Below are positions 1 to 64,000 of a stretch of DNA of 64,000 bases, one piece after another (the first letter of the stretch is position 1; every line of letters starts with the position of its first letter). The stretch covers positions 682,001 through 746,000 of the forward strand of contig JAZKBK010000001.1 of assembly GCA_040388625.1 (NCBI GenBank), written 5' to 3'. The translations under genes were made by a program, and so were the position numbers. The notes under the pieces are model-generated. The model was not told where the DNA came from, searched no databases, and saw only the letters and a list, made by a program, of their open reading frames with translations. The DNA is from Gemmatimonadota bacterium (GTDB lineage: Bacteria > Gemmatimonadota > Gemmatimonadetes > Gemmatimonadales > Gemmatimonadaceae).

Positions 1-11
1 GACGGGAATCG

Positions 12-1610
12 ATGCAGCAAAAGACTCTTCTGATCGCAGCGCTGTGCGTTGCTGCTCCCTGCAGCGCGCAACGCATTTCCAAGCCAATCTCACCGCCGTC
101 AAAAGCCGCCGCTCCTGCCGGTGATGCGGCGACGCTCCGCATCGGAGCGCAACGATACCGCCGTTCCCACGAAGCGACGATCCTGCATGAGTTCTCGGAT
201 CTTCTCGCGCTGCCGAACGTTGCCTCCGACCATCTGAATATTCGCCGCAATGCAGACATGCTCGTAGCGATGCTCAGGAAGCGAGGAGTCGATGCCCGCA
301 CGCTCGAGCTGGAAGGCGCGTCGCCGGCTGTCTATGGCGTACTCACGGCGCCGGGCGCGACGCACACCGTCATTCTGTATGCGCACTACGACGGCCAACC
401 TGTCACCGCGTCGCAATGGGCAACGCCGCCCTGGTCGCCGACGCTTCGCGACAAATCACTGGCCGAGGGTGGAAAGACGATCGCGTTTCCTGTGGACAAT
501 ACGACGCGCGTCAGTGGCGAGGCGCGCATCTATGCGCGGTCATCCGGCGACGACAAGGCAAGCATCGTCGCGATGCTTACCGCCCTCGACGCGCTACATG
601 CGAGCGGGCGCAAGCCGTCGGTAAATGTCAAATTTCTTTTCGAGGGCGAGGAGGAAGCCGGCTCCCCTCATCTGCTCGCGATCCTGCAGCGCTATCGCGA
701 GCTGCTGACGGGCGACGTGCTTTTGCTGTGTGACGGGCCCGAGCATCAGAGCGGCAAGCAGCAGTTGCTCTTTGGTGTACGTGGCACGGCGAGCATGGAG
801 CTCACCGTTTATGGTGCCACGGCTGCGCTGCACAGCGGACACTACGGCAACTGGGCGCCCAATCCTGGCGCAATGCTCGCGAATCTCATCGCCAGCATGC
901 GTGATGACGACGGCCACATCAGGATCGCCGGCTTCTACGACGACGTTGCGCCTGTCTCGCGCGCGGAGCGGGCCGCGATCCGAGCCGTGCCGCCGATCGA
1001 TTCAGCGTTGCGCCGCTCGCTCGGTCTCGTTCGAACGGAGGACAACAACGCTCCACTCGCCGAGCGACTCATGGCACCAGCGCTCAACGTGCGCGGCCTG
1101 AGCTACGGCAGCGTTGGCGAGCACGCAGCGAATGTGATCTCGACGGAAGCGCACGCGTCCTTCGATTTCCGCCTGGTTCCAGACGAGACGCCGGAGCGCG
1201 TGCGCGAGATCGTTGACGGGCACATCCGAAAGCAGGGTTACTTCGTTACCAGCGACAGCGTGACGATGGCAATGCGATTGGCTCATCCGCGAATCGCGCG
1301 CGTGGTATGGGCGGCCGGTGGCTATCCCGCGAATCGCACCGCGATGGATTCACCGGTCGCGCGGGCCGTCATCAACGTCGCCGCCGACAGCACCGGGAAG
1401 CCACCCGTGGTGTTGCCGACGATGGGTGCCAGTGCGCCGAGTTACGTGTTCGCACAGACTCTGCACGTACCGGTGATCATCGTGCCGATCGCCAATTACG
1501 ACGACAACCAGCACGCCGCGAATGAGAATCTGCGCGTCCAGAACCTGTGGGACGGCATCGAGCTGTATACGGAGATAATGGGCCGGATTGGGACGGTGGC
1601 TTGGCGGTAG
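12..1610 (+). CDS. Secreted M20-family metallopeptidase/dipeptidase
   Basis: This is a zinc-dependent exopeptidase of the M20/M25/M40 family, 532 residues, probably exported. The first 20 residues form a signal peptide (charged start, hydrophobic core, Cys-Ser-Ala-Gln end). The metal-site signatures are visible: HYDGQ with His125 and Asp127, SSGDDKAS with the bridging Asp around residue 180, and EGEEEAGSPH with the catalytic Glu pair near 213-214. A dimerisation-domain insertion follows in the middle, and the closing His lies in the DDNQHAANE region near the C-terminus. Its usual role is trimming dipeptides or acylated amino acids in the periplasm; the substrate cannot be told. Only 11 bases upstream are in the window, so its operon context is unknown. 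It is followed by a repeat-containing spacer. Confidence 0.88.
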   Translation: MQQKTLLIAALCVAAPCSAQRISKPISPPSKAAAPAGDAATLRIGAQRYRRSHEATILHEFSDLLALPNVASDHLNIRRNADMLVAMLRKRGVDARTLELEGASPAVYGVLTAPGATHTVILYAHYDGQPVTASQWATPPWSPTLRDKSLAEGGKTIAFPVDNTTRVSGEARIYARSSGDDKASIVAMLTALDALHASGRKPSVNVKFLFEGEEEAGSPHLLAILQRYRELLTGDVLLLCDGPEHQSGKQQLLFGVRGTASMELTVYGATAALHSGHYGNWAPNPGAMLANLIASMRDDDGHIRIAGFYDDVAPVSRAERAAIRAVPPIDSALRRSLGLVRTEDNNAPLAERLMAPALNVRGLSYGSVGEHAANVISTEAHASFDFRLVPDETPERVREIVDGHIRKQGYFVTSDSVTMAMRLAHPRIARVVWAAGGYPANRTAMDSPVARAVINVAADSTGKPPVVLPTMGASAPSYVFAQTLHVPVIIVPIANYDDNQHAANENLRVQNLWDGIELYTEIMGRIGTVAWR

Positions 1611-1696
1611 GATAACCGGTATTGCGGGGCCGCGGTTCGGCGGTCATCGCAGCGTATTTGCGCCGACGCTAATCAACGCGCCGATCCGGTACGCCC

Positions 1697-1935
1697 GCGT
1701 AGGGCGCGGATTCTTCCGCGCCTGGCCCAATTGCGTGGTATCGGACCGTGATATCAACCGGGTTCATAAAATTTCGTCATCCCGCCGAGGATCGTGGTCG
1801 TCGTCCCGCCGAAGGTTGGGATGACGACTTACAACGCGACGACGTTCAACAATATCAGCGTTCATCCAAACCGGCGTTCATCCGATTCCGATTGCGCCTA
1901 AACGGGCCAGGCGCGGAAGAATCCGCGCCCTACGC
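1697..1935. repeat. Inverted-repeat pair bounded by GTAGGG ... CCCTAC
   Basis: Arms 1697-1728 and 1904-1935 are exact reverse complements over 32 bases. The left arm contains GTAGGGCGCGGATTC and the right arm its complement. The outer core GTAGGGCG recurs at 2795, 2930 (inverted), 54121 (as GTATGGGCG), 54293 (inverted) and 57413. It therefore belongs to a dispersed intergenic family in which copies come in facing pairs. The interior (about 175 bases) has no gene but encloses the second repeat type at 1774-1827. Confidence 0.85.
1774..1827. repeat. CGTCATCCC-type intergenic palindrome
   Basis: TCGTCATCCC (1774-1783) is the exact reverse complement of GGGATGACGA (1818-1827). The inside holds two direct copies of a CGTC..CCCGCCGA motif. 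It resembles the CGTCATTCCCGCG palindrome found before panC at 25664-25722, so both look like one family of short intergenic hairpin elements. Confidence 0.6.
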
Positions 1936-2069
1936 AAGACCACCAATTCGGCGCGTCCGAAAGCGTCGTCGGAAACGCGTACCGATCCGGCGCGTGGCTC
2001 GTGCCGTCGAAAACGCGAACCCCTGCGGCGCGTGGGTGAACGTCGTCATCGCGCACACCGTCAAAGACG

Positions 2070-2095
2070 AAAAAGGGCTCCCGCATGGGAGCCCT
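2070..2095 (-). terminator. Rho-independent terminator of the rplU-rpmA transcript
   Basis: A perfect 9-base-pair stem (2074-2082 with 2087-2095, AGGGCTCCC/GGGAGCCCT) closes a GCAT loop. On the minus strand it is followed directly by a run of T (A run at 2070-2074 on the plus strand). It lies about 35 bases downstream of the rpmA stop, as expected for the end of this operon. Confidence 0.9.
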
Positions 2096-2128
2096 CTCGT
2101 TCCTGCAGCCTGACCTGGCTATCTGCGA

Positions 2129-2407
2129 TTACGCAGTCGCCGTCTCGGTCTGCTGCTGAGGATAGACGCTGATCTTGTAGCGCGTCTTGCTCTTGTGCTC
2201 GAACTTCACGACGCCGTCGATGAGAGAGTAGATCGTGTAGTCGGAGCCGAGTCCGACGTTGCGGCCCGGGTGCCACTTGGTGCCGCACTGGCGGACGATG
2301 ATGTTGCCCGCGACCACGCGCTCGCCACCGAACTTCTTGACGCCACGGTACTGCGCGTTGCTGTCGCGACCGTTGCGAGTGGATCCTACGCCCTTTTTAT
2401 GTGCCAT
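2129..2407 (-). CDS. rpmA: 50S ribosomal protein L27
   Basis: L27 is a 92-residue component of the large ribosomal subunit near the peptidyl-transferase centre. The N-terminus ([15 protein letters not shown]) and the core [21 protein letters not shown] are the family signatures. The Met start is directly followed by the mature Ala-His-Lys-Lys end, so no cleaved Firmicutes-type N-terminal extension is present. The gene follows rplU by 13 bases in the standard rplU-rpmA order and ends just before a strong terminator. Confidence 0.98.
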
Positions 2408-2420
2408 GTTTTTCTAAGCC

Positions 2421-2738
2421 TCAGGCGAGTGTGATGTCGCCGATCTTGATCTCGGTGAAGCCCTGACGATGTCCCTGCTTGCGCGCGTAGTTCTTGCGGC
2501 GCTTCTGCTTGAAGACGATGATCTTCTCGCCGCGGCCGTGCTTGACGATCTCGGCGGCGACTGACGCGCCCTTGAGGGCCGGCACGCCGACGTGAGTATT
2601 CTTGTCATCGCTACCGAGCAGCACGTCGGAGAACGTGACTTTTGCTCCGGCGTCGCCGACAAGCGTAGGGATTCTGTAGGTTTTGCCGGGCTCGACGCGA
2701 AACTGCTTGCCGCCGGTTCGGATGATAGCGTATGGCAT
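2421..2738 (-). CDS. rplU: 50S ribosomal protein L21
   Basis: L21 is a 105-residue rRNA-binding protein of the large subunit. The start MPYAIIRTGGKQFRVEPG and the segment FKQKRRKNYARKQGHRQ are diagnostic. It is the first gene of an rplU-rpmA pair. A candidate -10 element (TATACT, minus strand 2774-2769) lies about 30 bases upstream. The upstream DNA is crowded with repeats, which sit between rng and this promoter. L21 and L27 are co-assembled, so the pair is probably expressed independently of rng. Confidence 0.98.
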   Translation of the reverse strand: MPYAIIRTGGKQFRVEPGKTYRIPTLVGDAGAKVTFSDVLLGSDDKNTHVGVPALKGASVAAEIVKHGRGEKIIVFKQKRRKNYARKQGHRQGFTEIKIGDITLA

Positions 2739-2768
2739 GGAATCGAATTGGTTTTGGTGCAGCCTTTA

Positions 2769-2797
2769 AGTATAGCGGTCCTGAGTGCGAAACGGTA
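2769..2797 (-). promoter_or_regulatory. Candidate promoter of rplU-rpmA
   Basis: On the minus strand TATACT (2774-2769) matches five of six bases of a sigma70-type -10 box. A 17-base spacer places the -35 position at 2797-2792 (TACCGT, weak), at the edge of the GTAGGG repeat copy starting at 2795. The box lies 30 bases from the rplU start codon. The -10 match is seen directly; promoter function is inference. Confidence 0.45.
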
Positions 2798-2930
2798 GGG
2801 CGCGGATTCATCCCGACCGGGGCCTTTCCATGCGGAGTCCGTCCCTACTCCGTCCCTACTCCGTCCCCACTCCGTCCCCACTCCGTCCCCACTCCGTCCC
2901 TCGTGGGCGGGCGCGGGGGCCCGCCCCTAC
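2795..2930. repeat. Second GTAGGG inverted pair with an internal tandem array
   Basis: A GTAGGGCGCGGATTC copy (2795-2809) faces a reverse-complement GTAGGGGCGGGCC copy ending at 2930, giving a 136-base unit bounded like the element at 1697-1935. Inside it lie six copies of an 11-base tandem repeat. The unit fills most of the spacer between rng and rplU. Confidence 0.75.
2838..2902. repeat. 11-base tandem repeat, six copies
   Basis: The unit TCCGTCCCYAC starts at 2838, 2849, 2860, 2871, 2882 and 2893. The first two copies carry T at the variable base, the next three C, and the last is imperfect. The period is exactly 11 bases, about one helical turn. No open frame of interest crosses it. It sits upstream of the rplU promoter, inside the GTAGGG-bounded unit. 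Confidence 0.9.
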
Positions 2931-2967
2931 GGTGCGCGCTTTTGGGGCGATTTGTTTGCGGGCGGCC

Positions 2968-4557
2968 TTACGCCAACGCGTACTGCTGCGTCACATCCCG
3001 GCCTTGCGACTTCACAACCAACTTGAACTCATCCGGTCTAAGTAACGGATCATCACGCATTTCCAGCGAGAACGACGCTGACTTCTGGAGCTTCTGGACC
3101 AGGTCCCGCTCCTGCTCCAGAACGTACATCGCGACCTCCGGATGCAGCTTCACCAGCAGGTTGTCGCGACGACCTTCCAGCACCATCCGGCGCACCGACC
3201 GCTCCATCCGTCGCACTATCGTCTCCGGCGTGAAGACTCGCCCGCTGCCGTGACACGTGGGACACGCTTCCGTCATGCTCTGATAGTGACTCTGCCGGAC
3301 CCGCTGGCGAGTCATCTCGATCAGACCGAGATCGCTTACCGCAAATGCCTTGGTCCGCGCGCGGTCGCGCGAGAGATGGTTCCGGATCTCCTGAAGCACC
3401 TTGTCACGGTTCGACTTGCTCTCCATGTCGATGAAGTCCGTGACGATGATCCCGCCCACGTCGCGCAATCTCAACTGGCGCGCAACCTCGGCCGCCGCCT
3501 CCATGTTGGTTCGAAGAACCGTCTGCTCGGGATCCTTCTTGCCCGTGTAACGCCCCGAGTTCACGTCGATCGAGACCAGCGCTTCGGTCGGCTCGATGAT
3601 CAGATATCCGCCCGAGGGGAGATCGCAGCGACGCTTGAAGATGTCCCGGATCTCCGATTCGATCTCGAACTTGTCGAAGAGAGGCGGCTCCTCGGCGTGC
3701 AGCTTCACGCGCGGGATCAGATCCGGCGCGATGTCCTCCAGATAATCCACGATCTCGTTGAAGACCTGCTTGGAGTCCACCGTCAGCGAATCGACCTTGG
3801 CGCTGAACAGGTCGCGCACGAGTCCGCGCGTCAGACCGGTTTCACGATGGATCACCGCCGGTGCGCGGACGAATCGCGTCTTCTTCTTGATCCGCTTCCA
3901 CTGCGATATCAGCGACTCGAGCTCGCGCTTGAGCATGTCCGGTGTCACGTCCTCGCTAACCGTGCGCACGATCACGCCGCCGACCTTCTCGGGCAGAAAG
4001 CCGCGGACCATCTCCTTGAGCCGCTGGCGCTCCGCACCGGCACCGATCTTTCGGCTCACGCCGACCTTGGTGCCGCCGTCTGGGATGTACACCAGGAACC
4101 GGCCCGCCAACGAGATCTGCGCGGTGACGCGCGGACCCTTGGTCGAGATCGGCTCCTTGGTCACCTGAACCAGAATGTCCTGACCCCGCTTGAGCGTGTC
4201 CTGGATCGGCGGGACCTTGCCGCGGCGGCCATTGCCACCGTTACCATGACCATTGCCGCCGCCGTTGCCGTTGGCGGGCTCGGCGTCATCGTCGTCATGA
4301 TCGTCAGGATCGGAGTCGTCATCCGAATCGTCCGCCTGGACGTCGGACGCGTGGAGGAAGGCACTCTTCTCCGTCCCGATATTGACGAAGGCTGCCTGAA
4401 TGCCGGGAAGGACGGCTTCCACCTTCCCAACGTAGATGTCGCCGATCATTCGGCGGTTGTCTGGACGGTCGACCAACAGCTCTACGAGGCGGTCGTCCTC
4501 CAGAATCGCGATGCGCGTTTCCCGCGCAGCCGCGTTTATGAGGATTTCACGTTTCAT
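2968..4557 (-). CDS. rng: Ribonuclease E/G family endoribonuclease
   Basis: This 529-residue protein is an RNase E/G-type endonuclease that processes rRNA and mRNA 5' monophosphate ends in the cytoplasm. The N-terminal MKREILINAAARETRIAILED start and S1 domain are followed by the RNase-H-like and DNase-I-like catalytic parts. The catalytic aspartates are Asp331 (SIDVNSGRYTG) and Asp374 (VTDFIDM), and the zinc link is CPTC at 432-435. The S1 domain is interrupted at about residues 73-113 by an Asp-rich then Gly/Asn-rich low-complexity insert that typical RNase G lacks. The length suits RNase G: there is no long degradosome scaffold. It precedes rplU-rpmA, a common arrangement. Confidence 0.95.
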   Translation of the reverse strand: MKREILINAAARETRIAILEDDRLVELLVDRPDNRRMIGDIYVGKVEAVLPGIQAAFVNIGTEKSAFLHASDVQADDSDDDSDPDDHDDDDAEPANGNGGGNGHGNGGNGRRGKVPPIQDTLKRGQDILVQVTKEPISTKGPRVTAQISLAGRFLVYIPDGGTKVGVSRKIGAGAERQRLKEMVRGFLPEKVGGVIVRTVSEDVTPDMLKRELESLISQWKRIKKKTRFVRAPAVIHRETGLTRGLVRDLFSAKVDSLTVDSKQVFNEIVDYLEDIAPDLIPRVKLHAEEPPLFDKFEIESEIRDIFKRRCDLPSGGYLIIEPTEALVSIDVNSGRYTGKKDPEQTVLRTNMEAAAEVARQLRLRDVGGIIVTDFIDMESKSNRDKVLQEIRNHLSRDRARTKAFAVSDLGLIEMTRQRVRQSHYQSMTEACPTCHGSGRVFTPETIVRRMERSVRRMVLEGRRDNLLVKLHPEVAMYVLEQERDLVQKLQKSASFSLEMRDDPLLRPDEFKLVVKSQGRDVTQQYALA

Positions 4558-4630
4558 TGTAGCCCACGCAGGCCCGGGATCGTGTTACAGGGTCCCTGCC
4601 TCGGCGCGGTCCAAAAGAGAAATAGACTGG

Positions 4631-4651
4631 GGCGCCGGAGTAGCCGGCGCC
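4631..4651. terminator. Possible hairpin terminator between the methyltransferase-like gene and rng
   Basis: GGCGCCGG (4631-4638) pairs perfectly with CCGGCGCC (4644-4651) around a five-base loop. On the minus strand a T/C-rich stretch follows (CTATTTCTCTTTT), weaker than a classical U tract. It lies 13 bases past the stop of the upstream minus-strand gene. Confidence 0.45.
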
Positions 4652-4664
4652 AACATCACTAAAG

Positions 4665-5210
4665 TTACTTCCGGAGGGTCCGGAACGCCAGCCAAATCAT
4701 TGCCAGAACGTAAGTTAGGCCGGCTTTCCACTCCCCGTGCTTCATGTAGAGGGCCGAATCGAAGCGGTTCATGGAGTCCGCATCGCCACGCCACGGCGCC
4801 GGCCGCGGGAAGAACAGCGGCACATTGGTCGCATAACGAGCGTACGCGTCCGGGAAGCGTCCCTGGATGTTCGCTATCTCGCGCTGCATCGTTGGATAGT
4901 AGATGAGCAGGAAGAACACGACGACCGCGACAAGCAGGCTCCAGTGCGCAGCCACGGCAAAGCCCGCGGCGATCAGAAAGCTGCCGAAGTACAACGGATT
5001 TCGAGTGTGCGCGTACGGCCCGCTCGTCGCGAGCCTCTCATTCTTGTCGATGTGGCCGGAGGCCCACGCACGCACCAGAACACCCGTCAACGCGATCGCT
5101 CCGCCAAGCACGAGCGAGCCAACGGTCGGGCGCGCGAACAGCACGTACGCAATTCCCAGAACGAAGCCCAGCGGGATGCGAATCGTCTTTGCGACTTCCG
5201 AAAGCGTCAC
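4665..5210 (-). CDS. Isoprenylcysteine carboxyl methyltransferase-like membrane protein
   Basis: This is a 181-residue integral membrane protein of the ICMT/PEMT-like methyltransferase superfamily. Several hydrophobic segments are visible near residues 10-50, 75-95 and 95-115. The family hallmark GPYAHTRNPLYFGSF, where S-adenosylmethionine-dependent enzymes bind cofactor, is followed by the F.Y..Y...VP.FFP region. I chose the GTG at 5210 because it overlaps the acyl-CoA dehydrogenase stop in a GTGA, and the longer open frame upstream is non-protein-like. The substrate is unknown; bacterial members are often annotated only as isoprenylcysteine methyltransferases. It is the last gene before the hairpin ahead of rng. 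Confidence 0.8.
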   Translation of the reverse strand: MTLSEVAKTIRIPLGFVLGIAYVLFARPTVGSLVLGGAIALTGVLVRAWASGHIDKNERLATSGPYAHTRNPLYFGSFLIAAGFAVAAHWSLLVAVVVFFLLIYYPTMQREIANIQGRFPDAYARYATNVPLFFPRPAPWRGDADSMNRFDSALYMKHGEWKAGLTYVLAMIWLAFRTLRK

Positions 5211-6424
5211 GCGGTGAGCCCGCGCAGTATGTGGCGGCCGATCACGAGGCGCTGAATCTCCGACGTCCCCTCCCCGATCTCGCAGATCTTGGCGTCGCGC
5301 ATCATTCGCTCGACCGGGTAGTCCTTCGTGTAGCCGTAGCCACCGTGGATCTGGACGGCCTTCGTGGTCGCACGCATCGCCAGCTCCGAGCAGAACAGCT
5401 TGGCCATCGCTGCTTCCTTGCCGAATGGCTTGCCGTGCTGCGACAGCCACGCCGCGTGGAATACGAGATGCCGCCCCGCCTCGATCTCTGTCGCCATGTC
5501 GGATAGCTGAAACTGCACGCCCTGGAAATCCGCGATTGGCTTCCCGAACTGCTTTCGTTCCGACGCGTATCTCAGCGCCTGCTCGTACGCACCCTCGGCG
5601 ATCCCGAGCGACAGAGCGCCGATGCCGATACGACCCGAATCCAGCGTCTGCATGAAGTTCGTGAAGCCCTCACCCTCGTTGCCGAGGCGATTCTCCTCTG
5701 GAACCTCGACATCTTCGAATATCAGCTCGCGCGTGTCGGAGGAGCGCCAGCCGAGCTTGTCTTCCTTCTTGCCGGCGCGGAATCCCTTCATGGCTGGAAG
5801 CGACTCGTCGTGCCCTATTCCGATCTGCTTCGCTGTCTCGAGGTCGGTAGTCGGCTTGGTGAGAATGAACGAGCTGATTCCTTTGGTTCCGCGGCTCGGG
5901 TCCGTCACCGCGGTGACGACGAATATCTCGCCGACTCCGCCGTGCGTGATGAAGATCTTGGAACCGTTGATTATGTAGCGGTCCCCGCGCTTCTCCGCGC
6001 GTGTGCGCGTTCCGCCGGCGTCGCTTCCAGCCGAAGGTTCCGTGAGACCGAACCCGCCGAGCACCTTGCCGGACGCAAGCAGTGGGACGTAGCGCTTGCG
6101 TTGCGCATCGTTGCCGAACTTGACGATGGGCGACGTGCCGAGGGTCGTGTGGGCGGAGATCGTTATCGCGTGCGACGCATCGACTTTTGCCATCTCATGG
6201 ATGGCGATGATGTAGGACGTGAGATCGAGACCGGCGCCGCCCAGTTCTTCCGGCCAGGGTACGCCGAGCAGCCCGAGCTCACCCATTCCCTTGACGTTGT
6301 CCCAGAGAAACTTTCCTTCCGCGTCGAGCTTCGCTGCAACCGGTGCGACGTGATCCCGCGCGAATCCGCGGACAGTGTCGCGCACTGCAAAATGTTGTTC
6401 GGAGAAGTAGAAGGAATCGTCCAT
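5207..6424 (-). CDS. Acyl-CoA dehydrogenase
   Basis: This 405-residue FAD flavoprotein performs the alpha,beta-dehydrogenation of an acyl-CoA. The N-terminal helical domain, the beta domain with GFGLTEPSAGSDAGGT and IFITHGG, and the C-terminal helical domain are all present. The catalytic base is Glu385 in IGEGTSEIQR, the position used by short/medium-chain and isovaleryl-type enzymes, and the flavin-binding QIHGGYGYTKDYPVER precedes it. The chain specificity cannot be read from sequence alone. Downstream of the acyl-CoA mutase/carboxylase/hydratase module and in the same direction, it plausibly provides the dehydrogenase step for the same short branched acyl-CoAs. Confidence 0.93.
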   Translation of the reverse strand: MDDSFYFSEQHFAVRDTVRGFARDHVAPVAAKLDAEGKFLWDNVKGMGELGLLGVPWPEELGGAGLDLTSYIIAIHEMAKVDASHAITISAHTTLGTSPIVKFGNDAQRKRYVPLLASGKVLGGFGLTEPSAGSDAGGTRTRAEKRGDRYIINGSKIFITHGGVGEIFVVTAVTDPSRGTKGISSFILTKPTTDLETAKQIGIGHDESLPAMKGFRAGKKEDKLGWRSSDTRELIFEDVEVPEENRLGNEGEGFTNFMQTLDSGRIGIGALSLGIAEGAYEQALRYASERKQFGKPIADFQGVQFQLSDMATEIEAGRHLVFHAAWLSQHGKPFGKEAAMAKLFCSELAMRATTKAVQIHGGYGYTKDYPVERMMRDAKICEIGEGTSEIQRLVIGRHILRGLTA

Positions 6425-6438
6425 TATCGGGTATCGTG

Positions 6439-8508
6439 TTATCCCTGATCGTCGGCCAGCGCAGCCATGAACCGCGCACCGAACCGCTCAGTCTTGACCG
6501 GTCCGATTCCGCGCAGTTCGCCGAACGCCGAGAGAGTGCGCGGACGGTGCACCGCGATCTGCCGGAGCGTCTTGTCGTCGAAGACAATATAGGCAGGGAC
6601 CTCTTCTTCCCGCGCAATTTCGCGCCTGAGGGCACGGAGCCGATCGAACAGCTCCCGCGCCGGTGCCGGCAGGTCGTCAGCGGCATCCGGCGCTTCGCGG
6701 ACGCGGCCGCGAGCCGGTTTTGGAACTGGACCGCCGCGGGCGCGGCCGGACGATCGGCTCCGGGCGGGCGATTCGTCCCTGGCTGGGCGCGGTGCCGCGG
6801 TCCCCTGACAATTGTCGCATCCCGAGCAGCTGTTGCCCGCCGCAGGATCGCCGAAATATCGAAGGACGAAGGCGCGCCGACAGCTCTTTGCGTATGCGTA
6901 GCGCTGAACGGCTTCCAGCTTCTCCAGCTCGGCCTCACGCCGCTGGTCCAGCGACTTCCAATCGACATTGAAGCTGTCCAGATCGCGGGAAGGTGCGACG
7001 AGCGTGATGCCGCCGCCGATCCTCTGCACGGTGACGAACTGACGGCTCTCGAGTAATTCCAGCGTGTCCTGGATTTCCATGGGCGCCCCGAGTCCGGACG
7101 GCAGCGATGCGATGTCGACAATCGCGCCGTCGTTCAGATCGTTGCCGGCGGCGCGCCAGAGAGCGCGAAGGACGCCAAGCGCGATGCCGTCGTCGGGATT
7201 GGACAGCTCTCGCTTGATGCGCGCGGGAGTGGCAAGCAGTCTCACGCGCACGAGCGATGCAGACTCCTGTGCCTTGACCGTCGCGCCCGCCTGTTCGAGC
7301 ACCCGCAGCGCACTCTCGATGTCGCGGGCGTTGACCTTGCCGGGGACTGCGCTCGCCAGCTCTTCCGGCGACTCCGATATGGTTGCGGACCGGCTGGCGA
7401 GGCGCTGCAGCGTCGCGTAGACTCGCGTCACAAGCTCGCGCTCGGGATACGCGCCCTTGATGAAATACTCGTGAGTGAACCGATCCTGAAACGCGTGCAG
7501 CAGGATCGCCTCGGAGGGGAGGCCGTCACGCCCCGCGCGCCCCGCTTCCTGATAGTACGCCTCGAGCGTCCCGGGCATCGAATGATGAACGACAGCGCGG
7601 ACGTTGGCCTTGTCGATGCCCATACCGAACGCGTTGGTCGCGACGATGACTCGCACGCGCTCGGTCATGAAATCCTCCTGAACTTCATGCCGGTGGACGT
7701 CGTCCAGGCCGGCGTGATATGCCGCGGCGGAAATCCCTTCGCGCTGCAACATCGACGCGATGCGCTCCACCGACTTGCGAGTCGCGGCGTACACGACGGT
7801 AAGCCCGGGTCGGTCGCTCAACACCTGAACCAGCAGTGCGTCCTTGCCGGCATCGTTGCGCGCAGGAACCACTGAATAGCTGAGATTGGTGCGATCGAAT
7901 CCCGTGATCACGACCCTTGGATCGCGCAGTGCGAGCTGCCGCGCGATGTCACGCCTTACCGTTGGAGTTGCAGTGGCGGTCAGTGCGATGGTCGGCGGAT
8001 CACCTAGCGCCTCACGCACGGCGCGCATCCGGAGATAACTCGGCCTGAAGTCATGACCCCACTGGCTGATGCAGTGAGCCTCGTCGATCGCAAGCAACGA
8101 CACTCCGGCGCGACGCAGTTGCTCGGCCGTGCTGCCGGCATCGAAGCGCTCGGGCGCCATGTACAGCATCTTGAGCTCGCCGCGCGCGACGCGGGCCATG
8201 CGGTCGGAAACCTGGCCGTTGGTGAGCGTGCTGTTCACGAAAGCGGCGGCGATCCCCTTCGCCTCCAGGGCGTCGACCTGATCCTTCATCAACGAGATCA
8301 GCGGCGACACGACTACCGTGAGACCGGGGAGGAGCAACGCAGGCACCTGATAGCACAGCGATTTGCCGCCGCCGGTCGGCAGAATCACGAGCGTGTCGCG
8401 CCCCAGCAGCACAGACTCGACAGCGATCTCCTGGCCCGCCCGAAATGCGGGATATCCGAAGGCCTTGCTGAGCGTAGCGCGCGCGTCATCCAGAGTCGGG
8501 GCTGTCAT
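6439..8508 (-). CDS. recQ: ATP-dependent DNA helicase RecQ
   Basis: RecQ is a 3'-5' superfamily-2 helicase used in recombinational repair and fork restart. The 689-residue protein has the Walker A motif LPTGGGKSLCYQVPAL, the DEAH box DEAHCISQWGHDFRPSY and helicase motif VI (QEAGRAGRDG). The zinc-binding subdomain is CRR..FGD....CSGCDNC near residue 560. A winged-helix RQC domain lies around 420-530. A C-terminal HRDC domain (about 605-689, ELFDRLRALRREIA...GIGPVKTERFG) is joined by an Arg/Pro-rich linker. The order is canonical. Spacing to the acyl-CoA dehydrogenase is 14 bases. No LexA-like direct repeat was seen at its start. Confidence 0.95.
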   Translation of the reverse strand: MTAPTLDDARATLSKAFGYPAFRAGQEIAVESVLLGRDTLVILPTGGGKSLCYQVPALLLPGLTVVVSPLISLMKDQVDALEAKGIAAAFVNSTLTNGQVSDRMARVARGELKMLYMAPERFDAGSTAEQLRRAGVSLLAIDEAHCISQWGHDFRPSYLRMRAVREALGDPPTIALTATATPTVRRDIARQLALRDPRVVITGFDRTNLSYSVVPARNDAGKDALLVQVLSDRPGLTVVYAATRKSVERIASMLQREGISAAAYHAGLDDVHRHEVQEDFMTERVRVIVATNAFGMGIDKANVRAVVHHSMPGTLEAYYQEAGRAGRDGLPSEAILLHAFQDRFTHEYFIKGAYPERELVTRVYATLQRLASRSATISESPEELASAVPGKVNARDIESALRVLEQAGATVKAQESASLVRVRLLATPARIKRELSNPDDGIALGVLRALWRAAGNDLNDGAIVDIASLPSGLGAPMEIQDTLELLESRQFVTVQRIGGGITLVAPSRDLDSFNVDWKSLDQRREAELEKLEAVQRYAYAKSCRRAFVLRYFGDPAAGNSCSGCDNCQGTAAPRPARDESPARSRSSGRARGGPVPKPARGRVREAPDAADDLPAPARELFDRLRALRREIAREEEVPAYIVFDDKTLRQIAVHRPRTLSAFGELRGIGPVKTERFGARFMAALADDQG

Positions 8509-8617
8509 GTCCGAATGATTCAGTGGATGCGCCCCGGCAGTCGAATCGATCCTGCTCTTCCCGCAGCAATGCTATCCAGCGGCGTATCCAGTGGAGCGCC
8601 CATCGATGTCGCGCCGA

Positions 8618-11098
8618 TCAGACTGCTCGCGCAAAATGACCGCGCGTGAACGCTGAGCCGACGACCGATCGGACCGAGCTTCCCTGCACCACTTCACCGG
8701 ATGCGAGCGAATCGATCAGCTGGCGGTAGCCGGCAACGACCTCGGTGACAGGATCGCCGGGCACGTTGAATACCGCGCTGAACGAGCGGACACCCAGGCT
8801 CCACAGTCGCGGTATGTATTCCGAGCCTTCGATGGGGCGCGAGTGCAACAGCCGATTGCGACATGCGCTGTCGGTTGCGACCGCGAATGTGTAGCCAGCC
8901 GGATCCGTCAGCGATACGTTGCTGTGTTTCTGCACGCAGAGATCGCGACACGTCGTCGGCTCCCGATCGAAAGCCGCGGACAGTACACAGTGCTCGATCG
9001 TCATTCCTTCCGGCCGGCCATACACAAGAACGTCGAACCCGCTTCCGCCCCACGGCGCCACGAGCTCGCCAAGCTCATCCACAGTCAACTCGATCGATGG
9101 AACGATCTGCCGAACGCCGCTCGCGAAAAGGTACGCCGCAGTATGCTGGTTGAAACAGTTCACCGCATAGTCTGCAACCACGTCGCGGCCCTGCCGAGCG
9201 AGCTCGACAACAAGTCCAACGTGACCCGAAACGATGGGCAGATCGAGAGCGAGCCACTTGTCCACGACTGCGCGATCTTCCGGACGGACGATGCTCGGTG
9301 TGCGAATGCGCAGCGTGACGCCAACTCCTGAAAGTTCAGTAGTTAACGCACGGACGCGTGACACGGGCGGCGTCGGGTGGCGCAGGAACGGATCGAGCAC
9401 GATCTCCGTGGCGCCAGCGGCAGCTGCAGTGCGCGCGTCGGCGAGATCGTACACGTGCGCCGACAGCGTTGGCCTGTCGCTCGCCGAGGTCCGGTTCACC
9501 GTCACTTCCGTAATCGCCCTCGAGATCCGTTCGGCGCGCTCACCGAGCCGTTCTGCGTTGCCCCACTCGACCCGTTGCTCCAGATCGGCGATGGCGCTCT
9601 GACGCATGTGATTCAGAACGCTTACGGGAATGAACTGACCCGCCGCAAGCCCGTTCGTGTCCACGTCGCGCAGCGCGAAGGCGGTCTCGCCAAGCCGGCC
9701 CAGCTGTTCACGCAGCTGTGTGACGTCGAGCGCGCGCTTCGACGCCGCCGCGAGTGCGATGTCACTGCGTACGACGACGTCGCCGACGTCCGACCTGAAC
9801 ACGAGCTTGAGCGGTGATCCCACGCTCCCGAACGCGGCGACGTCGACGGGACGCTTGCGAGCGGGTGCCAGCTCGACCGAATCGAAGCTCGCCCGCGCAC
9901 GAGCGAGAAGCGTGGCGTCGGAGCTGCGAACCACGACCGCGCCAACCTGCGGATGCGCACGCAACGTCAGCGCCTGACGCAGTGTTCCCTTCACCTCGCC
10001 AAGAGTGCGCACCGAGGTAACAGTCGCTCCGATGGTCTCGACTCCGCGGCCACCCTCGAACGCGATTCCATCGCCTGCTTCGATTCGCGCCGAAACTTCT
10101 ACGACTACTTCACGCGCACCGACTCCCACAACGGTGCCCAACTCCACACCACGATTGTCCGGTTGGTCACGCGTGACGTACTCGCGACCAGCACGGCCAC
10201 GGTACATTCCGGGTGTGAAGCCGCGGCTGAAGATCTGAACCAGATCCTGCACTTCCTCGACAGCCGGCGGCGTCGTATCGCCTTCACCAACGCGGGTGAG
10301 AAAATCGCGATATCCACGTGTCACGGTTGCGACGTACTCTGGTCGCTTCTTGCGTCCTTCGATCTTGAGACAACGCACACCGGCATCTGCGATGTCGGCC
10401 AGCGAGTCGTACGCGCCAAGGTCCTTCGCCGAAATCAGGAAGCCGGTGTCGAGCGTCTCGCCCGTCGTGGAATCCGTGAGCGTGTAGTCCTTGCGGCACG
10501 ACTGCGCGCATGATCCGCGATTGGCACTGCGCTCCGAGATCATCCCGGACATGTAGCACTGGCCGCTGTACGAGATGCAGAGCGCACCGTGTATGAACGA
10601 TTCGAGGCCGAGTTGCGGCACGGCGGAGTGAATCGCGCGAATGTCCTCGATCGAATTCTCGCGCGCCAGCACTACGCGATCGATTCCCAGCTCCAGCATC
10701 AATCGCGCGCCGGATTCGTCGTGCACGGTCATCTGCGTCGAGCCGTGTATCTCGAACCCTGGATACACCTTGTCGATCAGCCTGACGAGCCCGATATCCT
10801 GAACGATCGCCGCGTCGATCCCACGATCGATAGCCTGTCCCAGGAAATCGAGCGCATCAGTGAGCTCGGCGGGCTTCACGAGCGTGTTGAGCGTGAGGTA
10901 GATCCGCGTCCCCCGGGAGTGCGCCAGCGCACATGCAGCCTCGAGCTCGTCCAGCGTCAGCTGGGCTCCCTCGTCCCGGGCGTTGAACTTCTCGGCGCCC
11001 AGGTACACGGAGTCGGCGCCGTTCGCGACGGCGGCCCGAACGGCGTCCAGAGAGCCGGCAGGTGAGAGAAGTTCGGGAATGTTTCGGGTGGTCTTCAC
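8618..11098 (-). CDS. U32-family protein (RlhA-like, rRNA hydroxylation family)
   Basis: This 826-residue protein belongs to the U32 (formerly collagenase-like peptidase) family. The N-terminal TIM-like domain begins ELLSPAGSLDAVRAAVANGADSVYLG. The Cys-rich signature GQCYMSG..ERSANRGSCAQSCRKDY, which binds an iron-sulfur cluster in characterised members, falls near residues 175-205. A DUF3656-like middle region (about 360-510) and a second barrel-like part (about 540-800) follow, with the C-terminal phrase FTRGHF. Length and order are closest to RlhA, which makes 5-hydroxycytidine in 23S rRNA; other U32 proteins hydroxylate tRNA or ubiquinone. The assignment to RlhA rather than a paralogue is inference. 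It starts 13 bases after the small membrane protein stop. Confidence 0.82.
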   Translation of the reverse strand: MKTTRNIPELLSPAGSLDAVRAAVANGADSVYLGAEKFNARDEGAQLTLDELEAACALAHSRGTRIYLTLNTLVKPAELTDALDFLGQAIDRGIDAAIVQDIGLVRLIDKVYPGFEIHGSTQMTVHDESGARLMLELGIDRVVLARENSIEDIRAIHSAVPQLGLESFIHGALCISYSGQCYMSGMISERSANRGSCAQSCRKDYTLTDSTTGETLDTGFLISAKDLGAYDSLADIADAGVRCLKIEGRKKRPEYVATVTRGYRDFLTRVGEGDTTPPAVEEVQDLVQIFSRGFTPGMYRGRAGREYVTRDQPDNRGVELGTVVGVGAREVVVEVSARIEAGDGIAFEGGRGVETIGATVTSVRTLGEVKGTLRQALTLRAHPQVGAVVVRSSDATLLARARASFDSVELAPARKRPVDVAAFGSVGSPLKLVFRSDVGDVVVRSDIALAAASKRALDVTQLREQLGRLGETAFALRDVDTNGLAAGQFIPVSVLNHMRQSAIADLEQRVEWGNAERLGERAERISRAITEVTVNRTSASDRPTLSAHVYDLADARTAAAAGATEIVLDPFLRHPTPPVSRVRALTTELSGVGVTLRIRTPSIVRPEDRAVVDKWLALDLPIVSGHVGLVVELARQGRDVVADYAVNCFNQHTAAYLFASGVRQIVPSIELTVDELGELVAPWGGSGFDVLVYGRPEGMTIEHCVLSAAFDREPTTCRDLCVQKHSNVSLTDPAGYTFAVATDSACRNRLLHSRPIEGSEYIPRLWSLGVRSFSAVFNVPGDPVTEVVAGYRQLIDSLASGEVVQGSSVRSVVGSAFTRGHFARAV

Positions 11099-11111
11099 CC
11101 TCGCAATCTAA

Positions 11112-11267
11112 TTACGCTCTCGGACGTGCGAAACGGAGCAGAAACGCACCCAGAAGGCACGCGATCGCGGCAAGGCGATACGCGGTCACGCCAGACCTGA
11201 TCGAGAACGCGAACAGCACGATCGCGCAAATCGCCAATCCGATCTTGAACGAGTCGATGCGTCTCAT
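11112..11267 (-). CDS. 51-residue membrane protein, unknown
   Basis: A small open frame begins at an ATG that overlaps the enoyl-CoA hydratase stop as ATGA and ends with TAA 13 bases before the U32 start, which supports it as a translated gene. The product begins MRRIDSFKIGLAICAIVLFA and ends with basic residues (RFARPRA). Two hydrophobic stretches (about residues 9-23 and 31-46) are separated by a short charged turn, which suggests two membrane passes. There is no family I recognise. It may be an accessory or anchor for its neighbours, but no function can be assigned. Confidence 0.6.
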   Translation of the reverse strand: MRRIDSFKIGLAICAIVLFAFSIRSGVTAYRLAAIACLLGAFLLRFARPRA

Positions 11268-12028
11268 GCTTTGTTCGTGAACCGTAGAACGCCGCTGCGG
11301 AAGTCTTCGGTGCTTCGGGCGGCGACGTTCGTACGCGCGCCAGCTAGCACGCCTTCGCGGAAATCCAGGCCGTCGAGCTGATAGAACAGTGTCTTGGTGA
11401 GCGCCTGCGCGCTCACGGACGATTCGGCGATCTCGCGCGCGATTAGCTCCGCAGCTTCTGCAAAATCGTCGCCCCCACCGCCGATCACGCGACTCACGAG
11501 ACCCATGTCGAGCGCTTCGGCGGCGGTAATGCGTCGCCCGCTCGCGACCAGGTCATAGGCGCGCTTCTCGCCAACCGAGCGCCGGAGCATCGTCATCACC
11601 ATCGCAGGGACGAAGCCGACGAGAACTTCCGGGTAGCCAAACTGCGCGTCTTCGTGCGCGATCACGATGTCGGCGGCGGTCGCAAGCCCTGCACCGCCCG
11701 CAAGCGCACGACCACGCACGGCCGCGATCACGGGCTTGGGCATCTCCCGCATCGCGATGAATACGCGTCCGAGCGCCTCCGCGTCGGCATAGTGTTCTTC
11801 GGCAGTTGCGCCGAGCATGCCCGCGAGCTCCTTGAGATCGGCGCCAGCGCAGAAGTCGGCGCCGTCGGCGGAAAGCAGCACCGCATGAGTGCCGGTGTGC
11901 TGTGCGCACGACGTGAAGGCCTGCAACAGCTCGTGCGTCGTCTCGTGATCGAGCGCGTTGCGCTTCTCCGGCCGCGCTAGCGTGATGCGCGCGAGTACGC
12001 CGTCGGACTCGACGCGAATGCGGTTCAT
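11264..12028 (-). CDS. Enoyl-CoA hydratase/isomerase family protein
   Basis: This is a 254-residue crotonase-fold enzyme. The CoA-binding start (ITLARPEKRNALD), the oxyanion-hole segment DFCAGADLKELA and RGRALAGGAGLATAADIVIA are visible. The second acid position falls in the FGYPEVLVGFVPA region, matching hydratases such as methylglutaconyl-CoA or isohexenylglutaconyl-CoA hydratase. It overlaps the AtuA C-terminal-like gene by ATGA at its start and the small membrane gene at its end. In this context it probably hydrates the enoyl-CoA produced by the carboxylase/dehydrogenase steps. The precise substrate is unknown. Confidence 0.88.
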   Translation of the reverse strand: MNRIRVESDGVLARITLARPEKRNALDHETTHELLQAFTSCAQHTGTHAVLLSADGADFCAGADLKELAGMLGATAEEHYADAEALGRVFIAMREMPKPVIAAVRGRALAGGAGLATAADIVIAHEDAQFGYPEVLVGFVPAMVMTMLRRSVGEKRAYDLVASGRRITAAEALDMGLVSRVIGGGGDDFAEAAELIAREIAESSVSAQALTKTLFYQLDGLDFREGVLAGARTNVAARSTEDFRSGVLRFTNKA

Positions 12029-12375
12029 GCTGACGGCAGACCCAGCGCGCGCGCCTCGGCGTCCGGTACGTCGAGCATCATGCGCAGCAGCGCCGTCGAG
12101 TACACCTTTCCCTGCGCGTCAGTCTTGAGCGACAGCGTTCCACCGCCCCCAAGGGCGCCGTGCAATAGGAAGTTGAGAGCGTTCAAGTTCGGCAGCTCGA
12201 AGCGATCGACCTCGCCCTCGATCATCCCGGCGAAGTGTTGCGTGACGCGCGCCTGCGTCAACTCGCGGGCGATGAGCGGAAACCACTCAGGCCGATTGGC
12301 GATGACGCCAACGTTCGCGGTATCGCCCTTGTCACCGGATCGCGCGTGCGCGATGTCGAGCAATCGTACTTTCAT
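12025..12375 (-). CDS. AtuA C-terminal-like protein (ferredoxin-fold domain)
   Basis: This 116-residue protein begins MKVRLLDIAHARSGDKGDTANVGVIA, the typical start of the small domain that forms the C-terminus of AtuA in acyclic terpene utilisation. It contains the conserved FELPNLNALNFLLHGALGGGGTLSLKTDAQGK segment. Its ATG overlaps the stop of the larger AtuA-like gene as TGATG, so here the two AtuA parts are separate chains translated together. The biochemical role of AtuA is not established; it is needed for growth on citronellol-type terpenes in Pseudomonas. Confidence 0.85.
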   Translation of the reverse strand: MKVRLLDIAHARSGDKGDTANVGVIANRPEWFPLIARELTQARVTQHFAGMIEGEVDRFELPNLNALNFLLHGALGGGGTLSLKTDAQGKVYSTALLRMMLDVPDAEARALGLPSA

Positions 12376-13733
12376 CAGACGATCTCCACATGAGTCTGCA
12401 CGACTGTCTTGTCTATCAGTGCCGGCCAGTAGGCAACGATCTCTTCCACTTTCGGGCGTCCGCCAGCGAAACCGGTGACGCCGGGCGGTCCGTTCAGCAC
12501 GAGCGGTGCAATCTCGCGCGTGAAGCGCTCGACGGTTGCGCGATCATCCGACCGCACACCGACACGCAGTTGAATTTCTGGCGCATTCCTCCCCGCGTCA
12601 CCAGCGAGTGGGCCATGCGTGGCGGATGCACCGACGAACTCTGTGAGAATCTCATCGAAGCGCAGGCCCAGGCGCTCCAGTCGCTCGCGGAGGATACGAT
12701 CGGCGAGCTGCGCCTTTTCAAGCGCGTCAGGCCACGAATACACGAGCGTGCCCACGGCCTTGTACCCGGATTTATATGCGATCGATACCTTGAGCTTGTC
12801 AGTCGGTGCGTAGCCCTTGATTCCGAATACTCGAACGCGATCCGGTCCGGCGTCTTCGATGCGGATCGTGGAGAAATCGGCAATCACGTCCGGCGTGATG
12901 TAACCGTGAGGATCGCCCATCTCATAAACGAGCTGCTCGGATACCGTCTGCACCGACACACGTCCGCCGGTGTTCGGATGCTTGGTGACGACAAAGCTCC
13001 CGTCCTCGTACGCGTCGGCGATCGGGTAGCCGACGTTGGCGAGATCGGGAATGTTGCGCCAGTCATACTGGCAGTTGCCGCCGGAGCTCTGCGCGCCGCA
13101 CTCCAGTATGTGCCCGGCGACGATCCCGGCAGCAAGCCGGTCGTAATCCGTGTCCTTCCAGCCGTACTCGAACCGGATGGGCGCCATTGTGAGAGCGGTA
13201 TCGGTGGAGCGGCCCGTAATGACGACCTGCGCCTTGCGCGACAGAGCCTCGACGATCGGTTTGGAGCCGATATACGCATTGGCTGACAGGACGCGATCGC
13301 GCACCGTCTCGAGCGGCTCGCCGGTTTCCATGTGCGCCAGAGCATGTCCCTGCTCCACCAGCTCGTTAAGCCGCGGCAGCAGATCGTCGCCGGTCACCAC
13401 GCCAATGCGCAGCGACTTGCCCCGCTTCTTCGCCACGCCCTGAATGGCCGTCGCGCACGCGGGCGGATTCACACCGCCTGCATTCGCGATGACACGCACT
13501 CCGCGCTCGGTCACCGCCTCGAGCACGGAATCCATCGCGCCAACGAAATCGCGCGCGTAACCCATCGTCGGATCACGCTCCTTCTGCTTCTGCAGAATCG
13601 ACATCGTGACCTCGGCGAGGTAGTCGAGCATCAGATAGTCGACCGGTCCGTTCTCCACCTGCTGGCGAGGTGCGTCGAGCGAGTCGCCCCAGAATCCCTG
13701 TCCGCTTGCGACGCGGACTACGCGTTCAGTCAT
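12375..13733 (-). CDS. AtuA-like protein (DUF1446)
   Basis: This 452-residue protein belongs to the DUF1446/AtuA family found beside acyl-CoA carboxylases in acyclic terpene and branched acid degradation. Recognisable segments are VRVASGQGFWGDSLDAP, DYLMLDYLAEVTMSIL, NAGGVNPPACA and GRSTDTALTMAP. The length corresponds to the large N-terminal part of Pseudomonas AtuA, whose C-terminal domain is encoded by the next gene with a one-base overlap. No catalytic mechanism is known. It lies seven bases after the carboxyltransferase stop, suggesting that it serves the same pathway. Confidence 0.88.
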   Translation of the reverse strand: MTERVVRVASGQGFWGDSLDAPRQQVENGPVDYLMLDYLAEVTMSILQKQKERDPTMGYARDFVGAMDSVLEAVTERGVRVIANAGGVNPPACATAIQGVAKKRGKSLRIGVVTGDDLLPRLNELVEQGHALAHMETGEPLETVRDRVLSANAYIGSKPIVEALSRKAQVVITGRSTDTALTMAPIRFEYGWKDTDYDRLAAGIVAGHILECGAQSSGGNCQYDWRNIPDLANVGYPIADAYEDGSFVVTKHPNTGGRVSVQTVSEQLVYEMGDPHGYITPDVIADFSTIRIEDAGPDRVRVFGIKGYAPTDKLKVSIAYKSGYKAVGTLVYSWPDALEKAQLADRILRERLERLGLRFDEILTEFVGASATHGPLAGDAGRNAPEIQLRVGVRSDDRATVERFTREIAPLVLNGPPGVTGFAGGRPKVEEIVAYWPALIDKTVVQTHVEIV

Positions 13734-13740
13734 TTTATAA

Positions 13741-15336
13741 TCAGGCTATGTGCGTTGGAAGAACGAATGGCCCAAGGTGCGGACCGGGATTGTTGAGCGA
13801 TGCCGTAAGCGCCGTAATGATCGCAGAGCGCGTGTCTTCAGGGTGAATTATCGCATCCACGTAACCGCGGGCGGCGGCGTACCGCGCATCGAGCTGATGC
13901 TCGTAATCCGCGCGCATCTCGTCCACGACGGCAGAGACTTCATCCTTCAAATCGCCGCCTGCCTTGCGGGCCGCGTCGATCGCGGGGCCGTGCACCGCCT
14001 GGATCGCGGCCTCGCCCTCCATCACGCCCATGCGCCCCGTGGGCCACGTGAAGACGAAGTCCGGATCGAAACCCTGAGCCGCCATCGCGTAGTACCCCGC
14101 GCCCGACGCATGATTTACCGTGAGCACGATCTTCGCCACGCGAGTCGTCGCCATGGCTTCGACGAGTCGCGCGCCAGCACGAATGATTCCTTCGTGCTCG
14201 GCTTCCGGCCCAACCATGAAGCCGGACACGTCCTGCACGAACAGAATCGGGATGCGCTGTCTATCACAACGGTCGATGAAGTACGCCATCTTCTCGGCGG
14301 ATTCCGCGTAGATGATTCCGCCGAACCGCGGCTTCTCGCCGGGACGTCCCTTCACCAGTCCGCGCTGGTTGGCAATGACAGCGATCGGAATACCCCCGAT
14401 GCGCGCGTCACCGCAGATCACTTCCTTGGCCAGCTCGCCCTGAAATTCATCCAGCGCGCCGTCATCGACGATGAGCCTGAGCAGCGCATGCATGTCATAA
14501 GACATGCGATGGTCGCTCGGCAGCAGGTCCGCGATAGCCGGATCTGTGGTCACACGCTCGACCGGCGCCGGCACTGCGGGACGCGGCAGACGCGAGATCA
14601 GCTCGCGGATCTTGGCGATGCACGACGCGTCGTCATCCACCGCGTAGTGCGCGACACCGCTCACCTGCGTGTGTGTCTCGGCGCCGCCAAGCGTCTCACT
14701 GTCGATTACCTGACCCGTAGCACCCTTTACCAGATTGGGACCGCCGAGCCCCATGAAGGATGTTCCCTTCACCATGAGAATGACATCGGACAAGGCGGGG
14801 AGATACGCGCCGCCCGCGATGCACTGGCCCATTACCGCGGCGATTTGCGGGATACGCAGGTAACGTCGCATCACCGAGTTGTAATAGAAGATGCGACTCG
14901 CGCCGAACTGCCCCGGGAATACTCCGCCCTGATACGGCAGATTCACTCCTGCAGAGTCGACCAGATACACGATCGGGATCGTGCACCGCATCGCTATTTC
15001 CTGCGCGCGCAGAATCTTCCTGATCGTCTCGGGCCACCATGAGCCCGCCTTCACGGTCGGGTCGTTCGCAACTACCACGACCTCCCGGCCGTCAACTACT
15101 GACAGGCCGGTTACAACGCCGGCCGACGGCGCCTGGCCATCGTACTGATCGTACGCGACGAGCAGGCCGATCTCTAGAAAGCTGCTGCCCGGGTCGCACA
15201 ACAACGCGACCCTTTCGCGTGCCGACAGCTTGCCCTGCGCGTGGAGCTTCTCGATCTTCTTTGCGCCGCCGCCCTGCTCGAGCCTGTTCTCGAGTTCCCG
15301 AAGGTCGGCGTCAAGCGACTGCAGTCGCGACGTCAC
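13741..15336 (-). CDS. Acyl-CoA carboxylase carboxyltransferase (beta) subunit
   Basis: This 531-residue protein has both crotonase-like halves of a biotin-dependent carboxyltransferase. The first carries [22 protein letters not shown] and the acyl-CoA-binding [15 protein letters not shown]. The second has [32 protein letters not shown] and [14 protein letters not shown]. The C-terminus [11 protein letters not shown] resembles methylcrotonyl/geranyl-CoA carboxylase beta subunits, and AtuC is the nearest contextual match because AtuA-like genes follow. No biotin carboxylase/biotin carrier subunit is in the window, so the partner must be encoded elsewhere. Its start overlaps the B12-subunit stop by four bases. 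Confidence 0.88.
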
Positions 15337-15743
15337 GCTGTCTGGCTTTCGCGCGCCTCGAACCAGTCGTGGATGTAATCCACGAGCTCGCTGGTGGGCG
15401 TGCCAGGTCCGAACAGCCGCCCCGTGCCGCGAGCCTCGAGCGCATCCATGTCCTCGCGCGGAATGATCCCGCCGCCGGTCACGAGTATGTCGTCACGTCC
15501 GTCAGCGCGCAGCAGATCGAGTACGCGCGGTATGAGCGTCATGTGCGCGCCGCTCAGAATGGAAAGCCCGACGACGTCGACGTCCTCCTGGATCGCAGCG
15601 GTCGCGATCATCTCGGGAGTCTGATGCAGGCCGGTGTAGATGACCTCCATCCCTGCGTCGCGCAGTGCGGCCGCAACTACTTTGGCGCCACGGTCGTGGC
15701 CGTCCAGTCCCGGTTTGGCGACTAGCACTCGGATAGGGCGCAT
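15333..15743 (-). CDS. Acyl-CoA mutase small (cobalamin-binding) subunit
   Basis: This 136-residue protein is a free-standing B12-binding domain. The signature DGHDRG (DxHxxG, the His that ligands cobalt) is at residues 14-19, followed by SILSGAH and VTGGGIIP, the nucleotide-tail groove. It pairs with the catalytic barrel encoded 18 bases upstream. Such split mutases occur as methylmalonyl-CoA, isobutyryl-CoA or 2-hydroxyisobutyryl-CoA mutases; residues of the large subunit favour an isobutyryl-CoA-type enzyme (IcmB-like). It overlaps the carboxyltransferase start by four bases. Confidence 0.92.
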
Positions 15744-15761
15744 CTGTTTCTATTGCAAGGG

Positions 15762-17426
15762 TTAGAAGAACACGGGCTCGCGATACGCACCAAATACTTC
15801 TTCCATGGCGGCGCGTATCTCGTACAGCGTGCAGTAGGCACGAGCGCAGTCGAGAATGAACGGCATCAGATTGGTATCCGTGCGCGACGCCTCGCGCAGC
15901 GCAGTGAGACGCGATTCGACCAGTGCGTTGTCACGCGACGCGCGCATCGCGGCCATGCGCGCACGCTGCTCGCGCTCGGCGGCCTCGCTCACCTTGAGCA
16001 ATGGAATCGTGAGCTCGCCCTCTTCGGTGACGAACTCGTTCACACCGACGATCGTGCGGCGATGCTGCTCGATCTCCCACTGCTGCCGTGAAGACGACTC
16101 CGCGATCTTGCGCTGCAACCAGCCGGTCTCTAGGCCGTGCACCACACCGCCAACTTCGGCGATCTGCTCGAACAACGCCTCGGCTTCCTGTTCCAGCTTG
16201 TCGGTCAGCGCTTCCACATAATAGGAACCACCCAGCGGGTCGGCGACATTCGGAACGCCGGTCTCGTACGCGAGCACCTGCTGAGTGCGAAGCGCGACCT
16301 GGACCGCCTGCTCGGTAGGCAGAGCGAGTGTCTCGTCCATCGAATTCGTGTGCAGCGATTGCGTGCCGCCCAGCACCGCAGCCATGGCCTGATATGCGAC
16401 GCGCACGACGTTGTTCATCGGCTGCTGCGCAGTGAGCGTGACGCCCGCGGTCTGCGAGTGAAAGCGCATGATGAGCGAGCGCGGATCCTTTGCGCCAAAG
16501 CGCTCCTTGAGATGCCGCGCCCAGATGCGTCGCGCTGCACGCAGCTTGGCGATCTCCTCGAAGAAATCGTTGTGTATGTCCCAGAAGAACGACAGGCGCG
16601 GCGCGAAGTCGTCCACGTCCAGTCCGCGCGCGAGACCCCGCTCGACGTACGTGAAACCATCGGCGAGCGTGAACGCGAGCTCCTGCGCCGCTGTTGCGCC
16701 AGCTTCGCGAATGTGATAGCCGGAGATCGATATCGTGTTCCAGAGCGGAACGTGCTCAGCGGACCACGCGAAGTTATCGACGATGAGACGCAGCGCGGGC
16801 TCGATGGGGTAAACCCACGCGTGCTGCGCCATGTACTCCTTGAGGATGTCGTTCTGGATCGTTCCGCGCAGTTCCTTGATGTCCACGCCCTGCTTCTCGG
16901 CAGCGGCAACGTAGAACGCGAAAAGAATCACCGCGGGACCATTGATGGTCATCGACGTCGAAACCTTGTCGAGCGGAATCCCCTCGAAAAGCGTTTCCAT
17001 GTCGGCGAGACTGGATATCGCGACGCCGCACTTGCCGACCTCGCCCTCCGAACGCGGGTGATCGGAGTCGTAACCCATCAACGTCGGAAAATCGAACGCG
17101 ACGGAGAGACCGGTCTGACCATGCGACAGGAGGTACTTGTAACGCGCGTTGGTCTCGGGCGCCGTGCCGAAGCCGGCAAATTGCCGCATCGTCCACAGCT
17201 TGCCACGATATCCGGTCGCGTGTATGCCGCGTGTAAAGGGATATTCGCCAGGCAGCTCCAGTGCCGATCCGTCGCCCGCGATGTCGAGCGCCGTGTAAAC
17301 GGGATCGACGACGTCGCCGGAATTCGCGAATAGCGCATTGCGTTTTTTCGCGGCGTCGAATCGCGCGCGCCACTGCGCGACTTCCTCACGCAGTCTGTCC
17401 AGCTCCAGCATCTCAGCCGTCGTCAT
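15762..17426 (-). CDS. Acyl-CoA mutase large subunit, isobutyryl-CoA mutase-like signature
   Basis: This 554-residue TIM-barrel subunit of a B12-dependent acyl-CoA mutase rearranges carbon skeletons with the small subunit downstream. Family landmarks are [61 protein letters not shown] and [10 protein letters not shown]. The two residues known to set specificity are Phe83 (RQFAGFG) and Gln201 (KEYMAQHAW). In methylmalonyl-CoA mutase they are Tyr89 and Arg207, in isobutyryl-CoA mutase Phe80 and Gln198; the 118-residue spacing is the same in all. This points to a non-dicarboxylic substrate such as isobutyryl- or isovaleryl-CoA. It overlaps the GTPase gene by four bases. The product name is inference; membership in the family is certain. 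Confidence 0.9.
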
Positions 17427-18487
17427 GCATCGACTCCAGTCAACAAGGGACCGCTCCGTCTCAGCAACTCGTCCGCAACGCTGAACGGCGTTGCCGCTCC
17501 GGATTCCAGCAGATCGAGCTGCGCGTCAAGCCATACGTTGGTCTCCGGGTCGTCCCAGAGCCTGTTGCGCACCCGCTCGGCTACCACTTCAGCGACCTGA
17601 TTCCGAAGCCGTATGCGCCGGCGCCCCTTGAGAGCGCCTGACATCTCAAGATAACGAAAGTGACGCGCCACGGCGGCCAGCAGCAGGTCGATACCCTCAC
17701 CCCTGGATGCGATGGTACCCAGCACGGGCGGCGTCCAGCGCTCGGGATCTTCCGCCCTGGCAGCCTCGCGCGCTATGCGGATCGGGTTGAAAGTCTTGAG
17801 CTGAACACCATGATGTGCGGGAACGCCACCGGCCGATCCACGTCGCAAGCCGAGCATCAGCTCGATGTCGTTGCGCAACCGATCGGCGCCTGGACGGTCA
17901 CCCTTGTTGACGACGAAGATGTCGGCGATCTCCATCACGCCGGCCTTAAGCGTCTGGATCGAATCGCCCGATTCGGGAACGAGAACGACGACCGTCGTAT
18001 CGGCAGTGCGTGCGATGTCGAGCTCGGTCTGCCCCACCCCCACCGTCTCGATGATGATTCTGTCGAAGCCGAACGCGTCGAGCACATCCGCAACCTCCGC
18101 TGTGCGCGCGGAAAGCCCGCCGAGCGATCCGCGCGTCGCCATCGATCGGATGTACACACCCGGATCGAGCGCTACCGACTCCATCCGCACGCGGTCGCCG
18201 AGCAGCGCGCCACCCGTGAACGGTGAAGTTGGATCGACGGCAATCACACCAACGGTGTGTCCTTCCTGCCGCAGCGACTGCACGATCAGATTCGTAACCG
18301 TACTCTTGCCCGCGCCCGGCGGTCCCGTGATTCCCAGACGCTGCGCGCGGCCGATGTGCGGGTGCAGTCGCGTCATCAGTTCGTCATAACCGGCGCGATG
18401 ATTCTCGACGATGCTCACCGCACGCGCCAGAGCCGCCGACTTCCCGGCCTCGAAATCCGCGACGAGCGCCTCAAGCGATTGAGGCAA
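17423..18487 (-). CDS. meaB: MeaB/ArgK-type GTPase chaperone of the B12 mutase
   Basis: This G3E-family P-loop GTPase guards cofactor loading of B12-dependent acyl-CoA mutases. The P-loop GPPGAGKST, the [19 protein letters not shown] switch region, ETVGVGQ (Walker B/switch II) and NKGD (base specificity) are clear. I place the start at a TTG at 18487 because an AGGAGG lies seven bases upstream of it, whereas a longer open frame reading into ybeY lacks such support. That gives 354 residues with 17 bases of overlap with ybeY. It is followed by the mutase large and small subunits, its expected partners. Confidence 0.93.
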
Positions 18488-18914
18488 GGATCTCCTCCTG
18501 TCGGCGCCACATGTCGCCGGTGGTGCGATGAGACCCTTCCGCATGTGTGTATCCAAGCACATGCAACGTGCCGTGTACAATGATCCGGGCCAGCTCCTCG
18601 CGAATACCAACGCCATTCTCTATCGCGTTGCGGCGCGCCACGTCCGGCGCAATGTAGATGTCACCGAGTATCGCGCGGCGCGATGAACGCGTCCGTCCGC
18701 CGTCCAGCTCGAAGGTGATGACATCGGTCGCACCGGAGTGGCCCAGGAATTCTCTATTCATTCGCGCTATCGTCGCGTTCCGGACGAACGCAACGGATAT
18801 CAGCGCCTCGCGCACTCGTTCCCGACGGCACACCGCGCGCACGATCTCGCGCACCCGCTGTTCGGACAGCGCGATTCGAACCCCGTCGCGCGATACGTCG
18901 ACGGCTACGCTCAC
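18471..18914 (-). CDS. ybeY: Endoribonuclease YbeY
   Basis: YbeY is a zinc endoribonuclease for 16S rRNA 3'-end maturation and ribosome quality control. The 147-residue protein has the metal motif HGTLHVLGYTH (His114, His118, His124) followed by His129. The usual Asp before the third His is Thr here. ATDVITFEL and GDIYIAPDVA are family segments. Its ATG overlaps the preceding HD gene stop as ATGA. The phoH-HD-ybeY order is the common bacterial arrangement. The strong ribosome-binding site for meaB lies within its last codons. Confidence 0.95.
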   Translation of the reverse strand: MSVAVDVSRDGVRIALSEQRVREIVRAVCRRERVREALISVAFVRNATIARMNREFLGHSGATDVITFELDGGRTRSSRRAILGDIYIAPDVARRNAIENGVGIREELARIIVHGTLHVLGYTHAEGSHRTTGDMWRRQEEILASIA

Positions 18915-19948
18915 GCGCTCGCGCGCGAATCGCGTTTCGGCGCGATGGCCATCGGTCGCACCGGCGACGGATACTCGATCCGGCCGTGGAACATGCCGGT
19001 GAGGATACGCACGAACTGCTCGCGCACTATGCTGAGCTCGCGCAGAGTGATTGGCGCGTCAGCGAGCTGCCCCTCCTCCATCCGCTGTGCGATCGTCGCT
19101 TCGACCATCGTACGTATCGCCGCAGGCGTCGGATCGGCCAGCGCTCGCACCTTCGCCTCGGCGGCATCTGCAAGCATGCAGATTGCGGTTTCCGCGCTCT
19201 GCGGAATGGGACCCGGATAGGAATATTCGCTCGCGTTCACCGAGTCGTCGCGCTCGCGCGCCTTGGCCAGGAAGTACGCGATCGGAAGGGTTCCGTGGTG
19301 CTCGGCGATGAACGCGCGGATGGGACGCGGAACACCGTTCTCCTTGGCCAGCTCGATGCCGTCCCGAACGTGCGAGCGTATGATCGCCGCGCTCGTAGCC
19401 GGCTTGAGCTTGTCGTGCGGGTTGCGTCCGCGCGGCTGGTTCTCCACGAAGTGCTGCGGCTTGCGAAGCTTGCCCACGTCGTGATAGTACGATCCAACGC
19501 GGCCGAGCAGACCATCCGCACCGATGGCGTTGCACGCGGCCTCGGTGAGATTCGCCATCGCGATCGTGTGAGCGTAAGTGCCAGGCGCTTCCAGACTCAG
19601 GCGGCGCATGAGCGGCATGTTGAGGTCCGCCCATGCAAGCCAGCGAATGTGATCCGGAATCCGGCGCCACTGCCTGGCGCGATACACGAGCAACGCACCG
19701 ACGGCGACAAATAAGGCGGTGATCAACTCCCCCACGCGACCCGGAACGAGGATCACGACCGCTATGGCGAGGGCGAAGGTCACGCGCGGGTCGAGCAGTA
19801 TTCGCGCCGTAACAGCCGCTATCTCGAGTATTACGTCGAGTCGTGGCGCGAAGGATGTTCGCGCAACTGCATCGTCGCGCTTGTTGCGATCTGGAGGGTC
19901 CGCTTCGTCCGCGGCATCACGCTCCGAGAGCCGTCGCCACAGATTCAT
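18911..19948 (-). CDS. Short PgpH-like membrane HD phosphohydrolase
   Basis: This 345-residue protein has two predicted membrane segments (about residues 53-69 and 73-90) and then a cytoplasmic HD domain. The HD residues are His127 (GTYAHT) and His156-Asp157 (YYHDVGK), with ENQPRGRNPHDKL and EHHGT as further metal-site segments. The HD domain is that of PgpH, which degrades cyclic di-AMP, and the phoH-HD-ybeY neighbourhood is typical of PgpH. Full-length PgpH has a large extracytoplasmic domain and seven membrane passes; here these are absent. I start at Met 19948, four bases from the phoH stop; the upstream open frame overlaps phoH and is not protein-like. Cyclic-di-AMP hydrolysis is inferred. 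Confidence 0.85.
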   Translation of the reverse strand: MNLWRRLSERDAADEADPPDRNKRDDAVARTSFAPRLDVILEIAAVTARILLDPRVTFALAIAVVILVPGRVGELITALFVAVGALLVYRARQWRRIPDHIRWLAWADLNMPLMRRLSLEAPGTYAHTIAMANLTEAACNAIGADGLLGRVGSYYHDVGKLRKPQHFVENQPRGRNPHDKLKPATSAAIIRSHVRDGIELAKENGVPRPIRAFIAEHHGTLPIAYFLAKARERDDSVNASEYSYPGPIPQSAETAICMLADAAEAKVRALADPTPAAIRTMVEATIAQRMEEGQLADAPITLRELSIVREQFVRILTGMFHGRIEYPSPVRPMAIAPKRDSRASA

Positions 19949-19952
19949 CGCG

Positions 19953-20909
19953 TCACCCCGTCGTATCCTCTGCGTACGCCTTGATGATGTCACGCACCAG
20001 TCTGTGTCGCACAACGTCGGCGTCGGTGAAGTAGAAGAACGATATGCCCTCGATTCCGGCAAGCACCCGCTCCACCTGCACCAGTCCCGAATCTTCACGA
20101 CGCGGAAGGTCGATCTGCGTCTTGTCGCCGGTTATGACGACGCGTGAATTGACGCCCAGTCGAGTCAGAAACATCTTCATCTGCGCCGCCGTCGCGTTCT
20201 GCGCCTCGTCGAGGATGACGAAGGCATCGGCGAGCGTGCGGCCGCGCATGTATGCAAGCGGTGCAATCTCGATCGTGCGCGTTTCGAGCGCCTTCTGCAC
20301 GCGCTCCGCCGGCATCATGTCTTCCAGCGCGTCGTACAGCGGACGCAGGTACGGATCGACCTTGGCCTGCATGTCACCCGGCAGGAAGCCGAGACTCTCG
20401 CCAGCCTCGACGGCGGGACGCGCAAGCACTATGCGACGCACGCGCTTGCGCGAGAGCGCGTCGACCGCCGCAGCCACAGCGAGATACGTCTTTCCCGTTC
20501 CCGCCGGACCGATCCCGATCACAATGTCGTTGTCGCTGATCTGCTTGAGATATTCCGCCTGGCCCGCGGTCTTTGGCTGAATGACCTTCCGGATTCCCGG
20601 CAGCACGATCCGCTCGTCCGATGCGGAGCCATCCGGGCGCACGCCATCCAGGCTCATCCGCAGGACGTCGTCCGCGGTCAGCGGAAGCTGGCGCTTCGCC
20701 TGGTCGATCATGCGCTGCGCCACTGGCTGCGCGCGGTCAACCTCCTCGCGCGCACCCGTCAGTGTCATGGTATCGCCACGAAGAGCTACACGCGCTCCCG
20801 TCTGGCGCATGAGCTCGGTGAGATTCTCGTCGTTCACTCCCGCGAGAGTGAGCATGTCGGCGCCTTCCGTCGAGATCCTGAGCGCCGTGTTGTCGTCTGA
20901 AACGGTCAA
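19953..20909 (-). CDS. PhoH family ATPase (PhoH-like)
   Basis: This is a 318-residue P-loop ATPase of the PhoH family, thought to act on RNA. An N-terminal KH-like region (1-100) precedes the nucleotide site GIGPAGTGKTYLAV, Walker B VILDEAQNA and RVVITGDKTQIDLP. RPAVEAGESLGFLPGD is diagnostic. It overlaps the aspS stop by ATGA and precedes the HD protein and ybeY, an order conserved in many phyla. Its precise cellular role remains uncertain. Confidence 0.94.
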   Translation of the reverse strand: MTVSDDNTALRISTEGADMLTLAGVNDENLTELMRQTGARVALRGDTMTLTGAREEVDRAQPVAQRMIDQAKRQLPLTADDVLRMSLDGVRPDGSASDERIVLPGIRKVIQPKTAGQAEYLKQISDNDIVIGIGPAGTGKTYLAVAAAVDALSRKRVRRIVLARPAVEAGESLGFLPGDMQAKVDPYLRPLYDALEDMMPAERVQKALETRTIEIAPLAYMRGRTLADAFVILDEAQNATAAQMKMFLTRLGVNSRVVITGDKTQIDLPRREDSGLVQVERVLAGIEGISFFYFTDADVVRHRLVRDIIKAYAEDTTG

Positions 20910-22687
20910 GCGTGAGCGGGTTTGAGATGTAGAGCAGCGAGCTCGTCGGCCGGTATTACGGTCGGCGCTCCCTCGAACAATGCGCGCGCCGCAGTCGTTT
21001 TGGGAAATGCAATGACATCACGCAAGCTGGGGGCCCCGGCGAGCAGCATCGCAATCCTGTCGAAGCCTAATGCAATTCCGCCGTGCGGCGGGGCGCCAGC
21101 GGAGAGCGCCTCCAGCAGAAAGCCGAAGCGCTCCTCCGCCGTGGAGGAATCGATGCCCAGAAGGGACAGTACCCGCCGCTGGAGCGCCGGGTCGCCGATG
21201 CGAATGCTGCCACCGCCCAGCTCCGTCCCGTTGAGAATCACGTCGTACGCGAGCGCACGAACGCGTGCCGGATCGCTGTCGAGGAATCCGAGATCTTCCG
21301 GGTTCGGTGCGGTGAATGGATGGTGCATCGCGTCGAGGCGTCCGGTCTCCGGATCCACGGCGAACATGGGAAAATCAGTCACCCAGAGCAGCTCGCTCGC
21401 GCCATCCGGGACCAGCGACATCCGGCGCGCGGCGTCCTGACGCGTGCGATCCAGTGCTGGATTCGAAATGTGATCCGGACCGGCCACCAGCAACATGAGA
21501 TCGCCATCCGACAACTGCAACGCCGCACGACCGGCATCGGTGAGCGCCTTTGCCGGCGCGCCATCGACGACACCGTTCACGCACTTGATACGCATCAGCC
21601 CCGCAGCGCCCGCGCTCCTGGCTGCAACTTCGATTTCGTCCACCTGCTTGCGTGAGAGCGACGCTCCGCCAGGAATCACTATCCCCCGCACCCGCCCGCC
21701 GGACGCGATCGCCGCGCGCGCAATGGCGAAGTCGGACTCCCGGAATACGGAGGTCACGTCGCGAATCTGCAAGCCGAAGCGCATGTCCGGACGATCGCAG
21801 CCGTAATTCTCCATCGCATCAGCGTACGTCATTCGCGGGAACGGTGTCGCGATCTGAATGCCGGCAACCGCGAACAGCGCCTGAAGCATGCCTTCTGTCA
21901 GCGTGTAGAGATCTTCCGGCGTGATGAACGACGCTTCGATGTCGATCTGTGTGAATTCCGGTTGGCGATCCGCGCGCAGGTCCTCATCGCGAAAACAGCG
22001 CGCGAGCTGGAAATAACGATCCATGCCCGAGATCATCAGCAACTGCTTGTACAGCTGCGGCGACTGCGGCAGCGCGTAGAACTCCGCGGGATGCAGCCGG
22101 CTGGGGACCACGTAGTCGCGCGACCCTTCCGGTGTTGGCTTGGTGAGGATCGGCGTCTCGACTTCCAGGAATCCGCGCGCGTCGAGAAATGCTCGCGTTA
22201 CCTGCAGCAGCCGGTGGCGCAGGATGAGGTTCGCCTGCAGCGGCGCGCGACGCAGATCCAGGTAGCGGTAGCGCAGCCGTATCTCTTCCGCCGGTAGGTT
22301 CGATCCCTTGGCGACGACCGGCATCGCTATCGACTCCGCCGGTCCCAGCACGGTTATCGAAGTGGCCTGTACTTCGACCGCCCCGGTGTCCATGTCGGCG
22401 TTCGCCATGTTCTGCGGACGCAATGCGACAGTGCCCTCGACGCGCACGACGCTCTCGAGCGAAACCGACGACGCGGCCTCGATCATCGCAGCGGGGGTGA
22501 AGTCCGGATTGAATGAGACCTGAACGACTCCTGCGCGATCACGCAGATTCAGGAAGACCATCCCGCCGAGGTTGCGCGAGCTCTCGACCCATCCGCCCAG
22601 CCTCGCTTGCGTTCCGGCATGCTCGGCGCGAAGTGCGCCGCAGAGGGTGGTTCGCTCGGTTGTCGCGGGAAATTCGGGGGCGCTCAC
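20906..22687 (-). CDS. aspS: Aspartyl-tRNA synthetase
   Basis: AspRS charges tRNA(Asp), and in organisms without AsnRS may also charge tRNA(Asn). The OB-fold anticodon domain (LGGWVESSRNLGGMVFLNLRDRAG) is followed by class II motif 2 (YFQLARCFRDEDLRADRQPEFTQID) and motif 3 (GIALGFDRIAMLL). The bacterial GAD insertion lies between them. I start at GTG 22687, giving 593 residues, because a good promoter lies at 22717-22745 and the extra upstream frame is not AspRS-like. A glutamine or other discriminator for tRNA(Asn) use cannot be read here. Confidence 0.96.
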   Translation of the reverse strand: MSAPEFPATTERTTLCGALRAEHAGTQARLGGWVESSRNLGGMVFLNLRDRAGVVQVSFNPDFTPAAMIEAASSVSLESVVRVEGTVALRPQNMANADMDTGAVEVQATSITVLGPAESIAMPVVAKGSNLPAEEIRLRYRYLDLRRAPLQANLILRHRLLQVTRAFLDARGFLEVETPILTKPTPEGSRDYVVPSRLHPAEFYALPQSPQLYKQLLMISGMDRYFQLARCFRDEDLRADRQPEFTQIDIEASFITPEDLYTLTEGMLQALFAVAGIQIATPFPRMTYADAMENYGCDRPDMRFGLQIRDVTSVFRESDFAIARAAIASGGRVRGIVIPGGASLSRKQVDEIEVAARSAGAAGLMRIKCVNGVVDGAPAKALTDAGRAALQLSDGDLMLLVAGPDHISNPALDRTRQDAARRMSLVPDGASELLWVTDFPMFAVDPETGRLDAMHHPFTAPNPEDLGFLDSDPARVRALAYDVILNGTELGGGSIRIGDPALQRRVLSLLGIDSSTAEERFGFLLEALSAGAPPHGGIALGFDRIAMLLAGAPSLRDVIAFPKTTAARALFEGAPTVIPADELAALHLKPAHA

Positions 22688-22716
22688 GCGGCGTGCTGGG
22701 GCAGTGCCACGACCTG

Positions 22717-22745
22717 ATAATATGATTGCATGTAGATCGGTTAAA
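22717..22745 (-). promoter_or_regulatory. Candidate promoter of the aspS-led minus-strand block
   Basis: On the minus strand TTTAAC (22745-22740) and TATTAT (22722-22717) are separated by exactly 17 bases. The -10 matches five of six consensus bases; the -35 is moderate. The start site would fall near 22710, about 20 bases before the GTG start of aspS. This also argues against the longer aspS frame. Confidence 0.55.
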
Positions 22746-22802
22746 TTTATGGCTGGCAATGGCTTATGGTAGGCCCTTCGCGCCGTTGCCCGCCGATCCC
22801 AC

Positions 22803-23882
22803 ATGTCCAAAATCAATCTTCTCAATCTCACGCCCGCGGACGCCGATGCGACCCTGGAGGCGTTCTTTCGTGACCGTGGCGAGCCGCTGTATCGCGCTCG
22901 TCAGGTCGCGCGCAGGCTGTGGCAGGCGCCCGTACGCTCGTTCGCGGATATCACGGAGCTGCCCCTAGCGCTCCGTGAAGCACTCGAACAGTCGTTCGAA
23001 CTCCCCGAGCTCGGCATCGCGACGCAACAACTATCGGCCGACGGGACGCGCAAGTTTCTGTTCCGCCTGGCCGACGGCGAAGCGATAGAAACTGTCTCGA
23101 TTCCCGACGCAGATCGCCTGACGTTGTGCATCTCGTCGCAGGCCGGCTGTGCGCTTCAGTGTGCGTTCTGCGCTACAGGCAAGATGGGCTTCACGCGCAA
23201 TCTGGAGCCGTACGAGATAGCCTGCCAGGTGCGTGAGATGGCGCTGCTGGACCCGCCAATCGCGGTCACCAACATCGTCTTCATGGGGATGGGGGAGCCG
23301 CTCATGAACTGGCGCGCCGTCAATTCCGCGCTCACGATCCTGAACGATCCGGCCGGACTCGGCATCGGTGCCCGCCACATCACAGTCTCGACAGTCGGGA
23401 TTCTCCCTGGCATCGTCGCGCTGGCCGACCGTCCGGAACAGTTCCGGTTGGCGATTTCGGTGCACGCACCGACCGACGAGCTGCGTCGCAGTCTCATGCC
23501 CATCAACACGAAGTATCCACTCTCCGAAGTGATCGAAGCCGCAAAGAGCTTCGATCGGCGCGTCACCTTCGAGTACGTGATGCTTGGCGGTGTGAACGAC
23601 CGCGACGAGGACGCGCGCGAGTTGATGAAGCTGGCGCAGGAGTGCAAGGCGTTCGTGAATCTCATTCCGCTGCATCCGGGCGGCGCCGGCGATTTCACGC
23701 CAACCACCGCGGACTCCATACGTCGTTTCGCGGCGATGCTGCGGCGCGGTGGGTTGAGTGTCGCAATCCGCAAGAGTCGCGGAAAGGACATCGCCGCGGC
23801 GTGCGGCCAGCTACGGGTAGAACGGCATCGGAGGCGGCGTCCAGTCGGTGCCGAGCACGACGGTGGCGTCGAGGTAGCGTGA
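22803..23882 (+). CDS. rlmN: Dual-specificity RNA methyltransferase RlmN
   Basis: RlmN is a radical-SAM enzyme that methylates A2503 of 23S rRNA and A37 of some tRNAs. The 359-residue protein has the CX3CX2C cluster motif CALQCAFC (Cys116, 120, 123), VFMGMGEPLMNW, the ARHITVSTVGI segment and the C-terminal catalytic Cys in DIAAACGQL. The methyl-carrying upstream Cys is expected in this last motif. It is monocistronic and divergent from aspS. Its last 72 bases run antisense to the 3' end of the LytR_C gene, adding a basic tail (RHRRRRP) beyond the usual RlmN end. Confidence 0.96.
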   Translation: MSKINLLNLTPADADATLEAFFRDRGEPLYRARQVARRLWQAPVRSFADITELPLALREALEQSFELPELGIATQQLSADGTRKFLFRLADGEAIETVSIPDADRLTLCISSQAGCALQCAFCATGKMGFTRNLEPYEIACQVREMALLDPPIAVTNIVFMGMGEPLMNWRAVNSALTILNDPAGLGIGARHITVSTVGILPGIVALADRPEQFRLAISVHAPTDELRRSLMPINTKYPLSEVIEAAKSFDRRVTFEYVMLGGVNDRDEDARELMKLAQECKAFVNLIPLHPGGAGDFTPTTADSIRRFAAMLRRGGLSVAIRKSRGKDIAAACGQLRVERHRRRRPVGAEHDGGVEVA

Positions 23883-24242
23883 AGTATCCGGGCGAGCGAC
23901 GGCCTTGCCGCCGATTGCCTTGCTGATCAGCGCGGCCCACTCCGGATGATTGGATCTGTCCAGCACCAGTGTCGGTGCCTGCGTCGTACGAGAATTGCCC
24001 ATCGCAACCACGTCGTAGCCACGCGCGCGCAGCAGTAGCGTCGCGCGTCGTGCCGCACCACGGGCCGCGCTTGCGTTCAACACTTCGACCTTGATGCGCA
24101 CCCCGGGCGGGGCGTGACCGACGGTGGTGTCGATCTTCGCCGCCGCTGCATCTGCCGAAGCGCCGCGATGTTGAACGCCCTTTTTGCATCCTGCAAACGC
24201 AAATGCCGCAGCGATCACGAGCATCACGGAACGGCACGACAT
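23811..24242 (-). CDS. LytR C-terminal domain lipoprotein
   Basis: This 143-residue protein has a lipoprotein signal (MSCRSVMLVIAAAFAFAGCKK, cleavage before Cys19) and one LytR_C domain (VRIKVEVLNASAARGAARRATLLLRARGYDVVAMGNS). Such domains follow LCP cell-wall ligases or stand alone as envelope proteins. Their ligand is unknown. The start is the ATG that overlaps the upstream gene stop as TAATG. It is the last gene of the trpC-to-yqeK block and converges on rlmN with a 72-base overlap. Confidence 0.82.
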   Translation of the reverse strand: MSCRSVMLVIAAAFAFAGCKKGVQHRGASADAAAAKIDTTVGHAPPGVRIKVEVLNASAARGAARRATLLLRARGYDVVAMGNSRTTQAPTLVLDRSNHPEWAALISKAIGGKAVARPDTSRYLDATVVLGTDWTPPPMPFYP

Positions 24243-24784
24243 TACTGAAGGCTGTTCCAGAGCGTGACCGTTTCCGGAAAGATGTTGTTTCCCTCGCGCA
24301 CGGTCCATTCCAGACGCATCCGCACCACCTGGCGAAATACGCTTTCGAACGACGTCGGGACCTGCAGCGAGAGAAAATATCTGTCCTGCTTCATGAACTT
24401 CCGGCCAGGCTCCAGAAAGTCGGCCATGTACAGGGCCCGCCCAACGACTCCCCACCGCACGCTGCCGACTGTGTGATAGCGAATCGCGTCCAGCAGGTCG
24501 GTGCGCTTCTCGCCGTGCCTTTCCAGTGTGATCGCCGCAGCGGGGCCATGCAGCAGGCCGGCCGGGCTTTCGTTGTCACCGGTGATCTCGCGCAACTCGG
24601 TTTCGGTCGCGTCACGCAGTGCGTCGTGCAGAACGCCGGCGTCGATGAACGCACGCGCTTCGGCCGGAGGAAGCCGCATCGCCGCTGCCCACGCATTCAG
24701 CAACGCAGTGACGCGTTGAATGTGCTCGGCGCGCTTGTCGCCAACGCGCGCCCAATCGGGAAGGTCCAGCGTCGAGCTGTGCAT
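24242..24784 (-). CDS. YqeK-like HD domain phosphohydrolase
   Basis: This 180-residue protein carries an HD metal-site pattern: His21 (RAEHIQRV), His53-Asp54 (VLHDALRD), HGPAAA and RYHTVG. The spacing and length match YqeK, a symmetrical diadenosine tetraphosphate hydrolase usually located beside nadD and rsfS. Here the neighbours are panC and a LytR_C lipoprotein, the latter being a usual companion of yqeK-rsfS loci. The activity is inference. It starts two bases after the panC stop. Confidence 0.75.
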   Translation of the reverse strand: MHSSTLDLPDWARVGDKRAEHIQRVTALLNAWAAAMRLPPAEARAFIDAGVLHDALRDATETELREITGDNESPAGLLHGPAAAITLERHGEKRTDLLDAIRYHTVGSVRWGVVGRALYMADFLEPGRKFMKQDRYFLSLQVPTSFESVFRQVVRMRLEWTVREGNNIFPETVTLWNSLQ

Positions 24785-24786
24785 TG

Positions 24787-25629
24787 TCAGAGTTGGATGT
24801 TATCGATCAATCGAGTGCCGCCGATCCGCGCCGCGACCACTATCGAATCTCCCTTCGCGGCGACGGACGGCCGTGCGAAATCAGTTTCGTTTACCAGAGC
24901 GAGATAATCAACCTCGAACGCGCCATCCTTCGCCAGGGTAGCCATCCCCGCCGATTCGATTGCCGCCGGGCTGGTGGTTCCGGCGTCGAAAGCAGCTTTC
25001 GCCGAGGCGAGCGCCGCGCGCAGCGCGGGTGCGTGGCGCCGTGCGTCGGCGTCGAGATAGCGGTTGCGACTGGAGAGTGCAAGTCCATCGCTTTCCCGCA
25101 CGGTATCGATCGCGATGATCTGAACCGGAAAGTTCAGATCGGCGACCATGGCGCGGATCAGCGACAGTTGCTGAAGATCCTTGCGCCCGAACACCGCGAC
25201 GGCTGGCTGAACGATGTTGAACAGCTTCGCCACCACGGTGAGTACGCCGGCGAAGTGACCAGGGCGAACCGCACCCTCGAGCACGGCCGCGAACAATGGA
25301 GGCGTTACGGTCGTCCGCGAGGTGTTGGCGCCGTACATCTCTTCCGCCGTCGGCATGAAGACGATGGTTGCGCCGTGTTCTGTGAGCGCTGCCGAGTCAC
25401 TTTCGGGCGTACGCGGATAACGCGCGAGGTCCTCGTTGGGTCCGAACTGCAACGGGTTTACGAAGATGCTCACGGCGACCACGTCCGCAGTCTTCGCGGC
25501 GGCGTCCACCAGCGCGAGATGTCCGTCGTGCAGTGCACCCATCGTCGGAACGAGTGCCACTCGCGCGCCGCTGGCGGTGAGTTCGCGCAAGCGCGCACGC
25601 ATCCCCGCGATGGATGATTCGGTTACCAC
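24787..25629 (-). CDS. panC: Pantothenate synthetase
   Basis: PanC joins pantoate and beta-alanine using ATP in pantothenate synthesis. VPTMGALHDGHLALV with the ATP-binding HxGH, SIFVNPLQFGPNEDLARYPR, FGRKDLQQL and SSRNRYL are all diagnostic. I place the start at GTG 25629 (280 residues, the normal size). The 17 extra residues of the longer frame are translated from an intergenic palindromic repeat and do not belong to the family. panB lies upstream, separated by the repeat. Confidence 0.95.
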   Translation of the reverse strand: MVTESSIAGMRARLRELTASGARVALVPTMGALHDGHLALVDAAAKTADVVAVSIFVNPLQFGPNEDLARYPRTPESDSAALTEHGATIVFMPTAEEMYGANTSRTTVTPPLFAAVLEGAVRPGHFAGVLTVVAKLFNIVQPAVAVFGRKDLQQLSLIRAMVADLNFPVQIIAIDTVRESDGLALSSRNRYLDADARRHAPALRAALASAKAAFDAGTTSPAAIESAGMATLAKDGAFEVDYLALVNETDFARPSVAAKGDSIVVAARIGGTRLIDNIQL

Positions 25630-25663
25630 GTTCTGTCGTGCCCGTGGAATGGAGCTGAGAAAT

Positions 25664-25722
25664 TCGTCGTTCCCGCGCAAGCGGATGACGACCTCCGGTT
25701 CCCGCTTCCGCGGGAATGACGA
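25664..25722. repeat. CGTCATTCCCGCG-type palindrome between panB and panC
   Basis: Arms 25664-25677 and 25709-25722 are reverse complements at 13 of 14 bases (TCGTCRTTCCCGCG). Inner AAGCG/CGCTT parts strengthen the fold. It is similar in sequence to the palindrome at 1774-1827. It interrupts an otherwise very tight gene cluster and extends the panC frame artificially. Confidence 0.7.
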
Positions 25723-25752
25723 GTGATTGCTTGCATGTGAGGCGAGCTCGCT

Positions 25753-26565
25753 CTAGAAACTGTGTTCGGCTGACGGATACCGATGCCCGCGAACGTCGTC
25801 GCCGTACGCGCGCACCGCGTCGCGCACCGTGTCGGCCAGATTCGCGTAGCGTTTGAGGAAACGCGGTGAGAACTCCTCGTTCATACCGAGCATGTCGGGG
25901 AGCACCAGCACCTGACCATCGCACCCCGGGCCGGCACCGATCCCGATCGTCGGAGCGCTGATGCTCGCCGTGATGCGCGCCGCAAGTTTCGCCGGCATCA
26001 ACTCCAGAACTATCGCGAAGGCGCCCGCCTGGTCCAGTCGCTTCGCTTCGGCCAGAATGCGGTCCTCTTCTTCAGCTTCTCTTCCCTGCACTCGAACGCC
26101 GATCGCGTTCACCGATTGCGGCGTGAAGCCCAGATGTCCCATTACCGGAATGCCGATCTCCACGAGACGTGCGACTGTTGCCGCGATGCGCTCGTTGCCG
26201 CCTTCCAGCTTCACGGCCTGCGCACCGGTCTCGACGAGCAACCGTCCCGCATTCACGAGCGCGGTCGCGGTATCGATCTGATATGTCAGGAATGGCATAT
26301 CCACCGTAACGAGCGCGCGGGAGACTCCGCGACATACCGCTGCACCGTGATAGATCATTTGATCCAGTGTCACCGGCAGAGTCGATTCGAATCCCGCCAC
26401 GACGTTGCCGGCGGAATCACCGACGAGCACGATGTCCACGCCTGCCTGGTCCACGAGCCGGCCAAAGAGAACGTCGTACGCAGTGACGACGACGATTGGA
26501 TCCTTGCCCTTGCGATCGCGAATGTCACGAACCGTGACGGCGCGTGACGGCGGTGCGCTGCTCAA
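25753..26565 (-). CDS. panB: 3-methyl-2-oxobutanoate hydroxymethyltransferase
   Basis: PanB transfers a hydroxymethyl group from methylene-THF to ketoisovalerate, the first committed step to pantothenate. The 270-residue barrel has VVVTAYDVLFGRLVDQAGVD, VGDSAGNVVAGF (metal-binding Asp), AVKLEGG, IPVMGHLGFTPQS and GIGAGPGCDGQVLV. It overlaps folK by ATGA and precedes panC. Pairing with folate genes is sensible because the reaction uses a folate cofactor. Confidence 0.97.
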   Translation of the reverse strand: MSSAPPSRAVTVRDIRDRKGKDPIVVVTAYDVLFGRLVDQAGVDIVLVGDSAGNVVAGFESTLPVTLDQMIYHGAAVCRGVSRALVTVDMPFLTYQIDTATALVNAGRLLVETGAQAVKLEGGNERIAATVARLVEIGIPVMGHLGFTPQSVNAIGVRVQGREAEEEDRILAEAKRLDQAGAFAIVLELMPAKLAARITASISAPTIGIGAGPGCDGQVLVLPDMLGMNEEFSPRFLKRYANLADTVRDAVRAYGDDVRGHRYPSAEHSF

Positions 26566-26975
26566 ATGGATACCTCTGCGAGTTCGGCGAGCTCACGCTG
26601 CCAGAAGTCGCGGTTGTCGATTTCTCTATGTGGTACCTGAAGCTCGGCCGAGCTCCAGGTCGTGTGCGCGTACTTGACGATGTCCAAATCTATTGTGCGC
26701 GGCCCCCAACGGACGGTCCGAACGCGGCCACCCTCGCGCTCCACCTCGTGCAGCGCCGCCAGCAATTCGGGCGGTGACAGTGAAGTGCGCAGCGCGATCA
26801 TCTGATTCAGGTAGGGCCCCTGAGCGACGGGACCGATCGGTTCGGTTTCCTCGGGACCGGTCAGCGCCACTATCGCGACTCCTGGAATTCCGCCGATGCG
26901 TGAGAGGGCGTCGGACAGATGTTTTCGCCGATCGCCCAGGTTGGAACCCAGTGCGACGAAGGCGATGTCATCCAT
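26562..26975 (-). CDS. folK: 2-amino-4-hydroxy-6-hydroxymethyldihydropteridine pyrophosphokinase
   Basis: FolK (HPPK) pyrophosphorylates hydroxymethyldihydropterin in folate synthesis. FVALGSNLGDRRKHL, GPYLNQMI, GPRTIDLDIV with the two magnesium-binding aspartates, and VPHREIDNRDF are diagnostic. The 137-residue form is shorter than the usual 160 because the C-terminus ends soon after that last motif. The start at 26975 overlaps folB by eight bases; a longer frame runs back through folB and is spurious. Confidence 0.93.
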   Translation of the reverse strand: MDDIAFVALGSNLGDRRKHLSDALSRIGGIPGVAIVALTGPEETEPIGPVAQGPYLNQMIALRTSLSPPELLAALHEVEREGGRVRTVRWGPRTIDLDIVKYAHTTWSSAELQVPHREIDNRDFWQRELAELAEVSI

Positions 26976-27318
26976 CGCGCTCGCGGGTGATCGAGACTTC
27001 GGCGTATTCAACCGGGCCGGGCAGCGGCACGTGCGGCTTTCTGATCGACACGGTGGCCGACCGCACACCTCGGACGCGCAGTGCCGCAGCCGCGACGCGC
27101 TCGGCCGCCTCTTCCAGATATGCGATGTGACGTACGCTCATCACTTCGGCGACGGCGCTGTAAAGCGCGACGTAGTCGACGACGTGCGGCGGCCGTACAG
27201 TCTCGTCTACCGTCACGGAGAGATCGAGCTCCACGGGTTGCGGCAGCTGCTCCTCGTGCGGCAGCACTCCGACGCGCGCGTGGAAGCGCATTCCCCTGAG
27301 CGAAACGGTGTCGGCCAT
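26968..27318 (-). CDS. folB: Dihydroneopterin aldolase
   Basis: FolB (116 residues) cleaves dihydroneopterin, the step before FolK. LRGMRFHARVGVLPHEEQLPQPVELDL, the IAYLEEAAERVA helix with the catalytic Glu region, and VSIRKPHVPLPGPVEYAEVSI are family hallmarks; the catalytic Lys is in RKPH. The ATG at 27318 sits two bases past the trpA stop. The much longer open frame through trpA in this phase is a shadow. Confidence 0.95.
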   Translation of the reverse strand: MADTVSLRGMRFHARVGVLPHEEQLPQPVELDLSVTVDETVRPPHVVDYVALYSAVAEVMSVRHIAYLEEAAERVAAAALRVRGVRSATVSIRKPHVPLPGPVEYAEVSITRERDG

Positions 27319-27320
27319 TC

Positions 27321-28124
27321 TCAACCTGCGTTGTCGATTCCGGCACGCAGAGACCGCGTGAGTGCGATCGCCGCATCTACGCTCGTTCCCGCCGCCCGGA
27401 CGATCGCGCTGCCCACGACAACGCCGTCGGCGACGGCCGCGACTGCAGCAGCCTGACGTGCGTCCGTGACGCCGAAGCCGACGCAGATAGGCAGCGTGGT
27501 CACCGAACGCAGACGCGCGACCGTCGAGCCCAGTTCCGGCGCAATCTGCTGCTGCATACCTGTGACACCGAGGCGACTGATGAGATACACGAATCCACTG
27601 CCGTTCTGCGCAATGAGCTTCATTCGATCGACCGGGGTGGTTGGCGCGACGAGTCGGATGAACGCAAGCGGACTGGCTGTGAAGCGAGCCTCGAGTGGTG
27701 GATCTGCGCCTACGGGAAGGTCGGTAATCAACAATCCGTCGCATCGCGCGCTCACCATGCGGTCCAGTGCCCCCTCGCCAGCGGCGAGAAATGGATTGAG
27801 ATATCCGAACAGCACCACCGGAACGCCAAGAGCCGCTTCGGCGACGATTTCGAGCACGTCGCTGAATGTCGTGCCAGCGTCGAGCGCGATCTGCGAGCTT
27901 GCCTGGATGACCGGACCGTCGGCGAGCGGATCGGAGAACGGCACACCGACTTCGACTACGTCGGCGCCGGCGTCTTCCAGCCCGCGCAGCAGAGCGATCG
28001 AGCGCGCGCGATCGGGATGCCCAGCCGTCGCATAGCACACGAGCGCCTTTCTGCCCTGCTCCCGCAGAAGAGCGAACCGCTCGTCGATTCTGTTAGATGA
28101 CGTAATCGCTAACCCTGATGCCAT
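27321..28124 (-). CDS. trpA: Tryptophan synthase alpha chain
   Basis: TrpA cleaves indole-3-glycerol phosphate and channels indole to TrpB. The 267-residue barrel has the catalytic Asp and Glu regions (VEVGVPFSDPLADGPVIQ), VVLFGYLNP, ITDLPVGADPPLEA and ICVGFGVTD for phosphate binding. I start at Met 28124, which overlaps the HD-GYP gene by 32 bases. It is separated from trpB by two unrelated genes (HEAT-repeat and HD-GYP proteins). Confidence 0.96.
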   Translation of the reverse strand: MASGLAITSSNRIDERFALLREQGRKALVCYATAGHPDRARSIALLRGLEDAGADVVEVGVPFSDPLADGPVIQASSQIALDAGTTFSDVLEIVAEAALGVPVVLFGYLNPFLAAGEGALDRMVSARCDGLLITDLPVGADPPLEARFTASPLAFIRLVAPTTPVDRMKLIAQNGSGFVYLISRLGVTGMQQQIAPELGSTVARLRSVTTLPICVGFGVTDARQAAAVAAVADGVVVGSAIVRAAGTSVDAAIALTRSLRAGIDNAG

Positions 28125-29544
28125 ACCTGTCCGGATCCGCAGTCTTGATGATGGTGCGCGCAAACTGACCATCGGGTCCGGTCGCCGCAAGGTCTGTCTC
28201 GATCGGTGGCTGCAGAAGATTCCCGCGTCCGTCGCTCACCACTACCACACGCGGCCTCGACAACATCTCCGGATTCGGATTCGCGGCAAGCACGACAGCG
28301 AGCTCGAACGTGTCGAGTACGACGAGCGTTCCTGACGGATAGATCCCGAGCAGCGTGATGAACGCCTTCACTACAACCGGATCGAGTCCGCGGCGTGGAT
28401 TGTCGCGCATCTCCTGCAGTACGGCCGACGGCGGATACGGCTTGGTCTGGTACGATCGCCGGCTCGTTGCGGCGTCATACGCGTCCGCCACCGCCACGAT
28501 CCGGCTCGTCATCGCGATGGATCGCGGACGAATCACCCGCGGATAGCCGGTCAGATCGCGCCGCATGTGATGCTCGTGCGCGCTCACCATCGCACGATAC
28601 GGAAGCTCCTGCTGCCCCCGCAGCTGGAACAGAGTGAGCATTCCGAGCCACGGGTGCGCCGTGATGCGCCGCCAGTCGTCCTCGTCCAGAGCGGTGGATT
28701 TCTGAAGCAGATCGGTCGGAACGCGCGACTTGCCTATGTCGTGCATCAGCGCTGCGACGCCAAGCTCGTAGAGCTGCAGCTTGCTCATTCCAATTCGCTT
28801 CCCGAGCGCAACGGCGAAGATGCAGACGTTGACGGAGTGCGTGTACGTGTACTCGTCGTACTCACGCAGAGTCGTCAGCCCGATCAGCGACGCCTCTTCC
28901 GTCAGCACCTCGTCCACGATGGTCTGCACCGCTCGCTTGATCTTTCGCGCACTAGGTACGCGGCCCATGCGGACCGAGTTGATCACGTCCTTGGTGAGCG
29001 CGACGGACTGCGCATAGGTTCGCCGCGCCGCGGCCTTCGCGACCTCCCGCTCCTCGATCTCTTCCTCCTCATCGGCGTGAGCGGCGGCCTCGAATGCATC
29101 GACTCCCGCAGCGCGCAAGCGGCGCACGAGCTCGTCCGCATCGCCCTCGCCCGTGCTGCCGACCGTCTCCAGCAACGTGACCAGCGAGAACCATTCGCGT
29201 GGGGTTGCCTCGCGCAGCACACGCAGCGACCCGACACCAGCCGAGCGAAACAGCTCCAGCACGCGCCCGAAGCTGGCGTAGTTGCTGAGATCCAGCCGCA
29301 GTCGCGTGCCGTTCACGAAGATGAACTCGCCGTGCACGCGCAGCTCGAGCTCCGAATCCACGCTTCTGCATTCCGACGCCGCGGTAGCTAGCTCGCTCAG
29401 CGCTTTCTGCACCGCCTGATGCTCCGGAGGGTACAGTTTCATCGCGCGCGTTGCAGCGTGAGTCGCTACGATGAGCGCGCGGCCGGCGCGCCGCGTATTC
29501 GCGGTCTCTTCCCGCTCGCCCTCGTCCACCGCCGTCTGACTCAC
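28093..29544 (-). CDS. HD-GYP domain protein with a novel N-terminal domain
   Basis: This 483-residue cytoplasmic protein has an N-terminal domain (about 22-130), an acidic linker (EEEEIEEREV, 159-168) and an HD-GYP domain. The HD motif is His268-Asp269 (LMHDIGKSRVP), with His236 earlier. The GYP motif reads HEHHMRRDLTGYP (323-335): the usual HHE...DG.GYP has Met in place of Glu and Leu in place of Gly. VADAYDAATSRRSY follows as usual. HD-GYP enzymes hydrolyse cyclic di-GMP; whether this variant does is open. The start is the GTG at 29544, overlapping the HEAT gene stop as GTGA; a far longer frame runs into that gene and is spurious. Its N-terminal domain resembles that of the HEAT protein. 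Confidence 0.85.
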   Translation of the reverse strand: MSQTAVDEGEREETANTRRAGRALIVATHAATRAMKLYPPEHQAVQKALSELATAASECRSVDSELELRVHGEFIFVNGTRLRLDLSNYASFGRVLELFRSAGVGSLRVLREATPREWFSLVTLLETVGSTGEGDADELVRRLRAAGVDAFEAAAHADEEEEIEEREVAKAAARRTYAQSVALTKDVINSVRMGRVPSARKIKRAVQTIVDEVLTEEASLIGLTTLREYDEYTYTHSVNVCIFAVALGKRIGMSKLQLYELGVAALMHDIGKSRVPTDLLQKSTALDEDDWRRITAHPWLGMLTLFQLRGQQELPYRAMVSAHEHHMRRDLTGYPRVIRPRSIAMTSRIVAVADAYDAATSRRSYQTKPYPPSAVLQEMRDNPRRGLDPVVVKAFITLLGIYPSGTLVVLDTFELAVVLAANPNPEMLSRPRVVVVSDGRGNLLQPPIETDLAATGPDGQFARTIIKTADPDRYGIRVSDYVI

Positions 29545-31253
29545 GCGCTGCCTCGCATCGCGCGCGTGGCTGCACTCCGCACGACGATCTCCTTGTCGCC
29601 CAGCGCCTTGCTCACCGCCTCCAGTGCGCGCTCCGTGCCCAGCTTGCCGAGCGCCATCGCCGCGCTCGCGCGCGTCATCGGATCCTCCTTTCGCGCAAGC
29701 AGTCCGCGCGGAACGAGGATGCTTTCGAGCAGAGGCACGGATCCGTCTCCGCCGAGTGTGGCGTATGCTTCGAAGAATGCGTTCTTCTCGTTCGACGATC
29801 CGTCGCGCGTGAGACGATCCTTGATGGCGCGCTCCAACCGTGCGAGCACGGGCCGGTACTGACGTTCGGCACATGCCTTGACCACGAACAGCCGAATGTC
29901 GCGATCGCTGTCGTCCAGCCCGCGTTCCAGGACCTGCATGGCGCCGGGAGATCCGATCTGCGCGAGCGCCGCGACCGCAGCAGCGCGACTGGTTTCGGAT
30001 GCTGCGTCGAGCACTCGCGCCAGTGGTGCGACCGCCGCCGGCGATCTTATGTCACCCGCGCGACGCATTGCCTCGAGCGACACGGCTTCGTCGTCCGATC
30101 CAATCAGCGCCATCAGATCGAGAGTATTCGAACTCGCGAGACGGGTGACCGCTTCCTCGAGAATCGCACGCAGCTCGCTGTTGCGCGAGCGCACCAGATG
30201 CGACACCAGCGGCGTCAGCGCGCTTGGCTTGAGCTGCGTGAACAGCGACACCAGATCCTGTTGCGGAGGCTTGAGCTGAGTGTCTTCCAGCGCGTCGAGC
30301 AGTTGATTGAGCGTCGCAGGGTCGCTGATTCGATCCACCAGATCAGCCAGCCGCTGTTTGTGCGACGGCAGTACACCCTCCGCCCGAGCCGTCGCCGCGG
30401 CGCATTCGCGAATGAGAAACGCAGCGGTGCGAAATTGCAGTCCCGACAGGAGCACGAGCATGAAATTCTCGAGGATTCCGCAGATCTCCTCGCGCACCGT
30501 CGGATCGGCCTGCGTTTCGAACGTGTCGAGCAGCGCCGCGGCGACCGACGGGCGAAGATCACCTGCGAATTCATCGCGAATCGACTGGTGCAGGTACGTT
30601 ATCTCCTGCTCTTCCAGGAAATACAGCGTCGAGTCGAAATCGGAGATCCGTGCAAACTGCGAGGACCCGGGCCCGTACGTTCCCGCGTCCTTTTCGTTCT
30701 CGGCCGGTGCGTCGACCACGCCGGCGGGCGCGCCTCCACGCAGCAATTCGGCGCCCGGCGCGGAGTAGCCGTCGCCGCCCGCCTCCTCGTACGTGTACGA
30801 CATGCACTCGAAGTCGCATTCCCAGAACAAGGTGACGAGATCTTCGTCGCCGCCGGCCTGCGCGCGCACGGCCTTGAGGGCACCTAGAAAGAGCGGAAGC
30901 TCCTTCATCTCGAATCCCTTGCGGATCTCGAAGGAGCGTATGCCGTCCTTGTAGAAGAGCCATGGAAGGCTCTCACCGCCGCGATCGCTCTCGGCGAACA
31001 CCGGCACGTCCTCGTGCGTGAACTCCGTCTCAGTCACGCCGAACTCGATGCTGTCCATCTTCGCCCACAGCGCAACGAACGCCGCGCGCGCCGAGTCTAT
31101 GGCGCGCACGTGCATCGGGTTGTTGGGCAGATACAACTGAAACGAGCGCACAGCGCGCGCGAGCGTCTTGAGCGTCTCCGAGACCAATGGATCCACGCCG
31201 GCGCGCGAAGCGCCGAGCTGGACGCCAACCGGCGGTGTCGGAGAGAGGGACAT
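29541..31253 (-). CDS. HEAT-repeat protein sharing an N-terminal domain with the HD-GYP partner
   Basis: This 570-residue protein has no signal peptide or membrane segment. Residues 24-130 contain LARAVRSFQLYLPNNPMHVRA and then a predicted alpha/beta region similar in order to residues 22-130 of the HD-GYP protein. A variable acidic/Gly-rich stretch (about 155-205) is followed by helical HEAT or armadillo-type repeats to the end (for example GDIRSPAAVAPLARVLDAA, ALAQIGSPGAMQVLERGL, AMALGKLGTERALEAVSKAL). HEAT arrays bind proteins. It overlaps trpB by TGATG and the HD-GYP gene by GTGA, so the three are translated together. It is likely a scaffold or signalling partner of the HD-GYP protein; that is inference. 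Confidence 0.8.
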   Translation of the reverse strand: MSLSPTPPVGVQLGASRAGVDPLVSETLKTLARAVRSFQLYLPNNPMHVRAIDSARAAFVALWAKMDSIEFGVTETEFTHEDVPVFAESDRGGESLPWLFYKDGIRSFEIRKGFEMKELPLFLGALKAVRAQAGGDEDLVTLFWECDFECMSYTYEEAGGDGYSAPGAELLRGGAPAGVVDAPAENEKDAGTYGPGSSQFARISDFDSTLYFLEEQEITYLHQSIRDEFAGDLRPSVAAALLDTFETQADPTVREEICGILENFMLVLLSGLQFRTAAFLIRECAAATARAEGVLPSHKQRLADLVDRISDPATLNQLLDALEDTQLKPPQQDLVSLFTQLKPSALTPLVSHLVRSRNSELRAILEEAVTRLASSNTLDLMALIGSDDEAVSLEAMRRAGDIRSPAAVAPLARVLDAASETSRAAAVAALAQIGSPGAMQVLERGLDDSDRDIRLFVVKACAERQYRPVLARLERAIKDRLTRDGSSNEKNAFFEAYATLGGDGSVPLLESILVPRGLLARKEDPMTRASAAMALGKLGTERALEAVSKALGDKEIVVRSAATRAMRGSA

Positions 31254-32458
31254 CAGCGCTTGTTGGCCAGCATTGCGCGAACCTGAGCCACGTCCTTGTC
31301 ACCGCGTCCGCTCACGCAGAGCAGCACGGCATCGTCGGATGCCCATGTGCCCGCGGTGCCAAGCAACCACGCCACTGCGTGCGACGTTTCGAGTGCCGGC
31401 ATCACACCTTCCAGACGGCTCAGCACGCTGAACGCTTCCAGCGCTTCCGCATCGGTAACGGCGACGTACTCCGCGCGCTTGCTGTCGTGCAGAAACGAAT
31501 GCTCTGGCCCGACTCCCGGATAATCCAGACCCGCCGAGATCGAATGTGCCGGATGAACCTGGCCGCTCGCGTCCTGCAGCAGATAACTCAGCGCACCGTG
31601 AAGCACGCCCGGCCGGCCACGCGACAGCGACGCGGAATGGCGCTCGGTATCGAGACCCTCGCCCGCGGCCTCGACACCGATGAGACGCACACCGCGGTCA
31701 GCCACGAATCCGCTGAACACTCCCATCGCGTTCGATCCGCCGCCGACGCACGCCACGACAGCAGATGGCAATCTTCCGACGCGTGCCAGCATCTGCTCGC
31801 GCGCCTCACGCCCTATGACACTCTGAAGGTCACGCACCATGCGCGGATACGGCGCCGGGCCGACGACGGAGCCGATGATGTAGTGCGTCGTGTCGACGTT
31901 CGTCACCCAATCACGAATCGCCTCGCTCGTCGCGTCCTTGAGCGTGCGAGTTCCCGAATGAACCGGCACGACCGTCGCACCCATCAGTCGCATGCGAAAG
32001 ACGTTCAGCTCCTGCCGCTCCATGTCCGTCTCGCCCATGTACACGATGCACTCGAGACCGAATCGCGCGCACGCGGTTGCAGTCGCGACACCATGTTGTC
32101 CAGCGCCCGTCTCCGCGATGATGCGCCGCTTGCCCATCCGCATCGCAAGCAACGCCTGACCGATTGCGTTGTTGATCTTGTGCGCGCCAGTGTGGTTCAG
32201 ATCCTCGCGCTTCAGATAGACCGGCACGCCCACGCGCTCGCTGAACCGCGGCGCGTCGCTCAGCGGGGATGGGCGGCCAACGTAGTCGCGCAGCAGATCG
32301 GTGAAAGTGGTGACAAACGCCGGGTCCGCCATCGCCTCGTCGAATGCTCGCTCCAGCTCATCCAGCGCTGGTATCAGTGTCTCGGGAACGTATCGTCCGC
32401 CAAAGGCACCGAATCGCCCGACACTGTCGGGAGTGATAGTAGTCAAAAAGTCATGCAC
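31253..32458 (-). CDS. trpB: Tryptophan synthase beta chain
   Basis: TrpB is the PLP enzyme that condenses indole with serine. The 401-residue protein has [15 protein letters not shown], the PLP lysine in [20 protein letters not shown], the indole-tunnel Glu in [12 protein letters not shown] and the phosphate loop [10 protein letters not shown]. It lies in the order trpC-trpF-trpB and overlaps trpF by eight bases. The HEAT-repeat gene follows directly. Confidence 0.98.
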
Positions 32459-33089
32459 TCCGAACCGCTTCCACGAAACGGCTCATCAATATGGGATCCT
32501 TGGCGCCCGGCGCCGACTCGACGCCCGATGACACGTCAACTACGTCCGGCTTGAGATGGGCGATCGCCTGGGCCACGTTATCCGGCGTCAGACCGCCGGC
32601 GATCACGAGTCTCGCCTGTCGTGGCACCGAGGCGAGCGCAGCGGCAGCCGCCGCCCAGTCGAACGATCGTCCGGTACCGCCCAGCCCATTCGCGCCCTTC
32701 GTATCGAGGACGACTGCGTCGGCACACTGAAACAGCTCGTGGGCGTCTCCCCGGAGGGCGCCGTCGACAACCGGCAGGACGGACCAGACCTCGGTAACAC
32801 CAATCGCGCGCGCCGCCATCACTGCTTTGGGCGACGAGTCGCCGTGAAGTTGCGCGACCGACAGCGGAACCGAAGTGACATAGTGGTTCAGTTCGGTCGC
32901 GTGCGGCGCGCCGAACACGCCGACGCGACGCGCCGAGCCGGAATGGCGGAGAATCGACGCAGCTTCACCAAGGGTGCGATTACGCGGGCCGCCTGCGAAG
33001 ATCACGCCGACATAATCACACCCGAGCGCGACAGCCGCCTCGACGTCACCCGCGCGCGTCAGCCCGCAGAACTTAATTCGAACGTGCAT
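32451..33089 (-). CDS. trpF: Phosphoribosylanthranilate isomerase
   Basis: TrpF isomerises phosphoribosylanthranilate. The 212-residue barrel starts [15 protein letters not shown] with the catalytic Cys in KFCGLT, and has VAQLHGDSS, the Asp segment [15 protein letters not shown] (general acid) and GGLTPDNV and DVSSGVES for phosphate. I prefer Met 33089 (GGAG nine bases upstream) over an upstream ATG at 33107. It overlaps trpC by 17 bases. Confidence 0.95.
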
Positions 33090-33921
33090 CGCGCTCCACG
33101 GCGACATCAGTGAGCAACCCCACCAACGCGCCCGCGTCCTCGGCAGCCGACACCGCGGAGCCGATCAGCACCGCGTCCGCGCCTGCCCCGGCCGCGCGTT
33201 GGACGTCGTCCCGCGACGTCATTCCGCTCTCGGCGATCGCCACGACATGGCGAGGAATGAGCGGCAGAATTCGTTCGACGGTACCCGGGTCGATTACGAG
33301 CGTTTCGAGGTTCCGATTGTTCACGCCGATGATCGTGGCCCCGGCGTCGAGGGCACGCTTCAGCTCGACCGCATCGCGCACCTCCACCAGCAAGTCGAGA
33401 CCGATCTCCGTTCCGGCTTCAATCAGCTCGGGTAGCGCCGGCATCGACAGGGCGCGCGCGATGAGCAGCGCGGCCGAAGCCCCATTCGCACGCGCCTCGT
33501 GGAGCTGAACGGGTGCCACGATGAAGTCCTTCCGGAGAACGGGAATCGGGACGCCGCGCGCGACCTCCCGCAGATCCCTTATGGAGCCGCCGAACCGTTC
33601 CGGCTCCGTCAGGACGGAAACCGCAGCCGCGCCCGCCTCGGCATAGCAGCTGGCACGGGAGAGCGCGTCGAGGTTCGGGTTTATCGAGCCCTTGGATGGC
33701 GAGCGCCGCTTGACCTCGGCGATAATCCCTACCGTCGGGCGGAGCAGCGCCTCACGGAAGGAAGGCGCTGGTGGCGCCGATCGAGCGGCAGCGAGCAGCT
33801 CCTCCTCGTGGGCGAGGAGAGCGAGAGCGCGGCTAAAGGACGCCTGCACCAGCTCGCCGAGCGTGCCAGAGGGAGGGGTCCAGCTACGCCGCGGTGCGGA
33901 AAAAGCTTGCGTTTCGGGCAT
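33073..33921 (-). CDS. trpC: Indole-3-glycerol phosphate synthase
   Basis: TrpC closes the indole ring. The 282-residue barrel contains IIAEVKRRSPSKGSI (catalytic Glu and Lys), VSVLTEPERFGGS, PVLRKDFIV (catalytic Lys), GVNNRNLETL and IAESGMTSRDDV. An ATG at 33921 gives the normal length; a TTG-started frame would cross the shared promoter region and run into lexA. It is the first gene of a block that runs through trpF and trpB to pantothenate genes, divergent from lexA, and may share control by the nearby candidate LexA operator. Confidence 0.96.
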   Translation of the reverse strand: MPETQAFSAPRRSWTPPSGTLGELVQASFSRALALLAHEEELLAAARSAPPAPSFREALLRPTVGIIAEVKRRSPSKGSINPNLDALSRASCYAEAGAAAVSVLTEPERFGGSIRDLREVARGVPIPVLRKDFIVAPVQLHEARANGASAALLIARALSMPALPELIEAGTEIGLDLLVEVRDAVELKRALDAGATIIGVNNRNLETLVIDPGTVERILPLIPRHVVAIAESGMTSRDDVQRAAGAGADAVLIGSAVSAAEDAGALVGLLTDVAVERDARSN

Positions 33922-33939
33922 TCTTCGGATAACGTACTG

Positions 33940-33954
33940 GTTCGGCGGCTGTTC
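33940..33954 (+). promoter_or_regulatory. Candidate LexA operator (GTTC-N7-GTTC)
   Basis: The 76-base gap between trpC and lexA contains GTTC, seven bases, then GTTC. This is the exact direct-repeat form known as the LexA box of Alphaproteobacteria. It is 43 bases upstream of the lexA start, a normal place for autoregulation. A TAACGT hexamer at 33930-33935 just before it could be a -10 element. LexA boxes differ between phyla, so identity is inference. Confidence 0.5.
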
Positions 33955-33997
33955 GGGGTCAGCCGTGCATGCAGACCCACCCTCTAGGAATCTGGCG

Positions 33998-34606
33998 ATG
34001 TCGCTGACCAAGCGCCAACGGGAAATTCTCAGTTATCTCGCTGAGTACACCGAAGATAACGGCTATGCGCCGAGCTTCGAGGAGATCGCGGCGCGATTCG
34101 AGTACAGCTCGCTGGCAACGGTCCACGAGCACCTGAGCAATCTCGAGCGCAAGTCTTACATCAAGCGGCGCTATAACGAGAGCCGCGGTATCGAGATCCT
34201 TCCGTCCGATCAGTATCCACGCGCCGTTCAGGTTCCCCTCATGGGAACCGTCGCCGCCGGTATGCCGATCGAGGCTATTCAGACGCACGAGACGATCGCG
34301 GTGCCGGAAGATTTCGTGCATCGCGGCGGCAATCACTATGTGCTCCGCGTCCGAGGAAACTCGATGATCGAGGACCACATATGCGATGGCGACTTCGTGG
34401 TGGTCAACGAGCGCGCCTCATGCGACAACGGTGAGACGGTCATCGCCCTCATCGATGGCCAGTCGGCGACGGTCAAGCGATTCTATCGCGAGCGCGACGG
34501 CCGCATCCGGCTGCAACCTCGCAACGATACGATGGACCCGATCTACGTTCACGAGAACGACGTCGCGATCCAGGGAATAGTCGTTGGGGTGATGCGGCGC
34601 TGCTAG
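33998..34606 (+). CDS. lexA: LexA repressor
   Basis: LexA represses DNA-damage genes and self-cleaves when RecA is activated. The 202-residue protein has a winged helix-turn-helix (SFEEIAARFEYSSLATVHEHLSNLERKSYI, 26-55) and an S24-type catalytic domain. The cleavage bond is Ala87-Gly88, the nucleophile Ser122 (VRGNSMIED) and the base Lys160 (ATVKRF). All catalytic parts are intact. The start at 33998 follows an AGGA 12 bases upstream. It is monocistronic, between divergent trpC and convergent trpD, and probably controls its own promoter through the direct repeat at 33940-33954. Confidence 0.97.
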   Translation: MSLTKRQREILSYLAEYTEDNGYAPSFEEIAARFEYSSLATVHEHLSNLERKSYIKRRYNESRGIEILPSDQYPRAVQVPLMGTVAAGMPIEAIQTHETIAVPEDFVHRGGNHYVLRVRGNSMIEDHICDGDFVVVNERASCDNGETVIALIDGQSATVKRFYRERDGRIRLQPRNDTMDPIYVHENDVAIQGIVVGVMRRC

Positions 34607-34629
34607 TGTAGTGTCCGATCGATTGTGAG

Positions 34630-34680
34630 AGCGTTACGACAGGGCCGTCATTCCGCGCCTACACGCGCGGTAACGCTTTT
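34630..34680. terminator. Possible lexA/trpD convergent terminator
   Basis: AGCGTTAC (34630-34637) pairs with GTAACGCT (34670-34677) and a second GCGC/GCGC stem is possible inside. On the plus strand the outer stem is followed by TTTT, so it could end lexA transcripts. It overlaps the last codons of trpD, and the loop is large, which lowers confidence. Confidence 0.35.
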
Positions 34681-35702
34681 CGCAGTCGTTCGAGGGCCGC
34701 TGTCGCAGAACCATCCGCGATTGCGGCCCTCGCTCTTTTGACACCCGCCGCCAACGAATCGACCATCCCGGCGACGTACACCGCCGCTCCCGCGTTCGCG
34801 ACGACCGCGGCGATCGCACCGGCGGGCGCCGTGCCGGCGAGGCAGCTTCGTATCAGCTCGGCGTTCTCCGCGGGCGTTCCTCCAATCAGCTCCGACGGCC
34901 GCGCCACGTCGGCGCCGATCGATTCCGGATCGCACTCCCACTCGGTGATCACAGCCCCACGGATCTCCAGAATTCGCGTCGGTCCGAGCGGCGAGATCTC
35001 GTCCATTCCGGGCGCACCATGCACAACGAGCGAATGAACCGTTCCGAGCGCCGCAAGCGCGTCGGCGATCACGGTCACGCGCGCCGCATCCGCCACGCCG
35101 ATCACCTGCCGGCCGACCGATGCCGGATTCGCCAGCGGCCCGATGATGTTCATCACGGTTGGAATTCCAAGCTCGCCGCGCACGGGACCAACGTGTCGCA
35201 TGGCGGGATGCATGCGGGGCGCGAACATGAACACGATGCCCGCACTGTCGTACGCGCGCCGCATTGCATCCGCATCGACGTCGATGTTGACGCCCAGCGC
35301 TTCGAGAACGTCTGCGCTACCGGATTTGGAAGTGAAGGATCGGTTGCCGTGTTTCGCTATGCGCACGCCTGCGCCGGCAGCAACGAGGGCGGCCGCCGTG
35401 GAGATGTTGAAAGTCCCGACCGTTCCGCCTCCGGTTCCGCACGTATCGACGATACCGTCGTGCTGCGGGAGATCCAGCCGAACCATCGCGCGCCGCAGTG
35501 CGCTCGCCGCACCCGCAACGACGTCGGCGCTTTCACCGCGCACGCGCAAACCGGTCAGCAATGCCGCGATCTGTACCTGCGATGCGTCGCCGCGCATGAC
35601 GACGTCGAACGCGGCCGTGATCGCGTCCTGCGTGAGCGGGCGGTCGTGCGCAAGCGCGGCTATCGCCGCCTGAAGCGGTGCAGGAGCGGGTGTCGTCGTC
35701 AT
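34659..35702 (-). CDS. trpD: Anthranilate phosphoribosyltransferase
   Basis: TrpD attaches phosphoribose from PRPP to anthranilate. The 347-residue protein has the PRPP motif DTCGTGGGTVGTFNIST, AKHGNRSFTSKSGSADVLEALG and HPAMRHVGPVRGELGIPTVMNIIGPLANP. It is separated from the trpC-led cluster by lexA and is transcribed behind an unknown coiled-coil protein 13 bases upstream. Anthranilate synthase (trpE/trpG) is not in the window. Confidence 0.97.
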   Translation of the reverse strand: MTTTPAPAPLQAAIAALAHDRPLTQDAITAAFDVVMRGDASQVQIAALLTGLRVRGESADVVAGAASALRRAMVRLDLPQHDGIVDTCGTGGGTVGTFNISTAAALVAAGAGVRIAKHGNRSFTSKSGSADVLEALGVNIDVDADAMRRAYDSAGIVFMFAPRMHPAMRHVGPVRGELGIPTVMNIIGPLANPASVGRQVIGVADAARVTVIADALAALGTVHSLVVHGAPGMDEISPLGPTRILEIRGAVITEWECDPESIGADVARPSELIGGTPAENAELIRSCLAGTAPAGAIAAVVANAGAAVYVAGMVDSLAAGVKRARAAIADGSATAALERLRKALPRV

Positions 35703-35715
35703 GACGTATAGCTAC

Positions 35716-36579
35716 TCAGGAGCGGGCAGTCTCCGCTACCTTGTCCAGCTCGGCCAGTCGAGCTTCGAGCTGGCGGATGAGATCAGTCTGCGCGCGCAGC
35801 GTCGCGTCCTGATGGTGCAGCTGCACGTGCGTCCGCTCCAGGCGATCCACGGCGTTCACCACCTGCCCTTCCACTGCAACCAGTCGTTGCTCGGCAGCGA
35901 TGGCGCGCCGCTCGGCGGCACCGACCGCGTCGCGCAACTTGTGTATGACGTCGCTCGTCCCCGCGCGCTGTGCTGCGCGGAGCCGCTCGACCTCGCGCTC
36001 CAGGCCAGCTACCGAACTTGCATGCTCGGCGCGCATCCGCGTCGTCACGTCGTGCAACGCGGACACTGCTTCGAAACGCGCGTCACGTTCGTAAAACCGG
36101 GCGTACGCCAGCTCGAACAACGTCGCCAGCGGCGCCGCACGCTCGAGGAGCTTGGACGAAGACCGGCGACTCGAATCGTACAGCGCCAGCGCGGCTGCAA
36201 GCGCGCCCTCGAAGACGACGCCCTTGAGCAGGAGTCTGAAGTCGCCCACCCCGGCATCGACGCCAAGCAGGCGTGCGTATTGCGACCCCTGGTCTCCGAC
36301 GTCCGCGAACCGCTGGCCCGCCAGCACCGCGTACTGCACCGTTGGCGGCAGATGATCGAGCGCGAGGAGTGCGTAGGGCGGAAGTGCACCGTCGGGCGCA
36401 CTGTCAGCCACCAGTTGTTCGTTGACCAGCGCGTTGCGCCGCGGATCGACCGTGAGCAGCACGAAGCCGGTGCGCCTGTCGCCACCGGAAAGCTCTTCGT
36501 GGACCAATCGGAGCGCTGCAGAGGCGTCCGGGGCCAGAGCAAGATCAGCCGCGAGCGCGGGAAGAGATTTCACGGACAT
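35716..36579 (-). CDS. Unknown protein: globular (possibly GAF-like) N-terminus plus coiled coil
   Basis: I do not recognise this 287-residue protein. Residues 1-165 look globular, with short strands and helices (FVLLTVDPRRNALVNEQLVAD, LLKGVVFEGALAAALALYD) in an order reminiscent of a degenerate GAF sensor domain. Residues about 170-285 are a long heptad-rich coiled coil (GLEREVERLRAAQRAG, RRAIAAEQRLVAVEGQVVNAVDRLE, LIRQLEARLAELDKV). There is no signal peptide or membrane segment. It is probably co-transcribed with trpD from a promoter with a perfect TTGACA. A structural or signalling adaptor role is possible but unproven. Confidence 0.7.
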   Translation of the reverse strand: MSVKSLPALAADLALAPDASAALRLVHEELSGGDRRTGFVLLTVDPRRNALVNEQLVADSAPDGALPPYALLALDHLPPTVQYAVLAGQRFADVGDQGSQYARLLGVDAGVGDFRLLLKGVVFEGALAAALALYDSSRRSSSKLLERAAPLATLFELAYARFYERDARFEAVSALHDVTTRMRAEHASSVAGLEREVERLRAAQRAGTSDVIHKLRDAVGAAERRAIAAEQRLVAVEGQVVNAVDRLERTHVQLHHQDATLRAQTDLIRQLEARLAELDKVAETARS

Positions 36580-36590
36580 CCGATGCTGCG

Positions 36591-36619
36591 AGTTTGCGTC
36601 CTAAATCGTGACTTGTCAA
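36591..36619 (-). promoter_or_regulatory. Candidate promoter for the coiled-coil gene and trpD
   Basis: On the minus strand a perfect TTGACA (36619-36614) is followed after 17 bases by CAAACT (36596-36591), a weak -10. The start codon at 36579 is only 11 bases beyond, so any leader would be very short. It is back-to-back with the truA promoter. Confidence 0.45.
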
Positions 36620-36665
36620 TGCTTTGCGTTGCATCGGCGCACAGATTTCCTGCGCGGCGAATTGC

Positions 36666-36693
36666 TTGACATCATCGGTCGACCGGATAACTT
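36666..36693 (+). promoter_or_regulatory. Candidate truA promoter, possibly leaderless
   Basis: A perfect TTGACA (36666-36671) is followed after 16 bases by TAACTT (36688-36693), which keeps the first, second and last consensus -10 bases. The truA ATG begins seven bases after this hexamer, so transcription would start at or next to the start codon. No ribosome-binding site can fit. This block leads about 17 kb of plus-strand genes. Confidence 0.5.
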
Positions 36694-36700
36694 CCGGCCC

Positions 36701-37480
36701 ATGCGGGAGCGGACCGTGCAACTCGTACTGCAGTATGACGGGTCACGGTTCGCCGGATGGCAGCGCCAGCCGGCAACGGCGACGGTTCAGGGTGCTGTCG
36801 AAGGCGTACTCGAACGACTGTTCGAACGCCGGGTAACGTTGATCGGAGCTGGACGGACAGACGCAGGGGTTCACGCGCGAGGACAGGCTGCGCACGTGCG
36901 AGTGCCGGAGACGTGGAACGCCTCCAAACTTCGCCGAGCGCTCAACTCGCTGCTCCCACACGACGTCTGGATCGCACAGGCGCACAACGTTACCGATCAA
37001 TTCCACGCCCGCTACAGCGCCATTTCGCGACGATATACGTATCAGCTGGGGACGGACGACGAGTCCGCCTCACCATTCAGGCGCAGGTACGAATGGCGCG
37101 TCCCATGGCAATTGCACGATGAATCGGCGCTGTCGACCGCAGCCGAATCACTCCTGGGCGAGCATCAGTTCTACGGCTTCGCGGTTCGCGGCACGGCCCC
37201 GGAAACCGATCAGCACCGCTGCACCGTGACCTACGCCGGGTGGGCGCGACGCGGTGGGCGGCTCGATTTCACCATCGAGGCGAACCGATTCTTGCACCAT
37301 ATGGTGCGCTTCCTGGTCGGCACGATGATAGACGTCGCGGCGGGACGCAGGAAACCCGAATCCTTCCTCGAGTTGCTTGCCGCACCGAACAACCTCGCCG
37401 TCTCCCCGCCGGCCCCGTCGCACGGTCTGTTTCTCGACCGGGTGACCTATCCGGCGCACTTCTATCTTGAGGGCGTATGA
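36701..37480 (+). CDS. truA: tRNA pseudouridine(38-40) synthase
   Basis: TruA makes pseudouridine at tRNA positions 38-40. The 259-residue protein has YDGSRFAGWQRQP, the catalytic Asp54 in GAGRTDAGVHARGQ, SRRYTYQL with the flipping Tyr, and RFLHHMVRFLVGTM. I start at Met 36701 because an upstream extension is not family-like and the promoter lies directly before this codon. It is the first gene of a long plus-strand run and overlaps the next gene by ATGA. Confidence 0.95.
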   Translation: MRERTVQLVLQYDGSRFAGWQRQPATATVQGAVEGVLERLFERRVTLIGAGRTDAGVHARGQAAHVRVPETWNASKLRRALNSLLPHDVWIAQAHNVTDQFHARYSAISRRYTYQLGTDDESASPFRRRYEWRVPWQLHDESALSTAAESLLGEHQFYGFAVRGTAPETDQHRCTVTYAGWARRGGRLDFTIEANRFLHHMVRFLVGTMIDVAAGRRKPESFLELLAAPNNLAVSPPAPSHGLFLDRVTYPAHFYLEGV

Positions 37481-38139
37481 AGATCTTCGTTCAGAGCGCA
37501 TCGGTCGCAGAGATCAGGGAGTTTGCTTCGGCAGGTCTGCTCGACGGCGTAGTTCTTTCGCCGGTGGACCTCGCGACCGAGGATCCATCGGCGACCCTGC
37601 TGGACAGACTCGCTGAAATCACCGTCGATTTCGGCGTTCCGGTTTGCGTGCCAGTCAGCGCGATAAGTGGCGCGGACATCTACCGGGAAGCGCGTGACAT
37701 CGCGCGAGTATCGGAGCATGCGATCGTGCAGATTCCGTTCGTCGAAGACGCCGTGTCGCCGATTCGAAAGCTGGTTGAAGACGGCGTGCGGATCTGCGCC
37801 ACGCAGGTGTATTCCGGCGCGCAGGCGTTCATCGCGGCCAAGCTCGGCGCATCGATGGTCGCAACCGACGTACGCGAGATCGACGCCCAGGGGCGTCCGA
37901 GTGCGGAGATGGTTGCGCAGATACGCGCGGTGATCGACAAGTGCAGACTCGAGTGCGACGTCGCAGTGACGGCGCCGCAGAGCTCCATCGCTTTCACGAG
38001 CTATCTGCTCGCCGGCGCCGACGTCGCATATGTCACGCCGGAGTTGTTCGGCTCGTTGCTTGTGCATTCGCTCACGGACCGCGGCGTCGACCGATACCTG
38101 AGCGCGCTCTCCAGACGTCACAAGCCGAGGAGCCTGTAG
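37477..38139 (+). CDS. Transaldolase/fructose-6-phosphate aldolase-fold protein lacking catalytic residues
   Basis: This 220-residue protein aligns without gaps at its N-terminal half to the small transaldolase/FSA family (MKIFVQSASVAEIREFASAGLLDGV; IPFVEDAVSPIRKLVEDGVRI; QVYSGAQAFIAAKLGASMVA; REIDAQGR). The key residues are changed: the Schiff-base lysine (FSA Lys85) is Gln85, Asp6 is Gln6, Asn28 is Ser28, and Tyr131 is Asp131. The frame is intact and translationally coupled to truA by ATGA, so it is not a decaying gene. Known transaldolase chemistry is impossible without the lysine. It may be a pseudoenzyme, a sugar-phosphate binding protein or a new activity. Fold assignment is firm; function unknown. 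Confidence 0.8.
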   Translation: MKIFVQSASVAEIREFASAGLLDGVVLSPVDLATEDPSATLLDRLAEITVDFGVPVCVPVSAISGADIYREARDIARVSEHAIVQIPFVEDAVSPIRKLVEDGVRICATQVYSGAQAFIAAKLGASMVATDVREIDAQGRPSAEMVAQIRAVIDKCRLECDVAVTAPQSSIAFTSYLLAGADVAYVTPELFGSLLVHSLTDRGVDRYLSALSRRHKPRSL

Positions 38140-38142
38140 GCA

Positions 38143-39534
38143 ATGAAGCGGATAGCTGTGGTCGCGATCATCGCAGCGGCGATCGCATGCAAGGGCGGAT
38201 CATCCAAGGCGCAACAGATTACCGTCGCGCAACCCTCTGCCAACGCGCAGGTCGATGCGTCCCGGCGCACGGCGATCACGGCTGCGGTCGCGCGCGTCGC
38301 ACCGAGCGTTGTGACTGTACAGACGGAAGCAGTGGAGCACGTTCCGGCGGACATCATGGAGCAGTTCTTCGGCGGAAACTCCGCCGAGCGCCCCGTAGCG
38401 GGTCTTGGCTCGGGCTTCATATTGCGCAAGGACGGCGTGATACTCACCAACGCGCACGTCGTCCGCGGAGCAACACGAATCTCGGTAGCGCTGCGCGACG
38501 GAACGACGTATGTCGCCAAGCTCGTCGGCGTGGATGACGTGAACGATCTCGCCGTGCTCAAGGTCGACGCCTCCAACCTTCCTGTCGCACCACTTGGCAA
38601 CTCATCGTCACTGATCGTCGGCGAGTGGGCGATCGCCATCGGCAACCCGTACGGTTTCGTGCTCGCCAATACGGAGCCAAGTGTTACTGTGGGAGTCGTC
38701 AGTGGCGTCGGGCGCAATCTCGTGGCTCCGCCACCAGACGCGGGAAATGGTGCGTACGTCGATATGATCCAGACGGACGCGGCGATCAATCCCGGCAATT
38801 CGGGCGGTCCGCTGGTGGACGCCGCGGGCGAGGTCATCGGCGTGAACAGCTCGATCTACTCTCCCAGTGGCGGCTCAGTCGGACTCGGCTTTGCCATTCC
38901 GATCAACCGCGCAGCACGCGTCGCAGACGACCTGCTCACGCACGGCTCGGTTCGCCGTCCATGGATCGGCGTCAAGCCGGCAGTAAGCGAGAGCCGCACG
39001 CTGGGCCAGCGCCCTCAACGTGGCGTCACGGTCGCAGCGGTGACCCCCGGATCACCTGCGGCATCGGCTGGAATCCGCAGCGGAGACGTGATAGTACGCG
39101 TCGACGCCCGACAGATACGGAACGCATACGACTGGGAAGCGGAGTTGCTGGAGCTGAGAGTCGGCGAGACGATTCCGATCACGTTGCAGCGAAGCGGGTC
39201 GGACAAGACCGTGAACGTGCGCATTGCGGATCTACCCGAGGTGAACGCGCCGCGAGTAACGGTGCTGCACGAGATCGAGCTGACGACGCTCACACCCGCG
39301 ATTCGCTCGGAGCGCAACATCAGAAGTCAGTCCGGCGCCTACGTACAGAACGTGAGCCCGCGCGTCTCGGCGCAGATCGGGCTCGCGCAGGGTGACGTGA
39401 TAGTTCAGGTGAACACAACGCGGATCACAAGCGCCGAAGATGCCGCGGCGGCGCTCAACAGCGGGAGAGGTGTGGTAGTGATGTATGTCGAACGGCAGGG
39501 CCAGTTCTACTCGACCGAGTTCGTGACGCAGTAG
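38143..39534 (+). CDS. DegP/HtrA-type lipoprotein serine protease
   Basis: This 463-residue trypsin-like protease is predicted to be a lipoprotein: MKRIAVVAIIAAAIAC ends with a lipobox Cys16. The catalytic triad is His105 (LTNAHVV), Asp135 (NDLAVLK) and Ser220 (GNSGGPLV). Two PDZ-like domains follow (about 265-350 and 375-460), the first with GVTVAAVTPGSPAASAGIRSGDVIV. It should act in envelope protein quality control. The gene starts four bases after the transaldolase-like gene. The order is protease then PDZ-PDZ, as in DegP/DegQ, but anchored by lipid. Confidence 0.92.
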   Translation: MKRIAVVAIIAAAIACKGGSSKAQQITVAQPSANAQVDASRRTAITAAVARVAPSVVTVQTEAVEHVPADIMEQFFGGNSAERPVAGLGSGFILRKDGVILTNAHVVRGATRISVALRDGTTYVAKLVGVDDVNDLAVLKVDASNLPVAPLGNSSSLIVGEWAIAIGNPYGFVLANTEPSVTVGVVSGVGRNLVAPPPDAGNGAYVDMIQTDAAINPGNSGGPLVDAAGEVIGVNSSIYSPSGGSVGLGFAIPINRAARVADDLLTHGSVRRPWIGVKPAVSESRTLGQRPQRGVTVAAVTPGSPAASAGIRSGDVIVRVDARQIRNAYDWEAELLELRVGETIPITLQRSGSDKTVNVRIADLPEVNAPRVTVLHEIELTTLTPAIRSERNIRSQSGAYVQNVSPRVSAQIGLAQGDVIVQVNTTRITSAEDAAAALNSGRGVVVMYVERQGQFYSTEFVTQ

Positions 39535-40962
39535 ATGCACGATACATATTCGTCACCGCTGTCCGCGCGATACGCGTCGCGCGCCATGCTGGAGCTGTGG
39601 TCGGCCCAGGAGCGCCATCTGCTCTGGCGTCAACTGTGGATCGCACTCGCGGAATCGGAGATGGAGCTTGGCATCGACATCCCCCAATCGGCGATCGCCG
39701 AGATGCGCGCCGCCGCTGCCAACATCGATTTCGACGCCGCGGCGAAGTACGAGCAACGCTTCAGACATGACGTGATGGCGCACGTGCACACCTTCGCCGA
39801 CGCGGCGCCGGGTGCGCGGCGCTTCATACATCTGGGTGCGACCAGCGCTTTCGTCACCGACAACGCGGACCTGATATTGATGCGGCGCGCACTGGCGATG
39901 CTTCGCAGCCGTGCAGTGGACGTCGTACGCGCACTGGCTGCGTTCGCAGAGAAGTGGAAGGACGAGCCGACTCTCGGTTACACCCACATTCAGCCGGCGC
40001 AGCTTACGACTGTCGGAAAGCGGGCGACTCTGTGGATCCAGGATCTCGTACTCGACATCCGAGACATGCAGTATCGGATCGACTCGCTACCGCTGCGCGG
40101 CGTCAAGGGAACTACCGGCACTCAGGCGTCGTTCCTGCGGCTCTTCAATGGCGACCACGCGAAAGTGCGCGAGCTGGACCGGCTCGTCACATCCAGAATG
40201 GGCTTCTCCTCCTCGATTCCCGTCAGCGGTCAGACGTACACGCGAAAGCTCGACGCCGCGGTGCTTGGCGCGGTGGCCGGCGTTGCAGCGAGTGCGGCGA
40301 AATTTGCCAGCGACATGCGCCTGCTGCAGTCGTTCGGTGAGGTGGAGGAACCGTTCGAGAAGGAGCAGATCGGATCGTCGGCGATGGCATACAAGCGAAA
40401 CCCGATGCGCTCCGAGCGGATCAATTCGCTCGCGCGGTTCGTGTTGTCGCTCGAGCCGAATGCAAACGAGACCCATTCGGTGCAGTACTTCGAGCGTACG
40501 CTCGACGACAGTGCCAACCGACGACTCGTGATCCCGGAAATGTTTCTTGCGACCGATGCGATAATGTTGATCATGCGAAACATCGCGTCCGGACTCGAGG
40601 TTCATCCCGCCCGCATTGCGCGCCGCGTCGCGGATGAACTGCCATTCATGGCGACCGAGGAGCTGATCGTGCGCGCCGTGGAGGCGGGTGGCGATCGCCA
40701 GGAAGCACACGAGGTGATCCGGAAACACAGCGTCGCCGCGGCGACTGCCGTGAAGGACGGCGCGAGTCGCAACGACATGCTGGACAGACTCGCTGCCGAT
40801 CCCGATTACGCCGTCCCCATCGACGATCTCCGGAGCGTGCTTGACGCACGTAACTTCGTCGGCCGCTCGAGCGAACAGGTTACCGAGTTCCTGCGCGAGG
40901 TCGTTGATCCACTGCTGAACGACTCGGCCGACACCCTTTCAACCGAGGCGCTCAGGGTATGA
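39535..40962 (+). CDS. purB: Adenylosuccinate lyase
   Basis: PurB cleaves SAICAR and adenylosuccinate in purine synthesis. The 475-residue protein has the fumarase-superfamily signature SSAMAYKRNPMRSERI, plus IHLGATSAFVTDNADL and GYTHIQPAQLTTVGKRATLW with the catalytic His. Its length and C-terminus resemble the eukaryote-like PurB branch. It begins on the base directly after the protease stop and overlaps purC by ATGA. Confidence 0.96.
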   Translation: MHDTYSSPLSARYASRAMLELWSAQERHLLWRQLWIALAESEMELGIDIPQSAIAEMRAAAANIDFDAAAKYEQRFRHDVMAHVHTFADAAPGARRFIHLGATSAFVTDNADLILMRRALAMLRSRAVDVVRALAAFAEKWKDEPTLGYTHIQPAQLTTVGKRATLWIQDLVLDIRDMQYRIDSLPLRGVKGTTGTQASFLRLFNGDHAKVRELDRLVTSRMGFSSSIPVSGQTYTRKLDAAVLGAVAGVAASAAKFASDMRLLQSFGEVEEPFEKEQIGSSAMAYKRNPMRSERINSLARFVLSLEPNANETHSVQYFERTLDDSANRRLVIPEMFLATDAIMLIMRNIASGLEVHPARIARRVADELPFMATEELIVRAVEAGGDRQEAHEVIRKHSVAAATAVKDGASRNDMLDRLAADPDYAVPIDDLRSVLDARNFVGRSSEQVTEFLREVVDPLLNDSADTLSTEALRV

Positions 40963-41879
40963 CGACGCCAATCAGCACAACGTCGCTTCCCTTTCCCGTC
41001 CTCAGGCATGGAAAGGTCCGCGACGTCTATGAGATCGATGCAGACCGCCTGCTGCTCGTCGCAACGGATCGCGTGAGCGCATTCGACGTCGTGCTGGACC
41101 AACCAGTGCCGCACAAGGGTGCAGTGCTGACCCAGCTCACGGCGTGGTGGCTCAGCCAGATCCGCAACGTCCCCCACCACATGATCACGGCCGACGCATC
41201 GGAGATAGTCTCGCTCGTGCCGGCGCTCCGCGCGCACCGCGACATGTTGCAGGGACGTGCGATGCTCTCGCGCCGCGCGAACGTATTTCCGGTCGAGTGC
41301 GTCGTCCGCGCATATCTGTCGGGCAGCGGATGGAAGGACTACCTCGCGACCGGAAGACTTGCGGGTGAAGCGTTACCCGCCGGAATGGTGGAGAGCCAGG
41401 CGTTGCCGGAGCCGCGCTTCACACCGGCGACCAAGGCCGAGTCGGGACACGACGAAAACATATCGCGCGCCGAAATGAGCAATCGGCTCGGCGCGGTCGC
41501 CGGCCGGCTCGAAGAACTCTCGCTGGAGCTTTTCCGCTTTGGATCCGGCGTGGCGGAACGGGCCGGCTTGATTCTCGCGGACACCAAGTTCGAGTTCGGA
41601 GAACGCGATGGGGAGGTTATATTGGTGGACGAAGTCATGACTCCCGACAGCTCGCGTTTCTGGGCGCGCGATTCCTATCGCGCCGGTACGACGCCGCCGA
41701 GCTTCGATAAACAGCCGCTGCGTGATTACCTGCAACGGCTGCGCAATGAAGGCAAATGGAACGGCGACGCGCCCGGTCCGAACATTCCGCCGGACGTGAT
41801 CACGGCAATGAGCAACCGGTATCTCGAGGCGTACAGACGCCTCACCGGATCATCGCTTTCGATCGGTAACGCAACTTGA
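40959..41879 (+). CDS. purC: Phosphoribosylaminoimidazole-succinocarboxamide synthase
   Basis: PurC joins aspartate to CAIR with ATP. The 306-residue protein contains HGKVRDVYEIDADRLLLVATDRVSAFDVVL, ECVVRAYLSGSGWKDY, LPEPRFTPATKAESGHDENIS and ILADTKFEFG, all family markers. It is the longer, yeast-like form. The stop overlaps the TTG start of psd (TTGA). Confidence 0.97.
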   Translation: MTTPISTTSLPFPVLRHGKVRDVYEIDADRLLLVATDRVSAFDVVLDQPVPHKGAVLTQLTAWWLSQIRNVPHHMITADASEIVSLVPALRAHRDMLQGRAMLSRRANVFPVECVVRAYLSGSGWKDYLATGRLAGEALPAGMVESQALPEPRFTPATKAESGHDENISRAEMSNRLGAVAGRLEELSLELFRFGSGVAERAGLILADTKFEFGERDGEVILVDEVMTPDSSRFWARDSYRAGTTPPSFDKQPLRDYLQRLRNEGKWNGDAPGPNIPPDVITAMSNRYLEAYRRLTGSSLSIGNAT

Positions 41880-42529
41880 GCTTCGCGCGCGAAGGTTGGC
41901 CATTCATCGGAATCGGTGTCGCCGCCGTGATCATTGCGTTCATTGCGGCGCTGCACTACCGGTCGTGGCCCGTATGGCTGCTCGCGATTCTCATTACAGT
42001 CGTCGCCCTCTGGTGCGCCTACTTCTTCCGCGATCCCGAGCGAACGGGTCCACGCGGCGCAGATCTGATCGTCGCGCCGGCTGACGGCAAGATATTGATG
42101 ATCACCAATGTCGACGAGCCGCTGTTCGTGCACGGCAAGGCGACCCGAATTTCGATCTTCATGAACATCTTCAACGTGCATGTGAACCGCTATCCGGTAG
42201 ATGGACGCGTGGATTTCGTGCATTACAACAAGGGCAAGTTTCTGAATGCGGCCGCCGAGAAGTCGAGTCTGGAGAACGAGCAGATGTCGGTCGGAGTTAC
42301 GACACCGGCGGGAACTCGGATTCTCACGCGTCAGATTGCCGGACTGATCGCGCGTCGCATAGTCACGTACAGCAAGGTCGGAGACGAGGCCCATCAGGGC
42401 GAACGATTCGGCATCATTCGATTCGGATCGCGCGTCGATGTCTTCATCCCCACCGACGCGACAGTCAACGCGAAGCTGGGTGACATGACGACAGCGGGTA
42501 CGACTGTTCTTGCGGAGCTCAAACGGTGA
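41876..42529 (+). CDS. psd: Phosphatidylserine decarboxylase
   Basis: Psd decarboxylates phosphatidylserine to phosphatidylethanolamine at the inner membrane. This is the short 217-residue form with two N-terminal hydrophobic segments (about 10-27 and 32-50). The pyruvoyl prosthetic group arises by self-cleavage at Gly184-Ser185 in RFGSRVDVFIP. FMNIFNVHVNRYPVDG is typical. It starts with TTG inside the purC stop and is followed by pssA, its substrate supplier, with a GTGA overlap. Placement inside the purine genes is notable. Confidence 0.95.
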   Translation: MSFAREGWPFIGIGVAAVIIAFIAALHYRSWPVWLLAILITVVALWCAYFFRDPERTGPRGADLIVAPADGKILMITNVDEPLFVHGKATRISIFMNIFNVHVNRYPVDGRVDFVHYNKGKFLNAAAEKSSLENEQMSVGVTTPAGTRILTRQIAGLIARRIVTYSKVGDEAHQGERFGIIRFGSRVDVFIPTDATVNAKLGDMTTAGTTVLAELKR

Positions 42530-43494
42530 GTGCGCGCGTCGCTGGGACCCATCATCATCGGCGTCGCCCAATGCGCCGCGCCGTGATTCTGCTGCCCAGC
42601 GGTCTCACGATCGCGAATCTCTTCTTCGGCATATTCGCGATCGTCGCAGCCGCACGTGGAGATCCGTCGCGCGCCGGTCTGTACGTCGTTCTCGCCGGCA
42701 TCTTCGACGTTTTCGACGGCCGCGTCGCTCGCGCGACCAACACCGGATCGCCACTCGGATCCGAGCTCGACTCGCTGGTCGACATCGTTTCGTTCGGTGT
42801 CGCGCCTGCGATGATCATGTACTTCGCGGTTCTCAATCGCGAGGGATGGGACTGGGTATTTTCGTTCGCCTTCATAGCGTGCGCCGCATTGCGCCTTGCA
42901 CGCTTCAACGTCGAGCAGGCTGGCCGCGCAAAACGCTACTTTCACGGCCTGCCGAGTCCGGCGGCTGGATTGACTCTGGCCACGTACTACTGGTTCAGCC
43001 AGACGTCGCTCTACAACGATACAAACATCGCGAACCTTCAGTGGCACGTGATGCTCAGGTTTGTGATGGCGGGCCTCGGCGCGCTCATGGTGAGCGACGC
43101 ATCGTATCCCGCCGTCCCAACCGTCGGCTTCAGGTCTCTGCGCGAGATACTCGGCACGATCGTCGTGCTGGGCACGATCATCGGCGTGTTCTTCGTACCC
43201 AAGCAATTCTTCTTCCCCGCGTGCCTGGCCTACGTGCTGTATGGTCTTGGAAGATCCGTGCTGCTCGGCTTGCTCGGACGTCCAACTTTCAGCAGCCACG
43301 ACGCGGATCTCGAGAACGACGAGGAAGACGAGACGGAGCTCGAGCCCCTCGAGCGCCCAGCGAATGCCGCACTCGCCTATTCGCCGTCGGAAACGACCAA
43401 CGTCACCAGACGCCGTCGTCGTCGCCGTCGTCCCAGGCGCGATCGGCCCGGGAATGACAATCCGGACGAAGCTCCCCCTTCACCCGAAACTTGA
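42526..43494 (+). CDS. pssA: CDP-diacylglycerol-serine O-phosphatidyltransferase
   Basis: PssA makes phosphatidylserine from CDP-diacylglycerol. The CDP-alcohol phosphatidyltransferase motif is complete: Asp64-Gly65, Ala68-Arg69, Gly78, Asp82 and Asp86. Several membrane helices span residues 18-245. The cytoplasmic C-terminal tail (about 255-322) is unusual, with an acidic cluster (NDEEDETELE) followed by eight consecutive arginines (295-302). The tail could bind acidic lipid headgroups or nucleic acid; this is inference. It starts with GTG overlapping psd and feeds it with phosphatidylserine. Confidence 0.94.
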   Translation: MSARVAGTHHHRRRPMRRAVILLPSGLTIANLFFGIFAIVAAARGDPSRAGLYVVLAGIFDVFDGRVARATNTGSPLGSELDSLVDIVSFGVAPAMIMYFAVLNREGWDWVFSFAFIACAALRLARFNVEQAGRAKRYFHGLPSPAAGLTLATYYWFSQTSLYNDTNIANLQWHVMLRFVMAGLGALMVSDASYPAVPTVGFRSLREILGTIVVLGTIIGVFFVPKQFFFPACLAYVLYGLGRSVLLGLLGRPTFSSHDADLENDEEDETELEPLERPANAALAYSPSETTNVTRRRRRRRRPRRDRPGNDNPDEAPPSPET

Positions 43495-43501
43495 GGTAGC
43501 T

Positions 43502-43774
43502 GTGCAGTTATACCGCGTTCCCGTTCAGATCATCCCGCGTCCCGGAATTCTCGATCCGCAAGGCGCAGCGGTTGCGGGCGCGCTCCGCAGCCTCGGTTTC
43601 AATACGATTGCCGATATACGAGTCGGACGCTTCATCACGGTCGACGTCAACGCGGCGAGCGCCGCCGATGCCACGAGCGCGGTTCGCAGCATGTGCGAGA
43701 AGTTGCTCGCGAATCCGGTGATCGAAGACTTCGTGCTGGAAGAGCCGACACTGCAACAGGGCGGTCAGTCGTGA
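43502..43774 (+). CDS. purS: Phosphoribosylformylglycinamidine synthase, PurS subunit
   Basis: PurS is the small bridging subunit of the three-part FGAM synthase. The 90-residue protein (RVPVQIIPRPGILDPQGAAVAGALRSLGF... VRSMCEKLLANPVIEDFVLE) shows the family pattern. I start at GTG 43502, with GAGG seven bases upstream; the open frame continues into pssA but is not protein-like there. It overlaps purQ by GTGA, and purL follows. Confidence 0.92.
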   Translation: MQLYRVPVQIIPRPGILDPQGAAVAGALRSLGFNTIADIRVGRFITVDVNAASAADATSAVRSMCEKLLANPVIEDFVLEEPTLQQGGQS

Positions 43775-44463
43775 AGTTCGGCGTCGTCACATTCCCCGGA
43801 TCGAACGGCGACTACGACGCGTGCCATGCAGCGGCGGACGCGATCGGTCAGGAATGCGTGTATCTCTGGCACAAGGACCACGACCTCAAAGGCTGCGACG
43901 TGATCGTCCTTCCGGGTGGCTTCAGCTACGGCGATTACCTGCGGCCCGGAGCAATCGCCCGCTTCAGTCCGATCATGAATGAAGTCGTCGCGCATGCGAA
44001 GCGCGGCGCACCGGTTCTCGCAATCTGCAACGGCTTTCAGGTCGCATGCGAGGCCGGGTTGCTTCCTGGAGCACTTCTGCGGAACGCATCGCTTCGGTTC
44101 GTCTCACGCCTCGTCACGATGCGCGTGGAGAACGACTCGAGCATGTTCACGCATGAATATTACAAGGGCCAGATACTGTCGGTGCCGGTGGCACATGGAG
44201 ATGGTCGCTACACGGCTGATCCCGACGTAGTTGCGAGATTGGAAGGCGAAGGGCGCGTCGCATTCCGGTATTCTTCCGCGGGCGGCGACATCGGTGATGA
44301 GGACAACATCAACGGCTCGGTGAACGGAATCGCGGGAATCATCAACGCAGCGGGCAATGTTCTCGGTATGATGCCCCACCCCGAGCGAGCGGTGGATCCG
44401 GTGATCGGTTCGACCGACGGCCTCGGCGTGTTTCACTCGCTGCTCGATGGAGTACCAGCCTGA
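43771..44463 (+). CDS. purQ: Phosphoribosylformylglycinamidine synthase, glutaminase subunit
   Basis: PurQ hydrolyses glutamine and passes ammonia to PurL. The 230-residue class I amidotransferase has [28 protein letters not shown], the nucleophilic Cys in AICNGFQ and the His/Glu pair in [10 protein letters not shown]. The GTG at 43771 overlaps the purS stop. It works as PurS-PurQ-PurL. Confidence 0.97.
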
Positions 44464-44464
44464 C

Positions 44465-46768
44465 ATGAGCGAAGTTCTTCCCCGCCCCGGCGATCCGGAA
44501 ATCACCCCCGCGCTTGTCAGAGAGCACGGTCTGACAGAGTCGGAGTTCGACCGCATCTGCAACATGCTTGGCCGAACGCCGACGTTCACGGAGCTCGGAA
44601 TCGTGAGCGCGCTATGGAACGAGCACTGCTCCTACAAGCACTCGCGTAACACTCTGCGTACGCTGCCTACCGAAGGTGCTGCCGTCATCCAGGGCCCTGG
44701 CGAGAACGCAGGCGTCGTCGCAATCGGTGATGGCGTCGCAATCGCGTTCAAGATCGAGTCGCACAACCATCCGTCCGCAATCGAGCCCTATCAGGGCGCC
44801 GCAACCGGTGTGGGTGGAATCCTTCGTGACGTATTCACGATGGGCGCGCGCCCGATCGCGATGCTCAACTCGCTGCGATTCGGCTCACTCGATAGCGCGC
44901 GCAACCGTTATCTGTTCGCCGGCGTCGTCAAGGGAATTGGCGACTACGGAAATTCCGTCGGCGTACCAACCGTAGCGGGTGAGATTGTTTTCGACTCTGC
45001 ATACGATGGCAACCCGCTGGTCAACGCGATGTGCGTCGGGATGTTGCGCGAGGATGAGCTCATCCGTGCGAAAGCCGAGGGAGTCGGAAATCCCATTCTC
45101 TGTGTCGGCGCGCGGACCGGGCGAGATGGGATTCACGGAGCGTCGTTCGCGTCCGAAGATCTTTCCGAGGCGAGCGAGGCGAAACGTCCACGAGTTCAGG
45201 TTGGCGATCCATTCACCGAGAAGCTTCTGCTCGAAGCAAGTCTCGAGCTGATCCGCAGCGGACACATCGTCGCGATTCAGGACATGGGTGCCGCCGGTTT
45301 GACTTCGTCGTCCGCCGAGATGGCGGCGCGCGGCGACGTTGGAGTCACGATCGATACGAGCCGCGTCCCCGTTCGTGAAGCAGGAATGACGCCTTACGAG
45401 ATACTGCTCAGCGAGTCGCAGGAGCGCATGCTGGTAGTGGCACTCGAAGGTCACGAGCAGCAGGTTCGGGAGATTCTCTTCAAGTGGGATCTCACCGCTG
45501 AAGTGATAGGCAAGGTCATTCAGGAGCCCGTTTACCGCGTGACCGAGGGAGATCGCGTAGTCGCGGAATTTCCCGGCTCCGCACTCGTTACAGAGTGTCC
45601 GCGCTACGACGTTCCGGCCGAGGAGGGACGCGAGGCGATCGCGAGACGCAGCATCGACGTCGCGGCGACGAAGGAACTGGCCGCGGAGGCCGACCCGACG
45701 TGGACATTGCTGCAGCTTCTCGCCGCTCCCACAATCGCGAGCAAGCGGTGGGCGTATCAGCAATACGACTCGACGGTGCGAACCAATACTGTCATTGGGC
45801 CTGGCGGGGACGCAGCAGTTCTGCGAGTCCGTGGCACCGATCGCGCCATTGCGCTCAAGACAGATTGCAACGGCCGGTACGTCACGCTCGATCCAAGAGT
45901 TGGCGGCCGCATCGCTGTCGTCGAATCGGCTCGCAACGTCGCATGCACCGGCGCGCGTCCGCTCGCGATCACCAACTGTCTCAATTTTGGAAACCCGACA
46001 CGCCCTGAGATATTCTTCCAGTTCAAGGAAGCCGTTGCGGGAATTCGCGAGGCCTGCATCGCGTTGGACACACCAGTCACAGGTGGAAATGTCTCGTTCT
46101 ATAACGAGAGTCCGACCGGCAGCGTGCATCCAACGCCGGTCATCGGAATGCTCGGCGTCATCGATTCGCTCGAACACATCACCCGATCGACGTTTCGCAA
46201 TGCGGGAGATGCGATAGTTCTTCTTGGTGATTGCACCGACGAGATTGGCGGCAGCGAGTACCTGGCGACGATCCATGGCGCGATCGGCGGAGCTCCGCCG
46301 GCCTGCAATCTGGATCACGAACGCAGCCTCATCGCCACGCTGCTGGAAGCGATCAGGGCCGGAGTGGTCGCTTCAGCGCACGATTGCAGCGATGGTGGTC
46401 TGGCGATTGCTGTCGCCGAATGCATCATGGCGAACCCTGAAAGGATGTTCGGCGCGGACATCGATCTCGGCGCTTGGGATTCGCTCCCACTCCGCGCCGT
46501 GCTGTTCGGCGAAGCACAGGGCCGCGTGGTCATTTCGTCGGGCGAGGCGGACCGCGTGCTGGAGATAGCGGCACGTAATGGCGTACCGGCTCGGGCGATC
46601 GGAACGGTTACCGACCTGGCTGAAGGTTTTACGATCCGGACAGGTGGCAGAGTGTTGAAAATTGGAACCGAGCAGGCAGCCGCGGCGTATCATGAGGCTA
46701 TCCCGCGCATCATGGACGCGGCGCCCCAGAGTGCCGCAATCGAAGAAACTGAAGGAGTGAAGGTCTAG
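44465..46768 (+). CDS. purL: Phosphoribosylformylglycinamidine synthase, PurL subunit
   Basis: PurL is the ATP-dependent synthetase subunit, short (Gram-positive/archaeal) form of 767 residues. It contains [40 protein letters not shown], two repeated ATP-grasp-like AIR-synthase halves ([16 protein letters not shown] and [15 protein letters not shown]) and [12 protein letters not shown] prefer the Met at 44465, one base past the purQ stop, over an in-frame ATG at 44447. It directly precedes purF. Confidence 0.97.
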
Positions 46769-48145
46769 ATGTGTGGTGTATTTGGCATTTTCGGTGATGA
46801 CCGCGCGGCATCGCTGACTCAGCTCGGGCTGTATTCACTACAGCACCGTGGTCAGGAGTCCTGGGGAATGGTATCGGTCAGCCCCGAAGGAGTCGCCCGC
46901 GCGACGCGTGCGATGGGGCTCATCTCCGAAGCAAGTACGCGGCAGGTGCCGCTGGATGGGCGGCTCGCGATCGGCCATACCCGTTACAGCACCGCTGGCA
47001 GCTCGACTATCGAGAACGCGCAGCCGATACTCGCGCGCTCGCGCGACGGCCATATCGCGATCGGACACAACGGCAACCTTATCAACGCGACCGAGCTGCG
47101 CAGCGATCTTGAAAATGAGGGATCGATCTTTTCATCGACGATCGATTCCGAAGTGATCGTGCATCGCATCGCCAAGGCCCCGGACGGTGCGCCCGAAGTA
47201 CGGCTGGCCGCTGCGCTCGCACCGGTCGAGGGAGCGTACTCGCTCGTCGCGATAATCGGCGAGACGCTGCTCGCGGCACGTGACCCGCGCGGCTGGCGAC
47301 CTCTCGTGATGGGCGAAGTGAACGGCGCGATCGTTTTCGCATCCGAATCGTGCGCGCTCGACATCGTGAACGCGACTGCGATTCGCGAAGTCGCGCCCGG
47401 CGAGATCATTGCAGTCGACGCAAGCGGGATACGCTCGATCTTCCCGTTCGAGCGCAAGGCGTCCACTCGATGCGTCTTCGAGTATGTCTACTTCGCACGA
47501 CCTGACAGTCGCGTGTTCGGCGGCTCCGTAGATCGGGCCCGTCGTGCGCTCGGACGTCAGCTCGCGCGCGAGGTTCCGGCGCCGAATGCGGATCTCGTTT
47601 TCGCCGTCCCGGACTCGTCCAATTCCGCGGCGCTGGGTTTCGCCGAGGAGTCGCACCTGCCGTACGAGCTTGCGCTCATCCGCAATCACTACGTCGGGAG
47701 AACCTTCATTCAGCCTGAGCAGGCCGGCCGCGACGCGAAGGTGAAGGTGAAATACAACGCGGTACGAGAAGTGCTGGAGGGAAAGCGCGTCGTCATGGTC
47801 GACGATTCGATCGTGCGCGGAACCACCACACGTGGGCTCGTGGCGATGGTGCGCGCGGCGGGTGCGGTCGAAGTCCATATGCGTGTCAGCTCGCCACCCG
47901 TGACCGGACCCTGCTACTACGGCATCGATACGCCCAACCGCGAGGATCTTATCGCTGCGAACTTCACGGTCGACGAGATAGCGAAACACATCGGTGTCGA
48001 CTCGCTTGGCTACCTCTCGCTCGACGGGATGCTCAACGCCGTTCCAGACGGGCCGGAAGGGTTCTGTCACGCGTGTTTCTCTGGCGACTATCCGACACTA
48101 CCCCCGACCGATCCGGACAAGCTCCGGTTTGGTTGCGGCTGCTGA
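46769..48145 (+). CDS. purF: Amidophosphoribosyltransferase
   Basis: PurF makes phosphoribosylamine, the first committed purine step. Met is followed at once by the glutaminase nucleophile (MCGVFGIFG, Cys2), so no propeptide is needed. The PRPP loop is VVMVDDSIVRGTT. Cys residues at STRCVFEYV, VTGPCYYG and GFCHACF occupy the places of the 4Fe-4S ligands of the Bacillus-type enzyme, suggesting an oxygen-sensitive cluster. It starts on the base after the purL stop and is 458 residues long. Confidence 0.97.
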   Translation: MCGVFGIFGDDRAASLTQLGLYSLQHRGQESWGMVSVSPEGVARATRAMGLISEASTRQVPLDGRLAIGHTRYSTAGSSTIENAQPILARSRDGHIAIGHNGNLINATELRSDLENEGSIFSSTIDSEVIVHRIAKAPDGAPEVRLAAALAPVEGAYSLVAIIGETLLAARDPRGWRPLVMGEVNGAIVFASESCALDIVNATAIREVAPGEIIAVDASGIRSIFPFERKASTRCVFEYVYFARPDSRVFGGSVDRARRALGRQLAREVPAPNADLVFAVPDSSNSAALGFAEESHLPYELALIRNHYVGRTFIQPEQAGRDAKVKVKYNAVREVLEGKRVVMVDDSIVRGTTTRGLVAMVRAAGAVEVHMRVSSPPVTGPCYYGIDTPNREDLIAANFTVDEIAKHIGVDSLGYLSLDGMLNAVPDGPEGFCHACFSGDYPTLPPTDPDKLRFGCGC

Positions 48146-48146
48146 C

Positions 48147-50822
48147 GTGACGCAGAAAGTCTTCTTCTTCGGCGGAGGAGCGGCCGAAGGTACGAAAGAC
48201 ATGAAGCGCACGCTCGGCGGCAAGGGGGCCAATCTCGCCGAGATGACCAACCTCGGCGTTCCCGTACCACCCGGCTTCACGATCGCGGCGACCGAGTGCA
48301 TCTCCTATCTGGAAAACGGCGCCTGTCCGCCTGAGCTGCGGGCGGAAGTCGCAGCGAACGTAGCGCGCCTCGAAGCAACATCGGGAAAGAAGTTCGGAGA
48401 CGCGCACGACCCGTTGCTGGTCTCCGTACGTTCCGGCGCCGCGGTCTCGATGCCGGGCATGATGGAGACCATCCTGAATCTCGGTCTCAACGATCGAACC
48501 GTTGTCGTACTCGCGCGAGCGAGCGGCAGTGCACGCTTTGCGTACGATTCGTATCGCAGATTCATCCAGATGTACGCCGATGTCGTTCTCGGCGTGCCGT
48601 CCAGCGCGTTCGAGCACCTGCTCACTGCCAAGCGCATGACCGCGGGAGTCGAAAGCGACGCGGAGCTGAGTGAGGACGCGCTGCGTAATCTCACCGAAGA
48701 GTTCAAGGCGATAGTCCGCAACCAGACCGGGACACCATTTCCGACAGATCCCACCGAGCAGCTGTGGGGCGCGATCGAAGCAGTGTGGCGCTCATGGACG
48801 CTCAAGAAGGCGCGCGACTACCGCCGGGTGCACGCGATTCCGGAGACACTCGGCACCGCGGTCAATATTGTCGCGATGGTGTTCGGCAATCTGGGCGACG
48901 ATTCCGGAACGGGCGTCGCGTTCACGCGTGACCCCTCCACCGGCGAGCACACGTTCTACGGCGAGTTTCTCGTCAACGCGCAGGGTGAGGACGTCGTCGC
49001 AGGCATCCGCACTCCGATCGCCATCGATCAGATGGCCACTCGCCTGCCCGCGGCGTTCGAGCAGCTCATGGATACGCAGGCACGACTCGAGCGTCACTTC
49101 TGCGACATGCAGGACATCGAGTTCACTGTCGAGCGGGGCCAGTTGTACCTGCTGCAGACACGCACGGGAAAACGAACCGCAGCAGCAGCCGTTCGCATTG
49201 CGCGCGACATGGTCGAGGAAGGACTGATCACGCAAAACGACGCGGTACGCCGCGTGCCCGCTGGACAACTGGATCAGCTGCTGCATCCGATCATCGATCC
49301 CGCCGCGCGTGCAAAGACACTGTGCGTCGGCCTCCCGGCGAGTCCCGGCGCCTCCAGCGGCATAGCGGTATTCGATCCGGACATCGCCGAGGCGCGTGCG
49401 GCTGATGGTACTGCCGTGATTCTCGTACGCGAGGAAACAACGCCCGAGGATTTCCACGGAATCGTTGCTGCCCGCGCGGTGCTCACGGCGCGCGGTGGGA
49501 TGACCAGCCACGCAGCCGTAGTGGCCCGCGGAATGGGCAAGTGCGCCGTCGTTGGCTGTCGCGACATTCACGTCGATCTCGAACATCGTCGCTTCACCGT
49601 CGGGAACCAGACCGTCAACGAGGGCGACTACATAACACTCGACGGCGCGACTGGCCGCGTGTTCTCCGGTGCGCTCCCCACGATTCCGAGTGAGGTGGTG
49701 CAGGTCACCAACGGCACGATGCGCGAGAGCGCGGCGCCGCTGTACCAGGCCTACGCACAGCTGCTCGGCTGGGCCGACGAGGTTCGCACGCTCAAGGTGC
49801 GTGCGAACGCCGATACGCCGCGCGATGCACGCATCGCCCGCAACTTTGGCGCGGAAGGGATCGGCCTCTGCCGAACCGAGCACATGTTCTTCGAGGGCGA
49901 GCGCATCAACGCGATGCGCGAGATGATCGTCGCGCGCGACGAGGCAGGCCGCAGGCGAGCGCTCGCGAAACTGCTTCCGATGCAACGCGCCGACTTCGAG
50001 GGGATCTTCGAGGCTATGGACGGCCTGCCGGTCACCATCCGCCTGTTGGATCCTCCGTTGCACGAATTTCTGCCGCACGGCGGAGAGGAGAGCAAGCTCC
50101 TGGCACGGACGCTCGACATCCCCCGCCACGACCTGCAGCGGATCGTGGAGAACCTGCGCGAGACCAATCCCATGCTGGGCCACCGCGGATGCCGCCTCGG
50201 AATCACATACCCCGAAATCACCGAGATGCAGGGCCGGGCGATTTTCGAGGCCGCCGTCAAGGCCAAACGCCGCGGCATCGATGTGCACCCCGAAATCATG
50301 GTCCCGCTCGTCTCCGCGGTCACCGAATTCGACAACCAGCGGGCCATCCTCGAACATGCCGCCGAGCAGGTTCTGGGTGTCATGGGGGAAACCGTTCCGT
50401 ACCTTATTGGGACTATGATAGAGCTCCCAAGGGCGGCGCTCACCGCGGGCGAAATTGCCAAACGGGCCGAATTCTTCAGCTTCGGGACCAACGACCTGAC
50501 CCAGACGACCTACGGACTCAGCCGCGACGACGCCGGACGGTTCCTTCCTTCTTACGTAGAAAGTGGCATTTTTCCGGATGACCCTTTCCAGACCCTGGAC
50601 CCAGTCGGAGTCGGCCGCCTGATCCGCATCGCGGTTGAGGATGGCCGAAAGGCCCGACCGGGCATTAAATTGGGCATCTGCGGCGAGCACGGAGGCGAGC
50701 CGCGCTCGGTAGCATTCTGTCATGCCACCGGCCTTGACTACGTCTCATGCTCACCCTACCGGGTTCCTATTGCCAGGCTCGCCGCAGCCCATGCCGCTCT
50801 TGAGGCCACCCCTGGCCAGTAG
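48147..50822 (+). CDS. ppdK: Pyruvate, phosphate dikinase
   Basis: PPDK interconverts pyruvate and phosphoenolpyruvate with ATP and phosphate. The 891-residue protein begins at GTG 48147 (VFFFGGGAAEGTKDMKRTLGGKGANLAEM), one base past the purF stop. Domains are the N-terminal ATP-grasp (1-350), the swivelling phosphohistidine domain (TARGGMTSHAAVVARG, about 445-460) and the C-terminal barrel (RTEHMFF; FGTNDLTQTTYG; CGEHGGEPRS with the catalytic Cys). All three are intact. The gene supports gluconeogenesis. Its coupling to the purine cluster is by position only. Confidence 0.97.
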   Translation: MTQKVFFFGGGAAEGTKDMKRTLGGKGANLAEMTNLGVPVPPGFTIAATECISYLENGACPPELRAEVAANVARLEATSGKKFGDAHDPLLVSVRSGAAVSMPGMMETILNLGLNDRTVVVLARASGSARFAYDSYRRFIQMYADVVLGVPSSAFEHLLTAKRMTAGVESDAELSEDALRNLTEEFKAIVRNQTGTPFPTDPTEQLWGAIEAVWRSWTLKKARDYRRVHAIPETLGTAVNIVAMVFGNLGDDSGTGVAFTRDPSTGEHTFYGEFLVNAQGEDVVAGIRTPIAIDQMATRLPAAFEQLMDTQARLERHFCDMQDIEFTVERGQLYLLQTRTGKRTAAAAVRIARDMVEEGLITQNDAVRRVPAGQLDQLLHPIIDPAARAKTLCVGLPASPGASSGIAVFDPDIAEARAADGTAVILVREETTPEDFHGIVAARAVLTARGGMTSHAAVVARGMGKCAVVGCRDIHVDLEHRRFTVGNQTVNEGDYITLDGATGRVFSGALPTIPSEVVQVTNGTMRESAAPLYQAYAQLLGWADEVRTLKVRANADTPRDARIARNFGAEGIGLCRTEHMFFEGERINAMREMIVARDEAGRRRALAKLLPMQRADFEGIFEAMDGLPVTIRLLDPPLHEFLPHGGEESKLLARTLDIPRHDLQRIVENLRETNPMLGHRGCRLGITYPEITEMQGRAIFEAAVKAKRRGIDVHPEIMVPLVSAVTEFDNQRAILEHAAEQVLGVMGETVPYLIGTMIELPRAALTAGEIAKRAEFFSFGTNDLTQTTYGLSRDDAGRFLPSYVESGIFPDDPFQTLDPVGVGRLIRIAVEDGRKARPGIKLGICGEHGGEPRSVAFCHATGLDYVSCSPYRVPIARLAAAHAALEATPGQ

Positions 50823-50823
50823 C

Positions 50824-51987
50824 GTGTATTCGTCGGCAATCGCCGGCCCGAGTCTCAACCTGGCGCCGCCTCGCCCCCTGAGGATCGCGCTGGTCACTGA
50901 GTATTACTACCCGCACCTGGGTGGCATCTGCGAGCATGTCCATTTTTTTGCGCGTGAAGCTCGAAAACTTGGCCACCACGTCGACATCATAACGTCCAAT
51001 CTGCCAGGCGCGGTCGCGGAAAACGGTGTCATCAGGATTGGACGAAGCCAGCCGATCTACGCCAACGGCTCGCAGGCTCGCATCACGGTCGGCCTGTCGC
51101 TCCGCAAGGACATGCGCCGTGTCCTGCAGGAGGGACGCTACGATATCGTCCACGTACACTCGCCTCTCAGCCCGATCCTTCCGATTCTCGCGATCGAGGA
51201 GGCCGACTGCCCCACTATCGGTACCTTCCACACTTACTTCGATAAATCCGTCGGATATCAGCTCGGGCGCAAATATTTTCAGCGCCGGCTCGACATGCTG
51301 GAAGTCGCCATAGCCGTGTCGCACTCGACGACAATCGCCCTCGATCGCTATTTCGAAGCCGACTGGACCATCATTCCCAACGGCATCGACATCAATCTCT
51401 TCAATCCACACGCACCACTGCCACCGGGACTGCGTCGCGACGTCCCAGCCATTCTCTTCCTCGGCCGCTTCGATCCCCGTAACGGACTCACGACGCTCAT
51501 CGATTCCTTCAAGCGCGTGCGCGGCAAGCAACGCGAAGCGCAGCTCGTGGTCGTCGGAGACGGTCCGCTACGCAAGCATTACTTCCGCGCAGCGGGCGAC
51601 GATCCGGACATCACGTTCGTCGGATCGGTGCTGAAGGCACGCCCGAGCTACTACGCCCACGCCGCGATGTACGCCTGCCCGACCACCAAGGCGTCATTCG
51701 GAATAACGCTACTCGAGTCGATGGCATGCGAGACCCCGGTTGTGTGTTCCGACATCCTGGGTTTCCGCGACGTCGTCAAGGATGGGCGCGAGGCGTTGAT
51801 GGTGCCGTGCGGGGACCGCGACGCACTCGCCGATGCGATGGTCACGCTGCTCGACGACGAGACACTGCGCACCAGGCTCGGGAAGACTGGCCGCCGCGAA
51901 GCGGAGCAGTACGCATGGCCGCGTGTCACCGAGCGCGTCCTCGAACAATACGATAGCGTTCTGGCGCGGCGTTCAGCGGCGGCATGA
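50824..51987 (+). CDS. GT4-family glycosyltransferase (PimA-like)
   Basis: This 387-residue retaining glycosyltransferase has two Rossmann domains. The N-terminal donor-cleft loop is EYYYPHLGGICEHV and the acceptor domain contains HVHSPLSPILPILA. The C-terminal domain carries LFLGRFDPRNGL, VVVGDGPLRKHY and the EX7E-type SFGITLLESMACETPVVCSD. It resembles phosphatidylinositol mannosyltransferases and other lipid-linked sugar transferases. I choose GTG 50824, just past ppdK; an ATG at 50791 overlapping ppdK by 32 bases is possible. It overlaps the deacetylase gene by ATGA, suggesting a shared surface-glycan or glycolipid task. Confidence 0.87.
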   Translation: MYSSAIAGPSLNLAPPRPLRIALVTEYYYPHLGGICEHVHFFAREARKLGHHVDIITSNLPGAVAENGVIRIGRSQPIYANGSQARITVGLSLRKDMRRVLQEGRYDIVHVHSPLSPILPILAIEEADCPTIGTFHTYFDKSVGYQLGRKYFQRRLDMLEVAIAVSHSTTIALDRYFEADWTIIPNGIDINLFNPHAPLPPGLRRDVPAILFLGRFDPRNGLTTLIDSFKRVRGKQREAQLVVVGDGPLRKHYFRAAGDDPDITFVGSVLKARPSYYAHAAMYACPTTKASFGITLLESMACETPVVCSDILGFRDVVKDGREALMVPCGDRDALADAMVTLLDDETLRTRLGKTGRREAEQYAWPRVTERVLEQYDSVLARRSAAA

Positions 51988-52670
51988 TCCTACCCGTAGC
52001 CGCCGCGGTTGCTGCGGCGGGGACGGCTGCGTACGGGGCATTCTACAGAAACAGTCCCGTCTTCGGCAGCGTCCTGCATCAGCTCCCGACATCAGACAGT
52101 ACCGTGTCGCTTACCTTCGATGACGGACCCAATCCGTACGCGACACCGGTGGTGCTCGATGCACTCGGCAAGGCCAGAGTCAGCGCGACCTTCTTCTTCC
52201 TTGGCCGACACGTCGAACGCTGGCCCGAGATCGCGCACCGCGCCGCCGCGGAAGGTCATCAGATCGGCAACCACGGCTACTACCATCGGAAGCTCCACCT
52301 GCGCGGCATCGGCTACGTGCGCGACGACCTCGGGCGTGGCAAGGCCGCAATAGAAGCCGCGTGCGGGGTCACACCCGCGTTCTTTCGCGCACCGCACGGA
52401 TTCCGCAGCCCGTGGGTCACTCCAATAGCCCGCTCGCTCGGCGAGCGAACAGTCGGTTGGTCGCTCGGTGTCTGGGACACCGATCTGCCCGGCACGGATG
52501 CGATAGTGGCCAGAACGGTCGAAGGCGCCCGGCCGGGACACATCTTGCTCCTGCACGACGGCGATGGATACGACCCGGTTGGTGACCGCACGCAGACCGC
52601 TCGCGCGGTCCCGCAGATCGTCAGCAAGCTGCACGATCGCGGCTTCACGTTCGCGACTTTGCCAAGATGA
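51984..52670 (+). CDS. Polysaccharide deacetylase (CE4/NodB family)
   Basis: This 228-residue protein has an N-terminal hydrophobic anchor or uncleaved signal (about 1-20) and a NodB domain. The metal and catalytic residues lie in LTFDDGPNPYA (Asp-Asp) and GNHGYYH (His and His), followed by RAPHGFRSPW and LLLHDGDGYD. It probably removes acetyl groups from an envelope glycan. It sits between a glycosyltransferase and a flippase-like membrane protein with four-base overlaps on both sides. Confidence 0.92.
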   Translation: MILPVAAAVAAAGTAAYGAFYRNSPVFGSVLHQLPTSDSTVSLTFDDGPNPYATPVVLDALGKARVSATFFFLGRHVERWPEIAHRAAAEGHQIGNHGYYHRKLHLRGIGYVRDDLGRGKAAIEAACGVTPAFFRAPHGFRSPWVTPIARSLGERTVGWSLGVWDTDLPGTDAIVARTVEGARPGHILLLHDGDGYDPVGDRTQTARAVPQIVSKLHDRGFTFATLPR

Positions 52671-53656
52671 ATCGCGCTAGGATCGGCAGGTTGGTTCGCC
52701 TGACGTTGTCTGCCGCGATCATCGTTCTGCTGATCCTCTTCGCGAGGAAAGTCGACTGGGGCCAGGCATGGCACGCGATGATAACCGCGTCGCGTCCCTT
52801 GCTGCTCGCTGCACTCGCGGTGAACCTCCTCAGCCTCGTCGCGCGCGGTGTGCGATGGTGGATTCTGCTTCGCGCCGTTGGATCTCCGTCGCTGGCGCTG
52901 TGCATGCGCGCGACCTTCGCCGGCGCGGGTCTCAACAACGTCCTCGTCGCGAACGGCGGCGATGCCGCACGCATAGTGTTTGTCACGCGATCGAGCGGAG
53001 TGCCGGCGGCCCGAGTGCTGGCGACTGCTGCACTGGATCGCCTGTTCGATCCGATAGGCTTCATAGTGCTGCTCGCCGTCGGTCTCGCAGTGTTCACCCT
53101 TCCGTCAGAGTTTGAAGTCCTGCGTTGGCCCGTCGTCATCGCGCTGATCCTGATCACCGTCGCGCTCGTATGGCTGGCCAGGACGGCCCCCGACGCCGAC
53201 GCCGAGCAGATCGTCGAGCGGCGGGCGATCCCTCGCGGATGGCGGGCCAAGGCGCTGGCGTGGCTCCGCGAATTCGGCGGCAGCATGCGCGAGCTGGCAA
53301 CGGGCCCGAGGATGATCCCTCTGCTCGTGTTGACCATCCTGGCATGGCTGGGGCAGTTGGCGACATTCGCCTATGCTGCACGCGCAGCGCACACACATCT
53401 GCCTGTCCAGGGCAGCCTCGCTGCGCTCCTCGCCGTGAACGTGTCGCTTGTCGTTCGCGCCACGCCTGGCAACGTCGGTTTCTTCCAGTTCGCGTACGCA
53501 CTTGCCACCGCCCCCTTCGGGACGATCGAAGCCAACGCGGTTGCCGTCGCGGTCCTGATCCAGGCGCTTCAGATAATTCCGACCACGTTGATCGGCGTCG
53601 CGCTCGCGCCGGAGTTCATCTTCCGCAGGAAAGCAAAAACGCCGGCTGCGGTATGA
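52667..53656 (+). CDS. Lysylphosphatidylglycerol synthase-like transmembrane protein (UPF0104/AglD family)
   Basis: This 329-residue protein has about eight hydrophobic helices (from LTLSAAIIVLLILFA to VAVLIQALQIIPTTLIGVALAPEF) and matches the LPG-synthase transmembrane-domain family. It includes the conserved ARGVRWWILLRAVG and NNVLVANGGDAARI segments and PGNVGFFQFAYALA. It lacks the soluble aminoacyl-transferase half of MprF. Such stand-alone proteins are often linked to glycosyltransferases and thought to move or modify lipid intermediates. It is the last gene of the plus-strand block; its stop codon lies inside a terminator hairpin. Confidence 0.87.
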   Translation: MNRARIGRLVRLTLSAAIIVLLILFARKVDWGQAWHAMITASRPLLLAALAVNLLSLVARGVRWWILLRAVGSPSLALCMRATFAGAGLNNVLVANGGDAARIVFVTRSSGVPAARVLATAALDRLFDPIGFIVLLAVGLAVFTLPSEFEVLRWPVVIALILITVALVWLARTAPDADAEQIVERRAIPRGWRAKALAWLREFGGSMRELATGPRMIPLLVLTILAWLGQLATFAYAARAAHTHLPVQGSLAALLAVNVSLVVRATPGNVGFFQFAYALATAPFGTIEANAVAVAVLIQALQIIPTTLIGVALAPEFIFRRKAKTPAAV

Positions 53657-53672
53657 TCCGCAGCCGGCGTTT
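53637..53672. terminator. Shared terminator of the plus-strand block and tmRNA
   Basis: A perfect 15-base-pair stem (53637-53651 with 53658-53672) encloses a six-base loop TATGAT. On the minus strand TTTTT follows the stem, a strong signal for ending the tmRNA transcript. On the plus strand only TTT follows. The TGA stop of the upstream membrane protein (53654-53656) lies in the loop, so its last five codons form one arm. Confidence 0.85.
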
Positions 53673-53694
53673 CTGGTGTTCGTAGGGAGGTAAG

Positions 53695-54059
53695 TGGAGG
53701 CGCGGGGATTCGAACCCCGGTCCGAAGCAAGATTCACCACAGCATCTACGTGCGTAGCCTTCGCTTTTTTGTCTCTCCAATCGCGACCCGGAAGGCGGGG
53801 CTACGACTGGACAAGGTTCCTGTTATTTCGTGATTAAGGGGAAACCGCCCCTAGCCACTATCCCGAATTTGCAATACCTGGTCGGCGCGTCAGGAGCGCT
53901 CCGATTCAGGCAGGTGCAGTAACCGCTTTACAGCAGGTTACGCAGCCAGGGCCAAGTTGTCGTTGGCAGTTGTGAAGATTCCCAGATTTTTTTACGAGGT
54001 TCCAGGAACCTCGGCACGCGGCCACAGCTTCACTAACCCCGTCGAAGCCGGTCGCCCCC
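53695..54059 (-). ncRNA. ssrA: Transfer-messenger RNA
   Basis: tmRNA rescues stalled ribosomes with SmpB. The 5' end GGGGGCGACCGGCTTCGACG (54059 leftward) pairs through GGGGGCG with CGCCTCC at 53702-53696 to form the acceptor stem, with the T-arm GGTTCGAATCC just inside. The tag frame (53967-53938) encodes ANDNLALAA and then TAA. Discriminator A is at 53695, and the genome continues with CT, so CCA is not encoded and must be added. Pseudoknot-like paired segments fill the rest. Size (365 bases) is normal for one-piece tmRNA. Confidence 0.95.
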
Positions 54060-54072
54060 TTCACTTAAGATA
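54060..54072 (-). promoter_or_regulatory. Candidate -10 element of ssrA
   Basis: TATCTT (minus strand 54072-54067) ends seven bases before the first G of the tmRNA, the expected distance. No clear -35 box is seen at 17 bases. Confidence 0.45.
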
Positions 54073-54120
54073 ACACCGTAAGCACGCGCAGGTTCCCGTC
54101 GCGCGGTCAGCCGAGCCCGC

Positions 54121-54293
54121 GTATGGGCGGGCCCCCGTGCCCGCCCCCGTGACGTCATTTAGCCACTGCCCGTCACGCGGCCGTGTCGCGCCGTGCCCGC
54201 ATGTCGTACGACCACGGCCCCTGACGTTTTGGGCGATCGATGCACACACACACCCCGGCATCAGAGCGGGCGGGCACGGAGGCCCGCCCCTAC
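54121..54293. repeat. Third GTAGGG inverted pair
   Basis: GTATGGGCGGGCCCCCGTGC (from 54121) faces its near-complement ending in CCGCCCCTAC at 54293. The arms are about 26 bases with two differences. The roughly 120-base interior has no gene and no clear structure beyond a short CA-rich stretch near 54242. It fills the spacer between ssrA and the diguanylate cyclase end. Confidence 0.8.
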
Positions 54294-54343
54294 GGCCTCG
54301 AAACGACTTTAAATGACGGTGCCTAAACCGTCACCCCAACGGA

Positions 54344-55849
54344 CTATAACCCACCCGCAACAACCCTATCCCGACCTTCGCGCTTGGCCACGTACAATGC
54401 CCGGTCCGCCGCCGAAAACAACTCATCGCGGTCCCGCGCCCCTTCGGGATACGTCGCGAGGCCGAGCGAAATTGTCACGCGAATGTCCCTGCCGCCGATC
54501 ACGAACGGCCTTCCACCGACCGCAGTCCTCAGGCGCTCGGCAAGCTGGCATCCGCCAGAAAGATCAGTCTGCGGCAGCAGCAGTGCCATCTCCTCACCGC
54601 CGTATCTGGCGCAGAGATCGACGTTGCGGACCTCGGCCTGCAATGCTGCAGCGACGCGCTTGAGCACCTCGTCGCCTACCTGGTGCCCGTAGGTGTCGTT
54701 GACGTGCTTGAACCGGTCGATATCGACCACCACGAGCGTGCACGACCCGCCAAAGCGGTTGGTCTCCATGACGATGCGCGTCAGCCGTTCCTCGAACTGC
54801 TGCCGGTTCGCCAACCCGGTCAGGGCATCCGTCCGCGCGCGTCTGTTGATCTCCTCGATCTCCCAGACGGTTTCGAGCGCATGCGCCGCCATGACGCCGA
54901 GCAGGCGCAGGTTCTTGGCGTCGGTCGGGCTGATCGTGATGGGCAGCTCGTTTTCCATCACGAGCGCGCCGATGACTCCGTCGCCACCACGTAGCGGGAC
55001 TATCGCCAGCGCACCGAGCGGGTGCTGCTCCTCCTCGCCGCCGAAGACTACGAAACCACGGCCGCGGTCCGTCGCGTCCTCGATCAACACGGGGTAATCG
55101 CCAATGCACGCCGCGCCAACCTGGCTCTCAGGGGTGACGACAGACCCCGCCACTACGGGATGCCCGCGAATCGAATATGCGACCTCACCCGCCGGCCGCG
55201 AAGGGTTCCAGCGCACCAGCGCTACCCGTCGCGTCCCCATCATGTGCGATGCCGCAGTGCAGAGCGATGCGCCCAGATCCCCGATGGTCCTGTGGTCCTG
55301 AAGCTGTGTCGCCGTAAGCAGAAGAAGATCTGCGTGTCGTTCCGACTGCGTCACCGCGGCCTGCGCGTCGAGCAGCGAGCGAAGCGTCGACAACCTGCGG
55401 CCAAGCCGAGGGAGCCACGTGCGGAGCTGCTCCCGCGGAAGCTTGAGCGCGCCACGTTCTCCGGCAGCGACCGCCAGCACATGGCGCGCTCCCGTCGTCG
55501 ATGGAATCGGCGTGGCGACAAATGCGACGCGCTCCCCATCCGTGGAAATCTCGCCGACGTTCTGATTCGCGGCCCACGCGATCAACCCCTTCGCGCGCGG
55601 GTCGAGCTGCGGCTCCTGCCCGTCGGCGCTCACGAACTCCATCAAACGCGGCGCAGCCGCCGGATCAGCTGCATCCCACACTGACGCATGTATTCCACCA
55701 AACAGCTCGCGAACATCCGCAAGGACGTCCGTGATGGGCGTGTGCTCTACCGATGGCGCCGAATCGGTACTACGCAGCCTCGGCGATCGCGTCGCTCGTT
55801 GTATCAGCGGTTCTCCCGACCAGGTCGTCGTCACCATTTCGCGCACCAT
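54344..55849 (-). CDS. GAF-GGDEF diguanylate cyclase
   Basis: This soluble protein of about 500 residues makes cyclic di-GMP. A poorly conserved region (35-160) is followed by a GAF-like sensor (about 175-335) and a GGDEF domain (340-495). The active-site motif reads RYGGEEM, with Met where Phe is usual. The product-inhibition I-site RNVD lies at its usual place before it. DALTGLANRQQFEERL and VVVDIDRFKHVNDTYGHQVGDEVL are typical. The 5' end is uncertain: the ATG at 55849 overlaps dus by 80 bases, and the first 25 residues look like out-of-frame dus sequence; an ATG at 55834 is an alternative. Its ligand is unknown. Confidence 0.85.
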   Translation of the reverse strand: MVREMVTTTWSGEPLIQRATRSPRLRSTDSAPSVEHTPITDVLADVRELFGGIHASVWDAADPAAAPRLMEFVSADGQEPQLDPRAKGLIAWAANQNVGEISTDGERVAFVATPIPSTTGARHVLAVAAGERGALKLPREQLRTWLPRLGRRLSTLRSLLDAQAAVTQSERHADLLLLTATQLQDHRTIGDLGASLCTAASHMMGTRRVALVRWNPSRPAGEVAYSIRGHPVVAGSVVTPESQVGAACIGDYPVLIEDATDRGRGFVVFGGEEEQHPLGALAIVPLRGGDGVIGALVMENELPITISPTDAKNLRLLGVMAAHALETVWEIEEINRRARTDALTGLANRQQFEERLTRIVMETNRFGGSCTLVVVDIDRFKHVNDTYGHQVGDEVLKRVAAALQAEVRNVDLCARYGGEEMALLLPQTDLSGGCQLAERLRTAVGGRPFVIGGRDIRVTISLGLATYPEGARDRDELFSAADRALYVAKREGRDRVVAGGL

Positions 55850-56825
55850 AAGGGTGGGACAGGTAGTCGTCGAAGATTGCTTCGACCTCAGTGATGGATC
55901 GAACGGCGTACAACTTCTTGCGCAGCTCAGCCGATCCCGGCAACCCCTTCACATACCAGCCAAGGTGCTTCCGAAACTCAACGGCGGCGCCACGGGGATC
56001 GAGCTCGAACTCGTCAGCCATGTGCGCGTGCTCGAGCGCGATCGCGAGACGCTCGCGGATCGGGGGCGCCGGCCGCTTCTCGCGTCCCTCGAGCAGGTCA
56101 CGCGTCTGATCGAAGATCCACGGCTGGCCGAAGGATCCGCGCGCAATCATGATTCCGGTGCAACCGGTCTGGCGATGCATCTCGATCGCGTCTTCGGCGG
56201 ACTTGATGTCGCCGTTGCCGAGCACCGGAATGTCCAGCGCATCCACAACCGCCGCGATCTCATCCCAGCGTGCAGCGCCACTGTACATCTGTGCGCGTGT
56301 GCGAGGGTGCAGAGTGAGCACCGTCGCACCGGCATCCTGACACCGTAGCGCGATCTCCACCGGGTTCCGCATTTCCTCGCTCCAGCCACTGCGAATCTTG
56401 ACCGTGACAGGCAACGGCGTGGCTGCCGCAACAGCCTTGATCACGGACTCGACGAGTCCGAGGTCCTTGAGACAGCCGGATCCGCCATTCCGCTTCACGA
56501 CCTTCTTGACGGGACAGCCGAAGTTGATATCGATGAACTCGGGCTGAAAGACATCGGATACCAGTCGCGCAGCGTCGCCCATTGCTGCGGGTTCGGCGCC
56601 GAAAATCTGCACACCGATGGGACGCTCGTCGGCACCGAAGCGAAGTTTCGCGAGCGTGGCCTCATTCTCCCGCCGTATTGCTTCGGCCGAAAGAAATTCA
56701 GTTACGACTACGTCGGCGCCGAACCGGTGACAGATGCGCCGGAACGGGGATTCCGACACTCCCGCCATCGGCGCCAGATACAGTGGCGTCGCTGCAGCGA
56801 TTGGGAATGGGAATGTCCTGGCCAT
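55770..56825 (-). CDS. dus: tRNA-dihydrouridine synthase
   Basis: This FMN enzyme reduces uridines in tRNA. The 351-residue protein has LAPMAGVSESPFRRICHRFGAD, DINFGCPVKKVVKRNGGSGCL with the catalytic Cys near the end of this segment, KIRSGW, HPRTRAQMYSGAARWD and GNGDI. It looks closest to DusB-type proteins. The Met at 56825 fits the family start; a further 12 upstream residues in the frame are unlikely. It is followed by, and overlaps, the diguanylate cyclase frame. Confidence 0.93.
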   Translation of the reverse strand: MARTFPFPIAAATPLYLAPMAGVSESPFRRICHRFGADVVVTEFLSAEAIRRENEATLAKLRFGADERPIGVQIFGAEPAAMGDAARLVSDVFQPEFIDINFGCPVKKVVKRNGGSGCLKDLGLVESVIKAVAAATPLPVTVKIRSGWSEEMRNPVEIALRCQDAGATVLTLHPRTRAQMYSGAARWDEIAAVVDALDIPVLGNGDIKSAEDAIEMHRQTGCTGIMIARGSFGQPWIFDQTRDLLEGREKRPAPPIRERLAIALEHAHMADEFELDPRGAAVEFRKHLGWYVKGLPGSAELRKKLYAVRSITEVEAIFDDYLSHPYGARNGDDDLVGRTADTTSDAIAEAA

Positions 56826-56949
56826 GACTCTGAAGCTAATGTTCGCCCCGAGGGTGGGCAACGCGCGTATTTGACATGACTGTGGGCCGAAAGTACCTTG
56901 GACGGTTCACCTCGAACTGCCCGCTTCGCCCGCACCCGCAACAAACGCA

Positions 56950-57402
56950 ATGGAACTACGCGAGTTCTTCTCCGAAGATGCGATTTCGCTCGACCTCAAG
57001 GCCGACAACAAGGACGACATCCTTCGCGAGCTTATTTCGCTCCTGAAGTTGGACGAAAAGTCCGAAGGGATGCTGTTCAAGATGTTGAAGCGCCGTGAGA
57101 ACCTCGGCTCGACCGGTATCGGTCGCGGGATTGCAATCCCGCATTGCCGCTCACTGGTCGTCAACAAGCTGAGGGTCGCCTTCGGTCGCAAACCGAACGG
57201 CGTCGACTTCAAGGCGATCGATGAGAAGCCTGTCTATTTCTTCTTTCTGATCGTCGCGCCGCCGCTGGAGGTCTCCAACCAGTACCTGCCAGTACTCGGT
57301 AAGATCGCCCAGTTCAGCAAGGAATCCGACGTGCCCGGCCGCCTGCTGGAGCTCACCGAGCCCGCCCAGTTCATGGCGTTGTTGAAGGAAAAAGGGGTGT
57401 AA
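56950..57402 (+). CDS. PTS EIIA (PtsN/fructose-type) domain protein
   Basis: This 150-residue single-domain protein belongs to the nitrogen/fructose-type phosphotransferase IIA family. The phosphorylated His lies in GRGIAIPHCRS, with YFFFLIVAPPLE and the C-terminal helix typical of the fold. It stands alone, without a sugar permease. Such PtsN proteins usually signal nitrogen, potassium or phosphate state rather than transport sugar. It is followed by a GTAGGG repeat. No EI or NPr gene is in the window. Confidence 0.88.
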   Translation: MELREFFSEDAISLDLKADNKDDILRELISLLKLDEKSEGMLFKMLKRRENLGSTGIGRGIAIPHCRSLVVNKLRVAFGRKPNGVDFKAIDEKPVYFFFLIVAPPLEVSNQYLPVLGKIAQFSKESDVPGRLLELTEPAQFMALLKEKGV

Positions 57403-57412
57403 CGTGGCACCC

Positions 57413-57495
57413 GTAGGGGCGGGCCCCCGCGCCCGCCTCTCCTAACGAGATATCGAACGCGGTTTCGCCCCCCCCCCGTGCCGGCCCCTCTTAGA
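57413..57495. repeat. Fourth GTAGGG repeat, right arm degenerate
   Basis: GTAGGGGCGGGCCCCCGCGC starts at 57413, 10 bases past the ptsN-like stop. A degraded facing copy (CCCCGTGCCGGCCCCTC) ends near 57495. A run of about ten C residues sits between them at 57468-57477. The pair is about 83 bases. Confidence 0.6.
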
Positions 57496-57536
57496 GCGAT
57501 ATCGAACTACGCGCCGTTAACGCGCCGGAACGTCCG

Positions 57537-58559
57537 TCAGCGCCACCCAAGTGCCGGCGCGACATGCGTAAGGATCGCCTCGATGACGTGCGCGTTGTAG
57601 TCCACGCCAAGCTGATTGGGTACAGTCAGGAGTAGCGTGTCCGCCGCCGCGATCCCCTCGTCGTTCCTGAGTTGCTCCACGAGTGCATCCGGCTCCGCAG
57701 CATAGCTCCGACCAAAGATCGCGCGCGTTTTCTCGTCGATGTACCCGATCTGATCCGCGTCCGCGCCCTGGCGCCCGAAGTTGGCCCGATCTCGATCGGT
57801 GACGAGCGCAAAAATGCTGCGGCTCACCGAAACGCGCGGTTCGCGCGCATGCCCAGCTTCTTTCCACGCACCACGAAATGCCCGGATCTGCGCCGCCTGC
57901 TGCACATGGAACGGCTCTCCAGTCTCATCGTCCTTGAGAGTGGAGCTCTGCAGGTTCATGCCGAGCTTTGCCGCCCAGACCGCAGTGGCGTTCGATCCCG
58001 CACCCCACCAGATCCGCTCGCGCAGACCATCCGAATGCGGCTCGATGCGCAGCAGGCCCGGCGGATTTGCGAACATCGGCCTCGGACTCGGCTGCGCGAA
58101 TCCGTCGCCACGCAACAGGCCGAGGAAAACCTCCGCGTGACCGCGCCCCATGTCGGCATCGGTCTGACCGTCGGCCGGGCTGTAGCCGAAATATCGCCAG
58201 CCATCGATCACCTGCTCGGGCGAGCCGCGGCTGATCCCAAGTTGCAGCCGGCCGCCGGCAATGATATCGGCCGCTCCCGAATCCTCCACCATGTAGTACG
58301 GGTTCTCGTACCGCATGTCGATGACAGCAGTGCCGATCTCGATGCGACTCGTCCGCGCACCGACCGCGGCAAGAAGCGGAAATGGCGACGCGAGTTGCCG
58401 GGCGAAATGGTGAACGCGAAAATATGCGCCGTCCGCACCCAGCGACTCGGCAGCAACAGCGAGATCGATGGACTGCAGCAGCGCGTCGGCTGCAGATCGT
58501 GTTTGCGACTGTGACGACGGCGTCCAGTGCCCGAACGACAGAAAGCCGATCTTTTTCAT
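57537..58559 (-). CDS. LLM-class flavin-dependent oxidoreductase
   Basis: This 340-residue bacterial-luciferase-like monooxygenase binds FMN or F420. MKKIGFLSFGHW, SLGADGAYFRVHHFARQLASPFPLLAAVGART, IEIGTAVIDMRYENPYYMVEDSG and GRLQLGISRGSPEQV are family landmarks. The substrate is not deducible. It follows guaA by 28 bases on the same strand. Confidence 0.9.
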   Translation of the reverse strand: MKKIGFLSFGHWTPSSQSQTRSAADALLQSIDLAVAAESLGADGAYFRVHHFARQLASPFPLLAAVGARTSRIEIGTAVIDMRYENPYYMVEDSGAADIIAGGRLQLGISRGSPEQVIDGWRYFGYSPADGQTDADMGRGHAEVFLGLLRGDGFAQPSPRPMFANPPGLLRIEPHSDGLRERIWWGAGSNATAVWAAKLGMNLQSSTLKDDETGEPFHVQQAAQIRAFRGAWKEAGHAREPRVSVSRSIFALVTDRDRANFGRQGADADQIGYIDEKTRAIFGRSYAAEPDALVEQLRNDEGIAAADTLLLTVPNQLGVDYNAHVIEAILTHVAPALGWR

Positions 58560-58587
58560 TGCACGAGATGCTGACCGTGAGTCTCGC

Positions 58588-60135
58588 TCATTCCCACTCG
58601 ATGGTCGCCGGCGGCTTCGAGCTCACATCGTAAGCAACCCGGTTCACCCCATCGACCTCGTTCATGATGCGGTTCGATATCCGCCCCAGCACATCGTAGG
58701 GAAAGTGATACCAGTCAGCGGTCATACCATCGGTGCTGGTGACAGCGCGCAACGCGAGCACGTTTTCATACGTCCGCTCGTCGCCCATCACTCCAACACT
58801 GCGGATCGGCAACAGCACCGCGAACGCCTGCCAGATCGTATCGTACAATCCCGCTGAGCGAATCTCTTCCAGATAGATCGCATCGGCGCGGCGCAACACT
58901 TCGAGCTTCGCCGGTGTGACGTCGCCGAGCACGCGTATCGCGAGGCCCGGTCCCGGAAATGGGTGTCGGCCAACCATCTCCTCAGGCAGACCCAGCTCGC
59001 GTCCGACGTTCCGCACCTCGTCCTTGAACAACTCACGCAGCGGCTCGATCAGGGCGAACTTCATGTCGCTCTTGAGTCCCCCGACGTTGTGATGGGTCTT
59101 GATCGTCACCGACGCGCCGCCGGTCGGTGAGAACGACTCGATCACGTCCGGATACAACGTGCCCTGCACCAGAAAACGAACGTTGTCGCCTACTTTCGCT
59201 GCTGTGGCTTCGAATACGTCGATGAACGTGTGTCCGATGATCTTCCGCTTCTTCTCCGGATCTTCGACGCCTTCAAGTGCGCCAAGAAACTCTGCACTCG
59301 CGTCCACGGTGATCAGATTGACACCCATGTGAGCGCGAAACGTGCGCTCGACCTGCTCGCGCTCGTGCATTCGAAGCAGACCGGTATCCACGAAGATACA
59401 CGTAAGCTGATCTCCAACTGCACGGTGTACCAGCGCCGCCGCAACCGACGAATCGACGCCGCCCGAAAGTCCGCAGATCACGCGCGCGTCGCCAACGAGC
59501 GCGCGAATACGTACGACCTCACGCTCGACGAAGGAACCCGGCGTCCACGTGGGATGCAAACCGCAGATACGGAACAGAAAGTTCTCGATCAGCTCTCGGC
59601 CGCGCGGCGTGTGCGCGACTTCTGGATGGAACTGCACGCCGAATATCGGACGTGTCTCATGGCGGAACGCCGTAACGGGGTTGGCCCCGCTCCGCGCTGT
59701 TACTGTAAAACCAGGAGGTGGCGATTCCACATGGTCGCCGTGACTCATCCACGCTTCGAGGCATTCCCCGCCGTCGAAACCCGCGAAGAGCGCATCCGGC
59801 TCGGTGACGCAGACCTGGGCGCGACCATACTCCCGCTTTCCCGCGCGCAGGACCGTCGCACCCGAGAGCTGTGCGATCAGTTGCATTCCGTAACAGATGC
59901 CCAGTACCGGTGCCACGCCGAGCAACGCCGGATCCGCCATCGGAGCGGATTCGTCGTATACCGAATTGGGGCCACCGCTGAAGATGATGCCGGAAGGATT
60001 CCACTCGCGCACCCACTCGAGCGTTCGCGTGGGAGGATGGATCTCACAATACACCCGTGCTTCGCGCACGCGCCGCGCTATCAGCTGCGTGTACTGCGCC
60101 CCAAAATCAAGAATCAGAATTCTTTCCGGATTCAT
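58588..60135 (-). CDS. guaA: GMP synthase (glutamine-hydrolysing)
   Basis: GuaA converts XMP to GMP. The 515-residue protein has the amidotransferase domain ([19 protein letters not shown]; nucleophile in [10 protein letters not shown]; His-Glu in VQFHPEVAH), the ATP-pyrophosphatase P-loop [14 protein letters not shown] and the dimerisation C-terminus ending [19 protein letters not shown] start at Met 60135; the longer frame runs into the phosphodiesterase gene. A GAG lies seven bases upstream. It completes the purine theme of the window. Confidence 0.98.
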
Positions 60136-60142
60136 CCAGCTC

Positions 60143-60631
60143 TCAGAGTTTGATGATTTCCACTTCGCGCGTATCCAGATCGACGAGCGCAGCTGTGCAC
60201 GACCCGTACAACCAGCCGCATGCCTCACCGGGATTCAGGATCAGCGTGTCTCCCCTGCTCTTCATCTCGACCTGATGCGAGCTGCCATGGAACACGAAGT
60301 GGTGCTTGTCCAGCGAACGTTGATGCACCTCACCAATGTCGTGAACGATGAGGATCTGCTTGCCCGACACTTCGAAGCTGTGCGGAGACTCGTACAGCTC
60401 GGTCCCCACTCCTTGCGCAGCAACCGCTGCCAGGCCCTCGGGATCTCCATCGTTTCGACCAAAGACGCCAAGCATCGGGATGTTGGCGTCATTCACGGGC
60501 GTCAGCGAAAAGGGTGAACAGTGATCCCCAGCGTGCATAAGCAGGCTTGCACCACCGGCGATCATACGGGCGACGAGCTCCGCAATCGCGGGAACCCTGT
60601 CGTGCGTATCAGCCATGATTCCGACTCGCAT
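60143..60631 (-). CDS. YfcE-type metallophosphoesterase
   Basis: This 162-residue calcineurin-like phosphodiesterase resembles YfcE/MJ0936. Metal-ligand motifs are [21 protein letters not shown] and VHDIGE. The last motif reads HGSSH where GHTH is usual, so one metal His is replaced by Ser. It may act on phosphodiester metabolites; the natural substrate of this family is unknown. It overlaps lysA at TGATG and is followed after seven bases by guaA. Confidence 0.87.
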
Positions 60632-61902
60632 CAGTCCTCGATCCAGTCAGGCGCGAATGTCTCGCGGCGCGTAAGATCAGCGTCGGACTCTCGCTCGGTG
60701 ATTACTGCAAATCGACTCCCATCCACAAGTACTTCGGCTGGCCGCGGGCGCGAATTGTAGTTCGACGCCATCGAGTAGCCGTACGCACCGGTCGCGCGCA
60801 AGACGAGCAGCTCTCCCGGCGCGACATCAGCAATGAGCCGATTGTTCGCGAAGAAATCACCACTCTCACAAACCGGACCGACGATATTCGCGCGCAGAGT
60901 CGGCTCGGCGTCACTCGACGCAGAATCGATCGCGTGATGCGACGCGTACAGCGACGGGCGAATGAAATCGTTCATCCCCGCGTCGGTGATGACGATCTCC
61001 TTTCCGCCGCTATGCTTGCGGTACAGCACCCGCGTCACCAGCACGCCCGACTCGGCCACCAGGAACCGGCCCGGCTCGATGAGTATCTCCACACCTGGCT
61101 CTGCGGCGGCGATCCGCAGCGCATCGGCGTACGCCCCGAGATCGAGTGATGAGCCGTCGTCGTCCGTCACTCCGAGGCCGCCGCCCAGGTCCAACGTCGT
61201 GAGCTGCGCGAGATTCTCGCCTTCGATATCGCGCTTCAGCTGCACGAGCGCCTTCGCTGCCAGTGCATACGGCGTTGCGTCACCGATCTGCGAGCCGAGG
61301 TGGGAGGCCAGGCCGATCAGCTTCACGTTTGTCATGTACGACATCGCACGTGCGACAGCGATGACCCGATCAAGCGGAATTCCGAATTTCATCCCGCGCT
61401 CGCCGGTGCGCGTGTACGGATGCGGCGTGTCCACGGCAACGTCGGGATTTACACGCAGAACTACCGGGGCGACGACGCCGATCCGGTGCGAAACGTCCTG
61501 CAGCACCGCGAGCTCGCCTTCGGATTCGACGTTTATGCTGCGCACGCCGGCGCGCACTGCGCGCTCCAATTCCGCGGGGGTCTTGCCGACGCCGCTGAAT
61601 ACGATGTCCGAGCCCGCGAATCCCGCCTCGAGCGCGCGGTGCAGCTCGCCGCCGCTTACGATGTCGACGCCGGCGCCAAGTGATCTCAGCAGCGCCAGAA
61701 TCGCCAGACTGGAATTGGCCTTCACGCTATAGTGTACGTGGACGGGCAGTCCTTCAACCGCGACCGCAAGTCGCTGGTACTGGTTGCGAATCGTGTTTGC
61801 GCTGTACACGTAGACCGGAGTGCCAACCCGATCCGCTATCGTGTCCAGCGCAACGCCATCGCAGAACAGCGCACCATCGCGCCGTGTGTAACCGGCGGGC
61901 AT
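60631..61902 (-). CDS. lysA: Diaminopimelate decarboxylase
   Basis: LysA makes lysine from meso-diaminopimelate with PLP. The 423-residue protein has the PLP lysine in VHVHYSVKANSSLAIL, ASHLGSQIGDATPY, LDLGGGLGVTD, ILIEPGRFLVAESG, GPVCESGDFF with the catalytic Cys and GAYGYSMASNYNSRPRPAEVLV. I start at Met 61902, which shares one base with the proS stop (TGATG); the longer frame reads back through proS. The pathway serves both protein and peptidoglycan synthesis. Confidence 0.97.
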   Translation of the reverse strand: MPAGYTRRDGALFCDGVALDTIADRVGTPVYVYSANTIRNQYQRLAVAVEGLPVHVHYSVKANSSLAILALLRSLGAGVDIVSGGELHRALEAGFAGSDIVFSGVGKTPAELERAVRAGVRSINVESEGELAVLQDVSHRIGVVAPVVLRVNPDVAVDTPHPYTRTGERGMKFGIPLDRVIAVARAMSYMTNVKLIGLASHLGSQIGDATPYALAAKALVQLKRDIEGENLAQLTTLDLGGGLGVTDDDGSSLDLGAYADALRIAAAEPGVEILIEPGRFLVAESGVLVTRVLYRKHSGGKEIVITDAGMNDFIRPSLYASHHAIDSASSDAEPTLRANIVGPVCESGDFFANNRLIADVAPGELLVLRATGAYGYSMASNYNSRPRPAEVLVDGSRFAVITERESDADLTRRETFAPDWIED

Positions 61903-63371
61903 CAGTACGCTTTGGCCCACAAGGCCTCCGCTACCGATTTCTCTCCGCACCGCAGGCACGACGTCGGTGCCACCGCGGAACGGAACTCTTCGTCGGGAAG
62001 GCATCGTATTGTCGCCTTGGTTTCTTCCTTGATTTTAGCCTCGCATTCGGCGGAGCCGCACCAGCCGGCGTACACGAACGCCCCGTCGCCGTCCATGATC
62101 TCGCGAAAGCGCTCGTAAGTAACGTCGCCGCGCACGCTGTTCGCCTCGCGTCGCGCGCGCGCCGTTTCGAGCAGGTTGTCCTGGATCGCGGACAGCAGCT
62201 CGTGTATCGATTCCCCGATCGTATCGAGTCGATACGGCCGCTTCTCGCGCGTGTCGCGACGCACCAGCACCGCCTGACCCGCGTCCAGATCACGTGGGCC
62301 GATCTCCATTCGGAGCGGTATCCCGCGCAGCTCCCATTCGTAATACTTGGCGCCCGGCTTGATTCCCTCGCGCGCATCCACGTGAATGCGCAGCCGTGCA
62401 GGCGACCGGCGCTCCCAGGCGCCGAGTGATTCCTTGATCTTCATCGCCGCCGCGATGACGCGCTCGCGATCCTCGTCCGTGCGATAGATCGGCACGATGA
62501 CCACTTCGATCGGTGCCAGCAGTGGCGGCGTGACAAGGCCATTGTCATCACCGTGCGTCATCACGAGTCCGCCCACCATGCGTGTCGAGACACCCCAGCT
62601 CGTATTCCACGCAAAGTCCAGCTCGCCGGCTTCGGTCTGAAACGTGAGATCGAATGCCTTGGCGAAGTTCTGCCCGAGATTGTGCGACGTACCGGCCTGG
62701 AGCGCCTTGTTGTCCTGCATCATCGCCTCGCACGAATACGTGCGCAGCGCGCCAGCGAACTTTTCCGACTCGCTCTTTCTACCGGTCACGACCGGCATCG
62801 CCATCCAGCCTTCCATGAAGTCGCGGTACACGCCGAGCATCCGGCGCGTCTCCTCTTCGGCTTCCGCCTCGGTCGCGTGCGCCGTGTGCCCTTCCTGCCA
62901 CAGAAACTCGAGCGTACGGAGGAACAGACGCGTGCGCATCTCCCAACGGACGACGTTGGCCCACTGATTGATCAGCAGCGGAAGGTCGCGATAGCTCTGC
63001 ACCCACTTGGCGAACATCGAGTAGATGATCGTCTCGGACGTCGGGCGAATCACGAGCGGCTCATCCAGCTGCTTGCCGCCGCCGTACGTCACAACCGCCG
63101 TTTCGGGCGCAAAGCCCTCCACGTGCTGCGCTTCCTTCTGCAGAAAGCTCTGTGGGATCAGCAACGGGAAGTACGCGTTCTGATGACCAGTCTCCTTGAA
63201 CATGTCATCGAGCTGGCGTTGCATGCGCTCCCAGATGCCATAGCCGTTCGGGCGGATGACCATGCATCCACGAACCGGCGCGTAGTCCGCCAGTTCCGCG
63301 CGTACAACGAGCTCGTTGTACCATCCGCTGAAGTCCTGAGCGCGAGTGGGAAGCTTCTTTTCGTCAGCCAT
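61902..63371 (-). CDS. proS: Prolyl-tRNA synthetase, short eukaryote/archaea-type
   Basis: This 489-residue class II synthetase charges tRNA(Pro). It has motif 2-like segments ([50 protein letters not shown]) and [14 protein letters not shown]. The anticodon domain is followed by a C-terminal zinc-type domain ([21 protein letters not shown]...[19 protein letters not shown]). It lacks the editing insertion of the E. coli-type enzyme and belongs to the eukaryote/archaea-like group found in several bacterial phyla. hisS lies 47 bases upstream. Confidence 0.97.
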
Positions 63372-63418
63372 CGATGCAGTAGTTGATGCAGTGAATGCAG
63401 TATTGGATGAGGCGCGCG

Positions 63419-64000
63419 TTATCGGGCATGAGATCCCGTCGCCGCCGTGTTGCTCAGGTGGATGATGCTGTGCGCGCCGGCCGCAACCGCCGCCTTGCGC
63501 TGTTTGGATGGAGTCTGATGCCGCAGCGCATACTCCACGGAAAAGCCCTGTGCCCTCAACTGCGCCGCCTCGGCCATGATCTTCGTCAACGGAACGTCCT
63601 CATCGGCGGTGAGCCAGTAATCAACCGACGGCTCCGTCACCGGAAGCAATTTGCGCGCGCGCAGCAATTCGGTGAGCACGACGTCGCCCATTCCGAATCC
63701 GAGCGCAGGAAGCGCTGCGCCGCCGATCGCGCCGAGCAGGTTGTCGTAACGCCCGCCGCCACATATCGCGCGAAACTCACCGGAGCGGTCGAACAATTCG
63801 AACACGATGCCGGTGTAGTACGCGAGTCCGCGCACGATCGACAGATCGAATTGGAGCCATGCCGCCCCGTCCGGCACCAGCGTGCCAACGTACTCGAAGA
63901 ATCTGCGCAATTCCTCGACGTGCTCACCGCCCTCCTCGGACGTGGTCTGGATCGCGGTCGCAACGGTATCGAGCGTTGCGCTCGTGATCTCGAGCACTGC
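63419..64000 (-). CDS. hisS: Histidyl-tRNA synthetase, C-terminal part (5' end outside window)
   Basis: The open frame continues past the window edge, so only about the last 194 residues are seen. [20 protein letters not shown] is the histidine-A motif (the usual RGLDYYTG has Ala for Asp), [12 protein letters not shown] is the ATP-side motif 3 region, and [16 protein letters not shown] follows. The C-terminal anticodon domain is present ([27 protein letters not shown]). The variant RGLAYYTG is known in archaeal and plant-type HisRS, matching the eukaryote/archaea-like ProRS next to it. Confidence 0.92.

Follow-up and report, generated by a model that had tools for sequence, protein, structure and literature searches.

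A lysine-less small-transaldolase homologue at the truA locus of Gemmatimonadaceae: a probable family-wide pseudoenzyme

Introduction

Active enzymes of the TalC/FSA type are decamers, built as a dimer of pentamers with exchange of the C-terminal helix, and within these families the pair Glu59/Phe131 denotes a transaldolase and Gln59/Tyr131 a fructose-6-phosphate (F6P) aldolase. Lysine mutants have been engineered in the T. acidophilum enzyme (K86A, 3s1w) and in Francisella TalA (K135M, 3te9), and the same position carries Ala (genera g13, g20 and g24) or Met (g49) in natural proteins of the Gemmatimonadaceae. The two engineered proteins are laboratory mutants with otherwise intact sites, whereas the state in the Gemmatimonadaceae is natural, family-wide and selected. 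In the published transaldolase scheme, the small transaldolases form subfamily IV (PMC7092467). Pseudoenzymes in general act as allosteric partners, scaffolds or competitors, and combine a conserved fold and a lost catalytic motif with retention by selection, as does the protein described here; aldolases are unmentioned in the review concerned (PMC10211241). Our literature search for transaldolase pseudoenzymes or Gemmatimonadota FSA, which most subscription papers lay beyond, found no earlier description.

The window analysed here is a stretch of 64 000 nt from a Gemmatimonadota bacterium (contig JAZKBK010000001.1), and it encodes a transaldolase-fold protein without the Schiff-base lysine. 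We consider this protein, at a probability of roughly 0.55, to be a family-wide pseudoenzyme whose catalysis was displaced and which is kept for a non-catalytic role, probably in oligomer formation or partner binding.

Results and discussion

The features of the locus are collected in Table 1. A preliminary description made from the sequence had reported an intact frame with its start coupled to truA, and the coordinates, frame, start and overlap proved correct: the ATG at 37477 and the truA stop share 4 nt in the string GTATGA (TGA at 37478–37480), and the TAG stop ends at 38139. A promoter and terminator scan of positions 36500–39600 found none. Upstream of truA, at 35716–36579 (−), lies a gene for a 287-aa protein that had no Pfam match above cut-off and whose C-terminal half appears coiled-coil-like by eye.

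Table 1. Coordinates of the genes and of the altered or conserved sites within the window
Feature	Position	Strand	Basis
truA, tRNA pseudouridine synthase, upstream partner	36701..37480	+	Pfam PseudoU_synth_1 1.5e-33
Small-transaldolase (TalC/FSA) homologue without Schiff-base Lys, 220 aa, eight-stranded TIM barrel	37477..38139	+	TIGR00875, AlphaFold2, orthologues
Codon 6: Gln (Asp in active enzymes)	37492..37494	+	Alignment with relatives
Codon 28: Ser (Asn in active enzymes)	37558..37560	+	Alignment with relatives
Codon 85: Gln replacing the Schiff-base Lys, strand 4	37729..37731	+	Alignment, AlphaFold2
Codon 131: Asp (Phe/Tyr in active enzymes)	37867..37869	+	Alignment with relatives
Codons 160–161: Cys-Asp, new in the lysine-less crown (Thr-Glu in active relatives)	37954..37959	+	
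Codons 197–220: conserved C-terminal segment (HSLTDRGVDRYL here; HPLTDRGxDxFL in relatives) and basic tail	38065..38136	+	
HtrA/DegP-like trypsin-PDZ protease, downstream neighbour	38143..39534	+	Pfam Trypsin_2 8.3e-36, PDZ
purB, adenylosuccinate lyase, next in the conserved cluster	39535..40962	+	Pfam Lyase_1, ADSL_C

Membership of the transaldolase-fold family, as first proposed, was borne out by profiles and by structure prediction. The protein matched TIGR00875 with an E-value of 1.4e-30 and 106.3 bits, which is below the equivalog cut-off of 245.95 bits, and matched Pfam TAL_FSA with 43.6 bits, above the gathering cut-off of 27. An AlphaFold2 model built from 61 window and orthologue sequences showed an eight-stranded TIM barrel like that of small transaldolases and FSA (mean pLDDT 90.6, pTM 0.83) and placed residue 85 in strand 4. 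By VIA-align, this model aligned from end to end with the small transaldolases of T. maritima (1vpx, Z 30.2), B. subtilis and T. acidophilum, at Z of about 30 in each case; E. coli FSA gave a Z of 27.5.

Subfamily IV structures (TM0295 1vpx, 3r8r and 3s0c) share the full-length fold (Z 29–30, 26–29 % identity), the size, the C-terminal helix and the ancestry of the window protein, and the canonical small transaldolases of the phylum also share its gene position; however, the catalytic and phosphate-binding residues of this subfamily are replaced in the window protein except for Thr109. The F6P aldolase of subfamily V (E. coli FsaA, 1l6w) has the fold in common at only 19 % identity, and its Lys85, Asp6, Asn28, Gln59, Tyr131, Arg134 and Ser166 are all missing from the window protein. 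Since the nearest active relatives carry Glu59 and Phe131, the ancestor was a small transaldolase of the TalC type rather than an F6P aldolase; this refines the preliminary description, which spoke of an FSA/TalC site with Tyr131.

Its residue calls for the window protein itself (D6Q, N28S, K85Q and Asp at position 131) were all confirmed. Further changes were Pro for Glu/Gln59, R134E, S166A and R168Q, so that neither the Schiff-base lysine, nor Asp6/Asn28/Glu or Gln59/Phe or Tyr131, nor Arg134/Ser166/Arg or Lys168 of an active TalC/FSA enzyme is present. Judged from these residues, the protein has very likely lost its aldolase chemistry.

The orthologue survey covered the phylum Gemmatimonadota and included 179 Gemmatimonadaceae genomes, 126 of which had a homologue match. 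Residue 85 could be read in 124 of these (94 + 30), the other two being fragments short of the site. Lys85 was absent from the truA-linked copy in all 124 readable genomes, its place being taken by Gln, Ala, Glu, Arg or Met, and this rules out a local degeneration in one genome. Close relatives with Lys85, which the preliminary description had named as the observation that would count against it, were thus found nowhere in the family (0/124) and only in sister families; its suggested check on the conservation of Gln85 showed Lys absent throughout and the residue itself variable. In other Gemmatimonadota families the whole site (Asp6, Thr26, Asn28, Glu59, Lys85, Thr109, Phe131, Arg134, Ser166 and Arg168) was intact in 31/31 canonical-clade copies read from f2, f3, f4, f5 and f9. 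Most canonical copies of these families lie at the same truA locus, and the order truA-X-htrA/purB is common to canonical and lysine-less copies. All 103 loci examined in this respect, two extra copies aside, had truA directly upstream, mostly with a 4-nt or 1-nt overlap.

Diverged FSA matches in f7 (L152 and L153) and f11 (L154) were considered as parallel cases and rejected, as Lys85 is kept and truA was not found adjoining. In f7 (genus g91; L152 2001–3002, and L153), a 334-aa frame encodes the diverged transaldolase domain, with Lys85, and after it a CBS domain. An apparently split gene in G174 was set aside as evidence of a frameshift because the locus contains unknown bases (X in L217).

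Maximum-likelihood inference placed f2, then f3 (support 77), and then, in a single clade (support 100), every truA-linked copy from the Gemmatimonadaceae, with branching that follows taxonomy. Genera g49 (K85M), g22 (K85E, with Glu59 changed to Gln in most copies) and g32 (K85E, N28D and E59P) were basal within this clade, their exact order being weak (support 73–76), and all remaining genera formed a crown clade (support 100) in which Asp6, Asn28 and Phe131 are lost along with most of the phosphate site. The three basal lineages have lost the lysine alone or little besides. Pocket sites were kept at 9/11 positions in g22 and 10/11 in g49, with 32/43 and 35/43 of the other canonical-invariant positions, respectively, whereas mean retention in the crown was 12 % for the pocket versus 49 % for the other canonical-invariant positions. 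As the basal lineages keep the pocket that the crown has lost, loss of the lysine preceded loss of the pocket. Tree and synteny together indicate that the window homologue derives from the same ancestor as TalC at the truA locus, which rules out horizontal acquisition of an odd paralogue, and suggest that Lys85 was lost at the base of the Gemmatimonadaceae in one or more events.

The crown alignment was also searched for a substitute lysine, and no newly conserved Lys column was found; the only other well-conserved Lys columns, K2 (0.67) and K122 (0.76), are present in active relatives too. A migrated lysine restoring the Schiff base, including the one on a neighbouring strand against which the preliminary description had cautioned, is thereby ruled out. 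It is extremely improbable that the protein is still an aldolase or transaldolase, whether through a lysine at another position or by joining a catalytic subunit in hetero-oligomers: an extra canonical-type copy does occur elsewhere in two family genomes (Gemmatirosa L086 and G023 L101), but the crown has gained no conserved lysine and has lost D6, N28, E59, F131 and R134 too, and a canonical small transaldolase was not detected in most Gemmatimonadaceae genomes.

The extra copy of Gemmatirosa kalamazoonensis lies on a 1.04 Mb plasmid (NZ_CP007130, 129952–134566), besides the lysine-less L085, and falls among other canonical proteins in the tree, outside the truA-linked family. L101 (G023:C27) has a canonical-type frame whose residues from about 170 onwards are unlike the family and which runs to 423 aa, and is possibly a frameshifted or rearranged copy.

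A full-length classical transaldolase was present in nearly every Gemmatimonadaceae genome. In the window's own genome this is L001, which scores 490.9 bits against NF002881 and has its catalytic lysine within the motif NLLVKVPG. Genomes of the sister family f2 tend towards one transaldolase or the other: 25/26 of those with the canonical small enzyme gave no further PF00923 match. As the f2 genomes with only TAL had been picked for absence of the small enzyme, the 25/26 figure alone is informative. Both transaldolases occur together in the two f3 genomes that have a canonical copy. This pattern of co-occurrence suggests that the catalysis of the small enzyme was apparently displaced by the full-length transaldolase.

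Where the small gene is absent, htrA directly follows truA in 11/12 family loci, from several genera (L137–L142 and L144–L148), and likewise in three f2 loci that were inspected. In the one remaining family locus (L143, G005:C84), a 61-aa, internally deleted remnant separates truA from htrA, a gene loss in progress. The gene is therefore dispensable, which counts against the pseudoenzyme reading, and the repetition of clean loss indicates that position alone does not force retention.

Constraint was estimated by the Nei–Gojobori method, in which single dN/dS values are rough because dS was often near 1. The closest pair of lysine-less copies (L003/L004) gave 0.089 and the median of all pairs was 0.21; values within genera ranged from 0.03 to 0.48, nearly all below 0.45, and a single value of 0.90 came from comparing two different genes in Gemmatirosa. 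TruA gave similar values in the same genome pairs, from which it follows that the lysine-less homologue is retained under selection. Relative to TruA, the canonical enzyme of f2 evolves about three times slower (0.32) and the lysine-less genera at 0.5–1.2, indicating that constraint is relaxed yet substantial. Catalytic residues missing across orthologues and purifying selection are marks of a pseudoenzyme, as a lack of catalytic activity in vitro would be; the frame disruptions and dN/dS near 1 of a decaying pseudogene were not observed, reading frames being open in all full-length copies and a remnant occurring only in G005. A gene that is dead and slowly decaying, and persists only through its place between truA and htrA, would account for the clean losses and for this remnant, but is very unlikely given the open full-length frames, dN/dS of 0.03–0.45 with dS often near 1, and a constraint similar to that of TruA.

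Pocket positions in the crown varied more than the other sites that were once invariant (mean entropy 2.14 vs 1.41, permutation p 0.007). Fixed or nearly fixed in the crown were P87, Q116, G124-A125, G180, D23-G24 and P55, as well as the segment HPLTDRGxDxFL at the C-terminus; C160, D161 and P167 are new there, with C160 already in the intermediates, and the median net charge of the tail is 3, compared with 1 in active relatives, making it more basic. No single new active site was seen across the crown, and this conservation pattern makes it likelier that the function resides in the folded barrel and its C-terminal face than in a common new active site. The earlier view that selection preserves a non-aldolase function is supported by the 124/124 absence of Lys85 and by dN/dS similar to TruA, and the drift of the pocket in most lineages favours a function away from it.

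One subclade differs in this respect. In g13, g20 and g24, seven pocket positions are invariant, six of them new (A6, V26, T28, S59, A85 and A107) and one kept (T109), in an alignment with only 23 % of columns invariant; the new residues are small or uncharged. The pocket is not re-fixed in the window's own clade (g1, g5 and g7). This re-fixed cavity speaks against the pseudoenzyme reading in that branch, where it hints at a new pocket function or at core packing, and a pocket function there is possible on these alignments.

Two alternatives draw on this observation. The barrel could be a sensor or regulator that still binds a small-molecule ligand, a sugar phosphate in the ancestor, without turnover and signals to a partner; besides the re-fixed cavity, g22 and g49 retain Asp6, Asn28, Phe131, Arg134, Ser166 and Arg168, as if substrate binding had outlived catalysis. 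We regard this as rather unlikely, as phosphate-site residues 134, 166 and 168 drift between crown genera, including the g1/g5/g7 clade. A new enzyme, performing a different reaction through Gln85, Cys160-Asp161 or Asp133, for example, is improbable: the fixation of C160, D161 and P167 and the re-fixed sites of the Ala85 subclade would suit it, but no one set of new polar pocket residues is common to the crown, where Gln, Ala, Glu and Arg all occur at residue 85 and Ala, Gln, Glu, Arg, Ser, Thr and Leu at residue 6, and the neighbours truA, htrA and purB form no metabolic gene cluster.

Under the favoured pseudoenzyme reading, the protein is a vertical descendant of the small transaldolase (subfamily IV, TalC type) that the Gemmatimonadales carry at the truA locus; the full-length classical enzyme would have taken over the reaction, and the Schiff-base lysine was lost in the family ancestor, followed later by the rest of the sugar-phosphate pocket. 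The protein would have been kept because a function that it had, or gained, needs a folded, probably ring-forming, barrel and not catalysis. Homologues and the conserved C-terminus point to oligomerization, and the most likely function, which we narrowly favour, would be binding of a partner protein as scaffold, stabiliser or regulator. More tentatively, the genomes of the Gemmatimonadales may preserve the steps by which a pseudoenzyme is born, from sole enzyme (much of f2) through redundancy beside a second one (f3) and loss of the lysine only, in an otherwise kept pocket (g22 and g49), to re-use of the barrel for a different, lineage-diversifying binding function (crown).

Conclusions

Lysine-less copies of g22 exceed the TIGR00875 cut-off of 245.95 (L107 2001–2666 (+), 253.1; L109 1962–2627 (−), 250.6), and would be misnamed as active fructose-6-phosphate aldolase by the NCBI equivalog cut-off; for this reason, a dead enzyme may be included in pentose-phosphate models of these bacteria. 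A possible test organism is Gemmatirosa kalamazoonensis, a named species with both the lysine-less L085 and the canonical-type L086. If the pocket of g13, g20 and g24 is indeed a newly specified binding site, it would represent a new class of ligand-binding protein on a transaldolase scaffold. Pseudoenzymes are known already; here, a metabolic one is ancestral to a bacterial family, and one locus displays sister enzymes that are intact, intermediates altered at a single residue, a probable displacing enzyme and cases of clean loss, making the order of events readable and testable.
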